Origin: an uncultured Treponema sp.
GTDB lineage: Bacteria; Spirochaetota; Spirochaetia; Treponematales; Treponemataceae
Reading direction: 5' to 3'
Assembly: GCF_945873775.1 (NCBI RefSeq)
Contig: NZ_CAMCEC010000008.1
Coordinates: 1-64,000 of the forward strand
Length of the DNA stretch: 64,000 nt
The notes beneath the pieces were generated by a model. That model had not been told where the DNA came from. It did not search any database and saw only the letters and a program-made list of their open reading frames with translations. The translations under genes and the position numbers were made by a program. The first letter of the stretch is position 1. Each line of letters opens with the position of its first letter. This document shows positions 1-64,000 of the stretch, piece after piece.

Positions 1-22
1 TTCTTTCATACATCTCCCGATG

Positions 23-55
23 CCCCTCCAGACTACTGGAGGGGGCTTTCTTTTC
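23..55 (+). terminator. Rho-independent terminator
   Basis: A 9-bp perfect stem (CCCCTCCAG / CTGGAGGGG) with a 4-nt loop is followed by a pyrimidine-rich run ending in TTTT. It probably ends a gene lying upstream of the window. Confidence 0.7.
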
Positions 56-112
56 GCCAGTGGGGGCGCGTCCCGCGCCGTCAAGCCCGCTTGATTTACT
101 TCGCTAAATATG

Positions 113-118
113 TATAAT
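113..118 (+). promoter_or_regulatory. -10 box, leaderless-type
   Basis: TATAAT lies 6 nt before the ATG at 125, and no ribosome binding site is present. This matches the pattern seen before several other genes in the window. Confidence 0.4.
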
Positions 119-124
119 TTCAAT

Positions 125-307
125 ATGACAAAAGAGTTTTCAAATTGGACTGATTATGACCACTGGCTTATTGCTGATTATGGAATGATGGTTATAAGCG
201 GCAAGGAACGAATGGCTACAAATTACGATAAATATTTCATAAATAAAATTGAAGAGATTGATGGAAAGATTGTCGTTGAATATGAGGAAGCCAACACTCC
301 AAGATAA
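125..307 (+). CDS. small hypothetical protein
   Basis: Sixty residues, acidic and rich in aromatic residues (Trp, Tyr) in the first third; I do not recognise a family. An in-frame ATG at 110 would add five residues. I prefer 125 because TATAAT sits 6 nt before it, as for other apparently leaderless genes here, and neither start has a Shine-Dalgarno sequence. The composition (charged C-terminal half, alternating hydrophobic positions) looks protein-like rather than random. It could be a full small protein or the surviving end of a larger gene. Confidence 0.45.
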   Translation: MTKEFSNWTDYDHWLIADYGMMVISGKERMATNYDKYFINKIEEIDGKIVVEYEEANTPR

Positions 308-457
308 AAGTTCGTGCATTTTTTAATTATTTGATTTAATTTTTACTTCCGATAATGTGATATTTCAGCTGATAATTTAATCCCCACCGACATTCCTTGT
401 CGCATTGACCGGTTATAATCAGTTTGCAAAGCTGAATGGTGTTTTAACGGAGGTTTT

Positions 458-1666
458 ATGGCTGATTTTGTATTTCCGTCAGATCCTATGGAGATTTGCC
501 AGTGCCTGTATAATACAGAAAGCTATTTCTGCAGATGTGTCGGATATTGCGAATTTCACAAAGCATATCTGACAGCAAAGCAGCTCAAGACAAAAAACTG
601 CCTCGGAAAACAGTGCGACGCCTTAATCAGGCAGACAAGCCATCAGTTTTGGGTCGAACGCTCATTGCTAAAAATGGACAAGAAGCTAAAAAAACAGGAA
701 GCTGCAGCAAAACTTCACGACACAACAAGGAAAAACATGCAATCGGCAAAAAAGGCAGAACCTGTAATAAAGAAAAAACGCTACATCTGCATTGACCTTG
801 AAATGAACGAGCTTACATCAAAGGAACGCAAATCCGTAAAAGGAATGGCTGGAGAAGTGATTCAGATTGGAGCGGTCATGCTTGATGAGAATTTTAATTG
901 CATAAGCCAGTTCGCATCTTACGTAAAGCCGGTTTTCAGCCACGTTACGGAAGAAATCACAAAGCTAACAGGAATCTCGGACGAAACGGTTGCCCACGCC
1001 GACAGTTTTTCAACTGCTTTCTATAAACTTTATTCTTGGGCTGGAAAAGACGATATAACGACTTTCTGCTGGAGCGACAGCGATTACAAGCAGCTTTGGA
1101 ACGAAATTTATGTGAAGGCAAAAAATCATGATGAATACAGGGAATTTCTAGAGACATTTGCCGACCTGCAGCTTGCTTTCGGAAAAAGACTTGATGCGGA
1201 AAAAACTCTTTCTTTGGATGCGGCGATGAAACTCTGCCACCTGAAATTCAAAGGTCAAAGACACAACGCGTTGGCGGACGCATTCAACACGGCAAGAATT
1301 CTTTTCAAAATGCAGGAATCGGACAAATCTTCAATTGAAAATCTGCCGAAGTTGTCAGCATACACTGAAACCGTCATCTCCAAGAGATTTGAGGCGAACC
1401 GCACAAAAGAAAAAGATTTTACGACGAGCATAGCGTCATTCATCGCACCGGAACTGCTTGCCAAATTCGGCTATTCGGAAGAAAAAGAAGTGAAAAAAAC
1501 TGAAATCCCGCAAAAAGAAAAAACGGCTTTCTCAAAATTCCTTTCAAAGAAAATCACCTGCCGCAGATACGGAATAACGCCCTCCAGATGGCTCAAATTT
1601 TCCGTAAAAATGATTTTCACAAAAGACATGAAAGTGATGAAAGCAGGAGAAGAAATGGTTGTATAA
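458..1666 (+). CDS. DEDD-family 3'-5' exonuclease-domain protein
   Basis: A 402-aa protein with a clear DEDD exonuclease fold at about residues 108-280: Exo I motif DLEMNE near 113, Exo II region FCWSDSDYK near 203, and Exo III motif HNALADA near 271. The family removes nucleotides from DNA or RNA 3' ends using two metal ions. The N-terminal 100 residues hold several Cys (CQCLY, CRCVGYC, CLGKQC) that could bind zinc, followed by a Lys-rich linker. The C-terminal 120 residues are basic with no recognised domain. GGAGG 8 nt before ATG supports the start. It stands alone; its substrate cannot be told from the sequence. Confidence 0.8.
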   Translation: MADFVFPSDPMEICQCLYNTESYFCRCVGYCEFHKAYLTAKQLKTKNCLGKQCDALIRQTSHQFWVERSLLKMDKKLKKQEAAAKLHDTTRKNMQSAKKAEPVIKKKRYICIDLEMNELTSKERKSVKGMAGEVIQIGAVMLDENFNCISQFASYVKPVFSHVTEEITKLTGISDETVAHADSFSTAFYKLYSWAGKDDITTFCWSDSDYKQLWNEIYVKAKNHDEYREFLETFADLQLAFGKRLDAEKTLSLDAAMKLCHLKFKGQRHNALADAFNTARILFKMQESDKSSIENLPKLSAYTETVISKRFEANRTKEKDFTTSIASFIAPELLAKFGYSEEKEVKKTEIPQKEKTAFSKFLSKKITCRRYGITPSRWLKFSVKMIFTKDMKVMKAGEEMVV

Positions 1667-1745
1667 TAGAAAGATTGATGCATTAATAAATTTAAAATCT
1701 CCGCGGACAGCAGATTGCTATCTGTGGAGATTCATTTTTTAGCTT

Positions 1746-3278
1746 CTATTTTATTTCAAAAGTTCTTTCATTGCCGAGGCTGTCTTTTGAAGTGTAGGCA
1801 GCAGGATTTCCGCTCTCGTCAAAAACAAGTTCGGATGCTGCTGTAAGGCTTTCTGCTCCTTTTGCAACAATGTCCTTTATTTTCCCGTTCTCAAAAAGAG
1901 CAATGCAGTTCAAAGGCCTGTAGTATTTACTGTTTCCCTGAAGAACCTGCGAGTAGCTTCCGATTGCGCAGCCTATGCGACCGTTTGTGAACTAGACTTT
2001 CTGCAGAATGCAGCTTGTGTATTTTTTGCGCGCGACTTTCACATCTGGATTTTCAGCGGTTGAAACCTGCACTGTCGTTGTCTCCATCGGAACTTCCGCA
2101 TAAGGCGACAGGAGAATTTTCTTCAGGCTGAAATTTTCATTGAATTCAACATTCGTTGTGGAAATTCCATTTGCGCCGACTTTGACTACAAATGGATTTC
2201 TCGACACCGCGCTTCTCAATGTTTTTGTGCTGAAAAATTTCAGCGTGATTACGCCGTATGGAACGCTTCCGCTTGATTCCGGTCTTTTTACTGTTTTCCC
2301 CTGCATGACTGGAGTTCCCTCCTCAAGGTCAAAATAAATTCCAGCCTGCTCCAGACCGAAAAGAAAATGCTTGTCAGTCATGTCAACTGTCATTTCTTCC
2401 GGGAAATTGTCTTCAAAGTTTTTGAAAGGCATGCTTGGAGACAAGTGCCAGTACTCTCCGTTGAATTTCAAGGTCGAGGCTCTGTCGGGAATGCATGAGA
2501 TTATTTTTCCGTCCTCTGAGATTACAACCTCGCTTCTTGCCTTTGTGCTGAATCCGAGCTGGTGCTTTAAGGATGATGACGGAGTGAAGCTTTTCGGCTT
2601 TCCTGACTCATAGAAAGTCAGCGTTGAGCCGGAGTTGAATTTTGCGTTTGACTTCAGCTTTGTAAGAAACGCGGCGGTGCTTCCGTCCGCCGGAACTGCG
2701 CTCTCAAGGTTTCCGCTTTCATAGAATATTATGAAATTTCTTGTTCTTATCTCCATTTCTCCGTCTGGAGTTTTTGCAGTCGCTGTTCTTTCGCCTGGCG
2801 CGGACGAGCCGTAAAGATACGCTGACGTTACAGTTCCGTTTTCGTGGAAAATCAGAGGCTTGTCTTTTGCGAGTGCTGCTCCGCTGCTTGGAGTTGCGGC
2901 TATGTTGAATGTTCCGGCTTTTGTTTCAAGTTGCTGAGTGCCTTCAAGAAAAGTGAGCTTTATGATTCCGCTCTCGTAGAATTCAGCTCTTGTGTTTACC
3001 GCGAATTTCCCGGCTTCCGTTTCAATCTCTTGACTGCCTTCAAGCTGCATTGACTTTACATTTCCGTTCTCATAGAAAGTGACTGTGGAAGTTGCCGGAG
3101 CTGTCAGGTTTCCGTATTTTGTTTCAATCTCGAAAGGCTGGGCAAGCACTGCCGCCTTGTTTCCTTCCTCATCATTTGTGATTTTCAGGACTGGTGCGTT
3201 CTGTCCGTTCGGCAAAGTTTCCGCTGTGAGAGCCGCCATTGCAATTGTTATTGCTGCCAGCAGTGCTGCTTTCTTCAT
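1746..3278 (-). pseudogene. exported YwqK/MORN-like repeat protein, broken by in-frame TAG
   Basis: The reading frame runs from an ATG at 3278 (GGAG 6 nt upstream, better than the ATG at 3293) to TAA-free sequence as far as a TAG at 1992-1994, then continues in the same frame for 81 more codons to a stop at 1746-1748. The part beyond the TAG still reads like the same protein and holds another repeat-like segment (FENGKIKDI). The N-terminus is a signal peptide (KKAALLAAITIAMAALTAE). At least five repeats of the form FYENGNVKS...G occur about 40-50 residues apart, resembling YwqK/MORN-type beta repeats of exported proteins. Either the last 80 residues have been lost by a nonsense mutation, or the shorter 428-aa form is functional. 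It lies 2-17 bp downstream of the Sel1 gene, probably co-transcribed. Confidence 0.7.
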
Positions 3279-3295
3279 TTTTTTCTCCGTCATTT

Positions 3296-4000
3296 TTATA
3301 TATTGTTAAGAAAGTCCGTTGCTTCCTGTACGCCGTTTTCAGAAGCTATGCGGAGAAATTTTTTTCCGTCAGTTTCATTTTTCTCAAGGAAATCTCCGTT
3401 GAATAAAAGTTTTCCATATTCATAGCAGGCATAAGGAACATTTCTTACAACTGCGTTTTTTAAATAAATAAGTCCTGTTTTTGCATCGGCATTGCAGCCT
3501 TCACCGGTAATAAGCATTGCTCCATAGCAGCCTGCCGCCTCATTGCTTTTGTCCTTGACTTTTTCAAAATACTCGAATGCTTTTTGTTTATTTACATCGC
3601 AGCCTCTGCCAAATCTGTAGGACAAGCCTGCTGCCAATGCTACATCTGGATATTTCTTGAATACTTTTTCAATTTTTGCTTCTGGCTCTTGCTCGATATA
3701 CTCAATCGCCTGGGTATACTTTCCTTCGTTGTAAAGATTAAAAAAGGAAGCCGCAGTGTCCTTTGCATAGCTCATTTTGATTGAGAGAAAGACAAACAAT
3801 GCAAAAGCTGCAATCAGAATTGCGATTGGTATTAGGATTCCTTTTATTCCGTAATGCTTTACAGCAAGATTTCCTATGCCGATAACAATCAGAATGCCTA
3901 TGATTTTTCCGAGGCATCCGCCTTTCTGTTTTCCGTTGTTCCCGTTTTTCGAGAATAAGCTTCCAAGCATGACTCCGAGCCAAAAATTGTCGTTTGCCAT
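3296..4000 (-). CDS. Sel1-repeat membrane protein
   Basis: A 234-aa protein with two hydrophobic segments at about residues 30-48 and 53-74, after a Gly/Lys-rich N-terminus. A soluble region follows with about three Sel1-like helical repeats: AAGLSYRFGRG, CYGAMLITGEG, CYEYGKLLFNG, each followed by an A/T-x-x-Y/F-L/F-x-K/I helix. Sel1 repeats are protein-interaction scaffolds. The start is fixed by AAGGAG 6 nt before the ATG. It is first in a two-gene unit with the exported repeat protein. The binding partner is unknown. Confidence 0.75.
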   Translation of the reverse strand: MANDNFWLGVMLGSLFSKNGNNGKQKGGCLGKIIGILIVIGIGNLAVKHYGIKGILIPIAILIAAFALFVFLSIKMSYAKDTAASFFNLYNEGKYTQAIEYIEQEPEAKIEKVFKKYPDVALAAGLSYRFGRGCDVNKQKAFEYFEKVKDKSNEAAGCYGAMLITGEGCNADAKTGLIYLKNAVVRNVPYACYEYGKLLFNGDFLEKNETDGKKFLRIASENGVQEATDFLNNI

Positions 4001-4132
4001 AATAAACTCCTTTTAGAATAGTTTTATAAATACATACTACCCCCCCCGTCATAAAAAAATCAAGTGGAGGGTATTTTTTTTATTTAGAAAAATTGCAAGT
4101 TTTGATGAAATAATTTCATAATAAGAAATCAC

Positions 4133-4337
4133 GTTTTGCCGGGCAATGCAGAAATTTCATAAGCAGAAAATGCGTTGGGCGGCTCGTGAAATTTTTCGCA
4201 TGAGTAGAAAACACGTTGGGCAAACCGTAAAAATTTTCGCACGAGCAGAAAACGAGTTGGGCGGCGCATAAAAGTTTTCTCACGACCAAAAAATGCGTTG
4301 GGCAACGAATGAAATTATTTCATAAGAAGAAATTATG
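4133..4337. repeat. 41-bp periodic intergenic array 1
   Basis: Five imperfect units with an exact 41-bp period. GTTGGGC begins at 4174, 4215, 4256 and 4297, with a degenerate copy at 4133. The rest of each unit is semi-conserved (AAATTTTTCGCAYGAGYAGAAAAC). It fills most of the divergent region between the Sel1 gene and the AraC gene. Confidence 0.9.
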
Positions 4338-4401
4338 CGCTTTCAACAAACGGAATAATTCCGCGCCACGTTCTCCCACTTTCTCAATCGCAAATATCTG
4401 C

Positions 4402-4407
4402 TATAAT
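4402..4407 (+). promoter_or_regulatory. -10 box, leaderless-type
   Basis: TATAAT in the context CTGCTATAATCTTTT, 8 nt before the ATG at 4416. No Shine-Dalgarno sequence follows. Confidence 0.5.
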
Positions 4408-4415
4408 CTTTTGTC

Positions 4416-5270
4416 ATGATTCCACGAGAGACAATTAACAAGGCGATTGACTATATTCTTCTTCACCTGACAGCCCAGATTTCGGTTGACGATGTGGCGG
4501 CTTTCTGCGGCTGGTCGAAATTTTATTTTTGCCGGGAATTCAAGCGGTACACGGGGCAGAGCGTCCATTCGTTCATCAAGCGGATGCGCCTTGAACAGAT
4601 TACGATGAAGCTAAAGACCGGCGATAGAACAATCAGCGACATCTGCCTTGACTACGGAATCAGCCCTTCGAACTTTGTGCCGGCGTTCAAGAAGCAGCAG
4701 AAAATTTCGCCGTTCTATTTTAGGAAGGAGCTTGCGAGGCGGTCGGTTGAGCACGATTTTTTTCATGCTGCGGCGGATTCCGGCGGAAAAAATGGAAAGG
4801 CACGGCTTGCAAGTTTTGAGGAAGTTTCTGCAAAGGTGACGGTTGAAAATCTTCCGGATTATTTTGTAATTTACGAGCGGAAAATCGGGAACTACCACGA
4901 CATGAGAGACGACTGGTGCACTTTCATGGAAAAATATCAGCCGGTTGCGAAAAAAGGCGCAATCTGCTTTGAGAGGACTTTTGACGATCCTTCAGTTTCG
5001 GACGAGAACCGCTGCCTTTACGATTTGTGCATCGAGGCGGAAAAGGACTGCCCGCTTGAGAACACGTGCGTAATTCCGGGCGGAAAATTCGCGGTCTACC
5101 ACTTTAAGGGAAGCCACAAGGAAATCTACGCAGCGTACCAGAATATGTTCAACGTGTGGTTTCCAAAAACCAGCGCAAAATTCGCAGAGCGCATGGGATT
5201 CGACAAATACATTTACGTGAACGACGACGCAACCTACATGGAAATCGACCTGTGCTTTCCGATTGAATAG
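4416..5270 (+). CDS. AraC-family regulator with effector-binding domain
   Basis: A 284-aa protein. Residues about 5-105 form the double helix-turn-helix of AraC/XylS proteins (ISVDDVAAFCGWSKFYFCREF, then RTISDICLDYGISPSNFVPAFKK). Residues about 140-284 resemble a GyrI-like/effector-binding domain, which commonly binds small hydrophobic or cationic ligands. The DNA-binding domain is N-terminal, as in the MarA/Rob-like arrangement. No Shine-Dalgarno sequence is present, and TATAAT sits 8 nt before the ATG, so the mRNA is probably leaderless. Its target could be itself or a nearby exporter, but that is inference. Confidence 0.85.
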   Translation: MIPRETINKAIDYILLHLTAQISVDDVAAFCGWSKFYFCREFKRYTGQSVHSFIKRMRLEQITMKLKTGDRTISDICLDYGISPSNFVPAFKKQQKISPFYFRKELARRSVEHDFFHAAADSGGKNGKARLASFEEVSAKVTVENLPDYFVIYERKIGNYHDMRDDWCTFMEKYQPVAKKGAICFERTFDDPSVSDENRCLYDLCIEAEKDCPLENTCVIPGGKFAVYHFKGSHKEIYAAYQNMFNVWFPKTSAKFAERMGFDKYIYVNDDATYMEIDLCFPIE

Positions 5271-5322
5271 AATTTCAAAAAAGCAAGACACCTGGTATCA
5301 ATATTCACCTTTTCAGCCGTTT

Positions 5323-7800
5323 TTATAGATACCTCCCGGTAATGCTCCCCTCATTATTCTGTATCTCCTCCGGAGTTCCGCTGGCCACGATTTGTCCGCC
5401 TGCTTCACCTCCGCCCGGTCCCATGTCGATTACATAATCGGCGTTTCGGATCACATCAAGGTCATGCTCGATAACAATGACGGTCGCACCGTTGTCAATG
5501 AGTGCCTGAAAAACACCAAGCAATACCCGTACATCCAGCGGGTGCAGGCCGATAGACGGCTCGTCAAACACAAAAACGGAATCTTCCTGTGTCTTGCCAA
5601 TCTCACTTGCCAGCTTCAAACGCTGCGCTTCACCGCCAGACAAACTCGGTGTTTCTTCGCCGAGTGTCAGATAGCCGAGGCCGAGCTGTTTCAGAATGTT
5701 CAGCCTTTGGCTGACGGTTTTCATGTCCTTGCAGAAGTCAATAGCGGAATTTACATCCATATCCATCAACTCCGGCAAAGAAACGCATTTGCCAGCTTTA
5801 TTTGTGAGCTTCACATCATAAGCAGCTCTTGCATAGCGTGAGCCTCGACAATCCGGGCAAGGAATGTTGACATCCGGCAGAAATTGAACATCCAAACTGA
5901 CAACACCTGTTCCGTCGCAGCCGGGGCAGCGAAGAGAGCCGGTGTTATAAGAAAAGTCACTTGCTTTATAACCTTTTTCCTTTGCGTCAGCAGATTTTGC
6001 ATACAGCTTTCGCAGTTCATCGTGAACACCTGCATAGGTGGAAACGGTTGAGCGAACATTGATCCCGATTGGTGTGGCATCAATGAGCTTGATATGCTGA
6101 ATACCCTCGGCGTTGACCGTGCGGATATGCTCAGGCATAGCGCTGCCGTTGATGCTTGCTTCCAGCGCCGGAACAAGACTTTCCAGCACCATTGTTGTCT
6201 TGCCGGAGCCGGACACACCGGTCACAACAGTGAGCCGCCCTTTTGGAATATCTACCTCTAACGGTTTGACCGTATGGATTTGAGAGGTAGACAGATGAAT
6301 CGTTCCGTTTGCAAACAGATCATTTTCTGCGGCGCGGGTGCGCAGCCTTGTTTCAGCCTTGCCGGAGAGGAATGGTCCGATCTGCGAAACCGGGCTTTCT
6401 TCAATGGTTGGAATTGACCCCTCAGCAATCACATGACCGCCTTTTGCACCTGCCTCCGGTCCCATTTCTATGATCCAGTCGGCTTCTTTCAAAATCTGGG
6501 TGTCATGATCTACCAAAATGACGGAATTTCCGTCCGCTACCAAAGCGTGCATCACACCGGTCAGTCCTACAATGTTGGCTGGGTGCAGACCGATGGATGG
6601 TTCGTCCAACACATACAAAACCCCTGTTGTACGGTTGCGGACAGCACGGGCAAGCTGCATCCGCTGGCGCTCACCGGTGGAAAGTGTAGACGCAGAACGG
6701 TCAAGCGTCAGATAGCCCAGCCCCAGATCCATCAGCCGTTTGGCGGTACTTTGGAACGCCTCACAAATACTTTCAGCCATCGGGCGCATTTCTTCCGGCA
6801 GACTTCCTGGGACACCCCGCACCCACTCTGCCAGCCGGGACAAAGTCATTGTGCAGGCTTCATCCAAAGAAATCCCCCGCAGTTTCGGAGCACGGGCAGT
6901 ATCTGAAAGGCGTGTGCCGTGGCACTCCGGACAAATATCCTCTTTCAAAAACTTTTCTACCCGCTTCATACCCTTTTCATCCTTGACCTTGGCAAGTGCG
7001 TTTTCCACGGTGTAAATGGCATTGTAGTAGGTGAAATCAAGTTCTCCCGCCTGATTGGAGTTCTTTGCTTTGTAAAGAATATGCTTCTTCACAGCCGGCC
7101 CGTGATAGACGATCTCTTTTTCTTCTGCGGTCAAATCACGGAACGGCACATCGGTACGCACACCCATTTCACGGCACACATCGGTCATCAGCGACCACAT
7201 CAGTCTATTCCACGGAGCGACTGCGCCCTCGTCAATGCTAAGTGTGTCATCCGGCACAAGACTTGCCATATCTACGGTTCGGACGCGGCCTGTGCCACCA
7301 CAGGTCTTACAGGCGCCTTGAGAATTGAACGCTAATTCCTCGGCAGACGGTGCGTAAAAATGAGCGCCGCACTCCAGACAAATGAGTTCTTTTCCTGCGG
7401 CGACAGCCAATGACTGTTTCATATAATGCCCATTCGGGCAGCGGTGGTTGGCAAGGCGGGAATACATCAGCCGCAGGCTGTTCAATAGCTCTGTCCCTGT
7501 GCCGAAAGTGCTGCGGATACCCGGTACGCCGGGACGCTGATGCAGCGCCAGTGCAGCAGGGACATACAGTGCCTCATCTACGCTGGCTTTGGATGCCTGC
7601 GTCATTCTTCGGCGGGTGTAGGTGGACAGAGCTTCGAGGTAGCGGCGTGATCCCTCAGCGTACAGTACACCCAGTGCCAGTGAGGATTTGCCGGAGCCGG
7701 ACACACCCGCAATTCCTACAATTTTACCTAGCGGAACATCTACATCAATGTTTTTAAGGTTGTGGACTTTCGCTCCACGAATCAGCATTTTATTGATCAT
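5323..7800 (-). CDS. UvrA-like ABC ATPase (short, UvrA2/DrrC type)
   Basis: An 825-aa protein with the UvrA plan: two ABC modules, each with a Walker A ([11 protein letters not shown] near 33; [11 protein letters not shown] in the second half) and signatures [12 protein letters not shown] and [12 protein letters not shown]. Zinc-finger pairs are visible (CPNGH...[28 protein letters not shown]...CPDCRGS). It is shorter than housekeeping UvrA (about 940 aa), which fits the UvrA-like class linked to drug or DNA-damage resistance rather than core repair. It begins 4 bp after the HxlR gene and is co-transcribed with it. Codon use is GC-richer than in the flanking genes, with Firmicutes-like style, so I infer horizontal transfer. 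Confidence 0.85.
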
Positions 7801-7804
7801 TGTT

Positions 7805-8170
7805 TTACTCCAAATACTTAAAGCCCCATTTTGTCATTTCGTAAAAGACCGGCAGTAAATCTTTCCCTTTGTCAGAAAGCGAGTATTCCACATGGGGCGG
7901 TATCTCGTTGAATTGTACCCGGTCAACCAAACCGTCCTGCTCCAATTCCCGCAGAGAGGAAGTCAGCATGGTATTCGTAATGCCGCCCAGCGCCTTTTTC
8001 AGCTCTCCGAAGCGGATTGGGCTTTGGATGCACAGCTCATAAATGATCTGAAACTTCCAGCGGCCTTGCAGCATTTCCAAAAGCGGTGTCACAGGGCAGT
8101 TTCCAGCCTGCGTGGTAATGCCGTTATGAACAAGCTCCATATATTCCGCATAAGACATTTCTTTGCTCAT
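7805..8170 (-). CDS. HxlR-family transcriptional regulator
   Basis: A 121-aa winged-helix protein. The HxlR core is clear: [22 protein letters not shown], then [30 protein letters not shown], then [16 protein letters not shown]. HxlR proteins respond to electrophiles or redox signals, often via a Cys near the N-terminus; Cys24 here precedes the HTH. It is the first gene of a unit with the UvrA-like ATPase and is divergent from a flavin reductase, a typical HxlR arrangement. It probably represses both directions from the shared 136-bp gap. Confidence 0.88.
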
Positions 8171-8184
8171 TGAATCGTTCCTTT

Positions 8185-8202
8185 AGTATGATATTTCGTA
8201 CT
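8185..8202. promoter_or_regulatory. candidate HxlR operator
   Basis: An imperfect 18-bp palindrome (AGTATGATA / TTTCGTACT, 7 of 9 positions paired) lies just upstream of the HxlR start, in the divergent region. It resembles the short inverted repeats bound by HxlR-type dimers. This is inference from position and symmetry. Confidence 0.4.
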
Positions 8203-8223
8203 CAGTCAGAATAATCTGCGTAC

Positions 8224-8251
8224 TTGATTTATAAAACTATCCTAGTATAAT
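8224..8251 (+). promoter_or_regulatory. promoter of the flavin reductase gene
   Basis: TTGATT, a 16-bp spacer, then a perfect TATAAT; the gene's AAGGAG and ATG follow downstream. Confidence 0.6.
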
Positions 8252-8306
8252 AAGACTACCGAACGAAATCAAGCGTTTCGGCAATAAAAATATAAGGAGT
8301 TTTACT

Positions 8307-8813
8307 ATGAACGAAATTAACATCGGTCAGGCAACGGCTCTGACCTCCCCTGATCCGCTCGTGCTTGTCTGCACAAAGAAAGAGGACGGCAAACTGAATA
8401 TGGCACCCTTATCTTTCTTCATGTATGCCTCTTTCAATCCGCCTATGCTGGCCTTTGCGATGGGCAAGGCAGCCAACAGCGGTGAAAACATCCGCAGAAC
8501 CGGCAAGGCTGTTTTGGCCGCCCCCGGTGTCAGCCTGAAAGACGCAGTTATGGCCTACGGCAGCGCCAACGGCGGCAAAAAGGACAAACTGGCCCAAACG
8601 CCTATTGCCTTGCAGAGCATTGAGGGGACGGATATTCAGATCCCTGAAGATAGCCGCATTGCCTTTGAGGTCACGCTGGAGAAAACTGTGGAATCCGGCG
8701 ATCATTATCTGTACCTCTGCAACATCGACAAGATGCTTGCCGACGAAAGCAAAGAAGCGCTATTTGCTTGGGACGGATACGCTAAGGTCGCTCCCGCAGA
8801 AGAAAAAGAGTAA
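8307..8813 (+). CDS. flavin reductase family (FMN-binding split barrel) protein
   Basis: A 168-aa protein with the flavin-reductase-like split barrel: TSPDPLVLVCTKKEDGKLN, then MAPLSFFMYASFNPPMLAFAMG, then SGENIRRTGKAVL. The family binds FMN and transfers electrons from NAD(P)H, or acts on flavins of partner oxygenases. TATAAGGAG ends 7 nt before the ATG. It is divergent from the HxlR gene and shares its GC-richer codon use, so the three genes look like one acquired redox- or drug-responsive cassette. Confidence 0.82.
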   Translation: MNEINIGQATALTSPDPLVLVCTKKEDGKLNMAPLSFFMYASFNPPMLAFAMGKAANSGENIRRTGKAVLAAPGVSLKDAVMAYGSANGGKKDKLAQTPIALQSIEGTDIQIPEDSRIAFEVTLEKTVESGDHYLYLCNIDKMLADESKEALFAWDGYAKVAPAEEKE

Positions 8814-9259
8814 CTTTCCTTTCTATTCGATAAGAGGTACTTTGCTGCACGACGGCAAAAGAAAAAAAAGTCGTCGTACCACAGATGACTTGACACACCC
8901 ATTTGAAACGGCAGCTTTGATTTTCAGAGTCGCCGTCTTTCTCTGTCATGCATCCGGTTAGCAGCAATAAAGTCAAAAATAATGCGGAAGTGTAAAAAGA
9001 GTTGCCATGATTTGTATGAAAAACTGCCCATTGAGCCTGTCGAAATGAGCACATCCATTACATCCGGTGGTTACCCTATAGGTTCAAGCTACGACAAGTT
9101 CAACCACCGCATTTTCAACTTCTATTTCACAAATCCATTCTAAAAAAGCAAGAATTCATAAGTATAAAATTATTCTTTTCTGTAATATAAGAAGCATAAA
9201 CGATTCCGGCGCGCGGAAATCAATTCAAACAATTTTCTCTTTTTTACTTAGGGGTATTT
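8814..9259. other. intergenic region with lipoprotein-gene remnant and short repeat
   Basis: No intact gene. On the minus strand at about 8890-9010, one frame encodes a strong lipoprotein signal (SALFLTLLLLTGC followed by MTEKDGDSENQSC) with no usable start codon. A 24-bp dispersed repeat (9029-9052) lies directly at its 5' side. I read this as a lipoprotein gene remnant that has lost its start. From 9060 to 9259 I see only AT-rich sequence leading to the MATE gene. Confidence 0.35.
9029..9052. repeat. 24-bp dispersed repeat, copy 1
   Basis: CATTGAGCCTGTCGAAATGA plus SCAC. The same sequence with one mismatch occurs at 33862-33885. Confidence 0.7.
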
Positions 9260-10612
9260 ATGAATTCTATGAACGTTGACTTAATCCGCGCGGGAAAAAC
9301 TCGTGCGATTCTGGCTTTTTCTGTTCCGGCGATAATCAGCATGGTGCTCACTTCGCTCATAAATGTGGCGGACGGATTTTTTATGGGAAACTTTATCCAC
9401 AAGGACGCGATTGCGGCGGTGAATCTGGGGCTTCCGATTATCTATCTTTTTCTTGCGACTGGGCTTATGGTTTCGGTGGGCGGCTCGGTTATTGCCGGAA
9501 TGTTGATGGGAAGAAAGGACGAAAAAAGCTGCCGTTCTGTTTTCAGCCAGACGATTGCAACCTGTGCGGCATCTTCCGTTCTTTTGAGCGTGGTCATGTT
9601 TTTTCTTTTGCGGACGATTCTTGCCGTTCTTGGCGCAAAAGGAGATGTCGCGCAATATTTTCTTCAATATTATGCAATTCTTCTTTTTGAGCTTCCGGTT
9701 ATGACCGTGAACGCCTCGCTTGGAATGTTCGTGCGTGCGGAAGGGTGTCCGCAGTTCTACATGGGCGTTACGGCTTTCACCTGTGTGCTGAACATTCTGC
9801 TCGACTGGCTTTTTACGGCAGTATTCGGATTTGGAGTTCGCGGAATTGCGGCGGCTTCTCTTGTTTCGGCAGTTCTGGGATTCGCTTTTCTTGTGGCTTA
9901 CTTTGCGAAAAAGGCGCGTGTGTTCAAATTCGTCAAGTTCCGTTTTGACCGCAAGATTTTCAAAAGCACAATGCTCAACGGACTTTCGGAATTCATCGGC
10001 GAACTTTCAATGTGCATCAGCATGGCGGCTTACAACTTTGTGATTATGAAGCGGATTGGAGTTGACGGAGTTACAGCGTTCACGGTCGTAGGCTACACGG
10101 CTTACGTTTTCAGCATGATTGTCTGCGGATTCGGACAGGGAATGGCTCCGCTTGCAAGCTTTGTCTACGGTGCAAAGGAAAAACTTTTGGCACGAAATCT
10201 TTTTACGCGGACAGTTCTTCTTGTGCTTGCGGCAGGATGCGCGACAGTCGCGTTTGTCGGATTCGGCTCAGGCTGGTACAGCAGAATTTTTGTGAGCGAC
10301 ACGGCGGTTCAGCAGATGATAAAAAGCGGAATTCTGATTTTTATGTGGGACTTTGTTCTGTGCGGATTCAACGCAATCGCCTCGTTCTACTTTACGTCAA
10401 TCGGAAAAGCAAAAGAGTCGGCGGTGATTTCAAGTGCACGCGGACTTGTGATTCTTCTTGCCGCAATCTTTGTTCTTCCGGCATTATTCGGCATGAACGG
10501 AGTGTGGCTCACCTCGCCCGCAACGGAAATCCTCACGCTTGCAATCACGCTCTTCTATCTGAAAAAAGACAGAACGGAAATTGGCAGCGCAAAACCGACG
10601 GAAAAAATGTAA
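9260..10612 (+). CDS. MATE-family multidrug exporter
   Basis: A 450-aa integral membrane protein with about 12 hydrophobic segments and the MATE pattern of two similar halves (first half starts AFSVPAIISMVLTSLINVADGFFMG; the second half has FIGELSMCISMAAYNFVIM). MATE proteins export cationic drugs or metabolites using Na+ or H+ gradients. AGGGG lies 6 nt before the start. It is transcribed alone, with a MITE-like element and a convergent second MATE gene downstream. The substrate is unknown. Confidence 0.88.
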   Translation: MNSMNVDLIRAGKTRAILAFSVPAIISMVLTSLINVADGFFMGNFIHKDAIAAVNLGLPIIYLFLATGLMVSVGGSVIAGMLMGRKDEKSCRSVFSQTIATCAASSVLLSVVMFFLLRTILAVLGAKGDVAQYFLQYYAILLFELPVMTVNASLGMFVRAEGCPQFYMGVTAFTCVLNILLDWLFTAVFGFGVRGIAAASLVSAVLGFAFLVAYFAKKARVFKFVKFRFDRKIFKSTMLNGLSEFIGELSMCISMAAYNFVIMKRIGVDGVTAFTVVGYTAYVFSMIVCGFGQGMAPLASFVYGAKEKLLARNLFTRTVLLVLAAGCATVAFVGFGSGWYSRIFVSDTAVQQMIKSGILIFMWDFVLCGFNAIASFYFTSIGKAKESAVISSARGLVILLAAIFVLPALFGMNGVWLTSPATEILTLAITLFYLKKDRTEIGSAKPTEKM

Positions 10613-10632
10613 TCCCAAAAAGACTGCCAGAC

Positions 10633-10723
10633 TGTCATTATCGGGCTTGACCCTGCGATGTTTCTGAAAGAAACTCGGTTGATAATCCATTGGAAAGATT
10701 GCCGTGTCAAGCACGGCAATGAC
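10633..10723 (+). repeat. MITE-like element, copy A
   Basis: A 91-bp element with 19-bp terminal inverted repeats (16 of 19 match) beginning TGTCATTATCGGGCTTGAC. It holds a perfect 9-bp hairpin at 10698-10720 (ATTGCCGTG / CACGGCAAT). A second copy lies inverted at 16778-16876. It lies between convergent MATE genes. Confidence 0.8.
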
Positions 10724-10762
10724 AAAAAAAACGATGACAAACTTGCTGCCATGGGAATTACA

Positions 10763-12094
10763 CTATAATCTAAAGTTTCTTTTCCTAAGAATGCAAAATG
10801 CAATTACACAAACTATTACCGAAAGCAAAGAGCCGCACGCCGTTGCAATTCCCATCGGAAACAAGTTCTCAGGAAAAAGTTTTGACATAAAATATGCGCC
10901 GGGCACACGGACAAGCACAATCGAAAGCAAGTTATGCAAAAATGAAATTCCAGATTTTCCAAGCGCGCAAAAATATCCGCTAAAGCTAAAATGTATTCCG
11001 CCAAGAAAACAGTCCCAGATGTAACCGCGCAAATATTGAGCACCCAAAGCAATTACAACAGAATCCGCAGTAAAAAGAGCTACAAAAGAAGAAGCTGAAA
11101 ACTGAATCAAAACAGCCATCACAAGTCCAAATCCGGTTGCAATAAAAGATGCAAAGCGCAACGTGGAATTTGCACGGTCATATTTTTTTGCTCCGATATT
11201 TTGAGAAGCAAGCGCAGAAACAGTTGAAAGCATTGACGAAGGAACAAGGAACATAAAGCTCATTATTTTTTCAACAATTCCAACAGCGGCGGCATCTGCA
11301 AGTCCTCGTCTGTTTGCAATTATGGTAATCAAAATAAAAGAAATCTGAATAAATCCATCTTGCATTGCAACAGGAAAACCAATCTTCAAAACAGGCAAGA
11401 CAATTTCACGGCGCAAAACAAAATCACTGCGTTCAACAGAAATAAGTTTTCGTTTTATGATTACAGCCAACGCAATCGCCACGCTTACAGCCTGAGAAAG
11501 TGTTGTTCCAAGTGCAGCTCCAGCAGGTCCAAGTTTCAGCGCGCCCATAAAAATGTAATCGAAAATTATATTTGCAACGCAAGCAACCGCAATAAAATAC
11601 ATTGGGCTTTTTGAATCTCCAAGCCCACGGAAAATCGAACTGATTATATTGTACGCTGTAATAAAAGGAATCCCTGCAAAGCAAATTGAAAGATAAAGAA
11701 AAGTTCCATTAACTGCCTGTTCAGGTGTAGACATTGCAAAAACAATCCGACGCGCAAAAAGAAGCAGAGTCAAAGCAAGAGCAACAGAAATCAGCATAAA
11801 AAGCGTTGCGGTATTTCCAACCGTGCGTGAGGCAGATTTTTTATCTTCCGCGCCAACCGCCCTTGCAATTATAACTGTAGAACCCATCGAAAGTCCCACA
11901 ATCATAACCGTAATCATGTGCATGACTTGGCTTCCTATTGAAACAGCAGTAGTTTGCTCCACACCTCCAAACTGCCCGATTATAAAAAGATCCGCCATTC
12001 CGTAAAGAGTCTGCAAAAAATATGAAAGAAGAAAAGGCAAAGAAAAACAGACAACATTTTTAAAAACGCTGCCCGAAGTAAGATTTTTTTCCAT
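10763..12094 (-). CDS. MATE-family exporter (second, DinF/NorM-like)
   Basis: A 443-aa membrane protein of the MATE family, distinct from the one at 9260. Signatures include SLPFLLSYFLQTLYGMADLFIIG near residue 18 and VGLSMGSTVIIARAVGAEDK near 62, with about 12 membrane segments. This subfamily (with LPSSMLSTVSALASQNIGAKK in the C-half) is common in gut anaerobes. It converges on the first MATE gene. Direction and substrate class are assigned from family only. Confidence 0.88.
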   Translation of the reverse strand: MEKNLTSGSVFKNVVCFSLPFLLSYFLQTLYGMADLFIIGQFGGVEQTTAVSIGSQVMHMITVMIVGLSMGSTVIIARAVGAEDKKSASRTVGNTATLFMLISVALALTLLLFARRIVFAMSTPEQAVNGTFLYLSICFAGIPFITAYNIISSIFRGLGDSKSPMYFIAVACVANIIFDYIFMGALKLGPAGAALGTTLSQAVSVAIALAVIIKRKLISVERSDFVLRREIVLPVLKIGFPVAMQDGFIQISFILITIIANRRGLADAAAVGIVEKIMSFMFLVPSSMLSTVSALASQNIGAKKYDRANSTLRFASFIATGFGLVMAVLIQFSASSFVALFTADSVVIALGAQYLRGYIWDCFLGGIHFSFSGYFCALGKSGISFLHNLLSIVLVRVPGAYFMSKLFPENLFPMGIATACGSLLSVIVCVIAFCILRKRNFRL

Positions 12095-12339
12095 AGTGAA
12101 AGATTATAAATATTCCAACGTTATAAAATCAAGAGATTTTGTCTTTCTGCTAGCTTCCCTAAATAAGTGCGATTTTCAAAATAAAACTCCTGTTTAACAT
12201 TGCATTAATAAAAAGCTAACAAATTATGAAGATACTTATAAATAATTATACAATTTAGAACTTTTTAATTCTATTCAGTAAATATATTTACAAAAATATT
12301 GACAAGATATATTATCAACTTTGAAGGTAGGATTTACAA

Positions 12340-14202
12340 ATGAAATCTATAAAAACCATAGTTCTTGCATTTTGCATTTCTCTCATAGCAGTTGCCAGCA
12401 TCGGAATAATCAGCACTTTAAAAATCGGAATTGGAAAAATCCAAAAGTTCAGCACAGAAAGCGTAAGGTCAGAACGCATGAAAGGCTACGATGATTCTGT
12501 GAAATTTCAAATTCAAAATGCAGTTTCAATTTTAAAAACTTTTTATGAAGAAGAGCAAAACGGAACTCTTTCGCATGAACAGGCTCAAAAAGAAGCAATC
12601 AAAGTTATAAAAAATATCCGCTACGGAGACGACAGTTCCGGCTACTTTTGGATTGACGCGACAGACTGCACATTGATTGCCCATCCGATTCTTCCGCAGA
12701 ACGAAGGACAGAACCGCAAAGATCTTACAGACAAGAACGGCGTAACAATAATTCAGAAAATTCTCAGCGTTGTAAATGCAAGCGAAGAAGGCGGCTTCAG
12801 TGAATTTTATTTTACAAAGTCGGACGGAATAACAGTCGCTCCAAAAAGAACATATTCAATGCTGTTCAAGCCATGGAACTGGATTGTGAGCAGCGGAAAT
12901 TATTATGACGACATAAACGTTGAGCTTCAGCAAATTGAAAATGAAGTCAGAACGCACTTTTCAAAACTTCTGCTTTACATTTTTGAAACAATGGCAGTTG
13001 TGCTGGTCGCCGCAATTTTTGTAAGCCTTTTCTTCTCCAAAAAATTTTCAAAGCCGATTGAAGAAACCGCGCGCATTCTTGAAAAAATGGCAGCTGGAAA
13101 TCTTACGCTTAGACTTTCAACACAAAAAGGAAAAAATGAAATCAGCAAAATGAGGCGCAGCATAAACGCTTTCACAGAATCAATAAACAAAATGGTCGCC
13201 GTTTCAAAGCAGAACATCGTTTCGCTAAACCAAGTTGCTGAAAATCTGAACGAAAACAGCTCTGGAATTTCATCAGAGATAAAGCAAATTTCTGACAATT
13301 CCTTAGAACTTGCAGACCAGGCAAAAATGCAGCTGGACACAGTTTCACTTACAGTCGGCACAATGGGAAAAATGAGTTCAATTACAAATCAGCTTTCCGC
13401 GCAGATTCATGATCAAAACGATGCTCTTTCCCAAAGTTCCGCGGCTGTAGAGGAAATGATTTCAAACATAAAGTCAATTACAGAAAACATTGATAAATTC
13501 GGCAACAGCTTCAACAAGCTTTCTTCGGATTCAGAAGACGGAAAAAACAAAATAGAAAATGTAATAAAGCTCATAGATTCTGTTTCAGCTGAATCTAAAA
13601 AACTTTTGGACACAAACAAAGTAATTGAGTCTGTTGCCCAGCAAACAAATCTTCTTGCCATGAACGCCGCAATCGAAGCCGCGCACGCAGGTGAAGCAGG
13701 AAAAGGTTTCGCAGTTGTCGCTGAAGAAATCCGCAAGCTTTCTGAAAACACAACGGAGCAGTCGCATTACATAAAGCAGACGCTTTCTTCCGTAATTGAA
13801 AACATTGACGAAGTTACAAATGCGGCAAGTAGCGCAGGTCTTACATTTGGTGAAATCGTAAATCAAATTTCAAGCGATGATTCTTTAATCACAGAAATTC
13901 GTTCATCTATGGAAGAGCAGTCAATCGGAAGCAAGCAGATTGTAGATGCTCTCGGAAACATAAAGGATACAACGCATACTATAATTGAAAATTCAAAGCA
14001 AATGAATTCAGGAATTGAAAATGTCGTTGCACAAGTAAAGGAACTTGAAAACGCCGCTCAAAATTTGTCTTCAAAAACTGACGAAATAAAAAAATCTACT
14101 CAAATAATAAATTCCAATGCGGACAAACTTATCGGCATGGCTTCTGAAAACAAAAAGTTTGCAAAGGAACTTTCAGTTCAGACAGAAAAATATATTGTGT
14201 AA
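12340..14202 (+). CDS. methyl-accepting chemotaxis protein, Cache sensor
   Basis: A 620-aa chemoreceptor. TM1 is at about residues 7-29, a periplasmic single-Cache-type sensor at about 35-195 ([37 protein letters not shown]), TM2 at about 203-228, HAMP at about 229-282, and the cytoplasmic signalling hairpin from about 300 to the end. The hairpin tip is near residue 430 ([20 protein letters not shown]), which contacts CheA and CheW. This Cache motif class typically binds small organic acids; the ligand here is unknown. AGGTAGGA precedes the start. It is monocistronic, and no che genes are in the window. Confidence 0.92.
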
Positions 14203-14338
14203 CTAAGTTTTCACAAGTCGCCCAACGCATTTTCTCCTTGTAAAATTATTGCGATTCCGTATTTGCCCCCCCCTTGACGCATGACAAAACTGTGCAGAAA
14301 ATGTCAGGAGCGGATTTTGATTCTGATTTATCCTGATG

Positions 14339-14380
14339 ATGTGCCGCGAATCGGCAAGGCTGGGGAATGTCGCGGCACAT
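14339..14380 (+). promoter_or_regulatory. stem-loop upstream of AraC gene
   Basis: A perfect 11-bp inverted repeat (ATGTGCCGCGA / TCGCGGCACAT) with a 20-nt loop, 25 nt before the ATG at 14406, is followed by A7 and T6 runs. It could be an operator, an attenuator, or a terminator for the minus strand. Confidence 0.5.
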
Positions 14381-14405
14381 AAAAAAACTTTTTTAGGGGA
14401 AGAAA

Positions 14406-15302
14406 ATGGAATGGCTTACGGCGATGAAAAAGTCAATCGCTTTTATGGAGGCTCATCTTTGCGACGGAATTTCTGCCGATGACGTTGCGGCGGAAATCTT
14501 TATGTCTCCGTTCTACTTTCAGCGCGGATTCAAGATTCTGACCGAGATGACGCCAGCCGAGTACATCAGGAACAGGCGGCTTTATCTTGCGGCTCTTGAC
14601 GTTCTGGGCGGAAAGGAAAAAGTGATTGACATTGCGCTCAAGTACCGCTACGAGACTCCCGAAAGCTTTACGCGCGCGTTCACGAGATTTCACGGAGTTT
14701 CGCCGGTTCAGTTAAAAAATTCGCCTGAGTCGCTTCACGTTTTTCTTCCGCTGAAAATCACGATTTCCATCACAGGAGGAAACAAAATGGAAAAACTTGA
14801 CTTTGCGGTAAGCCCGATGTTCGGCTTCAAGGTGATTGGCTTTGAGAGGATTTTTGACCCGGAAACTTCATACTCCGAGATTCCGAAATTCTGGGACGAG
14901 CTTCGCGAGAAATATCTTGGCGCGGTCTGGAGCGGAAAAAAGGACTTGTCGGAGATTGGGCGTGCGGTCAAGGAAAACTGCGTCGGCGAGTACGGAGTGT
15001 GCATTGACGACATCGGCGGCGGAAAGTTCCGCTATCTGGTTGCAGGAAAATACTGCGGCGGCAAAGTTCCGGCCGGAATGACGCTCTTTGAGTTCCCGGA
15101 CTTGGAATGGGCAAAGTTCAGTTGCGTCGGCCCGGTGCCGAATGCCCTTCAGAGCGTGAACACGCGAATCTTCAGGGAATGGCTTCCTGGCAATCCCGAC
15201 TACGAGATGTCGGCAGGCTACAACATCGAATGGTACGACTGCGACTCGATGAACGGCGAGGACTACAAAAGCGCAATCTGGATTCCTGTAAAACGGAAGT
15301 AG
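14406..15302 (+). CDS. AraC-family regulator with effector-binding domain
   Basis: A 298-aa protein with the same architecture as the regulator at 4416 but only distant in sequence. It has N-terminal double HTH (ISADDVAAEIFMSPFYFQRGF, then KVIDIALKYRYETPESFTRAF), then from about residue 125 an effector-binding domain (FKVIGFERIF, PKFWDELREKY, PDYEMSAGYNIEWY). An internal GGAGGAAACAAAATG at the domain junction (14776-14789) could start a free-standing effector domain. AGGGGAAGAAA precedes the ATG. The ligand is unknown. It is followed directly by a 41-bp repeat array. Confidence 0.87.
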   Translation: MEWLTAMKKSIAFMEAHLCDGISADDVAAEIFMSPFYFQRGFKILTEMTPAEYIRNRRLYLAALDVLGGKEKVIDIALKYRYETPESFTRAFTRFHGVSPVQLKNSPESLHVFLPLKITISITGGNKMEKLDFAVSPMFGFKVIGFERIFDPETSYSEIPKFWDELREKYLGAVWSGKKDLSEIGRAVKENCVGEYGVCIDDIGGGKFRYLVAGKYCGGKVPAGMTLFEFPDLEWAKFSCVGPVPNALQSVNTRIFREWLPGNPDYEMSAGYNIEWYDCDSMNGEDYKSAIWIPVKRK

Positions 15303-15344
15303 GGGAAGAAGCGATTTTTCTTGACTGCAAGCACTTTTATTCAG

Positions 15345-15590
15345 CGTCATTTTAACGTTTGCTTTCCGCACGTAATTTTATAAAACGTTAAAATGACGTT
15401 TCTTGACCTGACGCAATTTCTTCAAACGTTATTTTGATTTTCTTTGACCACAAGCATTTTCATTCAGCGTTATTTTAACGTTTACCGACCGCACATAATT
15501 TCATAAAACGTTATAATAGCGCTCGCTGTCCGTAAGCAATTTCTCCTTGCGTTACTGTAATTCTCTTGACCAGCAAGTGATTTTTCAATT
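15345..15590. repeat. 41-bp periodic intergenic array 2
   Basis: CGTT-type cores begin at 15345, 15386, 15427, 15468, 15509 and 15550, each exactly 41 bp apart. The best cores read AACGTTATTTTAACGTT or its complement-like variant. Spacers are related (YTGACCGCACGTAATTTTAT). It fills the gap between the AraC and DUF362 genes. Confidence 0.92.
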
Positions 15591-15724
15591 TATTTAATCA
15601 ATTTAGATTATTGACAACTTACGTTAATTGTATTAAATATATTTTTAGTTACAGTTTGTAACTAATTCGGCTTTAATTCATTCTATTTTTATACAGATTT
15701 TTTTTACCACGCTTTGGGGGAATT

Positions 15725-16756
15725 ATGAAAAACATGAAAAAACGGATTATTTCTTTGCTTGCGGTTTTGGTTTCTGCAGTTGCGCTTTTTGCTCAGGCTG
15801 AAAACTACAAGACTTATGAAACTTCGGATAAAAACGCGCCGGTTGTTTATTTTACGTGCGAAATTACGCCTGAAAGTCTTGTGAAAGTCTACAAGGCGAT
15901 GGGCTGGCAGCCGCACGGAAAAGTCGGTGTAAAAATCAGCACTGGCGAGCCTCCTGCTTCAAATTATCTTCGTCCTTCTTTGATTGGAAAACTTGTAAAG
16001 GACGAGCTTTCTGGAACAATCGTTGAATGTAACACAGCCTACGGCGGAAGCCGCGCATCAAATGCGATGCACAAGCAGGTTGTGAAAGACCACGGATTTT
16101 TGGACATCGCGCCTTTTGATTTGCTTGACGAGGACGGAGAGTTGGAGATTCCTGTGAACGGCGGAAAAAACTTGAAAGTCGATTACGTCGGTTCGCATTT
16201 TAAGAATTACGATTCGTATTTGGTTTTGTCGCACTTTAAGGGACACGCAATGGCAGGATTCGGCGGCGCAATCAAGAATCTTTCAATCGGATTTGGAAGC
16301 GGAACTTCATCAAAAAAATCCGGCAAGGCTTTGATTCATTCAGGCGGAAGAAGTCTGGACAGCGGCTTTTGGGGATTTACTCAAGGCTCTGCGAATCAGG
16401 ATTTGTTCACTGAAAGCATGGCGGAAGCTGCAAAAGGCGTTTGCGACTACATGGGAAACGAAAAAGGAATCGCATTTGTGAATGTTATGAACCGCATTTC
16501 AATTGACTGCGACTGCAACGGCCGTCCTCACGAGCCAGAAATGAAAGACATCGGAATTCTTGCTTCAACAGACCCGCTTGCAATTGACCAGGCTGCAATC
16601 GATATGATTTACACTTACAAGAACAAGGAAGGAGATTCCGCAAAATCCCTCATAAACAGAATTGAACAGAGAAACGGCCGCCACGCTTTGGAGCACGCCG
16701 CGGAAATCGGACTTGGAAAAGGCACAAGAAACTACAGGCTTGTTGAGATTAAATAG
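15725..16756 (+). CDS. exported DUF362-family protein
   Basis: A 343-aa protein with a signal peptide (KKRIISLLAVLVSAVALFAQ) and a DUF362 domain over the rest. The family hallmark SHFKGHAMAGFGGAIKNLSI is near residue 165, with ISIDCDCNGRPHEPEMKDIG near 262 and DPLAIDQAAIDMI near 285. Many relatives carry added ferredoxin CxxC motifs; this one has none. The function of the family is not established. GGGGGAATT precedes the ATG. It lies upstream of a cyclophilin-like protein, a permease and the lar genes, but a MITE-like copy separates them, so co-transcription is uncertain. Confidence 0.82.
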   Translation: MKNMKKRIISLLAVLVSAVALFAQAENYKTYETSDKNAPVVYFTCEITPESLVKVYKAMGWQPHGKVGVKISTGEPPASNYLRPSLIGKLVKDELSGTIVECNTAYGGSRASNAMHKQVVKDHGFLDIAPFDLLDEDGELEIPVNGGKNLKVDYVGSHFKNYDSYLVLSHFKGHAMAGFGGAIKNLSIGFGSGTSSKKSGKALIHSGGRSLDSGFWGFTQGSANQDLFTESMAEAAKGVCDYMGNEKGIAFVNVMNRISIDCDCNGRPHEPEMKDIGILASTDPLAIDQAAIDMIYTYKNKEGDSAKSLINRIEQRNGRHALEHAAEIGLGKGTRNYRLVEIK

Positions 16757-16777
16757 TGGTTTAATAAGGTTCAAAAT

Positions 16778-16876
16778 GTCATTGCCGTACTTGATACGGC
16801 AATCTATAAACGTATGTATTTAGATTATCGGCCGAGTTTCTTTTAAAAACATCACAGGGGCAAGCCCGATAATGAC
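16778..16876 (-). repeat. MITE-like element, copy B (inverted)
   Basis: A 99-bp copy of the 10633 element in the opposite orientation. Its hairpin at 16781-16803 is ATTGCCGTA / TACGGCAAT with a 5-nt loop; relative to copy A, one stem pair has changed on both sides (G-C to A-T). Confidence 0.8.
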
Positions 16877-16898
16877 ATGGAGTTTGGAGGCGCAACGT

Positions 16899-17339
16899 AT
16901 GAAAAAAAAATTGCTTTTATTTTTATTCGGTGCTGCTTTGGCGGCGAGCTCGTGCGCCTTTGCGGAAAATGCCGTAACCGTAAATGGGGAAATCATGAAA
17001 ATCAGCGTTTCAGACGGAAAAAATAAAATCATTTATGAACTGAACTCAAGCGAGCAGAGCAAATCGCTTTACAGTCAGCTTCCGCTTGAAGTACAGATTG
17101 AAAACTACAGCACAAACGAAAAAATATTTTATCCGAAAGAAAAACTTCCGCTAAAAAACGGAGTTGAAGGCTCAGGCGATTCAGGAACGTTGGCGTATTT
17201 TTCACCCTGGGGAAATGTCGTTCTTTTTTACGGAAAATTCAATGAATATCCCGGACTTTTTATTCTTGGAAAATCTGTCAGCGGCGCGGAGAATATAAAA
17301 AATCTTTCAGGCATTGTGAATGTGGAAGCGGAAAAATAA
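16899..17339 (+). CDS. exported cyclophilin-like fold protein
   Basis: A 146-aa protein. The start at 16899 is preferred over the upstream in-frame ATG at 16872: it has GGAGG 8 nt before and begins a signal peptide (KKKLLLFLFGAALAASSC), which may be a lipoprotein signal (Cys19) or end at AFA. The mature part resembles the bacterial cyclophilin-like family (LYSQLPLEVQIENYSTNEKI, then LAYFSPWGNVVLFYGKF, then LFILGKSVSGAENI). Function is unknown. Its stop directly abuts the permease start, so the two are translationally linked. Confidence 0.72.
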   Translation: MKKKLLLFLFGAALAASSCAFAENAVTVNGEIMKISVSDGKNKIIYELNSSEQSKSLYSQLPLEVQIENYSTNEKIFYPKEKLPLKNGVEGSGDSGTLAYFSPWGNVVLFYGKFNEYPGLFILGKSVSGAENIKNLSGIVNVEAEK

Positions 17340-18218
17340 ATGTTAGAAATTATTCAGCGAGAAGCGGTTTATCTTTGGTATTATTTTGACCTGCAGCTGC
17401 GTCAGATTTTCTGGTACTGGGTGCTTGGAATGTTGATTGGCTCTGCGGTATCGGTTTTTGCGAAAAACTACATTCATAGGGCGGCGGAAATTCTTGGCGC
17501 AAAAGTTCCGGGAATTGCTGGAATTGTTTTCGCTTCTGTTTTGGGAATCGCAAGCCCGCTCTGTATGTATGGAACAATTCCAATCTGCGCTGCTTTTTCA
17601 CGAAAGGGAATAAAGGACGATTTTCTTGCCGCGTTTATGATGAGCTCGATTCTTCTGAATCCTCAGCTGATTATTTATTCGGCGGCTCTTGGGCGGACAA
17701 TGCTTTTCGTGCGGATTGCAAGCTGTTTTCTGATGGGAATTGTCGCCGGGCTTCTTGTCCGTGTTTTTTACTGCAAAAATGAACGCTCTTCCTACTTTGA
17801 TTTTTCATCTTTTGACGAGCCGCACAATCACGACATAGACCCGAACATTTTCTTTCGGCTTGTAAAAAATCTTGGGCGCAACGTAAAGGCGACCGCTCCG
17901 ATGTTTTTGCTTGGAATTGTGCTTTCTGCTGTTTTTCAGCGTTATGTTCCTGCGGACGCGATGGCGAAAATTTTTGGAAAAGGAAACGAGGCGTTCGGCG
18001 TTCTTATGGCGGCGACTGTCGGAGTTCCGCTTTACGTTTGCGGCGGCGGCACGATTCTTCTTTTGCAGCAATGGCTTAGTGAAGGAATGAGCGCGGGAAG
18101 CGCGGCGGCTTTTATGCTTACGGGGCCTTCAACAAAAATCACGAATCTTGGCGCGCTTAAAATTGCGCTTGGAGCAAAGCATTTTTTCTTCTATATTATA
18201 TACGTTGTTCTGTTTTAA
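17340..18218 (+). CDS. permease of the DUF318/ArsP-like family
   Basis: A 292-aa membrane protein with about 8 hydrophobic segments and the two repeated permease motifs: GIASPLCMYGTIPICAAFSRKG near residue 63 and VPLYVCGGGTILLLQQWLSEG near residue 223. The family includes exporters of organoarsenicals and uncharacterised permeases. A short acidic, His-containing loop (DEPHNHDIDPN) separates the halves. The ATG follows the previous stop with no gap. Being upstream of larEBC, it could move nickel, a precursor or the substrate of a Lar enzyme, but that is speculation. Confidence 0.78.
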   Translation: MLEIIQREAVYLWYYFDLQLRQIFWYWVLGMLIGSAVSVFAKNYIHRAAEILGAKVPGIAGIVFASVLGIASPLCMYGTIPICAAFSRKGIKDDFLAAFMMSSILLNPQLIIYSAALGRTMLFVRIASCFLMGIVAGLLVRVFYCKNERSSYFDFSSFDEPHNHDIDPNIFFRLVKNLGRNVKATAPMFLLGIVLSAVFQRYVPADAMAKIFGKGNEAFGVLMAATVGVPLYVCGGGTILLLQQWLSEGMSAGSAAAFMLTGPSTKITNLGALKIALGAKHFFFYIIYVVLF

Positions 18219-18281
18219 TTTTTGACAGGATTTATTGTGAATCTGATTTTATAAATGCCGATAAAGGACAAGGAAAACAAT

Positions 18282-19091
18282 ATGGCTGAAGAAATTCACG
18301 AAAAATTTGAAAATCTAAAAAATTATCTTCGTTCGCTTGGAAGCGTGATGGTTGCGTTTTCTAGCGGAGTTGACTCGACATTTTTGCTGAAAGTTGCGCA
18401 CGATGTCCTTGGCGAGAATGCGGTTGCTGTTACGGCGAAATCATGCAGCTTTCCAAAGCGCGAGGCGGACGAGGCGGAATTGTTCTGCAAAAAAGAAGGA
18501 ATCCGCCATTTTACCGTGGATTCAGAAGAGCTTGATATTCCTGAATTCCGCCACAATCCAAAGAACCGTTGCTATCTCTGCAAAAAAGAGCTTTTTACAA
18601 AAATTATTTCGCTTGCACAAAAAAATAAAATCGCCTTTGTTTGCGAGGGAAGCAACATGGACGACAACGGAGATTACCGTCCGGGCTTGCAGGCAGTCGC
18701 GGAACTCGGTGTAAAAAGTCCGCTGCGCCACTGCAATTTGTACAAGGCTGAAATCCGCGAGTTCTCAAAAGAACTGAATCTTCCGACTTGGAAAAAACAG
18801 TCGTTCGCGTGCCTTTCTTCGCGCTTTCCTTATGGAGAAGAAATCAGCGAGAAAAAACTTTCAATGGTAGACAAGGCGGAACAGTTTCTTCTCGATAAAG
18901 GGTTTGGTCAGCTTAGGGTAAGAATCCACGGCGAGAATCTTGCAAGAATCGAAGTTTCCCCGGCGGAAATGGAAAAGGCATTTTTGCTCCGGGAAGAAAT
19001 TGTGAATGCATTTAAAAGCTTTGGATTTTTGTACGTTTCGCTTGACTTGCAGGGCTACAGAACCGGCTCGATGAACGAGGTTTTAAAATGA
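18282..19091 (+). CDS. larE: LarE, ATP-dependent sacrificial sulfur transferase
   Basis: A 269-aa protein. LarE supplies sulfur to the nickel-pincer nucleotide precursor after adenylation. The PP-loop (FSSGVDST) is at residues 26-33. SFACLSSRFPYG places a Cys at residue 177, matching the sacrificial Cys176 of the Lactiplantibacillus enzyme. A CYLC pair near 97-100 is an extra feature. The start at 18282 is chosen over 18255 because AAGGA lies 7 nt before it. The next gene, larB, overlaps its stop by 4 bp (ATGA). Confidence 0.9.
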   Translation: MAEEIHEKFENLKNYLRSLGSVMVAFSSGVDSTFLLKVAHDVLGENAVAVTAKSCSFPKREADEAELFCKKEGIRHFTVDSEELDIPEFRHNPKNRCYLCKKELFTKIISLAQKNKIAFVCEGSNMDDNGDYRPGLQAVAELGVKSPLRHCNLYKAEIREFSKELNLPTWKKQSFACLSSRFPYGEEISEKKLSMVDKAEQFLLDKGFGQLRVRIHGENLARIEVSPAEMEKAFLLREEIVNAFKSFGFLYVSLDLQGYRTGSMNEVLK

Positions 19092-19789
19092 AAGATTCTT
19101 TTTGCGACTTGGGATTTGCAAAACTCGACATGGGACGCAAAGAACGCACTGGATTCAGCGAAGTTGTTTTTTGTCATGGAAAGGACGACAAATTTTTAAA
19201 AGATATTTTTACAAGACTTTTTGAAGAGAACGGCGAAGTTCTTGGAACTCGTGCCACACAAGAGCAGTTTGAGATTGTAAAGGAAATTCTTCCGCAGGCG
19301 GCTTACGACAGCATTTCAAAAGTCATAAAAGTTCAGGGCGAAAAGAAAAATCTTATTGGAAACATTGCAGTCTGCACGGCTGGCACGGCGGATATTCCTG
19401 TTGCGGAAGAGGCTGCCCAGACTGCTGAATTTTTTGGCTCGCGGGTGGAACGCATTTTTGATGTTGGCGTTGCCGGAATCCACAGGCTTCTTTCCCAGAC
19501 TGAAAAACTTGAAAAGGCGAATGTTGTTGTTGCGGTCGCTGGAATGGAAGGTGCGCTTGCAAGCGTTGTTGGCGGATTGGTGAGCGTTCCTGTGATTGCG
19601 GTTCCCACTTCGGTTGGTTACGGTGCGAACTTGGGCGGGCTTTCATCTCTTTTGGCGATGATAAATTCCTGCGCGAACGGAATCAGCGTTGTGAACATAG
19701 ACAACGGCTACGGCGCAGGCTACATTGCAACGCAGATAAACCGTTTTGCAGTCTGCGGAAGTGTAAAAAATCAGGCAGGTGAAAAATGA
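19088..19789 (+). CDS. larB: LarB, NaAD carboxylase/hydrolase of pincer cofactor synthesis
   Basis: A 233-aa protein with a PurE-like (AIR carboxylase) domain in its C-terminal half: CTAGTADIPVAEEAAQTAEFFG near 96, then VVAVAGMEGALASVVGGLVS near 147, then PTSVGYGANLGGLSSLLAM. LarB carboxylates nicotinic acid adenine dinucleotide, the first step to the nickel-pincer nucleotide. It overlaps larE and larC by 4 bp on both sides, which indicates translational coupling. Confidence 0.92.
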   Translation: MKDSFCDLGFAKLDMGRKERTGFSEVVFCHGKDDKFLKDIFTRLFEENGEVLGTRATQEQFEIVKEILPQAAYDSISKVIKVQGEKKNLIGNIAVCTAGTADIPVAEEAAQTAEFFGSRVERIFDVGVAGIHRLLSQTEKLEKANVVVAVAGMEGALASVVGGLVSVPVIAVPTSVGYGANLGGLSSLLAMINSCANGISVVNIDNGYGAGYIATQINRFAVCGSVKNQAGEK

Positions 19790-21159
19790 GCGATTTGTAT
19801 CTTGAATGTAACTACGGAATTTCAGGCGATATGGTGGTTGCGGCTTTGCTTGATGCGGGCGCGGACAGAGCGGCTCTTGAAAAAGCGTTGGCGAGCATTC
19901 CGGCAAAAGGATTTAAAACTGAAATAAAGCGCGTGGAAAAAAACGGCGTTTCCTGTCTTGACTTCAATGTGATTTTGGATTCAGAACACGAAAACCACGA
20001 CCACGACATGGATTATCTTTTTGGGCATGAGCACGCGGAACATAATCACGATGGTTTTCATAACGGCGAGAACCACGGACATTGCCACGAGCATTGCGAA
20101 CATTCGCATGAACATCATCACGGAGAACACGGTGGCCAAGTTCACTATGAACAAGTTCATCACCACGAGCACCGAAATCTGCATGACGTTCTTGAAATAA
20201 TCGACAAAACGGAAATGACAGAAAATGCGCGGAATCTTGCGCATAAAATTTTTGAGATAATCGCAAAGGCGGAAAGCAAGGCTCATTCAAAGCCGGTTGA
20301 GGAAGTTCATTTTCACGAAGTCGGCGCGATTGATTCGATTGTTGACGTAATTGCGCTTTCGGTCTGCTTTGACAGTCTTTATGTTGAAAAAGTTTTTGTT
20401 CCGTTTTTGTGCGAGGGAAGTGGAACGGTGAGATGTCAGCATGGAATTCTTCCTGTTCCAGTTCCGGCGGTTGCGAATATCGTTCAGGATTTTTCCATTC
20501 CGCTAAAAATAATCGGGGAGTGTGGCGAATTTGTTACTCCGACCGGTGCAGCTTTTGTTGCCACGGTTGCAACAGATTTCAGTCTGCCGAAAGATTTTGT
20601 GCTTAAAAAAATTGGAATGGGTGCTGGAAAAAGGGATTACGGCGTTCCGAACATTGTGCGTGCAATGTTGATTGAAACGGCTGAAAAAATCAATTCTGAA
20701 AATCAGCTTACGTCCGCTTTGCACGACAAGATTGTAAAACTTGAAACGAACATCGACGATTCAACCGGCGAGGCTTTGGGCTTTGTGATGGAAGAGCTTT
20801 TTGAGTCAGGCGCGCTCGATGTTCAATATCTTCCGTGCTTTATGAAAAAGAACCGCCCGGCGTGGCTTCTGGTTGTGCTTTGCAAAGTTGAAGATGCGGC
20901 GAAAATGGAAAAAATCATTTTTACGCACACAACGACAATCGGAATCAGAAAGGCGCAAATGGAACGCACCTGCCTTGTACGTTCGGCGGTTTCTGTGGAA
21001 GTTTTTGGAGAAAGCGCGGATGTAAAAGTTGTGGACGTGTACGGTGAAAAGCGTTTTTACCCGGAATACGAAAGCGTTTCGCGGATTGCGCGGAAGATAA
21101 AAAAGCCGTTCGGCGAAGTCTACAATAAAATTGTGAGCGAGTGCGCTTGCACTGAATAA
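19786..21159 (+). CDS. larC: LarC, nickel insertion cyclometallase (single-ORF form)
   Basis: A 457-aa protein that inserts nickel into the pincer nucleotide using CTP. The first half has CNYGISGDMVVAALLDAG and HEVGAIDSIVDVIALS near 178. The second half starts near ETNIDDSTGEALGFVMEELF at about 325. A striking His/Glu-rich loop, about residues 66-126 with more than 20 His, is likely to bind nickel. In Lactiplantibacillus, LarC needs a programmed frameshift between LarC1 and LarC2; here one continuous frame encodes both. It is the last of larEBC, which use ATGA overlaps. Confidence 0.93.
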   Translation: MSDLYLECNYGISGDMVVAALLDAGADRAALEKALASIPAKGFKTEIKRVEKNGVSCLDFNVILDSEHENHDHDMDYLFGHEHAEHNHDGFHNGENHGHCHEHCEHSHEHHHGEHGGQVHYEQVHHHEHRNLHDVLEIIDKTEMTENARNLAHKIFEIIAKAESKAHSKPVEEVHFHEVGAIDSIVDVIALSVCFDSLYVEKVFVPFLCEGSGTVRCQHGILPVPVPAVANIVQDFSIPLKIIGECGEFVTPTGAAFVATVATDFSLPKDFVLKKIGMGAGKRDYGVPNIVRAMLIETAEKINSENQLTSALHDKIVKLETNIDDSTGEALGFVMEELFESGALDVQYLPCFMKKNRPAWLLVVLCKVEDAAKMEKIIFTHTTTIGIRKAQMERTCLVRSAVSVEVFGESADVKVVDVYGEKRFYPEYESVSRIARKIKKPFGEVYNKIVSECACTE

Positions 21160-21305
21160 TATTATTTTTTTGGAGGAATAACAAAAACTTTGCCAAAGAT
21201 AGCGTCAAAGTTTTTGTTTACAAGTTTGCGTTGCAAACTTTCTATATTAACTGTTGTTTCCGCTGGAAACTTGCGTTGCGAGTTCATTTCATTGCGAAAC
21301 AACTA

Positions 21306-21349
21306 AAAAACTCAAATCGAAAATTGAAATTTTCTCATTGAGTTTTTTT
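21306..21349 (+). terminator. terminator-like hairpin after lar genes
   Basis: AAAAAACTCAA and TTGAGTTTTTTT flank an AT-rich loop. It could end larC transcription. The following GGAGG overlaps the T-run and belongs to the next gene. Confidence 0.45.
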
Positions 21350-21359
21350 GGAGGAAATT

Positions 21360-22079
21360 ATGGCGTGTTTTACTGTTCCATTGGCTGAGGCTGTTGTTCT
21401 TACAGTCGCAAAGAAAATTGTTTTTAGGCACAATGCGGATTCTGTCATCAAAAGTGCGGAAGAGGCGAAAAATCACAAAATTGAAGTGCTGAAAGAAAAG
21501 CTCGGAATCCTTGAAAAAATGCTTTACGGCGGAAGTTTCCTGCTTGCAGTCGAGCATTTGTACCACGGAGAAATCAGTTTTGTTCCGCCATTCCTTACGG
21601 CGATGAAAAATCCTGCTGAAATTCCTGAGATGCTGCACGAAATGGCGACCGTTGGAGTTGGAATGGCTCTGCTTACAACTGCGGTCTGGGCGGCTGGAAT
21701 CGGAATTGCGGCATTGGCTAAAAATCTGAAGAAAAAATCTTCTGTGCTTGGACTTTCCGGGGGCTGCTGTCTGATGTGTCTGATAATCACAGTTTTTATG
21801 GCGGCTGTGTTTTCCGTGCTGTTCATTGTTTCAAAAAAAACTGACAGCGCGGAAAAATCACACGGTTTTGGATTAAGAAAATTCAGTCAGCCTGTTTTTA
21901 CAACGATGCTTGCTTTTTGGGCGGCGGCGATAATGTGGAGTGTTGACGGAATTGCGAATGTTGCGGGCGGAGAGGCGTTCTTTGACCTTAGCAAACAGGA
22001 CGCGCTTCTCGGCGTGATTGTCGCATTGTGCGGAATCGCGCTTTTTGCCGTACTTGCGTTGAGAAATGCTCGGAAATAA
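21360..22079 (+). CDS. uncharacterised membrane protein
   Basis: A 239-aa protein with about five hydrophobic segments (from about residues 46, 90, 125, 185 and 212). GGAGG 5 nt before ATG 21360 fixes the start; a TTG at 21348 is part of the ribosome site. The N-terminus (ACFTVPLAEAVVLTVAKK) and a charged cytoplasmic loop are all that stand out. I do not recognise a named family. It lies just downstream of larC and may belong to the same functional group. A 41-bp repeat array follows its stop. Confidence 0.7.
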   Translation: MACFTVPLAEAVVLTVAKKIVFRHNADSVIKSAEEAKNHKIEVLKEKLGILEKMLYGGSFLLAVEHLYHGEISFVPPFLTAMKNPAEIPEMLHEMATVGVGMALLTTAVWAAGIGIAALAKNLKKKSSVLGLSGGCCLMCLIITVFMAAVFSVLFIVSKKTDSAEKSHGFGLRKFSQPVFTTMLAFWAAAIMWSVDGIANVAGGEAFFDLSKQDALLGVIVALCGIALFAVLALRNARK

Positions 22080-22096
22080 GCGGACAGTTTCCCTTG

Positions 22097-22316
22097 CATC
22101 TTCATAACGTTTGCCGACTTTACGTAAATTCTTGAAGCGTTACCATAACGTTCCTTGAACTGGCGTGCTTTCTTCAAACGTTATTTTAACGCTCGCCGTC
22201 CGCAGATGATTTTTAGGAACATTATTTTGATTTTCATTAACCGCAAGCGCTTTCGTGCAGCGTTATTTTAACGTTCTTTGTCCGCACGTGATTTTGTAAA
22301 ACGTTACCATAACGTT
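22097..22316. repeat. 41-bp periodic intergenic array 3
   Basis: Cores begin at 22097, 22138, 22179, 22220, 22261 and 22302, exactly 41 bp apart. Examples are CGTTACCATAACGTT (22138, 22302) and CGTTATTTTAACG (22179, 22261). The last unit overlaps the 3' end of a truncated zinc-ribbon ORF. Confidence 0.92.
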
Positions 22317-22384
22317 TGCCGTCCACAAGAAGGACAAAACTTTGTTTCTTCAGAGATTTCATTACCGCAATTTTGACAAAACAT
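22304..22384 (-). pseudogene. zinc-ribbon protein, truncated by repeat array
   Basis: Only 26 codons: FCQNCGNEISEETKFCPSCG is a complete zinc-ribbon knuckle pair (CxxC, CxxC) of the kind that starts longer membrane or signalling proteins. A good ribosome site (AAGGAGATATT) precedes the ATG at 22384. The frame runs into the 41-bp array and stops within its last unit, so the body of the gene seems lost or replaced. A free 26-aa zinc-ribbon peptide is possible but less likely. Confidence 0.55.
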
Positions 22385-22559
22385 AATATCTCCTTTTTTG
22401 TTAAAAAATTTAATGTGTTTATATGAATAAAGCAGTTATATTTTAGGGATTTGGAAGTTATAATGCGGGATTTTCCGGGAAGAGGCGGTTTTTATCGGGA
22501 ACATAGTGCAAAGCCTTTTCATAGTGTGTGATTTTTTCAGAGGCATTTCTGGCTGGATT

Positions 22560-22748
22560 TCAGTTCACAGCTGGCAGAATTTTTGTGCAGAGAATCTTCA
22601 CATAGGGGCTGGAGTCAGAGATGCTCAGCATGACATAGCCGACCGCCATCGCGGTGGCTTCGCTCTCATTGACAGCCTCGACATCAGCCTTGCACCTGCG
22701 GGAGGGGCAGCCATATTTCTTATAGCAGACCAGAACTGAATATCTCAT
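22560..22748 (-). CDS. small hypothetical protein, phage-like context
   Basis: Sixty-two residues; begins RYSVLVCYKKYGCPSRRCKA and has a C-terminal half with ISDSSPYVKILCTKILPA. Its ATG overlaps the stop of the DUF4406-like gene by 4 bp, which supports it being real. The sequence could be a compact beta-alpha fold (SEATAMAVGYVML). No family recognised. Confidence 0.5.
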   Translation of the reverse strand: MRYSVLVCYKKYGCPSRRCKADVEAVNESEATAMAVGYVMLSISDSSPYVKILCTKILPAVN

Positions 22749-23182
22749 TTTTTCCAGCCGGAGAGGAATTCATAGAATCCTTTGAGGGACTGCGTGTCCT
22801 GAAGAATCGCCGTCATGCCGAAGAGAGCGAGATTCCGTCTCTCCCCTGATGTGAGCGTGAGGAAAGCCTGCGCAATCTCATCCTCTGAGGGCTTCCTGTC
22901 CAGAGCCTCGAGCGTCTTTCTTTCATTGATGTTCGACTTTCGTGTCCGCGCGCCTTTTGAGTCCTGCCAGTCCTTCTGCATATAGACAGCGTCGCACACG
23001 TCAATCATCGCGAAGCAGATGTGCATATAGTTGGAATGCGCGAAGCCCTCGTTCGACGCAAGAACAGCCGGAGACATTACGACGCAGCCCTGCTTTCTGA
23101 GCTGGAGTTTGCTCTCGTTGAACTTCTTGAATACAAGGGCTTCATCAAGCCCTGTTATTTTTCCCGCGATGTAGACTTTCAA
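22745..23182 (-). CDS. DUF4406-like (nucleoside deoxyribosyltransferase-fold) protein
   Basis: A 145-aa protein starting KVYIAGKITGLDE, a phage-common family with a Rossmann-like fold related to nucleoside 2-deoxyribosyltransferases. FAMIDVCDAVYMQKDWQDSKG fits the family's D-x-x-x-Q-x-x-W-x-x-S-x-G site. The start is a TTG at 23182 with AGAGG upstream; the frame is open further 5' but that part does not read as protein. The C-terminal 60 residues are charged and helical. It probably comes from a prophage and acts in nucleotide metabolism, but activity is not shown. Confidence 0.65.
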   Translation of the reverse strand: MKVYIAGKITGLDEALVFKKFNESKLQLRKQGCVVMSPAVLASNEGFAHSNYMHICFAMIDVCDAVYMQKDWQDSKGARTRKSNINERKTLEALDRKPSEDEIAQAFLTLTSGERRNLALFGMTAILQDTQSLKGFYEFLSGWKK

Positions 23183-23256
23183 TTTTGACCTCTCTTGACT
23201 AGCCCGCCGTTTTTTTAGGCGGCAGGCGTTTTTTCTTTTCTCGCCAGAAACAGGCT

Positions 23257-23472
23257 CTATGAGCCGGTCGCTGCGGTGTTCAGCTTCGCGAAGATTCCGG
23301 GATTGACAACCGGGACTGCGACAGAAAGCCCGAAAATTACAATAGCGAAAATCGCTACCGCGAGCCGCGGGACAGAGCTTGCTGCGGCTGATACGACAGC
23401 CAGCATGAACGACAAAAGAACCACGGCAATCCAAAGCCAGAAGCTTAAAAGGCATTTAGTCCATTTCTTCAT
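23257..23472 (-). CDS. small two-helix membrane protein (holin-like?)
   Basis: A 71-aa protein with two hydrophobic segments at about residues 8-30 and 37-57. GGAGGTGAAACA precedes the ATG at 23472; the longer frame upstream is not protein-like and overlaps the tRNA-like sequence. Size, topology and phage-like neighbours would fit a holin or a superinfection membrane protein. No family is recognised. Confidence 0.5.
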   Translation of the reverse strand: MKKWTKCLLSFWLWIAVVLLSFMLAVVSAAASSVPRLAVAIFAIVIFGLSVAVPVVNPGIFAKLNTAATGS

Positions 23473-23507
23473 TGTTTCACCTCCTTCCGCTTTTGCGGCT
23501 GGATTTA

Positions 23508-23532
23508 TGGGGCAGGACGGACTTGAACCGCC
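23508..23532 (-). other. tRNA 3'-end-like sequence (T-arm plus acceptor strand)
   Basis: On the minus strand GGCGG-TTCAAGT-CCGTC forms a canonical T-arm (five pairs, one G-U), followed by CTGCCCC and discriminator A. No matching GGGGCAG 5' acceptor strand, anticodon arm or D-arm is found upstream, so this is not a complete tRNA. tRNA 3' ends are common phage attachment sites. Confidence 0.4.
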
Positions 23533-23706
23533 ACAGTCGGCTTGCATTACATTGGGTCGGGTGCGCACCCGGCTCAAACACGACAGCAAAGCCACACTTT
23601 GCCGCCGCTTCTCGCGGCGTCTGCTCTGTCTCCTTGTTGTGCTGAAACCACCGCGTGTCTTTCCAGTCTAAAGGTTTAGTCCCTAATATTTTTCGAGGGG
23701 ATAAAT

Positions 23707-24537
23707 ATGAAAACACCTATTTCTTACTACGGCGGCAAGCAGTCGCTCTCGTCGCTTATTGTCGGTCTCATTTCTGGGCACAGAATCTACTGCGAGCCTT
23801 TCTTCGGCGGCGGGGCTGTGTTCTTCGCCAAGAATCCGTCGGAGGTTGAGGTCATTAACGACACAAACAGGGAGCTTATAAACTTCTACGAGGTCGTGAG
23901 GGACAGCTTTCCAGATCTGGAGCATGAAATCAGCCTCTCGCTTCACAGCCACGATATGCACCGCCAGGCCGAGGTTGTCTACACCAATCCTGATATGTTC
24001 GGCCGCATGAAAAGGGCATGGGCTGTATGGATGCTAGCGAACTGCTCATACGGCTGCAAGCTCGACGGCTGCTTCGGCTACGACAGGACAGGCGGAATGA
24101 GCAAGAAGATGGACAACAAGCGCAGGTCGTTCACGGAGGAGTATGCAAAGAGGCTGAGCCGCGTCCAGATTGAGTACTGCGACGCGCTGCGCATCATAAG
24201 AAGCCGGGACACCGAGGACACATTCTTCTATATCGACCCGCCGTATGTCGGAGCCGACCAGGGGCATTACGACGGCTACACGCAGGAGGACTTCGACAGC
24301 CTGCTCTCCCTGCTGGAGGAGATAAAAGGCAAGTTCCTTCTAAGCTCATACCGCAACAGAAGCCTGAACGAGAGAATAGCCGCACACGGCTGGCACACCG
24401 CGGAAATCAGGATGCACTGCCCGATGACAAGCCGGGCCACCCATGTCCACAGCAAGGTCGAGGTTCTGACGGCGAATTTTCCGTTCGAGCTGAATCTTGA
24501 CGGAACCCACAAGAAGCTCATTACTGACACGGAGTAG
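23707..24537 (+). CDS. Dam-type (D12 class) DNA adenine methyltransferase
   Basis: A 276-aa N6-adenine methylase. SYYGGKQ near residue 6 and EPFFGGGAVFF near 30 form the SAM site; DPPYVG near 179 is the catalytic motif IV. The order (FxGxG then DPPY) is the alpha class of Dam and phage enzymes. GAGGGG precedes the ATG. No restriction partner is adjacent, and neighbours are phage-like, so it is a solitary methylase, probably prophage-derived and perhaps protecting phage DNA. Its target could be GATC, but that is not visible in the sequence. The codon use is GC-richer than in flanking DNA. Confidence 0.88.
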   Translation: MKTPISYYGGKQSLSSLIVGLISGHRIYCEPFFGGGAVFFAKNPSEVEVINDTNRELINFYEVVRDSFPDLEHEISLSLHSHDMHRQAEVVYTNPDMFGRMKRAWAVWMLANCSYGCKLDGCFGYDRTGGMSKKMDNKRRSFTEEYAKRLSRVQIEYCDALRIIRSRDTEDTFFYIDPPYVGADQGHYDGYTQEDFDSLLSLLEEIKGKFLLSSYRNRSLNERIAAHGWHTAEIRMHCPMTSRATHVHSKVEVLTANFPFELNLDGTHKKLITDTE

Positions 24538-24543
24538 CATAAA

Positions 24544-24570
24544 AAAAGAGGAGCCTCACGCTCCTCTTTT
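24544..24570 (+). terminator. bidirectional terminator
   Basis: An 11-bp perfect stem (AAAAGAGGAGC / GCTCCTCTTTT) with a 5-nt loop, directly after the Dam-type gene. Confidence 0.85.
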
Positions 24571-24671
24571 GCATAATATGAAAGCCGTTTGCTTCCTGTG
24601 TGATAAATTCTTTGTGGATTATAACTTCCAATTTCGCGTTTTATGACTGCGCGTTACATCAATCATAAAAA

Positions 24672-24764
24672 ATCGCCGCGCTCGATATCGGACACAGCGA
24701 AATCGTGAACCATTCCGATCCTGCGTTTGTAAAAATGATAAACGGCTGGAAAATCCACGAGTAG
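24672..24764 (+). pseudogene. 3' remnant of an unknown gene
   Basis: An open stretch of 30 codons with protein-like composition (IAALDIGHSEIVNHSDPAF...) and no start, bounded by an in-frame stop just upstream. It ends at TAG and is followed 5 bp later by a good terminator, as a gene end would be. The source gene is not identified. Confidence 0.35.
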
Positions 24765-24768
24765 AAAT

Positions 24769-24816
24769 AAAATCCCGTTTGGCATTTTCACGCGGTTTTG
24801 CCTTGCGGGATTTTTT
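24769..24816 (+). terminator. Rho-independent terminator
   Basis: A 9-bp stem (AAAATCCCG / CGGGATTTT) with a long loop and a final T6 run, after the gene remnant. The minus-strand pseudogene ends just beyond it. Confidence 0.6.
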
Positions 24817-24824
24817 GCTGAAAC

Positions 24825-25228
24825 TTATCTGTTTGTAAAACTTTTGATATTGTGATACTGAATTCTTGAGTAGATTTCTGCAGACCAGGCGTTAAGTATG
24901 TCTGCGTCAGATTTCTCAACATTTTTCGGCAGCTTCACTTTTGCAGCGTTATTGTAGTTTTCTGTGGCAGTTCTATAGTCTTTTGAGTTGAGCGCGATTT
25001 CAGCTTTTGTAAGATAAGCCGCCACTTTCTGAACTTGAGGATTGTTTGAAAGTTTTGCAGTATTTTTCTTTGCGCTGTTTGTTCGATTGCCTGAGTTTGT
25101 TCAGTTGTCTGCGAATTGTTGTTTCCGCCGACTCTGCCTTCAATTCCTTTTACAAGGCCTTTCTATTTTTGTGCGAAACAAGAAGTAGCTGCAACCATAA
25201 GCAAAATCAATACGATCTTTGATTTCAT
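24825..25228 (-). pseudogene. decayed small exported protein
   Basis: Starts at ATG 25228 with AGGAG upstream and a good signal peptide (KSKIVLILLMVAATSCFAQ, with a possible lipobox TSC). Codon 22 is TAG. After about 30 more sensible codons a frameshift near 25065-25080 moves the frame to one that continues as AKKNTAKLSNNPQVQK and then a helical, Asn/Lys-rich region (SKDYRTATENYNNAAKVK, TPR-like) to the stop at 24825. With one nonsense and one frameshift mutation the gene is inactive. The original family is unknown. Confidence 0.7.
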
Positions 25229-25354
25229 AATAAACTCCTAAAACATTATGTTATTTTGTGCCTTTATTAGTATTTCTTTTACAGAAAGTTGTCAAGTAAG
25301 AGATGCTGGGTTTGATTTAAACTGAACCGTGCGTAAACATAACGTTTTCCTATT

Positions 25355-25575
25355 TTTTCGGGGCTTCCGGCTGCGGACTGCATTTCACTTCGTTACATTC
25401 CGATCGCCGCCGTCGGGCGTTCCAGCCTTCGCTAACGCTCATTCTTCCGCTGCACTTCGTTCCGCTCCAGAACTTCGGACTTTCATGCCCTAAGCTATAC
25501 GTTCGCAAAGTCTGCTACACAGACTTTGCTCACTACCAAGTTTTTGCGTTGCAAAAACTCGTAGCATACAGTCAG
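25355..25575. repeat. GC-rich intergenic repeat block
   Basis: The gap between 25229 and 25761 holds no gene. It contains a single CGTAAACATAACGTT core like that of the 41-bp arrays (25331) and a GC-rich block with motifs such as TTCACTTCGTT and CACTTCGTTCCGCTCC. Similar blocks appear at 26791-26945, 39434-39552 and 46020-46090. Confidence 0.5.
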
Positions 25576-25761
25576 TTATGCAAATCTCAAAGCCTCTTTT
25601 CCACTATTCCAAAATCTTCACACAATCTTGACATTTCCGAAAGAAAATCTTGAAACGCGAATTCTATTATGGCGATGTCAAAAGCAGAGAGGGGAGCGGA
25701 ATAGATGCCTGTGCGTCAAAGTCCGTCAGAAAATCCGTCTGCTTTTGGGCAAGGACATAAT

Positions 25762-26328
25762 ATGAAAAAGACAATTTTTACTTTGGGTGTATCGGCTTTG
25801 GTTGCGGCTTCGGTTTTTGCGCAGGAATTCAATCTTTCTTCATCGGTGCTCGGCGAGCTTAACACAAATGCGAACGTTGAGGCAACTGCAAATCAGGAAG
25901 CTCTTTCTGAAAACGCGGAGGACAAAACTCTTTCGGCTCAGGAAATCTCAAAATCGATTGAGGAAGTTGACGGAATAAAAATCTTCGCGAACATCCTCAA
26001 AAATTCTTCCGACAAAATCCAGGAAGTTGATTCTGACACAGGCGTTACAGTTCTTGCTCCGATTGACGCAATCGCCGACACTGGAAAAATCACACAGAAC
26101 ATTTCCGACTACATCGTTCCTGAAAAGCTCACAAAGGAAAATCTTGAGGCAAAGAGTTCCGTTCAGACACTTTCTGGAAAAACGCTTCCTGTTGAAGTAA
26201 AGGATTCTGCGATTCTTATAAACAATGTTGAGGTTGCGGGACTTGCTGACAGTGCGGATGACAAAGTTGCGGTTCTCCGCCTTGCAAACAACTTCAGTGA
26301 AGCAACTTCTGTAGCGTTTGCAGAGTAG
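25762..26328 (+). CDS. exported fasciclin (FAS1)-like protein
   Basis: A 188-aa protein. The start at 25762 has AAGGA 6 nt upstream and begins the signal peptide (KKTIFTLGVSALVAASVFAQ); the ATG at 25705 would put 19 residues before it. After a 50-residue linker a FAS1-like domain follows: IFANILKNSSDKI, TGVTVLAPIDAIAD, DYIVPEKLTKENLEAKS, VQTLSGKTLPVEV, ILINNVEVAGLAD. FAS1 domains mediate adhesion or surface contacts. It is the first of two exported proteins. Confidence 0.72.
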   Translation: MKKTIFTLGVSALVAASVFAQEFNLSSSVLGELNTNANVEATANQEALSENAEDKTLSAQEISKSIEEVDGIKIFANILKNSSDKIQEVDSDTGVTVLAPIDAIADTGKITQNISDYIVPEKLTKENLEAKSSVQTLSGKTLPVEVKDSAILINNVEVAGLADSADDKVAVLRLANNFSEATSVAFAE

Positions 26329-26349
26329 AAAAAAATATCGGGAAACATG

Positions 26350-26376
26350 ATTGCCGGCTCAAGCCCGACAATGACA
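26350..26376. repeat. solo end of MITE-like element
   Basis: ATTGCCGGCTCAAGCCCGAC followed by AATGACA matches one end and hairpin of the 10633/16778 element, with one mispair. Only the end is present. Confidence 0.55.
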
Positions 26377-26426
26377 AAGTAATATGTCAGACAATGACAA
26401 AAGAAAATATAAATAAGAGGAAAACT

Positions 26427-26702
26427 ATGAAAACAACAAAGAAAGCTTTTATCGCCGTATCAATGATTGCCTTCGCCGCAATGATGTTCTCTTGCGCCGG
26501 AACAAAAAAGAACGCTCCAGCTTCGGATGAGACATCTCAAGTTCAGCAGGAATTGGACAGCGCGGCTCAGACAGAAGTACCGGCTGAAACTCCGGCAGAA
26601 GAAAATCTTTCCAGACAGGACGCCTTGCAGGAAGAAAATCCAGCCGCCGTTCAGGAAGAAGTTCCACAGAACAACGATGTTTCTGCTCCGGCTGCGGAAT
26701 AG
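26427..26702 (+). CDS. small acidic lipoprotein
   Basis: A 91-aa protein. The start at 26427 has AGAGGA upstream; an upstream ATG at 26394 is less likely. The signal KAFIAVSMIAFAAMMFSC ends in a spirochaete-type lipobox with Cys23. The mature part is disordered, rich in Glu, Ala, Pro and Gln (VPAETPAEENLS, AAVQEEVPQNN). Function is unknown; such proteins are often spacers or surface-exposed tails. Confidence 0.68.
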   Translation: MKTTKKAFIAVSMIAFAAMMFSCAGTKKNAPASDETSQVQQELDSAAQTEVPAETPAEENLSRQDALQEENPAAVQEEVPQNNDVSAPAAE

Positions 26703-26740
26703 AAATCATCTTTAAATACAACAAAAATCCATCCTTTTTT

Positions 26741-26787
26741 CAGCAGGGCAGAACTCAGTCTCCAGTTCCGACTCTGCTGATTTTTTT
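26741..26787 (+). terminator. Rho-independent terminator
   Basis: CAGCAG pairs with CTGCTG around a partly paired stem, followed by ATTTTTTT. It follows the lipoprotein gene. Confidence 0.7.
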
Positions 26788-26790
26788 ATT

Positions 26791-26945
26791 CGGGCGTTCG
26801 CCGCAAAACTTTGTTTTGCTTCACGAGTTTACTTCGCAAACTCGCGCCGCCGGGCTTTCCGGGGGTTACGCCTTTCGGCTTCATTCCTTCGCTGCGCTTC
26901 GGAACACGCCTGCGGCGTGCCCCTACTATCCCTAACGCGGAAAGC
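26791..26945. repeat. GC-rich intergenic repeat block
   Basis: Holds palindromic stretches such as GCAAAACTTTGTTTTGC, GCGAGTTTGCG-like pairs and CACGCCTGCGGCGTG. It has no coding potential. It fills most of the gap before the restriction gene. Confidence 0.5.
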
Positions 26946-27014
26946 TATGGAAGTTTTGGCAGAAATTGTGTATAGTAATTTTGTAAACGTTAATTATTTT
27001 TGGAGGATAAAATT

Positions 27015-27800
27015 ATGAATGTTTGGATGCAACGCAGTATCGAACTTGCAAATAATAAAAACTATCTCGACAAACTTTTTGATGTTTATCCGATGACTCC
27101 AAATAAAATACGAAAAATAAATGAAGAATATTGGGACAGTATTGTTCAGGCATTCAATAATAAAGACGATAACTGCTTAATAAAATATCTTCTTTATCTT
27201 GATTTGTTTCCAATAAAGGATTCTTATATTCCTTTTCTAAGACGAGATACAGCAAACGCACTCAAAAACAATCCAGAAACTGTAAAACGACTTTGCAATA
27301 GACTTTATGAAATGGGCTTAGATAAAATCCGTGAAAAATGCACAGAGCCAAAAGAAACGAACAGGCAAATTGGTCCGCTTTTCAAAAAATGGTGTAAAAA
27401 TAGTTTCAATGAAACAAAAATTCTTTCAGTAACAGATTTTGAAAAAACAAAAGAGGATGCAATTTTAGATGCTTCTGACAAAGAAATGATGGACTGGGCT
27501 TTTAGGACAGTAAATTACAAGCGAAACAAAGGCTTGGATTTTGTAGGTCGTTTCAATGGCAAATATTTAATTGGAGAGGCAAAATTTTTGTCTGATTTTG
27601 GAGGACATCAAGACGCTCAACTAGAAGATGCAATTCTTACTCTGACAACTCAAAATGTAAAAGCTACAAAAATAGCAATTCTTGATGGTGTTTGCTGGTT
27701 AAAAACTAACAACAAAATGTATAAGGCGATAACTGAAGAACACTGCGAAGAAAATATAATGTCAGCATTGCTTTTGAAAGATTTTATAAAAAGTCTGTAA
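27015..27800 (+). CDS. type II restriction endonuclease (Tsp45I-like)
   Basis: A 261-aa protein. GGAGG 8 nt before ATG 27015 fixes the start. The PD-(D/E)XK core is plain: LDFVGRFNGKYLIGEAKFL (about residues 174-192), with Asp as the first acid and E-x-K in GEAKF, followed by DFGGHQDAQLED. This region resembles what I recall of the Tsp45I family (GTSAC cutters), but I could not verify that. It lies 11 bp before a DNA methylase, giving a standard R-M pair with the nuclease first. Confidence 0.78.
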   Translation: MNVWMQRSIELANNKNYLDKLFDVYPMTPNKIRKINEEYWDSIVQAFNNKDDNCLIKYLLYLDLFPIKDSYIPFLRRDTANALKNNPETVKRLCNRLYEMGLDKIREKCTEPKETNRQIGPLFKKWCKNSFNETKILSVTDFEKTKEDAILDASDKEMMDWAFRTVNYKRNKGLDFVGRFNGKYLIGEAKFLSDFGGHQDAQLEDAILTLTTQNVKATKIAILDGVCWLKTNNKMYKAITEEHCEENIMSALLLKDFIKSL

Positions 27801-27811
27801 GGAGCGAAAAA

Positions 27812-29002
27812 ATGGAACTTACTTACAACGGCAAAAAATCAAAAAAAGAAATTCTAGAAACTCTTCCGCAGTCAGACTTTTCAAAGCCGGTTTCAGAAAA
27901 AGAAAACATTTTAATTAACGGCGATAATTTGGAAGCTTTGAGGATTCTTGTTCACAATTCAAATCTAAAGGGCAAGGTTGACTTAATTTATATTGACCCG
28001 CCTTTTGCGACTAACGGAACTTTCACAATCAGCGAAGAACGCACAAGCACAATAAGCTCAAGCAAAAAGGATGAAATCGCTTATACAGACAATCTTCTTG
28101 GCGAGGACTTTTTGGAATTTTTGCGGGAGCGCCTTATTTTAGCAAGAGAACTTTTAAGCGAACGCGGCTCTATTTATCTTCATATTGATTACAAAATCGG
28201 ACATTACGTGAAAATCATAATGGATGAAATTTTTGGAGCTGAAAATTTCAGAAACGACATCACAAGAATAAAGTGCAATCCAAAAAATTTTTCACGAAGA
28301 GCTTACGGAAACATAAAAGACTTGATTCTTTTTTATTCAAAGACTAATAATCCGATTTGGAATGAGCCTTTTGTTCCTTTTTCAGAAGAAGATAAAGCCC
28401 GTCTTTACAAAAAGGTTGATGAGCAAGGCAGATTTTACACAACAGTTCCGCTTCATGCTCCGGGCGAAACAAAAGATGGAGTTACAGGCGGAACTTTCAA
28501 AGGAATGTTGCCGCCAAAAGGCAGACACTGGCGTACTTCCCCTGCGGAACTTGAAAAACTTGACGAGCAAGGCTTAATCGAATGGTCAAAAAATGGGGTT
28601 CCCCGCAGGAAAATTTTTGCAGATGAACAAAAGGGCAAAAAGCTTCAGGACATTTGGGATTTTAAAGATTACCAGTATCCGGTTTATCCAACAGAAAAAA
28701 ATCTTGACTTGCTAAAACTTATTGTCCAAACTTCCTCAAATCCCGAAAGTTTAGTTATGGACTTTTTCTGCGGTTCGGGAACAACTTTGGTTGCCGCACA
28801 AGAACTTGGCAGACGCTGGATTGGAATCGACAAGTCCGAAAAGGCGATAGAAGTTGCAAGAAAAAAACTGGCTGAAGAAAATGCTACGCTTTTTAAGAAC
28901 GATTTTGAATTTGTTAATATTTCAGAAAAGCAAGAGCAAAATTTGCATAGTGAAAATATTCTTGTTATACAGAAAGCTCCAAAAGTGCTAGTGACAGCGT
29001 GA
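27812..29002 (+). CDS. type II DNA methyltransferase, beta class (N6-A or N4-C)
   Basis: A 396-aa methylase. Motif IV (LIYIDPPFAT) is near residue 50, before motif I (DFFCGSGTTLVAAQELG) near 312, which is the beta-class order; the target-recognition region lies between them. Motif X (RWIGIDKSEKAIEVARKKL) follows. GGAG precedes the ATG. It modifies the site cut by the upstream nuclease. DPPF rather than DPPY occurs in both adenine and cytosine-N4 enzymes, so the target base is open. No control gene is adjacent. Confidence 0.88.
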   Translation: MELTYNGKKSKKEILETLPQSDFSKPVSEKENILINGDNLEALRILVHNSNLKGKVDLIYIDPPFATNGTFTISEERTSTISSSKKDEIAYTDNLLGEDFLEFLRERLILARELLSERGSIYLHIDYKIGHYVKIIMDEIFGAENFRNDITRIKCNPKNFSRRAYGNIKDLILFYSKTNNPIWNEPFVPFSEEDKARLYKKVDEQGRFYTTVPLHAPGETKDGVTGGTFKGMLPPKGRHWRTSPAELEKLDEQGLIEWSKNGVPRRKIFADEQKGKKLQDIWDFKDYQYPVYPTEKNLDLLKLIVQTSSNPESLVMDFFCGSGTTLVAAQELGRRWIGIDKSEKAIEVARKKLAEENATLFKNDFEFVNISEKQEQNLHSENILVIQKAPKVLVTA

Positions 29003-29157
29003 GTTTGATTTTTCCTCGTTGTTATTTCATTTCGTACTCACTATACCTCCTCACATTTTCTTTCATCTTTTCCCAATCTTTCCAACAACTTTCTGTATCT
29101 TGAAACCGTTTTTCTGTGTGTATATAATAGAAGAAAATCACGTACTTGAGGATTAAA

Positions 29158-30090
29158 ATGAAATCATCTCGTCTTTTTTGTTTGGCGTTTGCTTCCGTTC
29201 TTTTTTGGGGTGGCACGGAAGTTTTTTCGCAGAACTCGGTTTCACTAGTAAAAAACACATTGTCCGAACCGCCCAAGTTCAAAGGTTCGCCTGTTTCCGT
29301 CACAGAATATAGGGGAGCTTCTCCAGACAGTCTTAAAAAATACAGTCTTATTGAATTTGCGGACGGACGGATTTTTAGGGAGCGGCAGTTTGGCGAGGAC
29401 GGCGCAGAAAAAACTTTTGTTGAAAGAAAATTTCTTGATGACGGAAAAATTTCAGAAATCACCGGGCTTGATTCCTCAAAAAATGTGAAGTGGCGATATT
29501 CATACGGCTACGATGAAAAAGGGCTTCTTGCAAGCGAGACTTCCTATTCAGGGAACGGCGAGGTTGAGTGGCGCGCTGAATATTCGTACAACGCAAAGTC
29601 GAAAGTTTCGGAGTGCAAGACTTATTCGGTGGCAGGTGCGTTGAATTTCACGGAAAAATATATCTACACCGAGGACGGACGGATTAAGGATTATTCTTCG
29701 TTTTATGCCGACGGAAAACTTTTCAAGCGCGTCGAGTATCTTTACAACGCGGACTCCACTTTGGCGCAGCAAAAAAACTATGACGCAGGCGGATTTTACG
29801 AGAGCGTGAACTATTCGTATTCAAACGGAAAGGCTTCTTCAATAAGAACGCTCGGCGCGGACGGAAGCCTAAAGACAGAGGAAACACGGACTTTTTCTGC
29901 CGGAAATATGATTCATTCAGTTCTTAAAAACGCGGAGGGAAAAATCGTCTCTGAAAAAGAATTCTTCTACGACTGGAACGGAAACGTCGCTATGGAAAAA
30001 AATGCTTCTGGAATCACTTTGCGGATTTTCCAGTACAACTCGCCGGTTTCAAGTCATACTTCGACTTCATCTGAAAAAAAGGAAAACTGA
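29158..30090 (+). CDS. exported YD-like repeat protein
   Basis: A 310-aa protein. ATG 29158 has GAGG 6 nt before it; a TTG at 29146 is not needed. The signal peptide ends near TEVFS. The mature part is a run of short beta units of the form Y-x-Y-(D/N)-x-x-G/S-x-(L/V)-x-x-(E/Q) (for example YSYGYDEKGLLASETSYS, AEYSYNAKSKVSECKTYS), about 20-23 residues each, like YD/RHS or YwqK-type repeats. It is 3 bp from the response regulator, so it is part of that operon and may sense or shape the envelope. Confidence 0.72.
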   Translation: MKSSRLFCLAFASVLFWGGTEVFSQNSVSLVKNTLSEPPKFKGSPVSVTEYRGASPDSLKKYSLIEFADGRIFRERQFGEDGAEKTFVERKFLDDGKISEITGLDSSKNVKWRYSYGYDEKGLLASETSYSGNGEVEWRAEYSYNAKSKVSECKTYSVAGALNFTEKYIYTEDGRIKDYSSFYADGKLFKRVEYLYNADSTLAQQKNYDAGGFYESVNYSYSNGKASSIRTLGADGSLKTEETRTFSAGNMIHSVLKNAEGKIVSEKEFFYDWNGNVAMEKNASGITLRIFQYNSPVSSHTSTSSEKKEN

Positions 30091-30093
30091 AAA

Positions 30094-30795
30094 ATGGCTT
30101 GCGTGATAATTGTTGAGGACAACTCGCTGATTCGCGACGCGGTTTCTGGCTACTTGAAGCTCGACGGCTACAAGACGCTTGAATTCGGCGGAGTTTCGGG
30201 CGTTCTGGACGCGGTAAAAAGGGAGACCGCTGACCTTGCGATTCTTGACGTTATGCTTCCCGACGGAAGCGGATTCGCGCTCGCAAAGGAAATCAGGGCA
30301 GCAAGCGACATTCCGCTGATTTTTCTGACCGCAAAGGATTCAGAGTCTGACAGAATTTTGGGATTCGAGCTTGGCGCGGACGACTACATCTGCAAGCCTT
30401 TTTCGGCGAAGGAGCTTGTTCTCCGTGTCCACGCGCTTTTGCGCAGAAGCGGAAAGCCAGAAAGCGGAAAAAGCGCGGCCTCAGGCGAATGGCAGAGCGG
30501 AAACTCGACCGTGTTTATTGACGAGGCGAAGCACAGCATCAGCGTTGACGGAAACGCCGCGGAGCTTACTTCAACAGAATGGAAAATCCTTTTGTATCTT
30601 GCGTCGAACGCGGGACAGGTTGTCTCGCGCGAGCAGCTTTTGGGCGAGTGCCTGAACTATTTTTTTGAAGGCTCTGAACGCACGATAGACACTCACATGG
30701 CAAACCTGCGCTCAAAAATCGGGCAGCAGTGGATTTCAACCGTAAGAGGCTTCGGCTACAGATTCAGCGGAATAAAGCCGGATTCCAAAAGGTAA
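30094..30795 (+). CDS. OmpR/PhoB-family response regulator
   Basis: A 233-aa protein. Receiver at residues 1-115 with acidic pair near 9-10 (VEDN), phospho-accepting Asp in LAILDVMLPDGSGF near 52, and Lys in YICKPFSAKEL near 101. A winged helix at about 130-228 (LTSTEWKILLYLASNAGQVV, DTHMANLRSKIG, VRGFGYRF) binds DNA. It pairs with the histidine kinase 11 bp downstream. Targets are unknown; the exported gene just upstream is a likely member of its regulon. Confidence 0.92.
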   Translation: MACVIIVEDNSLIRDAVSGYLKLDGYKTLEFGGVSGVLDAVKRETADLAILDVMLPDGSGFALAKEIRAASDIPLIFLTAKDSESDRILGFELGADDYICKPFSAKELVLRVHALLRRSGKPESGKSAASGEWQSGNSTVFIDEAKHSISVDGNAAELTSTEWKILLYLASNAGQVVSREQLLGECLNYFFEGSERTIDTHMANLRSKIGQQWISTVRGFGYRFSGIKPDSKR

Positions 30796-30806
30796 AAAAA
30801 TAAAGT

Positions 30807-32165
30807 ATGAAGTCAATCTTTGCCCGGATTCTTACAGGATTTATCGCCGCCTCTTTTGCCGTAATCGCCGCAATGTCCGTTATTTTCACGGTGTCGGTGA
30901 GCCGCTCGATAAACGACTGGAACACGGACAAAAAAGACGACTTTGTGGCTCTGATTCTTCCGGCAATCTCAAAAACGTACAGGCTCACGGGAAGTCTTTC
31001 TGCCTCCGAGCTTGAAAAAGCCGTAATGCCTTACACTACGGATTCCCTTTACATCTACATTTTTGACGGAAACAAAAAGCCGGTTCTTCTTCTTGAAAAA
31101 GGAAAAGTCAGCACGCAAGGCGACGTGGAAAAATCGGTCGGCTCTCTTTCAACTTTTTTGTCGCTAAATTCCCCTGTTCAGATAAAGGACGGAGACGACA
31201 CAATCGGCTATCTTTGCGCGGACAACGTGGGATTTCTGGCGTACAAGGCGAACAGAATTTTTGTCTCCACAATGGAAAAAGGACTTTTCGCCGGAATCGT
31301 TCTTGCGGTCTCAATCACGATTGCGCTTTCCGTGCTGATTTCGACGATGCTCTCAAAAAAGGCGCGGACTCTTGCAGACTACATCTCGTCTCCCGACCTG
31401 ATGAAAACAGAACTTGGCGCGCTCGGCGTGAACGAGTTCGACAGGATTCTGGATTCGGTTAAAAAGCTTAAAAACCGTCTTCTTCACGAGGAGACTTTGC
31501 GCAGGCAGTGGATGCAGGACATCTCGCACGACTTGCGCACTCCATTAACCGCGGTGAAAATGCAGGTTGAGGGAATGAACGACGGAGTTCTTGAGGCGAC
31601 GGCCGAGCGTTTCGCCGCTCTTTATTCCGAACTTACGTTGATTGAAAAGCTTGTGTGGAATCTTCAGGACTTGAGCCGCTTTGAGTCCCCGGAGATGAAA
31701 ATTTCCGCAGTAAAAGTGAACGCGTTCAAGTTTACGGACGATGTCGCACTGCGCTTCTCGCTTCTTGCGGAAAAAAAGAAGATAAAATTCAGTGTGCAGA
31801 AGAAATGCGCGGAAGATTTTGATTTTACGGCAGACCCGCTTCTTCTTATGCGGTGCGTCTCGAATCTTCTGCAGAACGCGTTCCAGTACACGGCGGAAGA
31901 CGGCGAAGTTACACTCTGCACGGAAGAAACTCCTGAAAGCCGCGTGAAAATCTCCGTGATGAACACAGGCGCGATTTCAGAGGACGACATTCCCCACGTT
32001 TTCGACCGCCTTTACCGCGGCGACCGCTCAAGAAGCACGGCAGGCTCAGGACTTGGACTTTCAATCGCGCAGGCAATCGCAAACCTCCACGGCGGAAAAA
32101 TCGAAGTTCAAAATGAAAAAGATGAAAAAGGCGAAGCGTGCGTGTGTTTTTCGGTGGTGGTGTGA
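30807..32165 (+). CDS. sensor histidine kinase (partner of 30094)
   Basis: A 452-aa kinase. TM segments are at about residues 6-31 and 153-176, with a periplasmic sensor of about 120 residues between. HisKA with the phospho-His is near 238 (MQDISHDLRTPLTAVKMQVE). The ATPase has an N box (LMRCVSNLLQNAFQYTA), a G1 box read as MNTGAISEDD (Asn where many kinases have Asp), an F box and G2 (RSTAGSGLGLSIAQAI). The HAMP region is short and not clear. It forms one unit with the regulator and exported protein upstream. Confidence 0.9.
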   Translation: MKSIFARILTGFIAASFAVIAAMSVIFTVSVSRSINDWNTDKKDDFVALILPAISKTYRLTGSLSASELEKAVMPYTTDSLYIYIFDGNKKPVLLLEKGKVSTQGDVEKSVGSLSTFLSLNSPVQIKDGDDTIGYLCADNVGFLAYKANRIFVSTMEKGLFAGIVLAVSITIALSVLISTMLSKKARTLADYISSPDLMKTELGALGVNEFDRILDSVKKLKNRLLHEETLRRQWMQDISHDLRTPLTAVKMQVEGMNDGVLEATAERFAALYSELTLIEKLVWNLQDLSRFESPEMKISAVKVNAFKFTDDVALRFSLLAEKKKIKFSVQKKCAEDFDFTADPLLLMRCVSNLLQNAFQYTAEDGEVTLCTEETPESRVKISVMNTGAISEDDIPHVFDRLYRGDRSRSTAGSGLGLSIAQAIANLHGGKIEVQNEKDEKGEACVCFSVVV

Positions 32166-32245
32166 GTTTTCATTTTTGCCCAAATCATTTTCACCAAGCA
32201 AAATCATTTCATCAAAAATCTTTCCGCATTTTTCAGAAATTCTGA

Positions 32246-32251
32246 TATAAT
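32246..32251 (+). promoter_or_regulatory. -10 box, leaderless-type
   Basis: TATAAT in the context CTGATATAATTTTTGC, 6 nt before the ATG at 32258, with no ribosome site. Confidence 0.5.
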
Positions 32252-32257
32252 TTTTGC

Positions 32258-33832
32258 ATGACCATAAAACGCAGGCTTTTTATTTCGAATATCGTGATGA
32301 TTCTTGTTCCAGCGGCGGTTGCGGCTTTGATTGCGTTCGGGGCTGCGTTCGCGTTCTGGCGCGTGGTTTACGTTCAGTATATGGACGAGTCGCTTGAAGA
32401 CAGGCGGCTGCCGCTCGTTTACAAGATGATTTCAAAGCAGGTTGAGTCGTATCTTGAAAGCGGAGACGCGCAGGGCAGGGCAGCTGTTTCTCTTTCGGAT
32501 TTTGCGGAAAGCCACGGAATTTTTATCAAGATGAATAAGGAAAACGGCGAGCTTTTGTTTTCAGCAGGAAATGAAACTGATGATTTCCGCCGGATTGAAA
32601 ATAAGTTTTCGGTGCTTTTTGAGACTTCTTCTGTTCTTGAAGATTCAAGCGATTCTTCATCTTCGATTGCTTCTGACTGGATTCCTGATTCAACTGTAAA
32701 TACTGAAAACGGAGCTTTTTCCCTGAATATAAACGGAATGTTTTTCGTGAAAGAGCCACTCTCAGTTCACGGCGAAAATTATTCTCTCTTTATTTTTGGA
32801 ACTTTTGACTGGCACGAGGACAAGGGCAACGAGGCGGTTTTCAAAACTCTTCTGGCTGGAGTTGTTCTTCTTGTTTTTATGGCGGTTTTTGCCACGAACA
32901 GTTTTCTTACGCGATTTATCGTAAAAAAAGTTCAGTCGCCTTTGGAAATTCTTGAAGACGGCGTAAAAAATATCAGTGACGGAAATCTTTCATATAGAAT
33001 AAATTATTCTGCCGACGACGAATTTCTTCCGATTTGCAGCGCGTTCAACTCGATGGCGGTGCGGCTTGCTGAGCTTTCTGAGGCTCAGAAAAAGGACGAG
33101 AAAAACAGGCGCGAGCTGATTGCCGGAATCTCGCACGATCTGCGCACTCCGCTCACTTCGATTAAGGCGTATGTTGAAGGCTTATGGGACGGCGTTGCGG
33201 ACACGGACGAAAAACGCGAAAAATACATGGCGACGATTCTTTTAAAGACAAACGAGATTATCACGATGACCGAGCGGCTTTTTATGTTCTCAAAGCTCGA
33301 CTTGGACGAATATCCGTTCAGCACGGAAAAACTGAATGTGGCGGCGGAAATCAAGAAGATTGTGCAGTCGTTTTCTGACGATTACGGCGAGAAACTTTCC
33401 ATTAAAACAGATTTTTCTTATGGCGAGAATGATTGCGAGAACGGAAGCGAAACGAAAATCGAAAATGCGGAAATCGTTTTTGACAAGATTCAGTTCAGAA
33501 ACGCTTTGGCGAACATCGTTGAAAACAGCCTGAAATATTGCGGAAAGGAAAAATGTGTTGTGAAGATTTCTTGCGGTCGGCGCGGCGGATTTGCTGAAAT
33601 TTCAGTTTTGGACAACGGTCCAGGAGTTCCAGACGGCGCGCTTGAAAAACTTTTCGATGTTTTCTACCGGACAGATTCCGCGAGAAGTCCGCGAAAAAAG
33701 GGGAGCGGCTTGGGGCTTGCAATCACCGCGAAAGTCTGCCAGCATTTTGGCGGAACAATTTTTGCAGAAAACGCGACGGAAAAAGACGAGCTGCACGGAC
33801 TGAAAATCACAATTCGCCTGCCGCTGGCATAA
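32258..33832 (+). CDS. sensor histidine kinase with HAMP domain
   Basis: A 524-aa kinase. TM1 is at about residues 9-36, a periplasmic sensor of about 160 residues (Ser-rich, EDSSDSSSSIASDW), TM2 at about 198-220, HAMP at about 221-275 (VQSPLEILEDGVKNISDGNL). The HisKA box is near 292 (IAGISHDLRTPLTSIKAYVE). ATPase boxes: NALANIVENSLKYCG, LDNGPGVPDG, KGSGLGLAITAKV. It has no Shine-Dalgarno sequence and a TATAAT 6 nt before ATG. It starts a second operon with the regulator at 33919. The kinase-first order is the reverse of the system just upstream. Confidence 0.9.
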   Translation: MTIKRRLFISNIVMILVPAAVAALIAFGAAFAFWRVVYVQYMDESLEDRRLPLVYKMISKQVESYLESGDAQGRAAVSLSDFAESHGIFIKMNKENGELLFSAGNETDDFRRIENKFSVLFETSSVLEDSSDSSSSIASDWIPDSTVNTENGAFSLNINGMFFVKEPLSVHGENYSLFIFGTFDWHEDKGNEAVFKTLLAGVVLLVFMAVFATNSFLTRFIVKKVQSPLEILEDGVKNISDGNLSYRINYSADDEFLPICSAFNSMAVRLAELSEAQKKDEKNRRELIAGISHDLRTPLTSIKAYVEGLWDGVADTDEKREKYMATILLKTNEIITMTERLFMFSKLDLDEYPFSTEKLNVAAEIKKIVQSFSDDYGEKLSIKTDFSYGENDCENGSETKIENAEIVFDKIQFRNALANIVENSLKYCGKEKCVVKISCGRRGGFAEISVLDNGPGVPDGALEKLFDVFYRTDSARSPRKKGSGLGLAITAKVCQHFGGTIFAENATEKDELHGLKITIRLPLA

Positions 33833-33861
33833 AAATGTGGACATGGAAAAAGATTTGCGGT

Positions 33862-33885
33862 CATTGAGCCTGTCGAAATGACCAC
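33862..33885. repeat. 24-bp dispersed repeat, copy 2
   Basis: Matches 9029-9052 with one mismatch. It lies in the short gap between kinase and regulator. Confidence 0.7.
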
Positions 33886-33918
33886 AATGGCGCAGAACGA
33901 AAACTTTTTGAGGTGAAT

Positions 33919-34626
33919 ATGAAAAAAATCCTGATTGTTGAAGACGACGAGGCGATTGCCGAAATTGAGCGCGACTATCTTTTGATTCAGGGCTTTGCGG
34001 TGGAAATAGCTTCTGACGGAAAAGCCGGGCTTGAGCTTGCGCTGAACGGCTCTTTCAGCCTGATAATTTTGGACGTGATGCTTCCCGAAATCGACGGATT
34101 TTCGCTGTGCCGCACGCTCCGCGAAAAGCTCGACATTCCAATCATCATGGTTACCGCCCGAAAGGACGACATCGACAAAATCCGCGGGCTGGGGCTTGGC
34201 GCGGACGACTACGTTGTAAAGCCGTTTTCGCCGGGCGAGCTTGTGGCAAGAGTCCGCTCTCACATCGCCGCCTACGAAAGAATTGCAAACGGAACTTCGC
34301 GCGGAAATGCACGAGCCGCCGAATCAGAATCTGCGGAAATCATTTTTGGAAACTTGCGGCTCGTTCAAAAATCCCGGCGTGTCTTTGTCTCGGAAAAGGA
34401 AATCATTCTCGCAAAAAAAGAATTCGATATGCTCATGCTTTTCATGCAGAATCCCGACCGCGTTTTTAGCAAGGAAGAGCTTTACGAGCGGCTCTGGAGC
34501 GACGAATCCAGCGGCGACATCGCGACCGTAGCTGTGCACATAAACCGCCTGCGCGAAAAACTTTCCGCCTCCACAAACAAAATCGAAACCGTCTGGGGCG
34601 CGGGATATAGATTTTCCCGTTTATAA
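33919..34626 (+). CDS. OmpR/PhoB-family response regulator
   Basis: A 235-aa regulator. ATG 33919 is preferred to the GTG at 33913, because GAGG ends 5 nt before it. The receiver has VEDDEA near 7, phospho-Asp in LIILDVMLPEIDGF near 51 and Lys in YVVKPFSPGEL near 100. The winged helix is at about 133-233 (LAKKEFDMLMLFMQNPDRVF, VHINRLREKL, VWGAGYRF). It works with the kinase at 32258. An outer-membrane-type protein starts 54 bp downstream, which suggests an envelope-related role. Confidence 0.92.
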   Translation: MKKILIVEDDEAIAEIERDYLLIQGFAVEIASDGKAGLELALNGSFSLIILDVMLPEIDGFSLCRTLREKLDIPIIMVTARKDDIDKIRGLGLGADDYVVKPFSPGELVARVRSHIAAYERIANGTSRGNARAAESESAEIIFGNLRLVQKSRRVFVSEKEIILAKKEFDMLMLFMQNPDRVFSKEELYERLWSDESSGDIATVAVHINRLREKLSASTNKIETVWGAGYRFSRL

Positions 34627-34667
34627 AAAGTTTAACTTTCGTTTATCGCCGCTTTAATTTTTCCGCA

Positions 34668-34673
34668 TATATT
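34668..34673 (+). promoter_or_regulatory. -10 box, leaderless-type
   Basis: TATATT lies 7 nt before the ATG at 34681. No ribosome site is present. Confidence 0.4.
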
Positions 34674-34680
34674 CTTTCGT

Positions 34681-36240
34681 ATGCGAGGATTGAATATCAC
34701 CTTTAAAATTTGCGGAAAATATCTTTTGGCTTTGCTTTTTACGCTGTCTCTTAATTTTGACTTTTTGTTTTCCCAAACTTTTAAAATTGAAAAAGTTGAC
34801 TGCGAAATTTCCGGGCAGACGCAGGAAAAGTTTTTGCGGGACGAAGTTTTGATTGACACGGAAAGAACTTTTTCTTCAAAAGAGGAGCTTGATGCATATA
34901 TCGCCGACTGCAAAACGCGGCTTTTGAATCTTCGGATTTTTTCTGACGTGAGCATTGAAATTGAAAAAAATCCGTTGCCTGCGGAATCTAAAGTTGCTGC
35001 AGAAATTATTCCGATTCACCTTAAAATCCGCACGGAAGATTCAAAGCATTTTCTGCTTTTGCCTTATCCAAAGTATAGCTCGAACGACGGTGCGGTTCTG
35101 AAACTTAAAATGCGTGACGACAATTTCCGCGGCACAATAACGCGCCTTGAAGGTGAAGTTTTTGGCGGAATCTCTGATTTTTCTTCGTTTGCGTCTGAAA
35201 ATTTCAACGCTGGTTTTGCGTTGAATTTCAATTATCCTGTTTTTTACAAGTCATTTGGGATTTTTGCGACTACAGATAGTTCTGTAAAGTTCACTTTTGA
35301 CTCTCCAATTCCTTCTTATGACATAAACGCCGGGCTTTCGTTTGTTTTTCCGCTTGAAAAAAATAAAATGCGCCAGCTTGTTCTAGATTTTTCTCAAGGA
35401 TTGGTGCGGGGCGACGAGGAGCACGCGCTTTTTGGAAACGATATTTTTTATTCAGAATATGCGAAAATCTCGCTGCCGATAAAATTGAATTTTGCGGATT
35501 CGACGCTCACACCATACACAGATTTTTTTTACTGCTGGAGCGACTGCGAACTTAATTTTGACGACACGGAACTTTCTTCTCCGCTTGCAAAAACCGGGCT
35601 TTCTTTTGAATTCGGCCGCGTTGACTGGCTCGGAAATTTCCGGCAGGGAATCAGCGCGATTTTTGACGGCGGAAGCGGATTTGACTTTAGGCGAAATGAA
35701 TTTGTTCCGTATTTTTCGGCGCAGGTGAACGCGTTCAGGGCTTGGGAAAAATTCGGAATCGCCTCGCAGCTGAACTTTTTTCAGGACAAAAACGAACGTC
35801 CGATTGGAACTTTTTTGCGCGGAATCAGGGACACGCCGGAGCTTTCGTCAAAAAACCTTGCGGACAGATTTCTTTACGTTCCGACCGCTCTTTGCTTGAG
35901 CTTGGATTTTCCGTTTCATCTTTTTTCAATTCATCCAAAAGAAACTTCCCGCATAAAGGATTTTGGATTTGAAGTGCAGCTCGCGCCGTTTGTGGATTTT
36001 GCCTTGACAAAAAACAGCACGACCGGAAACTTTTTCAGCCCGAAAGACGGCTGGTATTCCGGCGGCTTTGAAGTTCTGGTTTATCCTGAAAAATGGAAAA
36101 GCATCGTTGTGCGCGCGAGTCTAGGCTTGGATTTTGGTAACCTGATTTTTTCAAAAATCCCGGGAACTTCTTACGACACAAGTTGGAGAAGCAGCCTTTC
36201 CTCCTACGAGATTTTCATCGGAATCGGTTGGCAGTATTAA
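34681..36240 (+). CDS. Omp85-like outer membrane protein (POTRA plus beta-barrel)
   Basis: A 519-aa protein with a signal peptide (CGKYLLALLFTLSLNFDFLFS). A POTRA-like region at about 32-120 (FKIEKVDCEISGQTQEKFL, LDAYIADCKTRLLNLRIFSD) is followed by alternating aromatic strands to a C-terminal GIGWQY, typical of an outer-membrane barrel. One POTRA and about 16 strands would resemble a surface-antigen or BamA/TamA relative rather than full BamA with five POTRAs. Family role: insertion or secretion of outer-membrane proteins. No Shine-Dalgarno sequence; TATATT lies 7 nt upstream. Confidence 0.7.
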   Translation: MRGLNITFKICGKYLLALLFTLSLNFDFLFSQTFKIEKVDCEISGQTQEKFLRDEVLIDTERTFSSKEELDAYIADCKTRLLNLRIFSDVSIEIEKNPLPAESKVAAEIIPIHLKIRTEDSKHFLLLPYPKYSSNDGAVLKLKMRDDNFRGTITRLEGEVFGGISDFSSFASENFNAGFALNFNYPVFYKSFGIFATTDSSVKFTFDSPIPSYDINAGLSFVFPLEKNKMRQLVLDFSQGLVRGDEEHALFGNDIFYSEYAKISLPIKLNFADSTLTPYTDFFYCWSDCELNFDDTELSSPLAKTGLSFEFGRVDWLGNFRQGISAIFDGGSGFDFRRNEFVPYFSAQVNAFRAWEKFGIASQLNFFQDKNERPIGTFLRGIRDTPELSSKNLADRFLYVPTALCLSLDFPFHLFSIHPKETSRIKDFGFEVQLAPFVDFALTKNSTTGNFFSPKDGWYSGGFEVLVYPEKWKSIVVRASLGLDFGNLIFSKIPGTSYDTSWRSSLSSYEIFIGIGWQY

Positions 36241-36273
36241 GTGTAAATATAAAAAATTATTTTGGAGGACAAA

Positions 36274-37179
36274 ATGAAGGGTTCAAATTTTTTGAATGAC
36301 GGATTCCACGGGCTTTGCATGGCGTGCGCTGACAGTGTGCCTGGAGTTTCGGGAGGGACGGTTGCTTTTTTGATGGGATTTTACGAGCGTTTTGTCGGCG
36401 CAATTGATTCCCTTGTGTTCTGCGGAAAAAAGGAAAAACTGCCTGCGCTTTTGTATCTTCTGCGGCTCGGCACTGGCTGGGCGCTCGGATTCGGAGTCTG
36501 CGCGGTTTTGATTTCCAAAATGTTCAGCGAAAATATTTACGTGATGTCGTCGCTGTTTTTGGGATTTACGGCTGCGGCGATTCCTGTTGTTGCGGCGGAA
36601 GAGCTTTCCTGCGTGAAAAATTTCCGTGCCGTGCCGTTTTTTGTTCCGGGGCTTCTGCTCGTTGTGCTTGCCTCGCGCTTTAATTCGGTTGCGGCTTTCT
36701 CGTCGCTTGACCTTGCAGTTCCTAGCATCGCGACTTGGCTGATTCTTTTTGCCGCCGGATTTATCGCAATCAGCGCGATGATTCTTCCGGGCATTTCCGG
36801 CTCCACGCTTCTTCTGATTATGGGGCTTTATCTGCCGGTAATAAACGCGGTCAAGGAGCTGATTCACCTGCATTTTGCGTTCTTGCCTGCGGTCGCGTTT
36901 TTCGGTCTTGGCGTTCTTGTCGGACTTGCCGGAACTGCTCGCCTTTTAAAAAATCTTCTTGAAAAACACCGCGCCCCGATTATCTATCTTGTGCTTGGGC
37001 TTATGACCGGCTCTCTTTACGCGATTTACAAAGGGCCTGCAACTTTGTCTGAGCCTCAGCCGCCGCTTTCGCTTGATACGTTTAATTTGGTCGCGTTTGC
37101 CGTCGGCATTGCTGTGATTGTCGTGATGTATCTTGCAAAACGGAACGCGGAAGAAAAAATATCTGTGGAAAAATTGTGA
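36274..37179 (+). CDS. DUF368 family protein, PopT-type undecaprenyl-phosphate flippase
   Basis: A 301-aa membrane protein with about 8-9 hydrophobic segments. The family signature is GLCMACADSVPGVSGGTVAFLMG near residue 13, with a second copy-like motif MILPGISGSTLLLIMGLYLP near 168. DUF368 proteins have been shown to recycle undecaprenyl phosphate across the membrane for cell-wall synthesis. GGAGG 6 nt before ATG 36274 fixes the start over the TTG at 36262. It is followed by a 41-bp repeat array. Confidence 0.85.
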   Translation: MKGSNFLNDGFHGLCMACADSVPGVSGGTVAFLMGFYERFVGAIDSLVFCGKKEKLPALLYLLRLGTGWALGFGVCAVLISKMFSENIYVMSSLFLGFTAAAIPVVAAEELSCVKNFRAVPFFVPGLLLVVLASRFNSVAAFSSLDLAVPSIATWLILFAAGFIAISAMILPGISGSTLLLIMGLYLPVINAVKELIHLHFAFLPAVAFFGLGVLVGLAGTARLLKNLLEKHRAPIIYLVLGLMTGSLYAIYKGPATLSEPQPPLSLDTFNLVAFAVGIAVIVVMYLAKRNAEEKISVEKL

Positions 37180-37200
37180 GGCGAGAGTGATTTTTCTATG

Positions 37201-37452
37201 CGTTGCCGTAACGTTTTCTGACTGCACATGATTTTTTCAAACATTGCGGTAACGTTCTTTGACCTGACGCAATTTCTTCAAACGTTATTTTGATTTTTCT
37301 TGTCCGCAGGCACTTTCAGACAGCGTTATTTTAACGTTTGCCGACCGCACGTACTTTTATAAAACGTTAAAATAACGTTCATTGCCCGCAAATGGTTTTG
37401 ATAAACGTTATTATAACGTTTGCTGTCTGCAAGTGATTTTGCAAAGCGTTAC
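37201..37452. repeat. 41-bp periodic intergenic array 4
   Basis: Cores begin at 37201, 37242, 37283, 37324, 37365, 37406 and 37447, exactly 41 bp apart without indels. The best cores are CGTTATTTTAACGTT (37324), CGTTAAAATAACGTT (37365) and CGTTATTATAACGTT (37406). It lies between the convergent 3' ends of the DUF368 and UPF0340 genes. Confidence 0.93.
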
Positions 37453-37457
37453 ATTTT

Positions 37458-38054
37458 TTACCTTTCCGCCGTGTATCTTGCCCGTTCGCCGCCAATGAGC
37501 TTCGGCCGTGAGTAAGCCGCAGTAACGTAAGCCTTGCCCACGAATTTCTGCTTTGGGTGGACTGGAACCGCAACTTCCTTCAAGTGCATTCCAATCAGCG
37601 TGCTTCCGATGTCAAGTCCTGCCGCAGCCTTTATATGCTCCACGACGACCGGCTCCTTGAAAGCGTAGTAAGCCGCAGTCGCGAACGAGCCGCCTCCGTG
37701 AATCCACGGAACAACGCTCACCTCGTCAAGACCGTATTTTTCAGCGCACTCACGCTCAACCACAAGCGCGCGGTTCAGGTGCTCGCAGCACTGGCAAGCA
37801 AGAAAAATTCCTTTTTCAGTCAAAATCCTCTCCGCAGCCGTAAAAATCGCCTTTCCGATTTCCGCGCTCGAGTCCTTTCCGATTGAGCCGCCCGCAACCT
37901 CGCTCGTCGAGCAGCCGATTACAAAAAACGAGCCTTTTTTCTGCGGGTGAGAGGCGAGCAGCTCAGCGATTATCTTTTCCGTCTGGCTTGAAATCTCCGG
38001 AATATTTTCCGCCGGTGTTGTTTTATTTTCATTCTGATTTTCGTTTGTGTTCAT
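37458..38054 (-). CDS. UPF0340 / TIGR01440 (YwlG-like) protein
   Basis: A 198-aa protein. The family is clear from FFVIGCSTSEVAGGSIGK near 45, CQCCEHLNRALVVE near 82, VPWIHGGGSFATAAY, and AGLDIGSTLIGMHLK. Its biochemical role is unknown, though it is conserved in Firmicutes and spirochaetes. The start at 38054 is chosen because TATAAT lies 7 nt upstream with no ribosome site; an upstream ATG at 38093 would add an unlikely hydrophobic tail. It is divergent from the ArsC-like gene. Confidence 0.8.
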   Translation of the reverse strand: MNTNENQNENKTTPAENIPEISSQTEKIIAELLASHPQKKGSFFVIGCSTSEVAGGSIGKDSSAEIGKAIFTAAERILTEKGIFLACQCCEHLNRALVVERECAEKYGLDEVSVVPWIHGGGSFATAAYYAFKEPVVVEHIKAAAGLDIGSTLIGMHLKEVAVPVHPKQKFVGKAYVTAAYSRPKLIGGERARYTAER

Positions 38055-38061
38055 AAGAATG

Positions 38062-38067
38062 ATTATA
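38062..38067 (-). promoter_or_regulatory. -10 box, leaderless-type
   Basis: TATAAT on the minus strand, 7 nt before the ATG at 38054. No ribosome site. Confidence 0.45.
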
Positions 38068-38136
38068 GCGAAAAACTGTGGCTTTAGAAACAATCGGCTT
38101 GTTACGCGAGTTCTGTATCTTCCGCCGGATTTCTGC

Positions 38137-38142
38137 TACAAT
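38137..38142 (+). promoter_or_regulatory. -10 box, leaderless-type
   Basis: TACAAT in CTGCTACAATCTTTTT, 6 nt before the ATG at 38149, nearly the same context as 4402. Confidence 0.5.
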
Positions 38143-38148
38143 CTTTTT

Positions 38149-38505
38149 ATGATTCAGATTTTTGGAACAACAAAGAATTTCGACACAAAAAAGGCGCAGA
38201 TGTGGTTCAAGGAACGGCGCATTCCTTTTCAGTTTATTGACTTAAAGGAAAAAGAGATGAGCCGAGGCGAATTTGAAAGCGTTGTGGATTCAGTTGCACG
38301 AGTGGCTGGCTCACGTGCGGATGCGCTTGAGCTTCTGGTGGATAAAAAATCAAAGGACTATGCCTCGTTCGCATATCTTGATGACGCTGACAAGGAAGAA
38401 AAACTTTTTGAAAACCAGCTTCTGATGAGACTTCCTATTTGCCGGAACGGAAAAAATGCCGCCATATGCGGACTTGAGCCGAAAATCTGGGAAGGTTGGA
38501 AATAG
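38149..38505 (+). CDS. ArsC/Spx-family thioredoxin-fold protein
   Basis: A 118-aa protein starting IQIFGTTKNFDTKKAQMWF. The family has a thioredoxin fold related to arsenate reductase and Spx. The usual catalytic Cys (as in CxxC/S at the first loop) is replaced: the loop reads GTTKNFDTKK. LPICRNGKNAAICGLEPKIWEGW is the typical C-terminus. Without the Cys it is unlikely to be an arsenate reductase. The start was set at 38149 because the longer frame upstream is not protein-like. It is divergent from the UPF0340 gene. Confidence 0.78.
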   Translation: MIQIFGTTKNFDTKKAQMWFKERRIPFQFIDLKEKEMSRGEFESVVDSVARVAGSRADALELLVDKKSKDYASFAYLDDADKEEKLFENQLLMRLPICRNGKNAAICGLEPKIWEGWK

Positions 38506-38558
38506 GTTTTTTGCATGAAGAAGAATGCTTTTTGTTCAGAAAATAATTGAAAAAAAAT

Positions 38559-38594
38559 AATCCGCCGAAGTGTGTCTTGTTTTCTCGGCGGATT
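38559..38594. terminator. bidirectional terminator
   Basis: A perfect 10-bp stem (AATCCGCCGA / TCGGCGGATT), with T-rich runs on both strands, between convergent genes. Confidence 0.85.
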
Positions 38595-38599
38595 TTGTT

Positions 38600-39298
38600 T
38601 TATTTCAGCAGATATTCAACTGTAGTTACAACGCGGATTGTCTTTTTTTCCTGAAGATCTTCGGCTGCGTTTTCTATGCTGAAAAATCCCTGTGTCGCAG
38701 TTTTTATTTTTCCGACTTTGCTTCCAGAGTCATGCGCAAACTGTTCTGCTGCTGTACGCGCGTTTTTTGTTGCCTCTGCAATCATCTGCGGCTTTATTTC
38801 ATTCAGCTTTGTAAATTCAAAAGAAATCTTGCTGTTGTAGTCTTTTGAAACTGCAATTCCGCTGCTCATCAAGTCAAGGGAATCGTCCTGCGCTTTTTTT
38901 ACTTCCGCAACTTTTGAAGAGCGCACAAGAACCACAGTCTGCGCAAGGTAAGTGTAAAGAATTTTGTCCTTGTCCATGTACGGATTGATTGTGTTGTCCG
39001 TTATGCTAGGCGACTGAACCGTGTAGTCGGCTTCGGAAAGTCCGTGGCTTGCAAGATATTCCTTTACGGTTTGAGTTTTTGCGAGAATGTCCTTTTGAAG
39101 CTGTGGAAGGCTGTTTGCTCCAAGTGTGAATGTGAGCGGCCAAAGCGCAAGGTCTGCATCGACTTCTTTTTCTGCAAGTCCGCGCACCGTAACAGTTCTG
39201 TCAGGTCTTGCGATTTTTGAAAGTCCCACGGAAACAATCACCGCGGAAACCACAAGCGAAACCGACACCGCCATAATAAATGCCTTTAGTTCTTTCAT
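38600..39298 (-). CDS. SIMPL (DUF541) domain protein
   Basis: A 232-aa protein with one N-terminal membrane helix (AFIMAVSVSLVVSAVIVSVGL). The SIMPL domain runs from about residue 34 (VTVRGLAEKEVDADLALWPL) through VKEYLASHGLSEADYTVQSP to the C-terminus (TRVVTTVEYLL-type strand). Relatives are periplasmic proteins linked to oxidative stress in E. coli (YggE) and to signalling in mammals. GGAGGAAAGA precedes the ATG at 39298. It is anchored in the inner membrane, facing outward. Confidence 0.82.
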   Translation of the reverse strand: MKELKAFIMAVSVSLVVSAVIVSVGLSKIARPDRTVTVRGLAEKEVDADLALWPLTFTLGANSLPQLQKDILAKTQTVKEYLASHGLSEADYTVQSPSITDNTINPYMDKDKILYTYLAQTVVLVRSSKVAEVKKAQDDSLDLMSSGIAVSKDYNSKISFEFTKLNEIKPQMIAEATKNARTAAEQFAHDSGSKVGKIKTATQGFFSIENAAEDLQEKKTIRVVTTVEYLLK

Positions 39299-39433
39299 TC
39301 TTTCCTCCAAATGTTTTATGCTTTAAATATAATAAATTGCATCCAAAAAATCAGCATAAAATTTTTTCAGATTATATTTACTAAACAACTTTGCATTGAA
39401 AAAGTTGCGGCATTTTTTTTAACAGAATACTAT

Positions 39434-39552
39434 GGGCGGTCCGGCAATCACCTGTGGCGCTTGCCGTCGCTATGTCCGCAACTTGCTGCGCGCGGTCCTC
39501 ACTTTGTTCGGACTGCCTCCGGCATTGCTCCCAGCGCTACCGCATCCGCCTA
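39434..39552. repeat. GC-rich intergenic repeat block
   Basis: Between the SIMPL and NUDIX genes (39299-39549). An AT-rich part is followed by an abrupt GC-rich block (GGCGGTCCGGCAATCACCTG onwards) with no good coding frame. Confidence 0.45.
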
Positions 39553-40002
39553 AAAAAGTTCCTTTAGATTTTCTAGAACTTCCACATCCGCAGGAAGCCA
39601 TTTTACGCTTTTAAGCTTTTCCTCGGAAAGCCATGCCGCGTTCTCGTGCTCAAGCAGAGTAAGCTTCCCGGAAACAATTGAGCACAAAAAACATTCCATT
39701 GTCAGATGAAAAGCAGGGTAGTCGTATTCAACCGTGCAAATCTTGCGTTCCGCCCGGATTTCCGTCGCAAGCTCCTCGCGTATTTCCCGCACAACCGCCT
39801 GTTCCGCGCTTTCTCCATCTTCAATCTTTCCGCCCGGAAACTCCCACCAGTCCTTCCATTCACCGTAGCCACGCTGCGTCGCAAAAACCATTTTTTCGCC
39901 GCCAGCCGCAGTACGGAAAATTACCGCCGCCGAAACATGGATTTTCTTGAGCGGTGTGGTTTGGATTTTACAATCGTTTTTTGTTATATTTGCGTTGTTC
40001 AT
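39550..40002 (-). CDS. NUDIX hydrolase (MutT-like)
   Basis: A 150-aa protein. The NUDIX box is GGKIEDGESAEQAVVREIRE-ELATEI (residues about 67-92); the usual Gly after EE is replaced. KIHVSAAVIF and WEFPGGKIEDGE place it near 8-oxo-dGTP and dCTP pyrophosphohydrolases. AAAGGACT precedes the ATG. It lies 24 bp downstream of the PLD-helicase gene in the same direction, so both are likely one unit, and it may hydrolyse a nucleotide signal or damaged dNTP in that system. Confidence 0.88.
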   Translation of the reverse strand: MNNANITKNDCKIQTTPLKKIHVSAAVIFRTAAGGEKMVFATQRGYGEWKDWWEFPGGKIEDGESAEQAVVREIREELATEIRAERKICTVEYDYPAFHLTMECFLCSIVSGKLTLLEHENAAWLSEEKLKSVKWLPADVEVLENLKELF

Positions 40003-40026
40003 TTTTTCAGTCCTTTTTTTGTAAAG

Positions 40027-43014
40027 TCAATTATCGCTGTTTTTTCCCATTTTGTCAGTGCGTGTTATAAAGTCGTTGAAAAGCTCGTCAGGAACACGGC
40101 TATGAAGCGCGAATTTCATTGTGATTGGCTTGTTGCCTTCCGCGCTGCCCGGAAAAGTTGAAACCTGACCAAGATAAATGAACGGCTGGGTTATGTTTTC
40201 TACTTTTTCAAATTTGCGTACAAAAAGATGAAGTCGGATTTTTCTTTCGATGTTGCGGATAAGATTCTGCCCGACTTCAGAATTTTGCGTTGTGCTGTTT
40301 GGCGACTGCCACTGAAAATGTTCCGGCGTTATGAATTTGTCCGCGTAGTTGATTGAATCTTTTATGTCCGCATCCTTGTGCAGGTTCACAAATAGAAAAT
40401 AATCCGGCTTTGCGGAAGTTATAAGTCCTTGTCCGCGGAATGAGGAATGAATCTTTGTGTAGTTGCATAAAAGCGCCGCGTCGCGCATCGTGTATTTTTG
40501 ATAGAGTTTTAGAAAAGGCAAAGTTCCGCTTTCAGAATAATCGTCCAAACCGAATTCGTTCTGATAACGCAAAAGATTGTATTGAATCAAATCTTCAAGC
40601 CAGAGTTTTTTCTGTGCAGAAAATTCCGAGTTTTCAAGTGAGTTGACTGTATTTTGGTTGAACGAAACTGAATCACCGTCAAAATCAAAAATCGCCTTTT
40701 CGTAGCGTGTTTTTTCGCTTGAATCAAAATAAGCTCCGCTTAACGTCCGGCATGCGTGAGCGATAGAAGTTTTATTCACAAAAGAAAGATATTTTTTTGC
40801 CTTTTCAGAAATTTCATCAACAGAAGCTGAATATTTTTCGGAATTAAAGACTGTTTCCGCAATAATCCATTCTTCAGCGCGTTTCGCAGGCGAGTAAAAA
40901 CTTAGAAGCCGCATAATCTGGCTGAAAGATTCATCTTCGTTAATCAGAGAAAATTCAGGATGCGATTCTTTTTCAATGTATGCGGCAAAATCGAAATACG
41001 TCTTGTAGTTCGGGCTGAAAACCGTAAACCGCACAGGATCAATGCTTCCGTCATGCTTTAAGTAATCAACAAGAAACGGGACTTTTCCGCCGCATACATG
41101 CTTAAACGAAAAATATGATTCTTTCATATATTTAAGCGACATGAATTTTTCATTTTCAAGCTGGCGCAGAATCTGTTCCTTTGTGATTTTGTCCATGTGA
41201 ATGTAAGTTCCGTTCGGCAAGTCCGCAAAATCATTTGCAACTTCAAGCTTCAATGAATCGCGGTCGTAATCCTGCTTTCCGTTCAGGGCAATCGCCATCA
41301 AGAAAGACTTTTTGTAGTTTCCGATAAAGTCCAGAACTGTTACGAATTCTTTGCCGCCCAGTTTGCGCAAGCCTCGTCCAAGCTGCTGAATAAAAATTAT
41401 TGAAGAGTCAGTAGGACGCAGCAGCAAGACTGTGTTTACTGATGGAATATCAATTCCTTCGTTAAAAATATCGACTGAAAAAATGTATTGAAGCGGAGAA
41501 TTGTCATCTTCCAAAAGACGTGCATATTTTTCGCGGATTTCAACACTGTCTTCTCCTGAAAGGACTATGGCAATTTGCCCGTTGTTTTTTGAAAGTCTCT
41601 TGTTGAATTCCTGCGCCATATACTTTGCGTGTTCTACAGTTGCGCAGAATCCCAGAACCTTAGCTTTTTCGCCGTCGTGTCCGTAAAAATTCATTTTTTC
41701 GATTATGTAGTCAACGCGGCGGTTCACCATGAGCATATCTGCAATTTCTTCTATATATTTGCTTGTGCCTGGTTCAGCCTTGATTTTTGAATAGTCGATT
41801 CCTTCTGCGTCGGTAATTCCAAAATAATGGAAAGGGCAGACCAAATCGTGCGAAAGTGCGTCCCGCAGGCGGATTTCAACTGCGACATTGTTGTCAAAAA
41901 TTGAATAAATGTCGCCATTGTCGCTTCGCTCCGGAGTTGCGGTAAGTCCAAGCAGAAATTTAGGCGTAAAATGCGCAAGAATATTTTTGTAGCTTTCGCT
42001 TGAAGCGTGATGGGCCTCGTCCAAAACAATATAGTCAAAGGCATCTTTTGCAAATTCTTTGTAATGGCGGCTTAAAGTGTCGCGTGTCGCAAAAAGATAC
42101 TTGCAGTTTTTGTCTTTCTGATTTCCTGTAAAAAATCCTGATGAATAATTTTCTTCTGTTGCAGAGCAGATTGTGTCAAAAGATTCCTTCGACTTTTTTA
42201 GAATGTCCTCACGGTGGACAATAAAAAGCAGATGCTCAGGCTTTACCTGCAGCGCGTCAAAAACTGACATATATGTTTTTCCGCTTCCGGTTGCTGCGAT
42301 TGCAAGAGCCTTTTTTGCGCCGGTTTTTCTGAGCCGGTCAAGTTTTACAATCGCTTCGGCTTGCATCTCATTCGGCTGGATTATGGACGGAGATTTTTCG
42401 TCTGTAAAACTGCTGTATGAAAATAAAAGTTTTTGTTCCTGTTTTTGCTGGCGTTTTACTTTTGAAAGATAGTCGCGGTAAGAAATCAAAAAATCATCGG
42501 AATATTCTTTTGCCCACGGACTTTTCCAGAGCGTTTCAAATTCGTCAAGAACGGATTTTGTAAAAATTCCAGGTTCCTGCTGTTCGCTACATTTTTCATT
42601 TTGAAGGACGTTCCATTCAACATTCGTTTTTAGCGCCCGGCCTGTTATGTTTGAAGAGCCGATTATGACAGTCCACTTTTCTGATTCAGGACTGTTCTTG
42701 TGGAAGAGATAGCCTTTTGCATGGAAGCCGTCGTTTTGCGTTGGTGGAACATAAATCTTAAGATGAATATTTTTGAATTTGGAAAGCCGCTCAAGAACCT
42801 GCGGGCTTGTCATTTCCTTGTAAGTTGTTGTAAGAATCTCGCCGTGAATATTGCGCGTTTCAAGAGCCTTTAACGTTTCAAGCAGAACCTGCAATCCTCC
42901 GTAAGTGATGAATGCCACACTGATTTTGAACTGAGAACAATCATTCAGGTTTTCAACAAGCTCATTGTAAAAACTGCGGACAGGTCCGTTTGTTATAAGG
43001 AAAGATTCTTCCAT
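40027..43014 (-). CDS. PLD-nuclease/SF2 helicase/DUF3427 fusion protein
   Basis: A 995-aa protein. N-terminal PLD-type domain at about 1-170 (DGFHAKGYLF with an HxK motif, then VIIGSSNITGRALKTN). SF2 helicase from about 220: Walker A AATGSGKT, DEAH box VLDEAHHAS, motif III LTATPER, and C-terminal RecA motif QQLGRGLRKLGG. DUF3427-type C-terminus from about 640 (FSFKHVCGG, RDAALLCNYT, SSFRGQG, DYFLFVNLHKD). Such fusions occur in defence islands and are suspected to be DNA-targeting. The start at 43014 (MEESFLITNG) is chosen; its ribosome site is weak, and an ATG at 43158 would add 48 atypical residues. Confidence 0.85.
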   Translation of the reverse strand: MEESFLITNGPVRSFYNELVENLNDCSQFKISVAFITYGGLQVLLETLKALETRNIHGEILTTTYKEMTSPQVLERLSKFKNIHLKIYVPPTQNDGFHAKGYLFHKNSPESEKWTVIIGSSNITGRALKTNVEWNVLQNEKCSEQQEPGIFTKSVLDEFETLWKSPWAKEYSDDFLISYRDYLSKVKRQQKQEQKLLFSYSSFTDEKSPSIIQPNEMQAEAIVKLDRLRKTGAKKALAIAATGSGKTYMSVFDALQVKPEHLLFIVHREDILKKSKESFDTICSATEENYSSGFFTGNQKDKNCKYLFATRDTLSRHYKEFAKDAFDYIVLDEAHHASSESYKNILAHFTPKFLLGLTATPERSDNGDIYSIFDNNVAVEIRLRDALSHDLVCPFHYFGITDAEGIDYSKIKAEPGTSKYIEEIADMLMVNRRVDYIIEKMNFYGHDGEKAKVLGFCATVEHAKYMAQEFNKRLSKNNGQIAIVLSGEDSVEIREKYARLLEDDNSPLQYIFSVDIFNEGIDIPSVNTVLLLRPTDSSIIFIQQLGRGLRKLGGKEFVTVLDFIGNYKKSFLMAIALNGKQDYDRDSLKLEVANDFADLPNGTYIHMDKITKEQILRQLENEKFMSLKYMKESYFSFKHVCGGKVPFLVDYLKHDGSIDPVRFTVFSPNYKTYFDFAAYIEKESHPEFSLINEDESFSQIMRLLSFYSPAKRAEEWIIAETVFNSEKYSASVDEISEKAKKYLSFVNKTSIAHACRTLSGAYFDSSEKTRYEKAIFDFDGDSVSFNQNTVNSLENSEFSAQKKLWLEDLIQYNLLRYQNEFGLDDYSESGTLPFLKLYQKYTMRDAALLCNYTKIHSSFRGQGLITSAKPDYFLFVNLHKDADIKDSINYADKFITPEHFQWQSPNSTTQNSEVGQNLIRNIERKIRLHLFVRKFEKVENITQPFIYLGQVSTFPGSAEGNKPITMKFALHSRVPDELFNDFITRTDKMGKNSDN

Positions 43015-43151
43015 AATATCGCCGAAACCTTTATTTTGTGCTGAAAAAGTGCTCCAAAAAACGGACGTTTTACATATCACTTTTCCCCATTTGCGGTGTC
43101 CATAACGGATGATTTTTTTTGACAAGTCAGAATAGTTTTTATATAAAAAAC

Positions 43152-43197
43152 TTGACAAACAGAATAAAAAATGTAAATTTTAAGTATAGATAACTTA
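43152..43197 (+). promoter_or_regulatory. toxin-antitoxin promoter and operator
   Basis: TTGACA (43152-43157), a 16-bp spacer and TAAATT. TAAGT/ACTTA arms (43181-43197) form a small inverted repeat over the likely start site, as expected for autorepression by a RelB-type antitoxin. Confidence 0.45.
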
Positions 43198-43222
43198 TAT
43201 TGACTTATTTTGAGGTGATTTT

Positions 43223-43474
43223 ATGATGAATGTAAGCGTAAGGATGGATAACACAACAAAGAAGGAGTTTGAAAAATTCTGCAAGGATGTCGGGCTTTCA
43301 ATTTCCGGAGCGTTCAATCTGTTCGCAAAAAAAGTAATCCGAGAGCATCGCATTCCGTTTGAAATTTCTTCCGAAGACCCGTTTTACAGCGAGGAGAACC
43401 AGAAACGGCTTGAACTTTCAATTCAGCACGCAAAAGAAGGAAAACTTACAGAACACGAACTTATTGAGGTTTAA
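43223..43474 (+). CDS. RelB/DinJ-family antitoxin
   Basis: An 83-aa protein with the ribbon-helix-helix N-terminus of RelB/DinJ (NVSVRMDNTTKKEFEKFCKD, then SISGAFNLFAKKVIRE). The C-terminal half (ENQKRLELSIQHAKEGKLTE) wraps the toxin. GAGGTG precedes two adjacent ATGs, so the exact start is uncertain by one codon. It lies 3 bp before the toxin. It neutralises the YoeB-type toxin and represses the operon. Confidence 0.88.
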   Translation: MMNVSVRMDNTTKKEFEKFCKDVGLSISGAFNLFAKKVIREHRIPFEISSEDPFYSEENQKRLELSIQHAKEGKLTEHELIEV

Positions 43475-43477
43475 AAT

Positions 43478-43735
43478 ATGAAAAAAGCATGGACAGACGA
43501 GGCTTGGGAAGACTATTTGACGCTCCAAAACGACAAAAAACTTCTCAAGAAAGCAAACGCACTTCTAAAAGACATTGAACGTGGCGGATATGACGGAATC
43601 GGAAAGCCCGAACCGTTAAAAGGAAATCTTTCAGGCTATTACAGCCGCCGCATTGACGACTACAACAGAATTGTCTATAAAATAGAAAACAACATCATCG
43701 AAATTGTTCAGTGCGGAACACATTATCACGACTGA
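43478..43735 (+). CDS. YoeB/Txe-family mRNA interferase toxin
   Basis: An 85-aa protein. WTDEAWEDYLTLQNDKKLLKK, KPEPLKGNLSGYYSRRIDDYNRIVYKI and CGTHYHD match YoeB/Txe: the last carries the catalytic His/Tyr end, and RRIDDYNRIVY the catalytic Arg. YoeB cleaves mRNA at the ribosomal A site. GAGG precedes the ATG. It is one unit with the antitoxin upstream. Confidence 0.9.
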   Translation: MKKAWTDEAWEDYLTLQNDKKLLKKANALLKDIERGGYDGIGKPEPLKGNLSGYYSRRIDDYNRIVYKIENNIIEIVQCGTHYHD

Positions 43736-43764
43736 AGTTCATTTGTTTTTACAAATATCAGAAA

Positions 43765-43847
43765 TTTCCCCTAGAAAAGTGTGGAAACTCTCTTATTTTC
43801 CCCTAGAAAAATGTAAAATTACCTTAACTTTTCCCCCAGAAAAGTGT
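43765..43847 (+). repeat. three direct repeats upstream of AAA-DUF4143 gene
   Basis: TTTCCCCTAGAAAAGTGT at 43765-43782, with variants at 43797-43814 and 43830-43847 (one difference each). Spacings are 32 and 33 bp, about three helical turns. The third copy overlaps the -10 region of the next gene. Confidence 0.85.
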
Positions 43848-43852
43848 AATAT
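43847..43852 (+). promoter_or_regulatory. -10-like box, leaderless-type
   Basis: TAATAT lies 6 nt before the ATG at 43859, partly within the third direct repeat. No ribosome site. Confidence 0.35.
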
Positions 43853-43858
43853 CATTTT

Positions 43859-45166
43859 ATGAAGCGTTTGCTGTATAAAGACTTGCTGAAATGGAAAAAT
43901 TCAGGCAGCCGTAAGCCTCTTATTCTTGAAGGCGCACGTCAGGTCGGAAAAACTTGGCTCCTAAAGGAATTCGCAAAAAACGAGTATGAAAATTTTCTAT
44001 ATATAAACTGTGAGACAGAAATATCCGTAAAAAATGTGTTTTCAGATTATGACACGCAAAGAATCATTCGTTCACTTTCTGCACTCAGCGGGCAGAACAT
44101 CTTGCCAAAAAAAACACTTATCATCCTTGATGAAATTCAGATTCTTCCGGTGGCGATTACCAGCCTTAAATATTTTTGTGAAAATGCAAATGAATATCAC
44201 GTTGCGGTAGCAGGTTCACTTCTCGGTGTAAAAATGCACGAAGGCACCGGGTTTCCGGTCGGAAAAGTTGACCATCTGACTCTTCATCCTCTTTCATTCA
44301 AGGAGTTTCTTCTTGCAATGAACAAAGATATTCTTGTTCAGTATCTTGACGAGCATAAATGGAATGAATATTCTGCCCTAAAAACTGAATTGACTGAACT
44401 TTTGCGGCAATATTATTTTACAGGAGGGATGCCGCTGGTGGTTCAAAAATACGTTGAAAATCAGGATTTGATAGAGGTCCGGCGGATTCAGAAAGATATT
44501 CTGCAAGACTATGAAGAAGATTTTTCAAAGCATATTCCAAATACGGAGCTGCCTAAAGTCACAGCAGTCTGGAATTCAATTCCAAGCCAGCTTGCAAAGG
44601 AAAACAAGAAATTCATCTGGGGCGCATTAAAAAAGGGGGCGCGTGCAAAAGAATTTGAGAATGCGGTTCAGTGGCTGATTGATGCAGGGCTTGTCCACAA
44701 AGTTCCGCGTTTGAAAAAAATCGAGTTGCCGGTCAAGTTCTATGAGAATTTTTCGGCCTTCAAGTTATTTTTTAATGATGTAGGCTTGCTCGGCGCCCTT
44801 TCTGATGTTCCTGCAAAAGAAATCCTTGTCAGCACAAAACTGATGACCGAATATAAAGGCGCTTTTACAGAACAGTATGTGGCACAGCAGTATTTTTCCG
44901 CATTGAGCTCAACATATATTTTGCCTCTTTATTATTATTCTAATGAAAATTCCACATTGGAAATTGATTTTGTATTTCAAAAAGAAAATGCTTTTCCGAT
45001 TGAAGTAAAGGCTGAAGAAAATCTAAGGGCAAAATCGCTCAGCACAATTCTAAAGGCAAACACTGAAATAACCGGAATCCGTTTTTCCATGTCAGACTAC
45101 CGCGAACAGGAACGGATGGTGAATGTGCCGCTTTATCTTGCCTTCTGGTATTTTGAATGGGTTTAA
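43859..45166 (+). CDS. AAA ATPase with DUF4143 domain
   Basis: A 435-aa protein. AAA_14-type ATPase at about 18-150: Walker A GARQVGKTWLLKEF near 25, Walker B LIILDEIQILPVAI near 87, sensor AVAGSLLGV. DUF4143 occupies about 200-375; the C-terminal strand region (TLEIDFVFQKENAFPIEVKAE) resembles a PD-(D/E)XK fold with D-x-V and E-x-K. The family is abundant in gut bacteria, often variable and isolated; function is not settled. Three 18-bp repeats precede it. It lies between a toxin-antitoxin pair and a recombinase. Confidence 0.85.
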   Translation: MKRLLYKDLLKWKNSGSRKPLILEGARQVGKTWLLKEFAKNEYENFLYINCETEISVKNVFSDYDTQRIIRSLSALSGQNILPKKTLIILDEIQILPVAITSLKYFCENANEYHVAVAGSLLGVKMHEGTGFPVGKVDHLTLHPLSFKEFLLAMNKDILVQYLDEHKWNEYSALKTELTELLRQYYFTGGMPLVVQKYVENQDLIEVRRIQKDILQDYEEDFSKHIPNTELPKVTAVWNSIPSQLAKENKKFIWGALKKGARAKEFENAVQWLIDAGLVHKVPRLKKIELPVKFYENFSAFKLFFNDVGLLGALSDVPAKEILVSTKLMTEYKGAFTEQYVAQQYFSALSSTYILPLYYYSNENSTLEIDFVFQKENAFPIEVKAEENLRAKSLSTILKANTEITGIRFSMSDYREQERMVNVPLYLAFWYFEWV

Positions 45167-45372
45167 GGGGACTTGAGAAAGACGTTTTTCCAAGTTTGAA
45201 AAATACAGAATTATCTACTATAATTTTATATTCAAAGATTATTATGGAAAAATCAGATATAGAAAACACTTCTGCCTCAAAAAACGAACGCTTCAAATAC
45301 CACTGCCGTTGAAATTTTTCCTAAAAAAATATTTTTCTCCACAATTTTCCAAATTTTAAGTATACTCAAATA
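45167..45372. other. intergenic region with minimal ORF
   Basis: Holds a 22-codon ORF (45244-45312; EKSDIENTSASKNERFKYH) with TATAAT upstream at about 45219 and no ribosome site. It could be the broken start of a lost gene. Otherwise AT-rich. Confidence 0.25.
45361..45366 (+). promoter_or_regulatory. -10-like box, leaderless-type
   Basis: TATACT lies 6 nt before the ATG at 45373, with no ribosome site. Confidence 0.4.
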
Positions 45373-46011
45373 ATGACGTACGGATACATTCGCGTAAGCA
45401 CGGACAGGCAGACTGTAGAAAACCAGCGGTTCGAGATTCAGGAATTTGCAAAACGGAACTCAATTTCTGTAGAAACTTGGATTGAAGAAACAGCGAGCGG
45501 AACGATTACGCCGGAACACCGCGAGCTTGGAAAACTTCTTGAAAAAATCCAAAAAGGCGATCTCATAATCTGCTCCGAACTTTCGCGGCTCGGAAGAAGC
45601 CTTTTTATGATAATGTCGATTTTGAACAAACTTATGGAAAAAGGCGCGCGCGTCTGGACAATCAAAGACGGCTACAGGCTTGGCGACGACATCCAGTCAA
45701 AAGTTCTGGCCTTCGCATTCGGGCTTTCCGCAGAAATCGAACGAAATCTTATCAGCCAGCGCACAAAAGAAGCCCTTGAACGGAAAAAAGCGGAAGGACA
45801 AAAACTCGGACGTCCGCTCGGAACAGAAAACGCCTCCTCAAAACTCGACGGCGCGGAACTCGGCACAACAATAATGCTTCTTCAAGGCATCTCCATAAAC
45901 CGTATTGCAAATCTTTACGGCGTCCACCGAAAAACCGTCCAAAAATTCATTTCAAAAAGACGCTTGGATTCATCAGAAAATATAACAAGAACACTTCAGC
46001 TCCTTGGCTAA
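45373..46011 (+). CDS. serine recombinase (resolvase/invertase family)
   Basis: A 212-aa small serine recombinase. The catalytic Ser is in YGYIRVSTDRQTVENQ (Ser9). The conserved LSRLGRSLFMIMSIL region holds the active-site Arg residues near 70, EIERNLISQRTKEALERKK is the long dimer helix, and the C-terminal HTH is GISINRIANLYGVHRKTVQKFI. The enzyme cuts and rejoins DNA via phosphoserine. It could mobilise or invert part of the defence island; I see no clear res or inversion sites beside it. Confidence 0.9.
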   Translation: MTYGYIRVSTDRQTVENQRFEIQEFAKRNSISVETWIEETASGTITPEHRELGKLLEKIQKGDLIICSELSRLGRSLFMIMSILNKLMEKGARVWTIKDGYRLGDDIQSKVLAFAFGLSAEIERNLISQRTKEALERKKAEGQKLGRPLGTENASSKLDGAELGTTIMLLQGISINRIANLYGVHRKTVQKFISKRRLDSSENITRTLQLLG

Positions 46012-46019
46012 ATTTTTTC

Positions 46020-46090
46020 CGGGCGGCTTTTTTCCTCGCTTCACTCCGTTCCGCTCCGAAAAAATCAGGCTTTCCACACTTCGCTAACGG
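46020..46090. repeat. GC-rich intergenic repeat block
   Basis: CTCGCTTCACTCCGTTCCGC and nearby sequence resemble the block at 25355-25575. The remaining gap to 46244 holds a GCGAGTTT/AAACTCG-type inverted repeat and a TATAAT at 46222-46227. Confidence 0.45.
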
Positions 46091-46244
46091 ATTTGTTTTT
46101 ATGCGAGTTTTTGTAAGAAAACTCGTAAGCAAACCGTAGGTTTGCGAGTGTTATCCTTGCCGCATCTGAACCGGGTTTCATGATATTGCTTCACGATTTT
46201 GACGCAAGGGCATTTTCTTGTTATAATTCAGTTTTGAGAAAAAT

Positions 46245-47624
46245 ATGAATACAATGCAAACATCACAAAAAAACGAAGAAAATATCAGCACAAAAAACGT
46301 CCGTTTAAAGGATACAAAGGGGAAGGTCTTCCCCTCGCTTCAGCCTGCCGGGCAGTCTTTTGCTTCCCCTTCGCCTAGGGGCAACGCCCCTAAAACCCCA
46401 CGAAAATCTACGGCAAATTATGCAGTTTTAGATGAATTTACAGACGGAAAAATTTTTGATGAAAATTATGCACTTGCAAGTCATTATATTCAGCTTCAAG
46501 ATTCTATTGCTGGCGAAAAATATCGTAAGATTCTTGAGCAAAACGGACTTGATGTTTCAAAGTTTCCAGAAACAGATGATTTCAATGCAAAACTTGATGT
46601 TCCGTTTGGTACACCAAAAAATCCATCGTTTACTTTTATTGATTTGTTTGCCGGCATAGGCGGATTCCGGCTTGCGATGCAGTCCTGTGGCGGGCAGTGC
46701 GTTTTTTCTTCCGAGTGGGACGATGCCGCAAAGCAGACTTATTTTGAAAATTACGGAGAAGTTCCGTTCGGCGATATTACAAAGCCGGAAACTAAAGATT
46801 TTATTCCTGAAAAATTTGATGTGCTGTGCGCTGGCTTTCCGTGCCAGGCTTTTTCGATTGCTGGTTATCAGAAAGGATTTGCCGATGTCCGCGGAACGCT
46901 GTTTTTTGATGTCGCGGATATTTTGGAAAAGCATCGCCCAAAAGCATTTTATCTTGAAAATGTAAAAAACTTGAAATCGCATGACGAAGGGCGGACTTTT
47001 GCAAAGATTATGGATGTTCTGCAAAATCGGCTTGGATACATTGTTGGCTCAAAGATCATGAATCCGTGTGAATATGCGAATGTTCCTCAGAACCGGGAAC
47101 GAATTTTTATAGTCGGCTTTGATCCGAATCAAGTTGAGATTCCGCAAGAAAAATTTCACAATGGACAGTTTGATTTTCCTTTTCCAGAAAAAATTGAGCT
47201 TACAAAAGACATTCATGATGTGATTGATGATTCTGTTGAATCAGAAAATTTTTTCTACAAAGAAAATCATATCTATTACGACAGGATGAAAGACGTGATA
47301 GTAAATCCGGACACAGTTTATCAGTGGAGAAGAGTTTATATCCGCGAGAATAAAAGCGGAGTATGCCCGACTTTGACAGCGAATATGGGCGAGGGTGGAC
47401 ACAATGTTCCGATTGTCCGCACTTCAAAAGGAATAAGAAAGTTGACGCCAGAAGAATGTTTAGGTTTTCAAGGCTTTCCTGTCAATATTAAAAATTCTTT
47501 TAGATTTCCGAAGACAATTGCACAAAGCAAAAAATACAAGCAGTCAGGAAACAGCGTAACAGAACCGCTGATAGAACGCGTAGCAAGAAACGTAATTCAA
47601 TTTGTGCGGGAGAATGAGAGATGA
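46245..47624 (+). CDS. C5-cytosine DNA methyltransferase (cassette gene 1)
   Basis: A 459-aa methylase. All C5 motifs are visible: I FIDLFAGIGGFRLAM near 129, IV AGFPCQAFSIAGYQKGFADVRG with the catalytic Cys near 202, VI YLENVKNLKSHD, VIII VPQNRERIFIVGF, IX/X near the end (QSGNSVTEPLIERVARNVI). The recognition region between VIII and IX is short. The N-terminus has a 125-residue extension before motif I. Residues about 24-52 are encoded by a GC-rich palindromic stretch unlike the rest. It overlaps the nuclease gene by 4 bp and presumably protects host DNA from that nuclease. Confidence 0.92.
   Translation: MNTMQTSQKNEENISTKNVRLKDTKGKVFPSLQPAGQSFASPSPRGNAPKTPRKSTANYAVLDEFTDGKIFDENYALASHYIQLQDSIAGEKYRKILEQNGLDVSKFPETDDFNAKLDVPFGTPKNPSFTFIDLFAGIGGFRLAMQSCGGQCVFSSEWDDAAKQTYFENYGEVPFGDITKPETKDFIPEKFDVLCAGFPCQAFSIAGYQKGFADVRGTLFFDVADILEKHRPKAFYLENVKNLKSHDEGRTFAKIMDVLQNRLGYIVGSKIMNPCEYANVPQNRERIFIVGFDPNQVEIPQEKFHNGQFDFPFPEKIELTKDIHDVIDDSVESENFFYKENHIYYDRMKDVIVNPDTVYQWRRVYIRENKSGVCPTLTANMGEGGHNVPIVRTSKGIRKLTPEECLGFQGFPVNIKNSFRFPKTIAQSKKYKQSGNSVTEPLIERVARNVIQFVRENER
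46318..46392 (+). repeat. palindromic GC-rich element inside methylase gene
   Basis: Two perfect hairpins (AGGGGAAG/CTTCCCCT at 46318-46335; TAGGGGC/GCCCCTA at 46376-46392) flank a third palindrome (CTGCCGGGCAG), all within the reading frame and without stop. The surroundings are AT-rich coding DNA. Confidence 0.75.
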
Positions 47625-48787
47625 GTTTTGTGGATGAATGGAAACAAAACAAGGAATATTTTTCTTTGCTCGAACTCATGGCGCGCCTTTCAAATCTTTT
47701 TAGCGACAGCTCAATTCCATTCTTGCATTACAGAGTTACAGAAAATCTTTTCTGTAAATATTATAAAGCGGAAAATCTTTCGCGTTCAGATACAGCTTAT
47801 GATGCAAAAACTGGCTCGTTTGGAGTTGGAATAAAAACATTTACTTTGACAAATAATGCAAGCACTGAAAAAGTCGCGGAATTCAATTCAATAAGTTCAG
47901 AATTGAAAAAATATAAAGGCTATGATTTAGCCTATCAGCTTGCAGTCGCACGCAATGAAAGAATGATGTTGGGCCAGCGGCTTTATGGCATTTCAGATGG
48001 TTGCTATCACATTATAGGACGGGTTGAGAATGGTCTTACGGTTTTTAACTCTTCCTATTCTCTTTTGAATACAGAAAAAATTCATGTGATAAAAGATACA
48101 GAAAAATCGCTTCAATTTGATGACGGAAAAGAGTTCTATAATTTTAATTATTCAAAAAGCACCTTGTTCAAGCATTTTGAAGTTCCTGAAGATTCTAAAG
48201 AAAAACAAGAAATTTCAGTTTCTATTATTCAAGATCCTTATGAGCTTCTGCGGAAACTTATTGACACAGAGGATTACGAAGGCAAATACACAGATATTTA
48301 CAATATTCATAAAGTAATCCACGAGCAAGTCGCAAGCTCCAAAAAGCAATTAAGTTTTGGAATTGACTATGTATATCTGCCACTTTATTCAGAAAGGCTA
48401 AAAGAAGTTCCCTTAAAATCTGGCCTGAACCAATGGAACGCAGGTGGCAGGGCTAGGGATGCAAATGAGGTTTATATTCCGATTCCTCTTTCTATTCACC
48501 ATGATTTTCCAGCTTTTTTCCCTCCGCGTGATACTTCATTTACGCTTCATCTTCCAAACGGTTCTTCAATGTCTGCAAAAATCTGCCAGGACGGCGGAAA
48601 AGCCTTGATGTCAAATCCGAATAAAGAATTAGGAAAATGGCTTTTGCGTGATGTTCTTCACCTGAAAGAAGGCGAGCTTTTGACAATGGAAAAGCTCAAT
48701 CGCTTTGGTTTTGACAGCGTGATTATTACAAAAATCGATTCAGAAAATTTCAAAATAGATGTCCGGAGACGAAATGAAAATGAATGA
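47621..48787 (+). CDS. restriction nuclease, PD-(D/E)XK plus B3-like domain (cassette gene 2)
   Basis: A 388-aa protein. The N-terminal third has a PD-(D/E)XK-like core: Glu41 in TENLFCKYY, Asp61 in SDTAYDAKTG and Lys72 in FGVGIKTF. The C-terminal 140 residues (from about LNQWNAGGRARDANEVYIPI, then FFPPRDTSFTLHLPNGSSM, then GKWLLRDVLHLKEGE) resemble the B3-like DNA-binding domain of NgoFVII/BfiI-type enzymes. It should read the sequence that the methylase protects. ATG overlaps the methylase stop; its own stop lies inside the next gene. Confidence 0.75.
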   Translation: MSFVDEWKQNKEYFSLLELMARLSNLFSDSSIPFLHYRVTENLFCKYYKAENLSRSDTAYDAKTGSFGVGIKTFTLTNNASTEKVAEFNSISSELKKYKGYDLAYQLAVARNERMMLGQRLYGISDGCYHIIGRVENGLTVFNSSYSLLNTEKIHVIKDTEKSLQFDDGKEFYNFNYSKSTLFKHFEVPEDSKEKQEISVSIIQDPYELLRKLIDTEDYEGKYTDIYNIHKVIHEQVASSKKQLSFGIDYVYLPLYSERLKEVPLKSGLNQWNAGGRARDANEVYIPIPLSIHHDFPAFFPPRDTSFTLHLPNGSSMSAKICQDGGKALMSNPNKELGKWLLRDVLHLKEGELLTMEKLNRFGFDSVIITKIDSENFKIDVRRRNENE

Positions 48788-51401
48788 TTTTGAAAGACAG
48801 CAAGAAGAAAATTTAATTCAAGAAATAGTTGCATGGAAATTAAGACGCCCTGAAGAATCTTGGGAATCTATTGACAAAAGCTTACTCATTGTTTTGGATA
48901 ACGCTAGAGAATTTAAGGAAAATTATCCTGAAGATTTTATAAACTTAAAAGAAAAATGGATTTCAGAGGCAAGAAGAATAATTGAATTAAAAACTGATTT
49001 TCATGGAATTTCAGCAAAACACGAACGCTGGTTCTCTTTTGATGAACTGTATGACTCGAAATACTGGAGCCATTTTGAGCAGCAGATGAAATCTGAAAAT
49101 TGGGATAAAAATCGTCTTGAAATAAATAAGCAACAGTCAATTGAAATCATAAACCAGCTTTCAAATCCGCGGAGGTTCGATACTTCAAAAGAAGATGCAA
49201 CAAGAAAAGGATTGGTTTATGGACACGTTCAGTCCGGAAAGACTGCCCAGATGTCTTCGATTATTTCAATGTACGCATCTTGCGGATGCAGGTTTTTCAT
49301 TGTTTTTTCTGGAATAACAAATTCTCTAAGGAATCAGACTCAAAGCCGTTTTAGAAAAGATTTAGGAATTGATAAAATGGGTGGCTGGGAGTTGCTTAAG
49401 GAAAAATTAGGAAAAGACGATGTCTGCATAGAAGGAAAAATAAACGGCAGCAATCCAGTTCTTGGTGTATTCAAAAAAAATCCTCATGTTCTCTGCCGCC
49501 TAAAAGAGTATTTACAGAATATAAATAGCGATACATTTTGGAAAAATAAAACAGTTCTTGTCATTGATGACGAATGTGACAATGCTTCCATGAATGTTGC
49601 AAAGCAGTTTGATAATGATGGTTTTGCAACAGGAAAAAGAAGCTCTATCAATTCGTTGATTACAGACGTATTAAATATTTTTGATAAGTATTGCTATGTA
49701 GGATTTACGGCAACTCCATTTGCAAATGTCCTTAATGAAAAGCCTGGAAAAGACAGCCTGTATCCAGAAGACTTTATTTATCCTTTGACTATAAGCTCTA
49801 AATATTATAGCGCGCGAAAATTATTTGGCTCGTCAAATGATAATCCTGATAATCCCGAGCCATTGCTTGATGTTGTGAATTTTGTAGAAACAGAAGAGAT
49901 AAATCCAAAGTCCAATGACTATGCAGATGTTCCTGAATCATTAAAGAATGCAATATTTTACTTTATTTTAGCCACAGCATGCAAATACTATCGTGGTTTC
50001 AGCAACAAGCACTCTTCAATGCTTATCCATGTGGATTTAAAAATTTCCACGCATGCTGTCGTAAACAAATCTGTTGAGCTTTTTATAGAGAATATAAAAC
50101 AAAATCCATCTGACTTTTTTAGTTATATGGAGAAAGTTTGGAATTCTGAAAAAGACAGAGTTTCATTTGAAACTGTAAAACAGCTTTTTAATTATTCAGA
50201 AGAAGATAAAGAAAAATACAAGATTCCTGATTTTAACCGGCTGAAAGACTTTATTTTAGAGGTCGCAGATAAAATCGAAACCGTAGTTGACAATAGTTCT
50301 GTACCTTTGGAAGAGAGGCTTCATTATCCTGATGATGAAAGCAAGGTTTATATTGTAATTGGTGGAAATACTCTTTCTCGTGGTCTTACCCTTGAAGGAC
50401 TTATTGTAAGCTATTTTTACAGAACATCAAAATTATATGACACATTGCTGCAAATGGGGCGCTGGTTTGGATATAGAATTGGCTATGAAGATTTGCCAAG
50501 AATCTGGACAACAGAACAAATAGCAAAAAATTTTTCTTTGCTTGCAGATGTGGAAGACGAATTACAGGAACAGTTCACAGATTATGGCAACGGTCTTACT
50601 CCTGCTGAGATAGCTCCCAGAATACGAGTTCTTCCTCTTCTTCAAATCACAAGAAAATTAGCAATGCAGAATGCAAAAATTACTGGCATAAATTATGCAG
50701 GACAAAGACCATCGACTTTATTCTTTGAGCGCACAAATAAAGAATGGCTTTTGCATAATCAGATTGCCACAAGAGAATTTCTTGATGGAATAGCTCAAAC
50801 TCCAACAGAAAAAAATGGGGGTGTTATTTATTCGAATATTCCAATTTCTAAAATCCGGCAGTTTATTGAAAAATATAAAATTTGTGAGTCCAACAATGCT
50901 TGCCGAAAAAATTTAATTTTGAAATATTTCGAAAAAATCAATTCCAAAAACTTTTTGCAAAACTGGAATGTCGCAATAATTCAAAACAAAAAAGGCCGGG
51001 AATACCAGATTTGTTCAAAGCTAAAAGTTCATCTTGTTAACCGCAGCCGTCTGGATCCGAAAAGCAAGAATGATTCAATAGCAAACATAAAAGTTTTGGG
51101 TCAACCGCAGAATATGCTTGTTGATACAGATATTCCTGATTCTGAAAAAGATGAATTCAGGCCTTTAAAAATGTTTCTTCAGCGCCATAAATATTTTGAA
51201 GAAAAAGGAATCGCTGAGCCTGGGCTTTTGCTTATATACCCGATTGATAAAGACAGTAAGCCAAAATCAAATCAGACAGGCAGACTGCCATTGGATGCGG
51301 CAGAAGACGTTATCGGAATAACGCTTGTTTTTCCAAAAGACAAGAATATTGAATTAAATTCATATATGACAATTTCGTTAGATGGAGTGGAGCATGATTG
51401 A
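48774..51401 (+). CDS. Z1-domain superfamily 2 helicase/ATPase (cassette gene 3)
   Basis: An 875-aa protein. GHVQSGKTAQMSSII (Walker A) is near residue 148, VLVIDDECDNAS (Walker B) near 265, GFTATPFANVL (motif III) near 309, and the Z1 signature near 527-570 (GGNTLSRGLTLEGLIVSYF, then YDTLLQMGRWFGYRIGYEDL). The last 250 residues are not a known domain. Z1 proteins are predicted helicases of restriction systems that also carry MORC-type ATPases. ATG 48774 follows GGAGACGAA and overlaps the nuclease gene by 14 bp; an ATG at 48780 is possible. Confidence 0.9.
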   Translation: MKMNDFERQQEENLIQEIVAWKLRRPEESWESIDKSLLIVLDNAREFKENYPEDFINLKEKWISEARRIIELKTDFHGISAKHERWFSFDELYDSKYWSHFEQQMKSENWDKNRLEINKQQSIEIINQLSNPRRFDTSKEDATRKGLVYGHVQSGKTAQMSSIISMYASCGCRFFIVFSGITNSLRNQTQSRFRKDLGIDKMGGWELLKEKLGKDDVCIEGKINGSNPVLGVFKKNPHVLCRLKEYLQNINSDTFWKNKTVLVIDDECDNASMNVAKQFDNDGFATGKRSSINSLITDVLNIFDKYCYVGFTATPFANVLNEKPGKDSLYPEDFIYPLTISSKYYSARKLFGSSNDNPDNPEPLLDVVNFVETEEINPKSNDYADVPESLKNAIFYFILATACKYYRGFSNKHSSMLIHVDLKISTHAVVNKSVELFIENIKQNPSDFFSYMEKVWNSEKDRVSFETVKQLFNYSEEDKEKYKIPDFNRLKDFILEVADKIETVVDNSSVPLEERLHYPDDESKVYIVIGGNTLSRGLTLEGLIVSYFYRTSKLYDTLLQMGRWFGYRIGYEDLPRIWTTEQIAKNFSLLADVEDELQEQFTDYGNGLTPAEIAPRIRVLPLLQITRKLAMQNAKITGINYAGQRPSTLFFERTNKEWLLHNQIATREFLDGIAQTPTEKNGGVIYSNIPISKIRQFIEKYKICESNNACRKNLILKYFEKINSKNFLQNWNVAIIQNKKGREYQICSKLKVHLVNRSRLDPKSKNDSIANIKVLGQPQNMLVDTDIPDSEKDEFRPLKMFLQRHKYFEEKGIAEPGLLLIYPIDKDSKPKSNQTGRLPLDAAEDVIGITLVFPKDKNIELNSYMTISLDGVEHD

Positions 51402-53325
51402 TTTTAAGTTTGATGAAGTTCCGTTCAGACGAGGAATGGGAACTATAAACGCAAGCGGAGCATCCAAGACTTTAAACGGTTCTTCTTTGACTGATACAGA
51501 AATCTTATTAAGAGAAGCAGTTCAAAATTCTTTTGATAGCCGATTAAAAGAAAGAAAATTTGATGAAAAAACAGGAACGCCAGTATCTAAATATTTGCCC
51601 CTGAATTTTTCAATTCGGGCTTTCAGTTTCTCTTCAGACCAAATGGTTTTCATACAAAAGCTGTTTAATTCAGAAAATTCAGATTCGTACTATGCCAAAA
51701 ATGTACAGAAATATATAAAAACATCTTCTCTAAATATTGAGATAAGCGATATTAATACTACTGGTCTAATAGGTTTTCCTGGAATTACAGAGAAAAAGGA
51801 AAATCAGAATTTTGCAAATTTTGTCTATTTTACAGGAAATGACAAATCGCTTGATTCAAATGACGGAGGCTCGTACGGGTTTGGAAAAGCGGCGTTCTTT
51901 TTATATTCTCAAGCCAGAACAATAATAATTTATACAAGAATAAAATCAGAAAGCACCTCGAATTATCAATCCCGGCTTATTGCTGTTTCGATGGATGAAA
52001 GAATAGATAATAGATGCTGGTGGGGAGAAAAAAAACAAAGTGATAATGAAAGCGGAGTTTATGCGTCTCCAATTTTAGGAAAACTTGCAGATGAGATTGC
52101 TGAAGCAATCGGCATGAATGTCTTTAACGAAATGCAGACAGGAACAAAAATTCTTATTTTAAATTCCCGTCCTCGGCTTTTTCCTCAATACGAAAATGGT
52201 AACGAAAAAACAATCGATGATATATTCAGATACGACATTCCTCAGTATTTAGTTCATTGGTACTGGAACAAAATAATTGCGAAAAAAGTTATTTTTGATA
52301 TTGCCTATAAAAATGAAAAGATAGAGCTTGATAATCCATATGAAGTATATCCTTACAAATATTTTATAAATGCCTATAAAAGACTTAACGCAATAAAAAA
52401 GAAAGAGATAAAAGCTGATGGAAAAAGAGGAATTGAAATTTCTCAGGAACGGCCTAGCGTAAAGCTTGGAATTGCATGCATTGAAAAGACTGCGCCAAAA
52501 AAATCTAAATATGAAGAATTGATACCAGTTTTAAAGACTTCACAGCCACTTGTTGCTTTCATGAGAGGAATTGGAAATATTGTTTATTATGGAAAGTATA
52601 CCGTCGGACCAGAGAACCTTAATGAAACGTGTTTTGGAGTTTTTGCCTGTGACACGAAGTCTTTTTCTAATGGAGAAACCGAAGGCGAAATAGATCGGTA
52701 TTTTCGTGGAATAGAAAACCAAACACATACTCGTTGGGAACATAAAAATGATATGTTTCCTCACAATTATTTGAAAACTGTTGAAAATAAAATTGACCTT
52801 CTTGTAAGGTCGAATTGTCTTTTTGAAGAAATTGATGATTCTGCGGCAAATATTTCAGTTATGATTCAACGCACTTTAGGAGCAAAACTTCTTCCATATA
52901 AATTGCCCGTTGGCGGAGCAAAGAAAACTTTGAAGCCTGCTGTTCAAATAGAAGCAAAGGCATCAAATAAAAAATCATCAATTGCTAAAACTGGAAATTC
53001 GTATATTGAAATCGATTCAAAAACAAACGAAAAATATATTTATGTTCAATACAAGATAAATGTTTTAAAGGATAAGGCTGTCAAGATAAGTAATATAGTT
53101 CCCAAAATAGAAACTTTAGATGCTGGAGACTATTTTGAGGATAATGGAAGTTACCTAAAGTTTTCCGGAACATATAAAAAAGATAAAGATGGCACGATTT
53201 CTATGACAGATGCAAGGTTTCCAAAGATATTTAAATTTCCAGAAATTTGTTATTTTAAGATAAGATGCCAGAAAGACTGTTCGTTTGATTTAAAAATTGA
53301 CTGGGAGGAAGTTGATGCACAATAA
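51394..53325 (+). CDS. MORC-like GHKL ATPase (cassette gene 4)
   Basis: A 643-aa protein with a GHKL ATPase at about 1-250: N box EILLREAVQNSFDSRL near 36, motif SDINTTGL near 119 (D-x-x-x-x-G), and lid/G2 box DGGSYGFGKAAFFLYS near 157. This arrangement is that of MutL/Hsp90/MORC-type ATPases. The C-terminal 350 residues include a transducer-like part and a beta-rich end. Prokaryotic MORC relatives are predicted to remodel or clamp DNA for restriction. ATG 51394 overlaps the Z1 stop by 8 bp and has GGAG close before it. Confidence 0.85.
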   Translation: MIDFKFDEVPFRRGMGTINASGASKTLNGSSLTDTEILLREAVQNSFDSRLKERKFDEKTGTPVSKYLPLNFSIRAFSFSSDQMVFIQKLFNSENSDSYYAKNVQKYIKTSSLNIEISDINTTGLIGFPGITEKKENQNFANFVYFTGNDKSLDSNDGGSYGFGKAAFFLYSQARTIIIYTRIKSESTSNYQSRLIAVSMDERIDNRCWWGEKKQSDNESGVYASPILGKLADEIAEAIGMNVFNEMQTGTKILILNSRPRLFPQYENGNEKTIDDIFRYDIPQYLVHWYWNKIIAKKVIFDIAYKNEKIELDNPYEVYPYKYFINAYKRLNAIKKKEIKADGKRGIEISQERPSVKLGIACIEKTAPKKSKYEELIPVLKTSQPLVAFMRGIGNIVYYGKYTVGPENLNETCFGVFACDTKSFSNGETEGEIDRYFRGIENQTHTRWEHKNDMFPHNYLKTVENKIDLLVRSNCLFEEIDDSAANISVMIQRTLGAKLLPYKLPVGGAKKTLKPAVQIEAKASNKKSSIAKTGNSYIEIDSKTNEKYIYVQYKINVLKDKAVKISNIVPKIETLDAGDYFEDNGSYLKFSGTYKKDKDGTISMTDARFPKIFKFPEICYFKIRCQKDCSFDLKIDWEEVDAQ

Positions 53326-54256
53326 AATATATACTTATAAAACTGTTTCTCTGGAATCTGGAATAATTCAGGCTGAATGGCAGGTTTACGGGCGTCCAAT
53401 ACCTGCGTCACACGAAATAAAATCCTGGAAAAAAAACGCGGATTTACAAATAAACTGTAATCTATATGTTTCAGCAAAAGAGCTTGATTCTTTTATTTCT
53501 AAAAATGCAGAAGCTTCATTTTATATTTTATGGAACTCTTTATCGGGAAGAAACGGAACTTCACTGCAAGGCTGCGCATTTGTTCAAAAGTATGAAAATA
53601 AAAGAAACGAAAACGTAAAAGAATATAATTTTTCTTGCATTGTTCCAGGAACTAAAATTGCGGGCGACACAGAAATTTCTTTGGTTCTGGCAATTTCTTC
53701 TGAAGATAAATTAGAGAAAAAGTCAGAATTTGCAACAGAAAAAGGATCGGTTATATTCAGAACTTCTGTGCTCTTGTATCTTGAAGGCGGTCAAGCTCTT
53801 TTTCCTGTAAAAGCAGTTTCTTTTAAGGAGCGTTCTGGAATTGCAAGAAATGCCTTGTATTATCTCCGCAAAAAATATATTGATTTGGACAGCAATTTTA
53901 ATGCGGCATACACTTTATTTTTTAATATAGAACATCCGCTTTTCAAAAAGATAAATTCAGATTTAGAGAATGATGTTGCCGCAAATTATCTGTTGAAAAT
54001 GATTATGTTTGATGTGTATAGAACTATTGTTTTTGATGCTCTTGATAAGGAACACGGACTTGATGAGCTTTCAGAGTCATTTGAGGAAAATGCTTTTACT
54101 TTACGCGCTGTTTATTCAAAAATTCTGAATGAAGTAAAAGAAAGGTACTTTCCAGAAAAGAATTTGGCTTCCTTAAAAGAAATGGTAAATCAAGGCGAAG
54201 AGCAAAGAAATTCTCTGTATACGGCAATTCAGGAATATGTTTTTGGAGATGAATAA
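53315..54256 (+). CDS. unrecognised protein (cassette gene 5)
   Basis: A 313-aa protein. GGGAGGAAGTTG before ATG 53315 fixes the start; it overlaps gene 4 by 11 bp. The N-terminal half (to about 190) is beta-rich (YKTVSLESGIIQAEWQVYG, VIFRTSVLLYLEGG), the C-terminal half helical (FKERSGIARNALYYLRKKYI, DLENDVAANYLLKMIMFDVY). I see no nuclease or ATP-binding motif. The pairing with a MORC-type ATPase and the placement before the DUF6339-like gene suggest an adaptor or structural subunit. Confidence 0.7.
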   Translation: MHNKIYTYKTVSLESGIIQAEWQVYGRPIPASHEIKSWKKNADLQINCNLYVSAKELDSFISKNAEASFYILWNSLSGRNGTSLQGCAFVQKYENKRNENVKEYNFSCIVPGTKIAGDTEISLVLAISSEDKLEKKSEFATEKGSVIFRTSVLLYLEGGQALFPVKAVSFKERSGIARNALYYLRKKYIDLDSNFNAAYTLFFNIEHPLFKKINSDLENDVAANYLLKMIMFDVYRTIVFDALDKEHGLDELSESFEENAFTLRAVYSKILNEVKERYFPEKNLASLKEMVNQGEEQRNSLYTAIQEYVFGDE

Positions 54257-54257
54257 G

Positions 54258-54998
54258 ATGAATGACGAAGATATAATCAGAGTTTATCCTGTAATTGATG
54301 ACGAGCCGGAAAAAATATATGAAAAATTAGAAAGCAGAGTATTTGTTTTTGAAGAATTAAGTGAAAACAAGCTTGTTCCTCCAGGAGTTGGAGATATGGT
54401 TTTGTATGAGGAACTTGATTTATTGCGGCAGAATGTAATTGCTCTTGCTAGAAAATACGGTTTTGGTGATATTAATCATAATGTTGGCAACTCTTTAAAA
54501 CTGAAATTTGATAAAGAGCTTGGAAGCTTAATTTATGAAAAAATGAAAATTACACCTTCTGTTGCTGCAACACTTCCTATGTGGCAGTTTTTAAATTTGC
54601 AATTATTGCCTGATGTCGTGTTTTGGCGTTGGGGAAATTCAAAAGAACATTTTTACTCAGAAAGAAGAAATTATCTTGGGACACAATGGTGGAGATATTA
54701 TCTTTTTTCTGATTCAGAAGAATCTTTAAAAATCTATTCAAAACTGAATGATGCTGAAATTGCAGAATTGTATGAACGTTCTGGAAGCAGAGGATTGCCA
54801 GAGCATATTTTTGAAATTTCAAAATGGTTTGCGCAGCTTTCCAGAAATATTCTTATAAAAAATGAAAGAGAAATGTTTCGCTCTGTAATAAAAAGATATA
54901 ATGCAGAACTTGGATTCAGAAATTATTTTTCACTTGATGAAAATGCCAAGTTTTCAATCTTTAAGAATTGCTTTGATGATACTGCTGGTTTAAAGTAG
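54258..54998 (+). CDS. DUF6339-like protein (cassette gene 6)
   Basis: A 246-aa protein, mainly helical after residue 60. ITPSVAATLPMWQFLNLQLLP, then PDVVFWRWGNSKEHF, then RRNYLGTQWWRYYLF resemble what I recall of DUF6339, a family found with Z1 helicases. The function is unknown. ATG 54258 is preferred (GGAG 9 nt upstream, directly after the stop of gene 5); a start at 54249 or 54237 would overlap it. It is the last gene of the cassette; no clear terminator follows. Confidence 0.7.
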   Translation: MNDEDIIRVYPVIDDEPEKIYEKLESRVFVFEELSENKLVPPGVGDMVLYEELDLLRQNVIALARKYGFGDINHNVGNSLKLKFDKELGSLIYEKMKITPSVAATLPMWQFLNLQLLPDVVFWRWGNSKEHFYSERRNYLGTQWWRYYLFSDSEESLKIYSKLNDAEIAELYERSGSRGLPEHIFEISKWFAQLSRNILIKNEREMFRSVIKRYNAELGFRNYFSLDENAKFSIFKNCFDDTAGLK

Positions 54999-55038
54999 GG
55001 CTTATTATTTTTTATGACCGATTTCCATCTCCCATTCT

Positions 55039-55200
55039 GTCTGTACATATTTCCCAGGTTGGCTGTATAAGAGCCCCAGCCAGATTGTGCTTACGCCCCA
55101 ATCATACTGTATAGCCGCCCCGGTTTGTCTGTGCCGCTTATACAGTTTGACTGGGCTTGCTATACAGTCAGTCTGTAGCTGCTGTACAGTTTGTCTGTAG
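55039..55200 (+). repeat. 22-bp phased repeats upstream of XRE gene
   Basis: The gap 54999-55357 contains repeated TATACAG/TGTACAG plus TTGTCTG words. TATACAG starts at 55139 and 55161 and TGTACAG at 55183, exactly 22 bp apart (two helical turns). Looser copies (TCTGTACA, CTGTATAA, CTGTATAG) lie upstream from 55039. They could be operators for the XRE regulator. Confidence 0.65.
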
Positions 55201-55357
55201 TTAAAAAGGTTTCTTTTTTTAATAATATTTACAAATTTGTGAAAAATATTTTATAAATTGCTTGATTTATTTATAAAACTGATATATATTTTACTTAGAT
55301 GCTAAACGAGAAAGAATCCAAAAGGTTCATTAAAGCCTTAGAACGAGAGGTACATTT

Positions 55358-55762
55358 ATGGGAGTAACGGCATTTGGAAAAATTTTGAGAAAAAGAAGAA
55401 TTGATTCTTCGGAAATTCTTGGAGATATGGCAAAGCGGCTAGATGTAAGCGCGGCTTACCTTTCTTCAATTGAAAACGGTCTGCGTGAAATTCCGGACTC
55501 TTTTGTTGAAAAGATTTCAAAGGAATACGGTCTTTCAGAGGCAGAAAAACAGGAGCTTGAAGAAGCGCAGGCGCAGTCAAAGGGCAGTGTGAATGTTCCC
55601 CTTGGCGAGCAGAAGGATTCAAGCGAATATCTTGAGACAGCTGTAATGTTTGCCAAGGATTTTTCAAAGCTTACAGAAGCGCAGGTCAAGCTGATGAAAG
55701 AGCTGCTTGAAAAGTTTCAGGCGGAATCTTCGGGAGAGAAAAATGGAAGTGGTGCAGTATGA
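55358..55762 (+). CDS. XRE-family regulator
   Basis: A 134-aa protein with an XRE/Cro HTH at about residues 5-65 (LRKRRIDSSEILGDMAKRLD, then VSAAYLSSIENGLREIPDSF). The C-terminal 60 residues are helical and charged (FAKDFSKLTEAQVKLMKELLEKF) and could dimerise. GAGAGG precedes the ATG. It overlaps the ImmA/IrrE-like gene by 20 bp, the classic repressor/anti-repressor-protease pair of mobile elements. Its likely operators are the 22-bp repeats upstream. Confidence 0.87.
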   Translation: MGVTAFGKILRKRRIDSSEILGDMAKRLDVSAAYLSSIENGLREIPDSFVEKISKEYGLSEAEKQELEEAQAQSKGSVNVPLGEQKDSSEYLETAVMFAKDFSKLTEAQVKLMKELLEKFQAESSGEKNGSGAV

Positions 55763-56408
55763 GACACAATTAAAAGACGTAAAATATTCAGAAACTTTAG
55801 TTCTTTCTGAAAACGAGATTAAAATAGCTTCTTTCTGGAGCCACCTGCTTTGCACGGCCGCCACGAACAGGAAGTTTGACCCGCTCTTTGTAATGGAAAA
55901 CATAATTCCCCGTTTTGACAGGACTTTCAACTATCTTATTGAGCCGCAGGATTTGTGGAATCATGGAAAAGACGTTGCGGCTTTTTACAATGCGGCTCAG
56001 AACGTGATTGTCATAAGAAGCGATGTCTACGAAGGTGCGCAGAATGGAAGCTATATCGACGTGATTACGGTTGCGCATGAGGTAGTGCACTGTATCCAGT
56101 CGATTATCTTGAGATTCATTAGAATTTTTGAGTGCGCGGAATTCAAAAAGGAGCTTTCAAAAATCAAGGCTGAGCAGATTCAGGAGCATGAGTTTCAGAC
56201 TGATTCGATAATGCGGCTTTTGTTCTCTCCGGAAGAAATCACAAAGGGCAGAACACAGGAGGAGGTTCTGGACGAGTATGTGCTAAAGCCAGTTCTTTCG
56301 CTTCTTTTCATTCTGATAAAGAATGTAGGAAAACAGTTCCTGAATTTGCTAAAGGAAGAAAATGCAAAAAGTCCTGCCTTAAATAAGAACTTCCTGGAGG
56401 CGGTCTAA
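55743..56408 (+). CDS. ImmA/IrrE-like metallopeptidase
   Basis: A 221-aa protein. VITVAHEVVHCIQ gives the HExxH zinc motif near residue 113 (HEVVH), and HEFQTDSI near 153 provides the further acidic ligand region. In the ImmA/ImmR model the protease cleaves the XRE repressor upon stress, which switches on nearby genes. The start is 55743 (GGGAGAGAAA upstream), overlapping the XRE gene; the ATG at 55707 lies well inside it. The C-terminal 50 residues are helical (LKPVLSLLFILIKNVGKQF). Confidence 0.78.
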   Translation: MEVVQYETQLKDVKYSETLVLSENEIKIASFWSHLLCTAATNRKFDPLFVMENIIPRFDRTFNYLIEPQDLWNHGKDVAAFYNAAQNVIVIRSDVYEGAQNGSYIDVITVAHEVVHCIQSIILRFIRIFECAEFKKELSKIKAEQIQEHEFQTDSIMRLLFSPEEITKGRTQEEVLDEYVLKPVLSLLFILIKNVGKQFLNLLKEENAKSPALNKNFLEAV

Positions 56409-56409
56409 A

Positions 56410-56502
56410 ATGAAAAAGAAATATTGTTTTTTAAGGAGGAAGCGGATGCACAATGGAATTGCCGGTGCTCTTGCAAAAAAAAACTTGAACCTACGCCAAT
56501 AG
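56410..56502 (+). CDS. small ORF with A9 run (possible frameshift site)
   Basis: Thirty codons. GGAGG lies 9 nt before ATG 56410, and AAGGAGG lies 6 nt before an internal ATG at 56446-56448. The frame passes a run of nine A residues (56475-56483) and stops at 56500. In the +1-shifted frame the reading continues as KLEPTPIDSSFAILSQDMPN to a stop near 56541, and that extension reads like protein. It could be a decayed or recoded small protein downstream of the metallopeptidase. Confidence 0.35.
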   Translation: MKKKYCFLRRKRMHNGIAGALAKKNLNLRQ

Positions 56503-56591
56503 ATTCAAGCTTTGCAATATTAAGTCAGGATATGCCTAACTAAAAAATAACTTTGTATATCCTACTTTTTATTCTGTCTTTTTGCAAGAGC
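56467..56591. repeat. 13-bp inverted repeat pair
   Basis: GCTCTTGCAAAAA (56467-56479) and its exact complement TTTTTGCAAGAGC (56579-56591), 99 bp apart. They could be ends of a small element or arms of a long RNA stem. The rest of 56503-56702 holds nothing I can call. Confidence 0.5.
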
Positions 56592-56702
56592 CAGAACAGC
56601 GTGCCGGTAAAATTAGATTGTTAAAATTGCCGGCTAAAACATTGCCGCATGGCAAAAAAATCAAAAGGCTCTTCACGCCATAAGTTGAAGAAGGATATAT
56701 AA

Positions 56703-57461
56703 ATGGAAAATATTTCTACATTAGAAAACAGCTCATCCTTGGTGAGCATAACATTAAAAGAAAACAAATTGAAAAAAGACGGAACTTATTACGCTACTGT
56801 AACGCGCAATAAGGCAAGCTTCAGAAACATTCTTTCAGAGATTGCGGAAGAAAACAAAGGGATTGACCCGTTTATTCTGCAGTACTGCGCAATTCTTCTG
56901 CAGAAGAAAATCTTAAAATTTCTTGAACAGGGGAAAGCCGTGAACATTCTTGACCTTGGAACTATGTACATTGCAATGGAAGTTTCTGCAAAGTCAAAAA
57001 CTGAAGTTTCGCAAAACGGAAAGTTCAAGGTAAGGTTTTCTCCTACAAAACTTACAAGCTCTTCTTTGCAGAATCTTAGCATTGATAAAATCGTCTACAA
57101 CGACAAGTCTCCTGAAATTGATTCTGTGGCAGACATCAGCACTGAAGAAGAGAATGTTCTTTCGTTAGGTGCACCGGCAAAAATAACCGGCGCAAACCTT
57201 AAGCTTGGTAGCGAAGAAAGCGGAATCTATTTTGCGGCTATTAGCTCAGATGAAAAATTGGAAGATTCTTCCACTTGGACAAGAATTGACGATTCAAAAG
57301 TATTCCGCAACAAGCCTGCAGAACTGAATTTCTTTGTGCCGCAAACTTTGGATTCTTCTAAAGAATACAAAGTTGTAATAAAAACAAACTACATTTCCGC
57401 AAGCGTTACCCGCAAGGAATTTTTGGAGTCCGTCAGCAGCGCTGTAAAAATAAAAGAATAA
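56703..57461 (+). CDS. HU-like DNA-binding protein with DUF4469-type C-terminus
   Basis: A 252-aa protein. Residues about 10-130 resemble the divergent HU/IHF-like family of Bacteroidetes and spirochaetes (NKASFRNILSEIAEENKG, IDPFILQYCAILLQKKILKF, VNILDLGTMYIAM, KFKVRFSPTKL). The C-terminal part (ITGANLKLGSEESGIYFAAI, AELNFFVPQTLDSSKEYKVV) looks like the Ig-like DUF4469 domain. GAAGGA precedes the ATG. The family is often coded beside mobile genes; its role in DNA organisation is inferred. Confidence 0.75.
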   Translation: MENISTLENSSSLVSITLKENKLKKDGTYYATVTRNKASFRNILSEIAEENKGIDPFILQYCAILLQKKILKFLEQGKAVNILDLGTMYIAMEVSAKSKTEVSQNGKFKVRFSPTKLTSSSLQNLSIDKIVYNDKSPEIDSVADISTEEENVLSLGAPAKITGANLKLGSEESGIYFAAISSDEKLEDSSTWTRIDDSKVFRNKPAELNFFVPQTLDSSKEYKVVIKTNYISASVTRKEFLESVSSAVKIKE

Positions 57462-57488
57462 CAACGTTGTAGGAACCTCAATTTTCGC

Positions 57489-57527
57489 CCGGTTCTTTCA
57501 TGATTCGTTGTGGGGAACCGGACGTTT
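57489..57527 (+). terminator. terminator-like hairpin
   Basis: CCGGTTC pairs with GAACCGG around a 19-nt loop and is followed by ACGTTTTC. It lies just after the HU-like gene. Confidence 0.5.
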
Positions 57528-57688
57528 TCAATTTTCATCTGCCATACAATTTATAGAAAATTTTTTCTGAACGATGTTATAATAATATTTATCTTAACTG
57601 TCATTTTCATGCTTGACGCGGGAATCTTGTTCAGTAGGAATAATGTCATTAAATTTAATTTACAACTCTCTTTTACAGGAGCTGCCCC

Positions 57689-59245
57689 ATGCAAAATTAT
57701 ACGCTTGAAGCTGCCGCAAAAAAACAAAATGAAATTCAGGAAAGTTTAAAATCCCAGCAGCAGAAATTTTTGCTTCCTGCTTTTCATGCGTTTTCTCCAG
57801 CGGGATGGTGCAACGACCCGAACGGCTTTTCGTTTTTCGGCGGAAAGTGCCATCTGTTTTTTCAGTATCATCCGTATTCAACGCAGTGGGGACCGATGCA
57901 CTGGGGACATCTTTGCACTTCGGATTTTGTGCGCTGGGAAATTCTTGAGCCTGCTCTTGCTCCTGATTCTGCTTCGGATTGTGAGGGCTGTTTTTCTGGC
58001 ACTGCGATTGAATTTGAAGGCCGGCACATTCTTGTGTATACAGGAGTTTCCAAAAATGCAAAAGGCGAAACGTTGCAGAACCAGTGCTTGGCGGAAGGCG
58101 ATGGACTTTGCTACAAAAAATTTCCTCATAATCCTGTAATTTCCGCAGCGGATGTTCCATTTGAATTTCAGAAAGGAGATTTCCGAGATCCAAAGTTGTG
58201 GCGCGAGGACGAAAAATTTTACATGGCGTGCGTTCTCAAATTGCCAGACGGAAAAGGCGCGCTTGTCTGCTTCCGCTCTGAAAATCTTCTTGACTGGAAA
58301 TTTGTTTCGGTGATTGACAAGAGCAGCGGAAAAAGCGGAATGTGGGAGTGTCCTGATATTTTTAAATTGGGCGGAAAAGACGTTGTGATTTTTTCTCCGC
58401 AGGAAATGAAGGCTGATTTTGATAATGGGCTTCACGACGGAAACAACAGTGTCTACATGACAGGAATTCTTAAGAGACCGGAATTTGTTTTTGAGCGCGA
58501 AATGCGGACTGAAAATTCTCTTAATTTTGCGCAGATTGACGGCGGAATTGATTTTTATGCACCGCAAACTTGCCTTGCTCCTGACGGACGAAGAATAATG
58601 ATTGCCTGGATGCAAAACTGGGAATCGTACATTACACCTAAAAATTATCTTTGGTCTGGAATGATGACTTTTCCCCGAGAGCTTGAATTTAAAAACGGAA
58701 AACTTTTTCAGAATCCTGTGCGCGAGCTTTTGTTATATAGAAAGAAATGCGAATGCGGTGTTGTCTCTGGAACTTCTAGTTTTATAAAAAATGGATTTTC
58801 CCATGGCGACATTGAACTTGAATTTTTTTCTGCTTTTGAAAATTCAGCTGACTGCAAAAATCAAGATGAAAAATTTTCTCTTGTATTAAGCAGAAAAGTT
58901 GCCGGCAAAAAGTTTTCTGTGGAATTCACTTGCGACTTTGTGGAACAAACTCTTTTCTTTGACCGAAGAAATTCTGTTGACGGAGGAGGAAAAATAAATT
59001 TCCGCAAAATGAAGCTTCCGCCGTCTTCGTTCAGCCATGAAGAATCAGTTCACGGAAAAAAGATTTACATGCGAATTTTGATCGATACTTGCTCCATTGA
59101 AGTTTTTGTTAATGGCGGAGAGTCGGCATTTACAAATGCGTTCTTTCTTATTCCAGATGCTTTTGTTAGCTCTGAAAATTCCGCGGTGCTTGAAATGTCA
59201 GTTTCTGGAAATATCCGCGCGGAATATAAAGTTTTTAAAATTTAA
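57689..59245 (+). CDS. GH32 sucrose/sucrose-6-phosphate hydrolase
   Basis: A 518-aa glycoside hydrolase of family 32. The three catalytic blocks are clear: WCNDPNGF near 41 (nucleophile Asp), FRDPKLW near 168 and WECPDIF near 219 (acid/base Glu). The five-bladed propeller is followed by a C-terminal beta-sandwich (RILIDTCSIEVFVNGGESAF). With no signal peptide it is cytoplasmic and splits imported sucrose, sucrose-6-phosphate or fructans. GGAG lies 7 nt before ATG. The fructokinase follows 18 bp downstream, giving a sucrose/fructan-use pair; no transporter gene is beside it. Confidence 0.92.
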   Translation: MQNYTLEAAAKKQNEIQESLKSQQQKFLLPAFHAFSPAGWCNDPNGFSFFGGKCHLFFQYHPYSTQWGPMHWGHLCTSDFVRWEILEPALAPDSASDCEGCFSGTAIEFEGRHILVYTGVSKNAKGETLQNQCLAEGDGLCYKKFPHNPVISAADVPFEFQKGDFRDPKLWREDEKFYMACVLKLPDGKGALVCFRSENLLDWKFVSVIDKSSGKSGMWECPDIFKLGGKDVVIFSPQEMKADFDNGLHDGNNSVYMTGILKRPEFVFEREMRTENSLNFAQIDGGIDFYAPQTCLAPDGRRIMIAWMQNWESYITPKNYLWSGMMTFPRELEFKNGKLFQNPVRELLLYRKKCECGVVSGTSSFIKNGFSHGDIELEFFSAFENSADCKNQDEKFSLVLSRKVAGKKFSVEFTCDFVEQTLFFDRRNSVDGGGKINFRKMKLPPSSFSHEESVHGKKIYMRILIDTCSIEVFVNGGESAFTNAFFLIPDAFVSSENSAVLEMSVSGNIRAEYKVFKI

Positions 59246-59263
59246 ATTATGGAGATTTGCAAA

Positions 59264-60253
59264 ATGAAAAATTACGATGTTGTTGCGTTGGGAGAGCTTC
59301 TTGTGGATTTTACTCAGAACGGGATAAGTGCGCAGGGAAACTGGCTTATGGAAGCGAACGCTGGAGGTGCTCCGTGCAATGTTCTTGCGATGCTTGCAAA
59401 ACTCGGGCATTCAGTTTCGTTTGTTGGAAAAGTCGGAGACGATATGTTTGGAAAAATGCTCCAGTCAAAAATTGCAAGTCTTGGAATTGGAACTGAAAAT
59501 CTTGTGCTTTCAAAAGAATACAAAACGACGCTCGCTTTTGTTCACACTTCAAATGACGGCGACAGAAGTTTTTCGTTTTATAGAAATCAAGGCGCGGATT
59601 CAATGCTTGAAAAATCTGAATTAAAACCAGAGTTGATTTCTGATGCGAAAATATTTCACTTTGGAACTTTATCAATGACAAATGAAATTTGCTTTGATGC
59701 CACAAAGTTTGCGCTTGAGACAGCAAAAAAATCCGGCGTGCTCCGTTCGTTTGACCCGAATCTGCGGCTTCTGCTTTGGGAAGATGAAAATCAGGCAAAA
59801 GAAAAAATTTTATTCGGACTTTCAGAATGTGAAATCTTAAAGATTGCGGCGGAAGAACTTGAATTTGTTTCAGGCAAAAAATCTATTTTTGATGGCGTAA
59901 ATTGGCTCCGCTCAAAATTCAATATTCCGCTGATTACAGTTACCAAGGGCAAGGACGGAAGCGAAGCATTTTACTCTGACGGAAAAATTTCCTTGCATGA
60001 ATCAGCCGAAACATTTTCAAATGTAAAGACAATCGACACGACTGGAGCTGGGGACACTTTTTGCGCTTGTGTTTTGCACGAAATTCTTTGCGGTGGATAT
60101 GAAACTTTTTCTGCAGAGCGTCTGAAAAAAATGCTTGTATTTGCAAATGCAGCTTCGTCGCTTGTAACAACAAAAAAAGGCTCGCTTTCAGTAATGCCTT
60201 CCCGTGCAGAAATTGAACTGCTGATAAAAAATTCCGCTGGACAAAGTGAATAG
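59264..60253 (+). CDS. PfkB-family fructokinase
   Basis: A 329-aa sugar kinase. The N-terminal PfkB block is GELLVDFTQNG plus NAGGAPCNVLAMLAKLGH, and the C-terminal block DTTGAGDTFCACVLHEIL near 258 holds the catalytic Asp. It phosphorylates fructose released by the GH32 enzyme to fructose-6-phosphate. ATG 59264 has GGAG 9 nt upstream; an ATG at 59249 lies within that ribosome site. Confidence 0.92.
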   Translation: MKNYDVVALGELLVDFTQNGISAQGNWLMEANAGGAPCNVLAMLAKLGHSVSFVGKVGDDMFGKMLQSKIASLGIGTENLVLSKEYKTTLAFVHTSNDGDRSFSFYRNQGADSMLEKSELKPELISDAKIFHFGTLSMTNEICFDATKFALETAKKSGVLRSFDPNLRLLLWEDENQAKEKILFGLSECEILKIAAEELEFVSGKKSIFDGVNWLRSKFNIPLITVTKGKDGSEAFYSDGKISLHESAETFSNVKTIDTTGAGDTFCACVLHEILCGGYETFSAERLKKMLVFANAASSLVTTKKGSLSVMPSRAEIELLIKNSAGQSE

Positions 60254-60453
60254 AAAAAAATTTTTTTATAAAGTTTTCTGAATTGCGCATTTGTTCCCTT
60301 GAACTTTTATGGCAAAGTGCTATTATTTAAGTATAATAATATAGAAGATTTTTTAGGTAGTGATTCAGATTTACTGTTTTTTTCTGTGTCTTATTCAGGA
60401 CTGAGCGCGAATCTTTTTTACTGTTCATTTGCCATTTTTATTGGGGAGGGATT

Positions 60454-61146
60454 ATGAAGTCCAGCGTGTTCACTGATTTTCTGAACGACCATTTTGTTTT
60501 GTTTACAAGCATTCTTTCCGGAGTTCTTTGCGCGCTTTATGTATGGAAAGGTTTTAACGAAGGATTTTTCGCCGGAACTTGGATTGTTGCCCTTATGAAT
60601 TTTCTTTATATTCCAACTGCGGCTTTTTTCAAGCGGAAATGTTTTTCTTACTTTTATCTTATTTATTCAACGATTCTTGTTTTTATGATTGCTTTTGAAA
60701 AAACATTTTTGTTCAATAATTTTACGGCTTTATTTATTGTGTGCATCGTAATTATGATAAAACCGCAGATAAAATATATTGCAATGTCTCTTTATTTTGC
60801 GGCAGTATGTGTTGCTTTTTCTATAAACGGTGAAAGCGTGTTTCATTTTTTGATTCATATTGCCCGCAGCATTTGGTTTGTTGGAAGCGTTTTCTTTGTT
60901 CTTGAAAATCAGTTTGAGCGCAAGCGGCTTGTTCTTTATGAAGATGAAGTTAAAATTCTTGAGCAGCTTTGCGATGGAAAAGTATATCAAAAAGAAGTTG
61001 AAGGCTTTAGCGAAAACACCGTGTACAGAAAACTCAAGGCGGCTCGTGAGCGCAACGGAAACATTACCCGTGAGCAGCTAATAGATTTGTTCAAAAAAGA
61101 GCGCATGGGAAGAAAATCTTCAGAAAAAACATTTCGCCAGATTTAG
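60454..61146 (+). CDS. membrane-anchored HTH regulator
   Basis: A 230-aa protein with about six hydrophobic segments in the first 150 residues, then a cytoplasmic domain of about 75 residues (EDEVKILEQLCDGKVYQKEV, then GFSENTVYRKLKAARERNGN, then ITREQLIDLF). That part has the shape of a LuxR-type or winged HTH. Membrane-bound one-component regulators of this kind sense envelope or membrane-soluble cues. GGGGAGG precedes the ATG, and TATAAT lies at about 60332. It follows the sucrose pair and could regulate it, but no direct evidence is visible. Confidence 0.6.
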   Translation: MKSSVFTDFLNDHFVLFTSILSGVLCALYVWKGFNEGFFAGTWIVALMNFLYIPTAAFFKRKCFSYFYLIYSTILVFMIAFEKTFLFNNFTALFIVCIVIMIKPQIKYIAMSLYFAAVCVAFSINGESVFHFLIHIARSIWFVGSVFFVLENQFERKRLVLYEDEVKILEQLCDGKVYQKEVEGFSENTVYRKLKAARERNGNITREQLIDLFKKERMGRKSSEKTFRQI

Positions 61147-61164
61147 TTTCCATGCTGCATCTTT

Positions 61165-61656
61165 TTATTGCCGTCCGCCAAGTTCTTTATCAAGCGCATA
61201 AAGACCTTCTGGTGTTGAGCCGAACATTTTGTACTTGTCTATAAGCTCCTTTGCTTTTTGCTCTTCTTCAAGCTGTTCGTTTATAAACCAGTTAAGAAAA
61301 TTTTTTGCAAACAAGTTTTTTTCTTTTTCAGCTTGAAAATAAAGCGTGGTTATAAGATTTGTTACGTACTCCTCATGCTCAAGGCTTTGATTTAGAACTT
61401 GAGAAATTGTTTCCGGCTTGTTCTTTGGCGCGCCAATCGGCATGAGTTCTACCGGCTGATTTACTTTGCACAGGTAGTCATAAATTTTCATTGCATGCTC
61501 TTCCTCTTCTTTTGCCTGCTGCTTGTACCATTCAGAAAATCCTGCAAGTCCTTTCATATCAAAAAAAGCCGCGAATCCAAGATAAATGTAAGCTGATTCA
61601 AATTCTTTTTGAATCTGTGTGTTCAGCATTGAAGTTAAAGTTGTGGTTGTGTTCAT
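61165..61656 (-). CDS. ferritin
   Basis: A 163-aa four-helix ferritin. Ferroxidase ligands are visible: Glu16-type in IQKEFESAYIYLGFAAFFD, EEEEHAMKIYDYL (ExxH) near 50, and EQLEEEQKAKELID near 127. It stores iron as ferric mineral and limits Fenton chemistry. ATG 61656 has GGAGG 6 nt before it; the longer frame is not needed. It lies 16 bp after the desulfoferrodoxin gene in the same direction, forming an oxygen-stress unit. Confidence 0.92.
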   Translation of the reverse strand: MNTTTTLTSMLNTQIQKEFESAYIYLGFAAFFDMKGLAGFSEWYKQQAKEEEEHAMKIYDYLCKVNQPVELMPIGAPKNKPETISQVLNQSLEHEEYVTNLITTLYFQAEKEKNLFAKNFLNWFINEQLEEEQKAKELIDKYKMFGSTPEGLYALDKELGGRQ

Positions 61657-61672
61657 AAAAATCCTCCGTAAA

Positions 61673-62053
61673 TTAATATTCCGCTTTCCAAAGCCTGTGA
61701 ATGTTGCAATATTCATAAGCTGCCTCAACTCGTTCTCCTGTCATAACTGCAAAATCTACGCTTGGAGAATTTCCGGGACGAAGCCATTTTTGCTGAATTC
61801 CTTTGTCTGTCTGAAGCAAAATCCATTCGATGTAATGCTCTGCTTCCGATGGATGAAGCTTTGAGCCTACGGTAACAGAAACAGTGTTTCCCGCAACTTT
61901 AATTACAGGAATGTGTTTTTCTGTAGAGCCGTCCGTTGTTCCTGGCACAAGTTCCTGCATGGCTTCACCGCAGCAAACTGTTGGAACTCCAGAGTCCTTT
62001 ACAATGGCGATGATTTTTCCGCAGTGTCTGCAATAATAAAATTTCAACTGCAT
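61673..62053 (-). CDS. dfx: desulfoferrodoxin (superoxide reductase, 2Fe class)
   Basis: A 126-aa protein. The N-terminal desulforedoxin-like centre I has Cys ligands in FYYCRHCGK and VCCGE. The superoxide reductase centre II has HIPVI (His48-type), SKLHPSEAEHYIEWI and EYCNIHRLW (Cys and His ligands). It reduces superoxide to peroxide without making oxygen, typical of anaerobes. ATG 62053 follows GGAGG by 5 nt. It lies directly upstream of ferritin, so both iron-handling and superoxide removal are co-expressed. Confidence 0.93.
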   Translation of the reverse strand: MQLKFYYCRHCGKIIAIVKDSGVPTVCCGEAMQELVPGTTDGSTEKHIPVIKVAGNTVSVTVGSKLHPSEAEHYIEWILLQTDKGIQQKWLRPGNSPSVDFAVMTGERVEAAYEYCNIHRLWKAEY

Positions 62054-62354
62054 ATAGACCTCCAAAGATTTTGCAAGACCGGATTGAAAAATAACTGCAA
62101 TTTTTTTTGCGCCTGTCATTTTTCTTTTGCCTTGCGTTTACGCTTTTAAGATACCACAAAAAAATCCTGTGTAAACAAAAATCACTCGCAAACGGTCATC
62201 AAAAAATCACCAGCGGTATGGTGAGAGGAAAAATTGTTATTGTTTATATATAGACAGTTTAAGTTAACGAATTTATGAAGCGGAAATAGAAATTGTGGCA
62301 ATTGTATTTTAGATGTGCCTTGAATTTTTTGTAGAAAAATATTACATTTGTGTT

Positions 62355-62388
62355 GCGCAGTTTATGATTCCTCATAACTCTCCTGCGC
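62355..62388 (+). promoter_or_regulatory. two-helix stem-loop in leader of VUT gene
   Basis: GCGCAG/CTGCGC encloses a second stem TTATGA/TCATAA with a TTCC loop. It lies about 55 nt before the VUT gene. It does not match a riboswitch consensus I know. The rest of 62054-62442 is AT-rich with no gene I can support. Confidence 0.45.
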
Positions 62389-62407
62389 TTTATAAATTAA
62401 AATTCTT

Positions 62408-62446
62408 ATGGAGGCTGGCGGTTTTGTTTCCGCTGACATTTTATGA
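62408..62446 (+). other. possible 12-codon leader ORF
   Basis: EAGGFVSADIL follows an ATG at 62408 and its TGA overlaps the VUT ATG as ATGA. It carries no ribosome site. A small GCGG/CCGC hairpin lies inside it. It could translationally couple or could be coincidence. Confidence 0.25.
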
Positions 62447-63189
62447 AAAAATTCCTTTCTTTTGTTTCCCGTGAAGCTGACGACTTTAAAATTCTTTTGA
62501 GAAACATTCCTTCACTCACAGTTTCAATTTTTATTTTGTCCGTTGTCTGTGCAAATCTTATGGCGAACAAAGAACTTGTAACTTTTAAGTATGCTGCGCT
62601 TGACTGCGGATTTGCATTCAGCTGGATTATGTTTTTGTGCATGGACGTAATCTGCAAAAGATGGGGCGCCAAGGCATCAATAAAAATTTCCCTTGTTGCT
62701 CTTGCTGTGAATCTTTTTATTTGCGTTTCATTTGCGTTGCTTGCAAAGACTCCGGGAAAGTGGGGCGAATATTATGCTTCTGAGAATTCACTTGTTAATG
62801 ACGCGCTCAATGCGACTTTTGCAGGATCTTGGTATGTTGTGCTTGGCTCGTCTGTCGCGTTTGTTTCGTCGTCAGTTGTAAATGCTCTTCTTAACTGCGC
62901 AATCGGAAGCCTTTTTAAGTCAGACGGATTTTTTTCATTTGCATCTCGCTCCTATATTTCAACCGCAATAGCCCAGCTTGTTGACAATTTTATTTTTGCC
63001 ACAATTGTTTCAAAAGTTTTCTTTGGCTGGACTTGGATTCAAGTTTTTGTGTGCTCGGCGATTGGGGCTGGATTTGAGCTTTTGGGCGAAGTGTTTTTTT
63101 CCGGCTTGGGATATAAAGTTGTCCGCCAGTGGGAAAAAGAAAGAGTCGGGCAGGAATATATTGAATACAAAAAGGCTAATGCAAAATGA
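62443..63189 (+). CDS. VUT-family transporter (queuosine precursor type)
   Basis: A 248-aa membrane protein of the VUT/YhhQ family with about 6-7 hydrophobic segments: LTVSIFILSVVCANLMANKE, then DVICKRWGAKASIKISLVAL, then YISTAIAQLVDNFIFATIVS. Relatives import queuosine precursors (preQ0, preQ1). The ribosome site is atypical: GGAGG lies about 28 nt before the ATG, unless brought closer by the leader hairpin. It overlaps the SDR gene by 4 bp (ATGA). Confidence 0.82.
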   Translation: MKKFLSFVSREADDFKILLRNIPSLTVSIFILSVVCANLMANKELVTFKYAALDCGFAFSWIMFLCMDVICKRWGAKASIKISLVALAVNLFICVSFALLAKTPGKWGEYYASENSLVNDALNATFAGSWYVVLGSSVAFVSSSVVNALLNCAIGSLFKSDGFFSFASRSYISTAIAQLVDNFIFATIVSKVFFGWTWIQVFVCSAIGAGFELLGEVFFSGLGYKVVRQWEKERVGQEYIEYKKANAK

Positions 63190-63875
63190 AAGTTTTAATC
63201 ACAGGAACGAGCAGGGGAATCGGAAGAGCGTGCGCCTTAAAGTTTCTTGCTGAAAAAAATGAAGTCATTGGACTTGATGTGTGCCCTGACTCAATAAGCG
63301 GCGATTTTTCTGTAAAGAATGCTGAATGCTATAAACATTTTGTTTGCGACATTTCAAAAGAAAATTCTCTTCCTGAAATAAATGGTGTTGAAATTCTTGT
63401 GAACAATGCTGGAATTCAAACTGCCAGCAATTTCAGTCTTGATGATATAAAAGTGAATCTTATTGGAACAATAGCGGTTACAGAAAAATATGCGTTTCAG
63501 AAAAAAATAAAATCTGTTTTATTCAATGCTTCCGTTTCAGCGCTTACAGGGAACGAGTTTGCTTCTTATGCCGCGTCAAAGGCTGGAGTTGTGGGCTACA
63601 TGAAAAACTGCGCGATTCGGCTTGCAAATGAATACCGGGCAACTTGCAATGCCTTGTGCTTTGGCGGAATTCTTACGGAACTTAATGAGCCTGTTGTTCA
63701 GAATAAATCGCTTTGGAAAAAAATCTTGGACGTAACTCCGCTAAAACGCTGGGCGACTGCGGAAGAAGCCGCTGACTGGATTTATTTTATGACTGCGATA
63801 AATAAATTCTGCACAGGGCAGGCAATCGATGTTTCCGGAGGGGAACGCAACTGCGCCGACTTATTTGTATGGTAG
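63186..63875 (+). CDS. short-chain dehydrogenase/reductase
   Basis: A 229-aa SDR enzyme. Nucleotide-binding motif TGTSRGIGRA near 7, structural NNAG near 80, and catalytic Ser-Tyr-Lys in NASVSALTGNEFASYAASKAG near 118-134. It uses NAD(P)H to reduce or oxidise a carbonyl substrate, which is unknown. The C-terminus (GQAIDVSGGERNCADLFVW) is complete. It overlaps the VUT gene and is translationally coupled to it. Confidence 0.9.
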   Translation: MKVLITGTSRGIGRACALKFLAEKNEVIGLDVCPDSISGDFSVKNAECYKHFVCDISKENSLPEINGVEILVNNAGIQTASNFSLDDIKVNLIGTIAVTEKYAFQKKIKSVLFNASVSALTGNEFASYAASKAGVVGYMKNCAIRLANEYRATCNALCFGGILTELNEPVVQNKSLWKKILDVTPLKRWATAEEAADWIYFMTAINKFCTGQAIDVSGGERNCADLFVW

Positions 63876-63879
63876 AAAT

Positions 63880-63909
63880 TTGACATTTTGGCAGTTATTA
63901 CTTTATAAT
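63880..63909 (+). promoter_or_regulatory. sigma-70-type promoter
   Basis: TTGACA, an 18-bp spacer, then TATAAT, 26 nt before the ATG at 63936. Confidence 0.75.
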
Positions 63910-63935
63910 TACATTGGTTTTGCAGGGAGGTTTTT

Positions 63936-64000
63936 ATGGTAGTTTCTGTAGTTCCTATTGGAAATTCTCGTGGAATAAGATTTCCTAAAATGATATTGGA
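63936..64000 (+). CDS. MazE/AbrB-like antitoxin, partial
   Basis: Only the first 21 codons are in the window. VVSVVPIGNSRGIRFPKMIL matches the swapped-hairpin AbrB fold of MazE/PemI antitoxins (IGNSxGIRIPK). GGGAGG lies 5 nt before ATG. A MazF-type toxin gene is expected just beyond the window end. Confidence 0.7.
   Translation, partial: MVVSVVPIGNSRGIRFPKMIL

What the first reader, a model, noticed from the sequence alone, without database searches (positions are those of the whole stretch)
46245..54998. Six-gene restriction-like cassette: C5 methylase, B3-type nuclease, Z1 helicase, MORC-like ATPase, unknown protein, DUF6339-like protein
All six genes run in one direction; the first five overlap (4, 14, 8 and 11 bp) and the sixth begins 1 bp after the fifth. 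Each enzymatic member keeps its catalytic motifs. The MORC-Z1 link to restriction systems was predicted by Iyer, Abhiman and Aravind (2008), but I know of no worked-out mechanism. A testable model: the methylase marks self; the B3 domain reads the unmarked site; the Z1 helicase translocates; the MORC-type ATPase clamps or compacts DNA; genes 5 and 6 assemble the complex.
Basis: partly seen in the sequence, partly recalled or inferred. Interest (0 to 1): 0.85.

Follow-up and report, generated by a model that had tools for sequence, protein, structure and literature searches.

The report
Restriction cassette with swapped-in nuclease
A bacterium carries six tightly packed genes that look like a DNA-restriction defence system: a widespread helicase/MORC-type core has lost its usual nuclease and is joined to a complete, normally free-standing restriction enzyme with its methylase, which shows how such defences are assembled from interchangeable parts.

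Summary
The six genes are real, intact and packed as described. They are two blocks. Genes 1-2 (C5 methylase + nuclease) are a type II restriction-modification pair found without the other genes at 22 other sampled loci. The nuclease is a predicted ThaI-like PD-(D/E)XK domain joined to an NgoAVII-like B3 domain; it is not PLD. Genes 3-6 (Z1 helicase, paraMORC2-type GHKL ATPase, beta-sandwich/helical protein, DUF6339 protein) are the core of a widespread system: 77 of 80 surveyed relatives keep all four, and their trees co-vary (r 0.77-0.91) while the methylase is exchanged. Those systems also carry a DUF4420 nuclease (76/80). The window and its genome show none. Here the B3 nuclease takes that place. 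A similar six-part set, convergently arranged on a CglI-type M-R-N operon, occurs in Corynebacterium (L170). Best reading: an ATP-dependent restriction system in which gene 2 recognises and cuts unmethylated DNA, Z1 translocates, and genes 4-6 clamp, license and dock (inferred, about 50%). Main rival: an autonomous type II pair beside a block that lost its nuclease. The kind is known (Iyer 2008; CglI/NgoAVII; probably Miller 2022 'type I'; PADLOC PDC-M33); the nuclease exchange is a new variant.

The parts
46245..47624 (+). gene 1, C5-cytosine DNA methyltransferase (459 aa)
   Evidence: PF00145 3.3e-83; closest to methylases that partner gene-2 homologues, 53-55% identity; motifs I, IV, VI, VIII, X intact
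47621..48787 (+). gene 2, type II restriction nuclease: predicted ThaI-like PD-(D/E)XK N-domain + NgoAVII-like B3 DNA-binding C-domain (388 aa)
   Evidence: PF20731 1.4e-13, PADLOC REase_II 2e-121; AF2 model pLDDT 82: C-domain Z 13.5 to R.NgoAVII B3 (4rd5), N-domain Z 9.2 over 176 residues to 3ndh; E41, D61, K72 invariant in 13 homologues
48774..51401 (+). gene 3, SF2 helicase/translocase with Z1 domain (longer start at 48759 possible)
   Evidence: PF10593 1e-64, MzaC 2e-80; motifs; groups with Z1 proteins of MORC-core systems, support 0.96 for the immediate clade, away from CglI/NgoAVII-type N proteins
51394..53325 (+). gene 4, GHKL ATPase of paraMORC2 type (longer start at 51382)
   Evidence: GHKL motifs and E445-xxx-H449 invariant in 47 aligned members; PDC-M33A 9e-14
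53315..54256 (+). gene 5, predicted N-terminal beta-sandwich (about residues 24-174) + C-terminal helical region (TTG start at 53297 possible)
   Evidence: AF2 pLDDT 85; fold matches are to common Ig/arrestin-like sandwiches at about the background Z of 8; conserved between genes 4 and 6 in the survey
54258..54998 (+). gene 6, DUF6339-family protein (longer start at 54237)
   Evidence: family alignment: 37 of 47 members hit PF19866 and 22 of 47 hit PADLOC PDC-M33C, though the window protein alone does not

Best explanation
A horizontally acquired, ATP-dependent restriction-modification system with an exchanged nuclease. Gene 1 methylates a cytosine in the host's copies of a short site. Gene 2 recognises the unmethylated site with its B3 domain and cuts with a PD-(D/E)XK domain, in place of the DUF4420 nuclease that normally accompanies genes 3-6. 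Gene 3 is the ATP-driven translocase started by gene 2 at an unmethylated site, as N.CglI is by R.CglI. Gene 4 is a GHKL ATPase that closes on DNA and licenses or enforces cleavage, with genes 5 and 6 as non-enzymatic adaptors that dock the nuclease/recognition part. Shown: gene content, intact motifs, gene-2 domain make-up (predicted structure), core co-inheritance, no DUF4420 found. Inferred: every activity, the coupling of gene 2 to genes 3-6, and the clamp and docking roles.
For: Genes overlap and run as one unit. Genes 3-6 and DUF4420 co-diversify (r 0.77-0.91; null maximum 0.30) while the C5 methylase is exchanged (r 0.26-0.38). DUF4420 is in 76 of 80 core loci, but none was found in the window (six-frame search at full sensitivity) or its genome (whose controls did not ring). 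In Z1-tree neighbours L027 and L141 DUF4420 is the last gene of the operon. Gene 2 has its own nuclease fold and B3 reader. B3 nucleases sit beside the gene 4-6 trio in three further loci: L170 Corynebacterium (CglI-type M-R-N convergent with the trio, no DUF4420 found), L143 (PLD-B3 nuclease + C5 methylase + trio, no Z1 or DUF4420 found) and L030 (gene 1-2 homologues next to a complete core). CglI shows that a B3 nuclease and a Z1 ATPase cut together with ATP.
Against: Gene 2's family works, by its distribution, without Z1: 22 other loci have no genes 3-6 nearby, so dependence on gene 3 is not implied. Gene 3 is not a CglI-type N protein, so the known R-N contact need not exist. Gene 2's C-terminus ends before the 'GSYExF' tail of most homologues, at the junction with gene 3. 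No second copy of this exact gene order was found.
Confidence: 0.5

Rival explanations
1. Two neighbours, not one machine: genes 1-2 are an autonomous type II restriction-modification system inserted in front of a core (genes 3-6) that lost its nuclease and is idle or decaying; the shared operon is a by-product of insertion.
For: Gene 1-2 pairs stand alone widely; gene 1 groups with those stand-alone methylases; DUF4420, otherwise a co-inherited subunit, was not found.
Against: All four core genes are intact with motifs kept; tight overlaps with Shine-Dalgarno-like starts; recurrent B3-nuclease/trio association elsewhere (L170, L143, L030).
Confidence: 0.32
2. Genes 3-6 act without cutting: the Z1 translocase loads the GHKL ATPase and its partners, which clamp or compact invading DNA and block its use, while genes 1-2 restrict independently as a second layer.
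For: The gene 4-6 trio occurs without Z1 or DUF4420 in haloarchaea (L018, L019); PADLOC lists the trio on its own as candidate PDC-M33 A/B/C.
Against: Nearly all Z1-containing cores keep a nuclease, and DUF4420 co-diversifies with them.
Confidence: 0.13
3. A member of the CglI/NgoAVII restriction type with three accessory genes, i.e. gene 3 is an ordinary N protein.
For: Same order M-R-Z1 and the same B3 recognition domain.
Against: Gene 3 falls with MORC-core Z1 proteins, tree distance to N proteins 5.4-6.8 against 2.5; Helicase_II model 1.1e-45 for gene 3 against 1.8e-195 for a true N protein; nuclease domain is not PLD.
Confidence: 0.05

Closest known systems
CglI / NgoAVII restriction-modification systems (PMC4267653)
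   Same: C5 methylase, nuclease with B3 recognition domain, Z1/SF2 ATPase, in the order M-R-N
   Different: their nuclease domain is PLD (here predicted ThaI-like PD-(D/E)XK); their N protein is another Z1 branch; no MORC trio in the described three-gene systems
Z1/restriction-fold/MORC-paraMORC operons of Iyer, Abhiman and Aravind 2008 (PMC2292703)
   Same: Z1-type helicase with DThhQXuRhFG motif, C5 methylase, GHKL ATPase with paraMORC2 ExxxH
   Different: their conserved restriction-fold nuclease (probably DUF4420) is absent; a B3 type II enzyme is present
Putative defence system 'type I' of Miller et al. 2022 (PMC9523054)
   Same: six genes: Z1 protein, nuclease, C5 methylase, three further genes (probably the same trio; supplement not read)
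   Different: their nuclease is a PD-(D/E)XK protein printed as DUF4220, presumably DUF4420; here it is replaced
Mza (mzaABCDE)
   Same: Z1 protein related to MzaC
   Different: score far below the MzaC cut-off; no DUF4420 (MzaD) or AIPR gene found
PADLOC candidate system PDC-M33 (A, B, C)
   Same: A = GHKL ATPase, C = DUF6339, B = protein between them; the same kind of trio
   Different: candidate defined as three genes; here in one operon with Z1 and a restriction pair; window gene 5 does not match model B

Membership tests
CglI/NgoAVII type | C5 methylase | tested here: met
   PF00145 3.3e-83
CglI/NgoAVII type | nuclease with C-terminal B3 domain | tested here: met
   PF20731 1.4e-13; Z 13.5 to 4rd5
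CglI/NgoAVII type | N-terminal PLD nuclease domain | tested here: not met
   no PF09565 hit in gene 2 or its homologues, while true PLD-B3 proteins score 1e-26 to 1e-30; model resembles PD-(D/E)XK enzymes
CglI/NgoAVII type | N protein of the Helicase_II/CglI branch | tested here: not met
   tree and model scores
CglI/NgoAVII type | ATP-dependent cleavage at unmethylated site | not testable with these tools
   needs biochemistry
Miller 2022 type I | Z1 protein and C5 methylase | tested here: met
Miller 2022 type I | PD-(D/E)XK DUF4420 protein | tested here: not met
   no DUF4420 hit or remnant in the window; none in the genome with PF14390 (in which no control genome rang)
Miller 2022 type I | three additional genes identical with the trio | tested here: inconclusive
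   trio is in the survey loci; the paper's gene list is in a supplement not readable here
paraMORC2 (Iyer 2008) | GHKL ATP-binding motifs | tested here: met
   invariant E45, N49, D52, D123, G128, G163, G168 and others in 47 aligned sequences
paraMORC2 (Iyer 2008) | ExxxH in the C-terminal part of the S5 domain | tested here: met
   E445 and H449 invariant in 47 aligned sequences; S5 domain itself not modelled
Mza | MzaC at equivalog cut-off | tested here: not met
   328 bits against 1500
PADLOC PDC-M33 | subunits A, B and C | tested here: inconclusive
   A 9e-14 in the window; B and C not hit by the window proteins; relatives' DUF6339 hit C, and the L170 trio hits A, B and C

The most novel reading that the evidence does not exclude
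Genes 4-6 are a general module of a GHKL ATPase with two adaptors that can be plugged onto different nucleases (DUF4420, ThaI-B3, PLD-B3), different Z1 helicases or none, with DUF6339 as the dock for the DNA-reading part; in ten actinobacterial loci that part is a methylase domain that lost its catalytic Cys and may act as a sensor. The window would be a natural nuclease swap that proves the module portable.
Probability: 0.3. Interest if true: 0.75.

Novelty: new variant of a known kind. Interest (0 to 1): 0.55.

Why it matters
It ties together strands described apart (Iyer's paraMORC2 operons, CglI/NgoAVII, PADLOC's PDC-M33 and probably Miller's 'type I') and shows that the GHKL/DUF6339 core can be found with a nuclease other than DUF4420. 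If the chimera works, it is a compact natural test of what prokaryotic MORC-type ATPases add to restriction, an open question since 2008 that also bears on eukaryotic MORC proteins.

Tried and rejected
Viral-contig scan with gene 4 alone: no relative. First genome scan with a mixed alignment: no conserved stretch. Gene 2 as a DUF4420 relative: hhalign probability 0.2%. Gene 2 as PLD enzyme, as relatives are named in records: rejected by Pfam and predicted structure. DUF4420 remnant downstream of gene 6: none, best E 0.65 over the whole window. PDB sequence searches with genes 2-6: nothing of use. Fold search for gene 5: only common sandwich folds, Z about 8 or less, no function read from it. 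Matching the L170 PDC-M33B protein to the gene-5 family by profile: not significant, so their kinship rests on position.

Full report
Observation. The six ORFs exist, intact, on one strand. Family searches give: gene 1 C5 methylase; gene 2 a nuclease with an NgoFVII-type B3 domain; gene 3 a Z1 helicase; gene 4 only a weak match to PADLOC PDC-M33A; genes 5 and 6 nothing directly. Catalytic motifs of genes 1, 3 and 4 are present. The cassette is lower in G+C than its flanks. Gene 4 is found in 3 of 345 genomes of the phylum and in none of the other sampled genomes of the genus, so it was most likely acquired horizontally.

Gene 2. Thirteen homologues keep E41, D61, K72 and the B3 residues. The AlphaFold2 model (pLDDT 82) matches R.NgoAVII's B3 domain at Z 13.5 and, with its N-terminal part, the restriction enzyme structure 3ndh (which I know as R.ThaI) at Z 9.2 over 176 residues, followed by HinP1I, SwaI, NaeI and EcoRV. 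This is a PD-(D/E)XK enzyme with a B3 reader and not a PLD enzyme; the G-x-K form of the motif is unusual, so the exact active site is inferred. It is unrelated in profile to DUF4420. In the window the protein ends before the tail found in most homologues.

Genes 1-2 are a free-standing pair. Homologues of gene 2 in plasmids (Finegoldia, Priestia, Caldicellulosiruptor, Lactobacillus), viral contigs, spirochaetes and Bacteroidota make 22 loci without genes 3-6; a C5 methylase lies in the fetched stretch of 19 of them. Gene 1 groups with those methylases. Some stretches are short, so absence is only of near neighbours.

Genes 3-6 are a conserved core. A scan of 84,980 genomes found 228 relatives of gene 4; the best 80 were read. 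All three genes 4-6 were found in 79, and with Z1 in 77. DUF4420 is in 76, nearly always between Z1 and gene 4 (PF14390 3e-43 in L034). A C5 methylase is in the stretch of 72. Distance matrices of Z1, gene 4, gene 5, gene 6 and DUF4420 correlate at 0.77-0.91, methylase with any of them at 0.26-0.38, permutation maximum 0.30. The survey was seeded with gene 4, so it cannot count Z1 or DUF6339 proteins that live without it. The matrices share relatedness of hosts, but the methylase shares this too and does not follow.

The window's variant. Its Z1 falls with L027, L141 and L142 (support 0.96), inside the MORC-core clade and far from CglI-type N proteins. In L027 and L141 DUF4420 is the last gene. 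No trace of DUF4420 is in the window and none was found in the genome (no control genome rang in that search, so it alone does not prove absence). The simplest history is loss of the last gene and gain of a methylase-nuclease pair in front. Independent parallels: L170 in Corynebacterium has a CglI-type operon (C5 methylase, PLD-B3 nuclease, Z1 N protein) converging on a trio whose proteins match PDC-M33 A, B and C, with no DUF4420 found; L143 has a PLD-B3 nuclease, C5 methylase and the trio without Z1; L030 has gene 1-2 homologues beside a complete core.

Genes 4-6. Gene 4 keeps the GHKL motifs and an invariant ExxxH, the mark given for paraMORC2. Gene 5 is predicted to be a beta-sandwich followed by helices, with only background-level fold matches. 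In ten actinobacterial loci DUF6339 is the N-terminal part of one protein with a C5-methylase domain in which the motif IV PCQ has become LPR, while motifs I and VI are largely kept; separate C5 methylase genes that keep PCQ follow in those examined. This links DUF6339 to DNA or methylation reading.

Mechanism. In CglI the B3 nuclease binds its site and switches on the Z1 ATPase, and cleavage follows ATP use. By analogy gene 2 would recognise and cut, gene 3 translocate, gene 4 act as an ATP-dependent clamp or licence, and genes 5-6 dock. Only the parts list, the predicted folds and the co-inheritance are shown; all activities are inferred. The main rival, an autonomous type II pair next to a core without a nuclease, is not excluded.

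Known status. Iyer et al. 2008 described Z1/restriction-fold/MORC and paraMORC operons. Miller et al. 2022 predicted a six-gene Z1/PD-(D/E)XK/methylase system, whose three extra genes are probably this trio. PADLOC holds the trio as PDC-M33. No paper in the library mentions DUF6339, and paraMORC2 appears only in the 2008 paper. The exchange of nuclease and the DUF6339-dead methylase fusion were not found described, but subscription papers and supplements were not searchable.

Noticed in passing
L037, L039, L046, L061, L068, L077, L089, L094, L097, L099 (e.g. L077 12846-14693): DUF6339 fused to a C5-methylase domain whose catalytic PCQ is replaced by LPR in all ten; separate C5 methylase genes with PCQ follow in L037, L077 and L094, the ones examined. 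A possible methylation or sequence sensor.
   Followed up: partly
L170 728-8435: Corynebacterium island with a CglI-type M-R(PLD-B3)-N operon converging on a MORC/PDC-M33B/DUF6339 trio.
   Followed up: partly
L142 1845-17873: Two tandem copies of MORC-gene5-DUF6339, each with a DUF4420 gene, plus two C5 methylases and one Z1 gene in a Bacteroidota contig.
   Followed up: no
L018 1-13519 and L019 9680-13259: Haloarchaeal plasmids with the trio but no Z1 or DUF4420 found nearby; L018 has two diverging copies around a C5 methylase.
   Followed up: partly
L015/L016 6525-15439: Rhizobiaceae plasmids with an OLD-like AAA/TOPRIM ATPase and a UvrD-like helicase (Gabija-like pair) directly before Z1-MORC-gene5-DUF6339, DUF4420 not found in the stretch.
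   Followed up: partly
window 45373-46011 and 43859-45166: Serine recombinase and an AAA_14/DUF4143 ATPase just upstream of the cassette.
   Followed up: no
window 55358-56408: HTH protein followed by an overlapping ORF with a HEVVH zinc-peptidase-like motif (ImmA/IrrE-like pair?), no Pfam match for the second.
   Followed up: no
window 55030-55210: Intergenic stretch after gene 6 with repeated tgtctgta/ctatacag-like words of unknown role.
   Followed up: no
G000:C25:6908-7801 (L108): A second C5 methylase elsewhere in the same genome.
   Followed up: no
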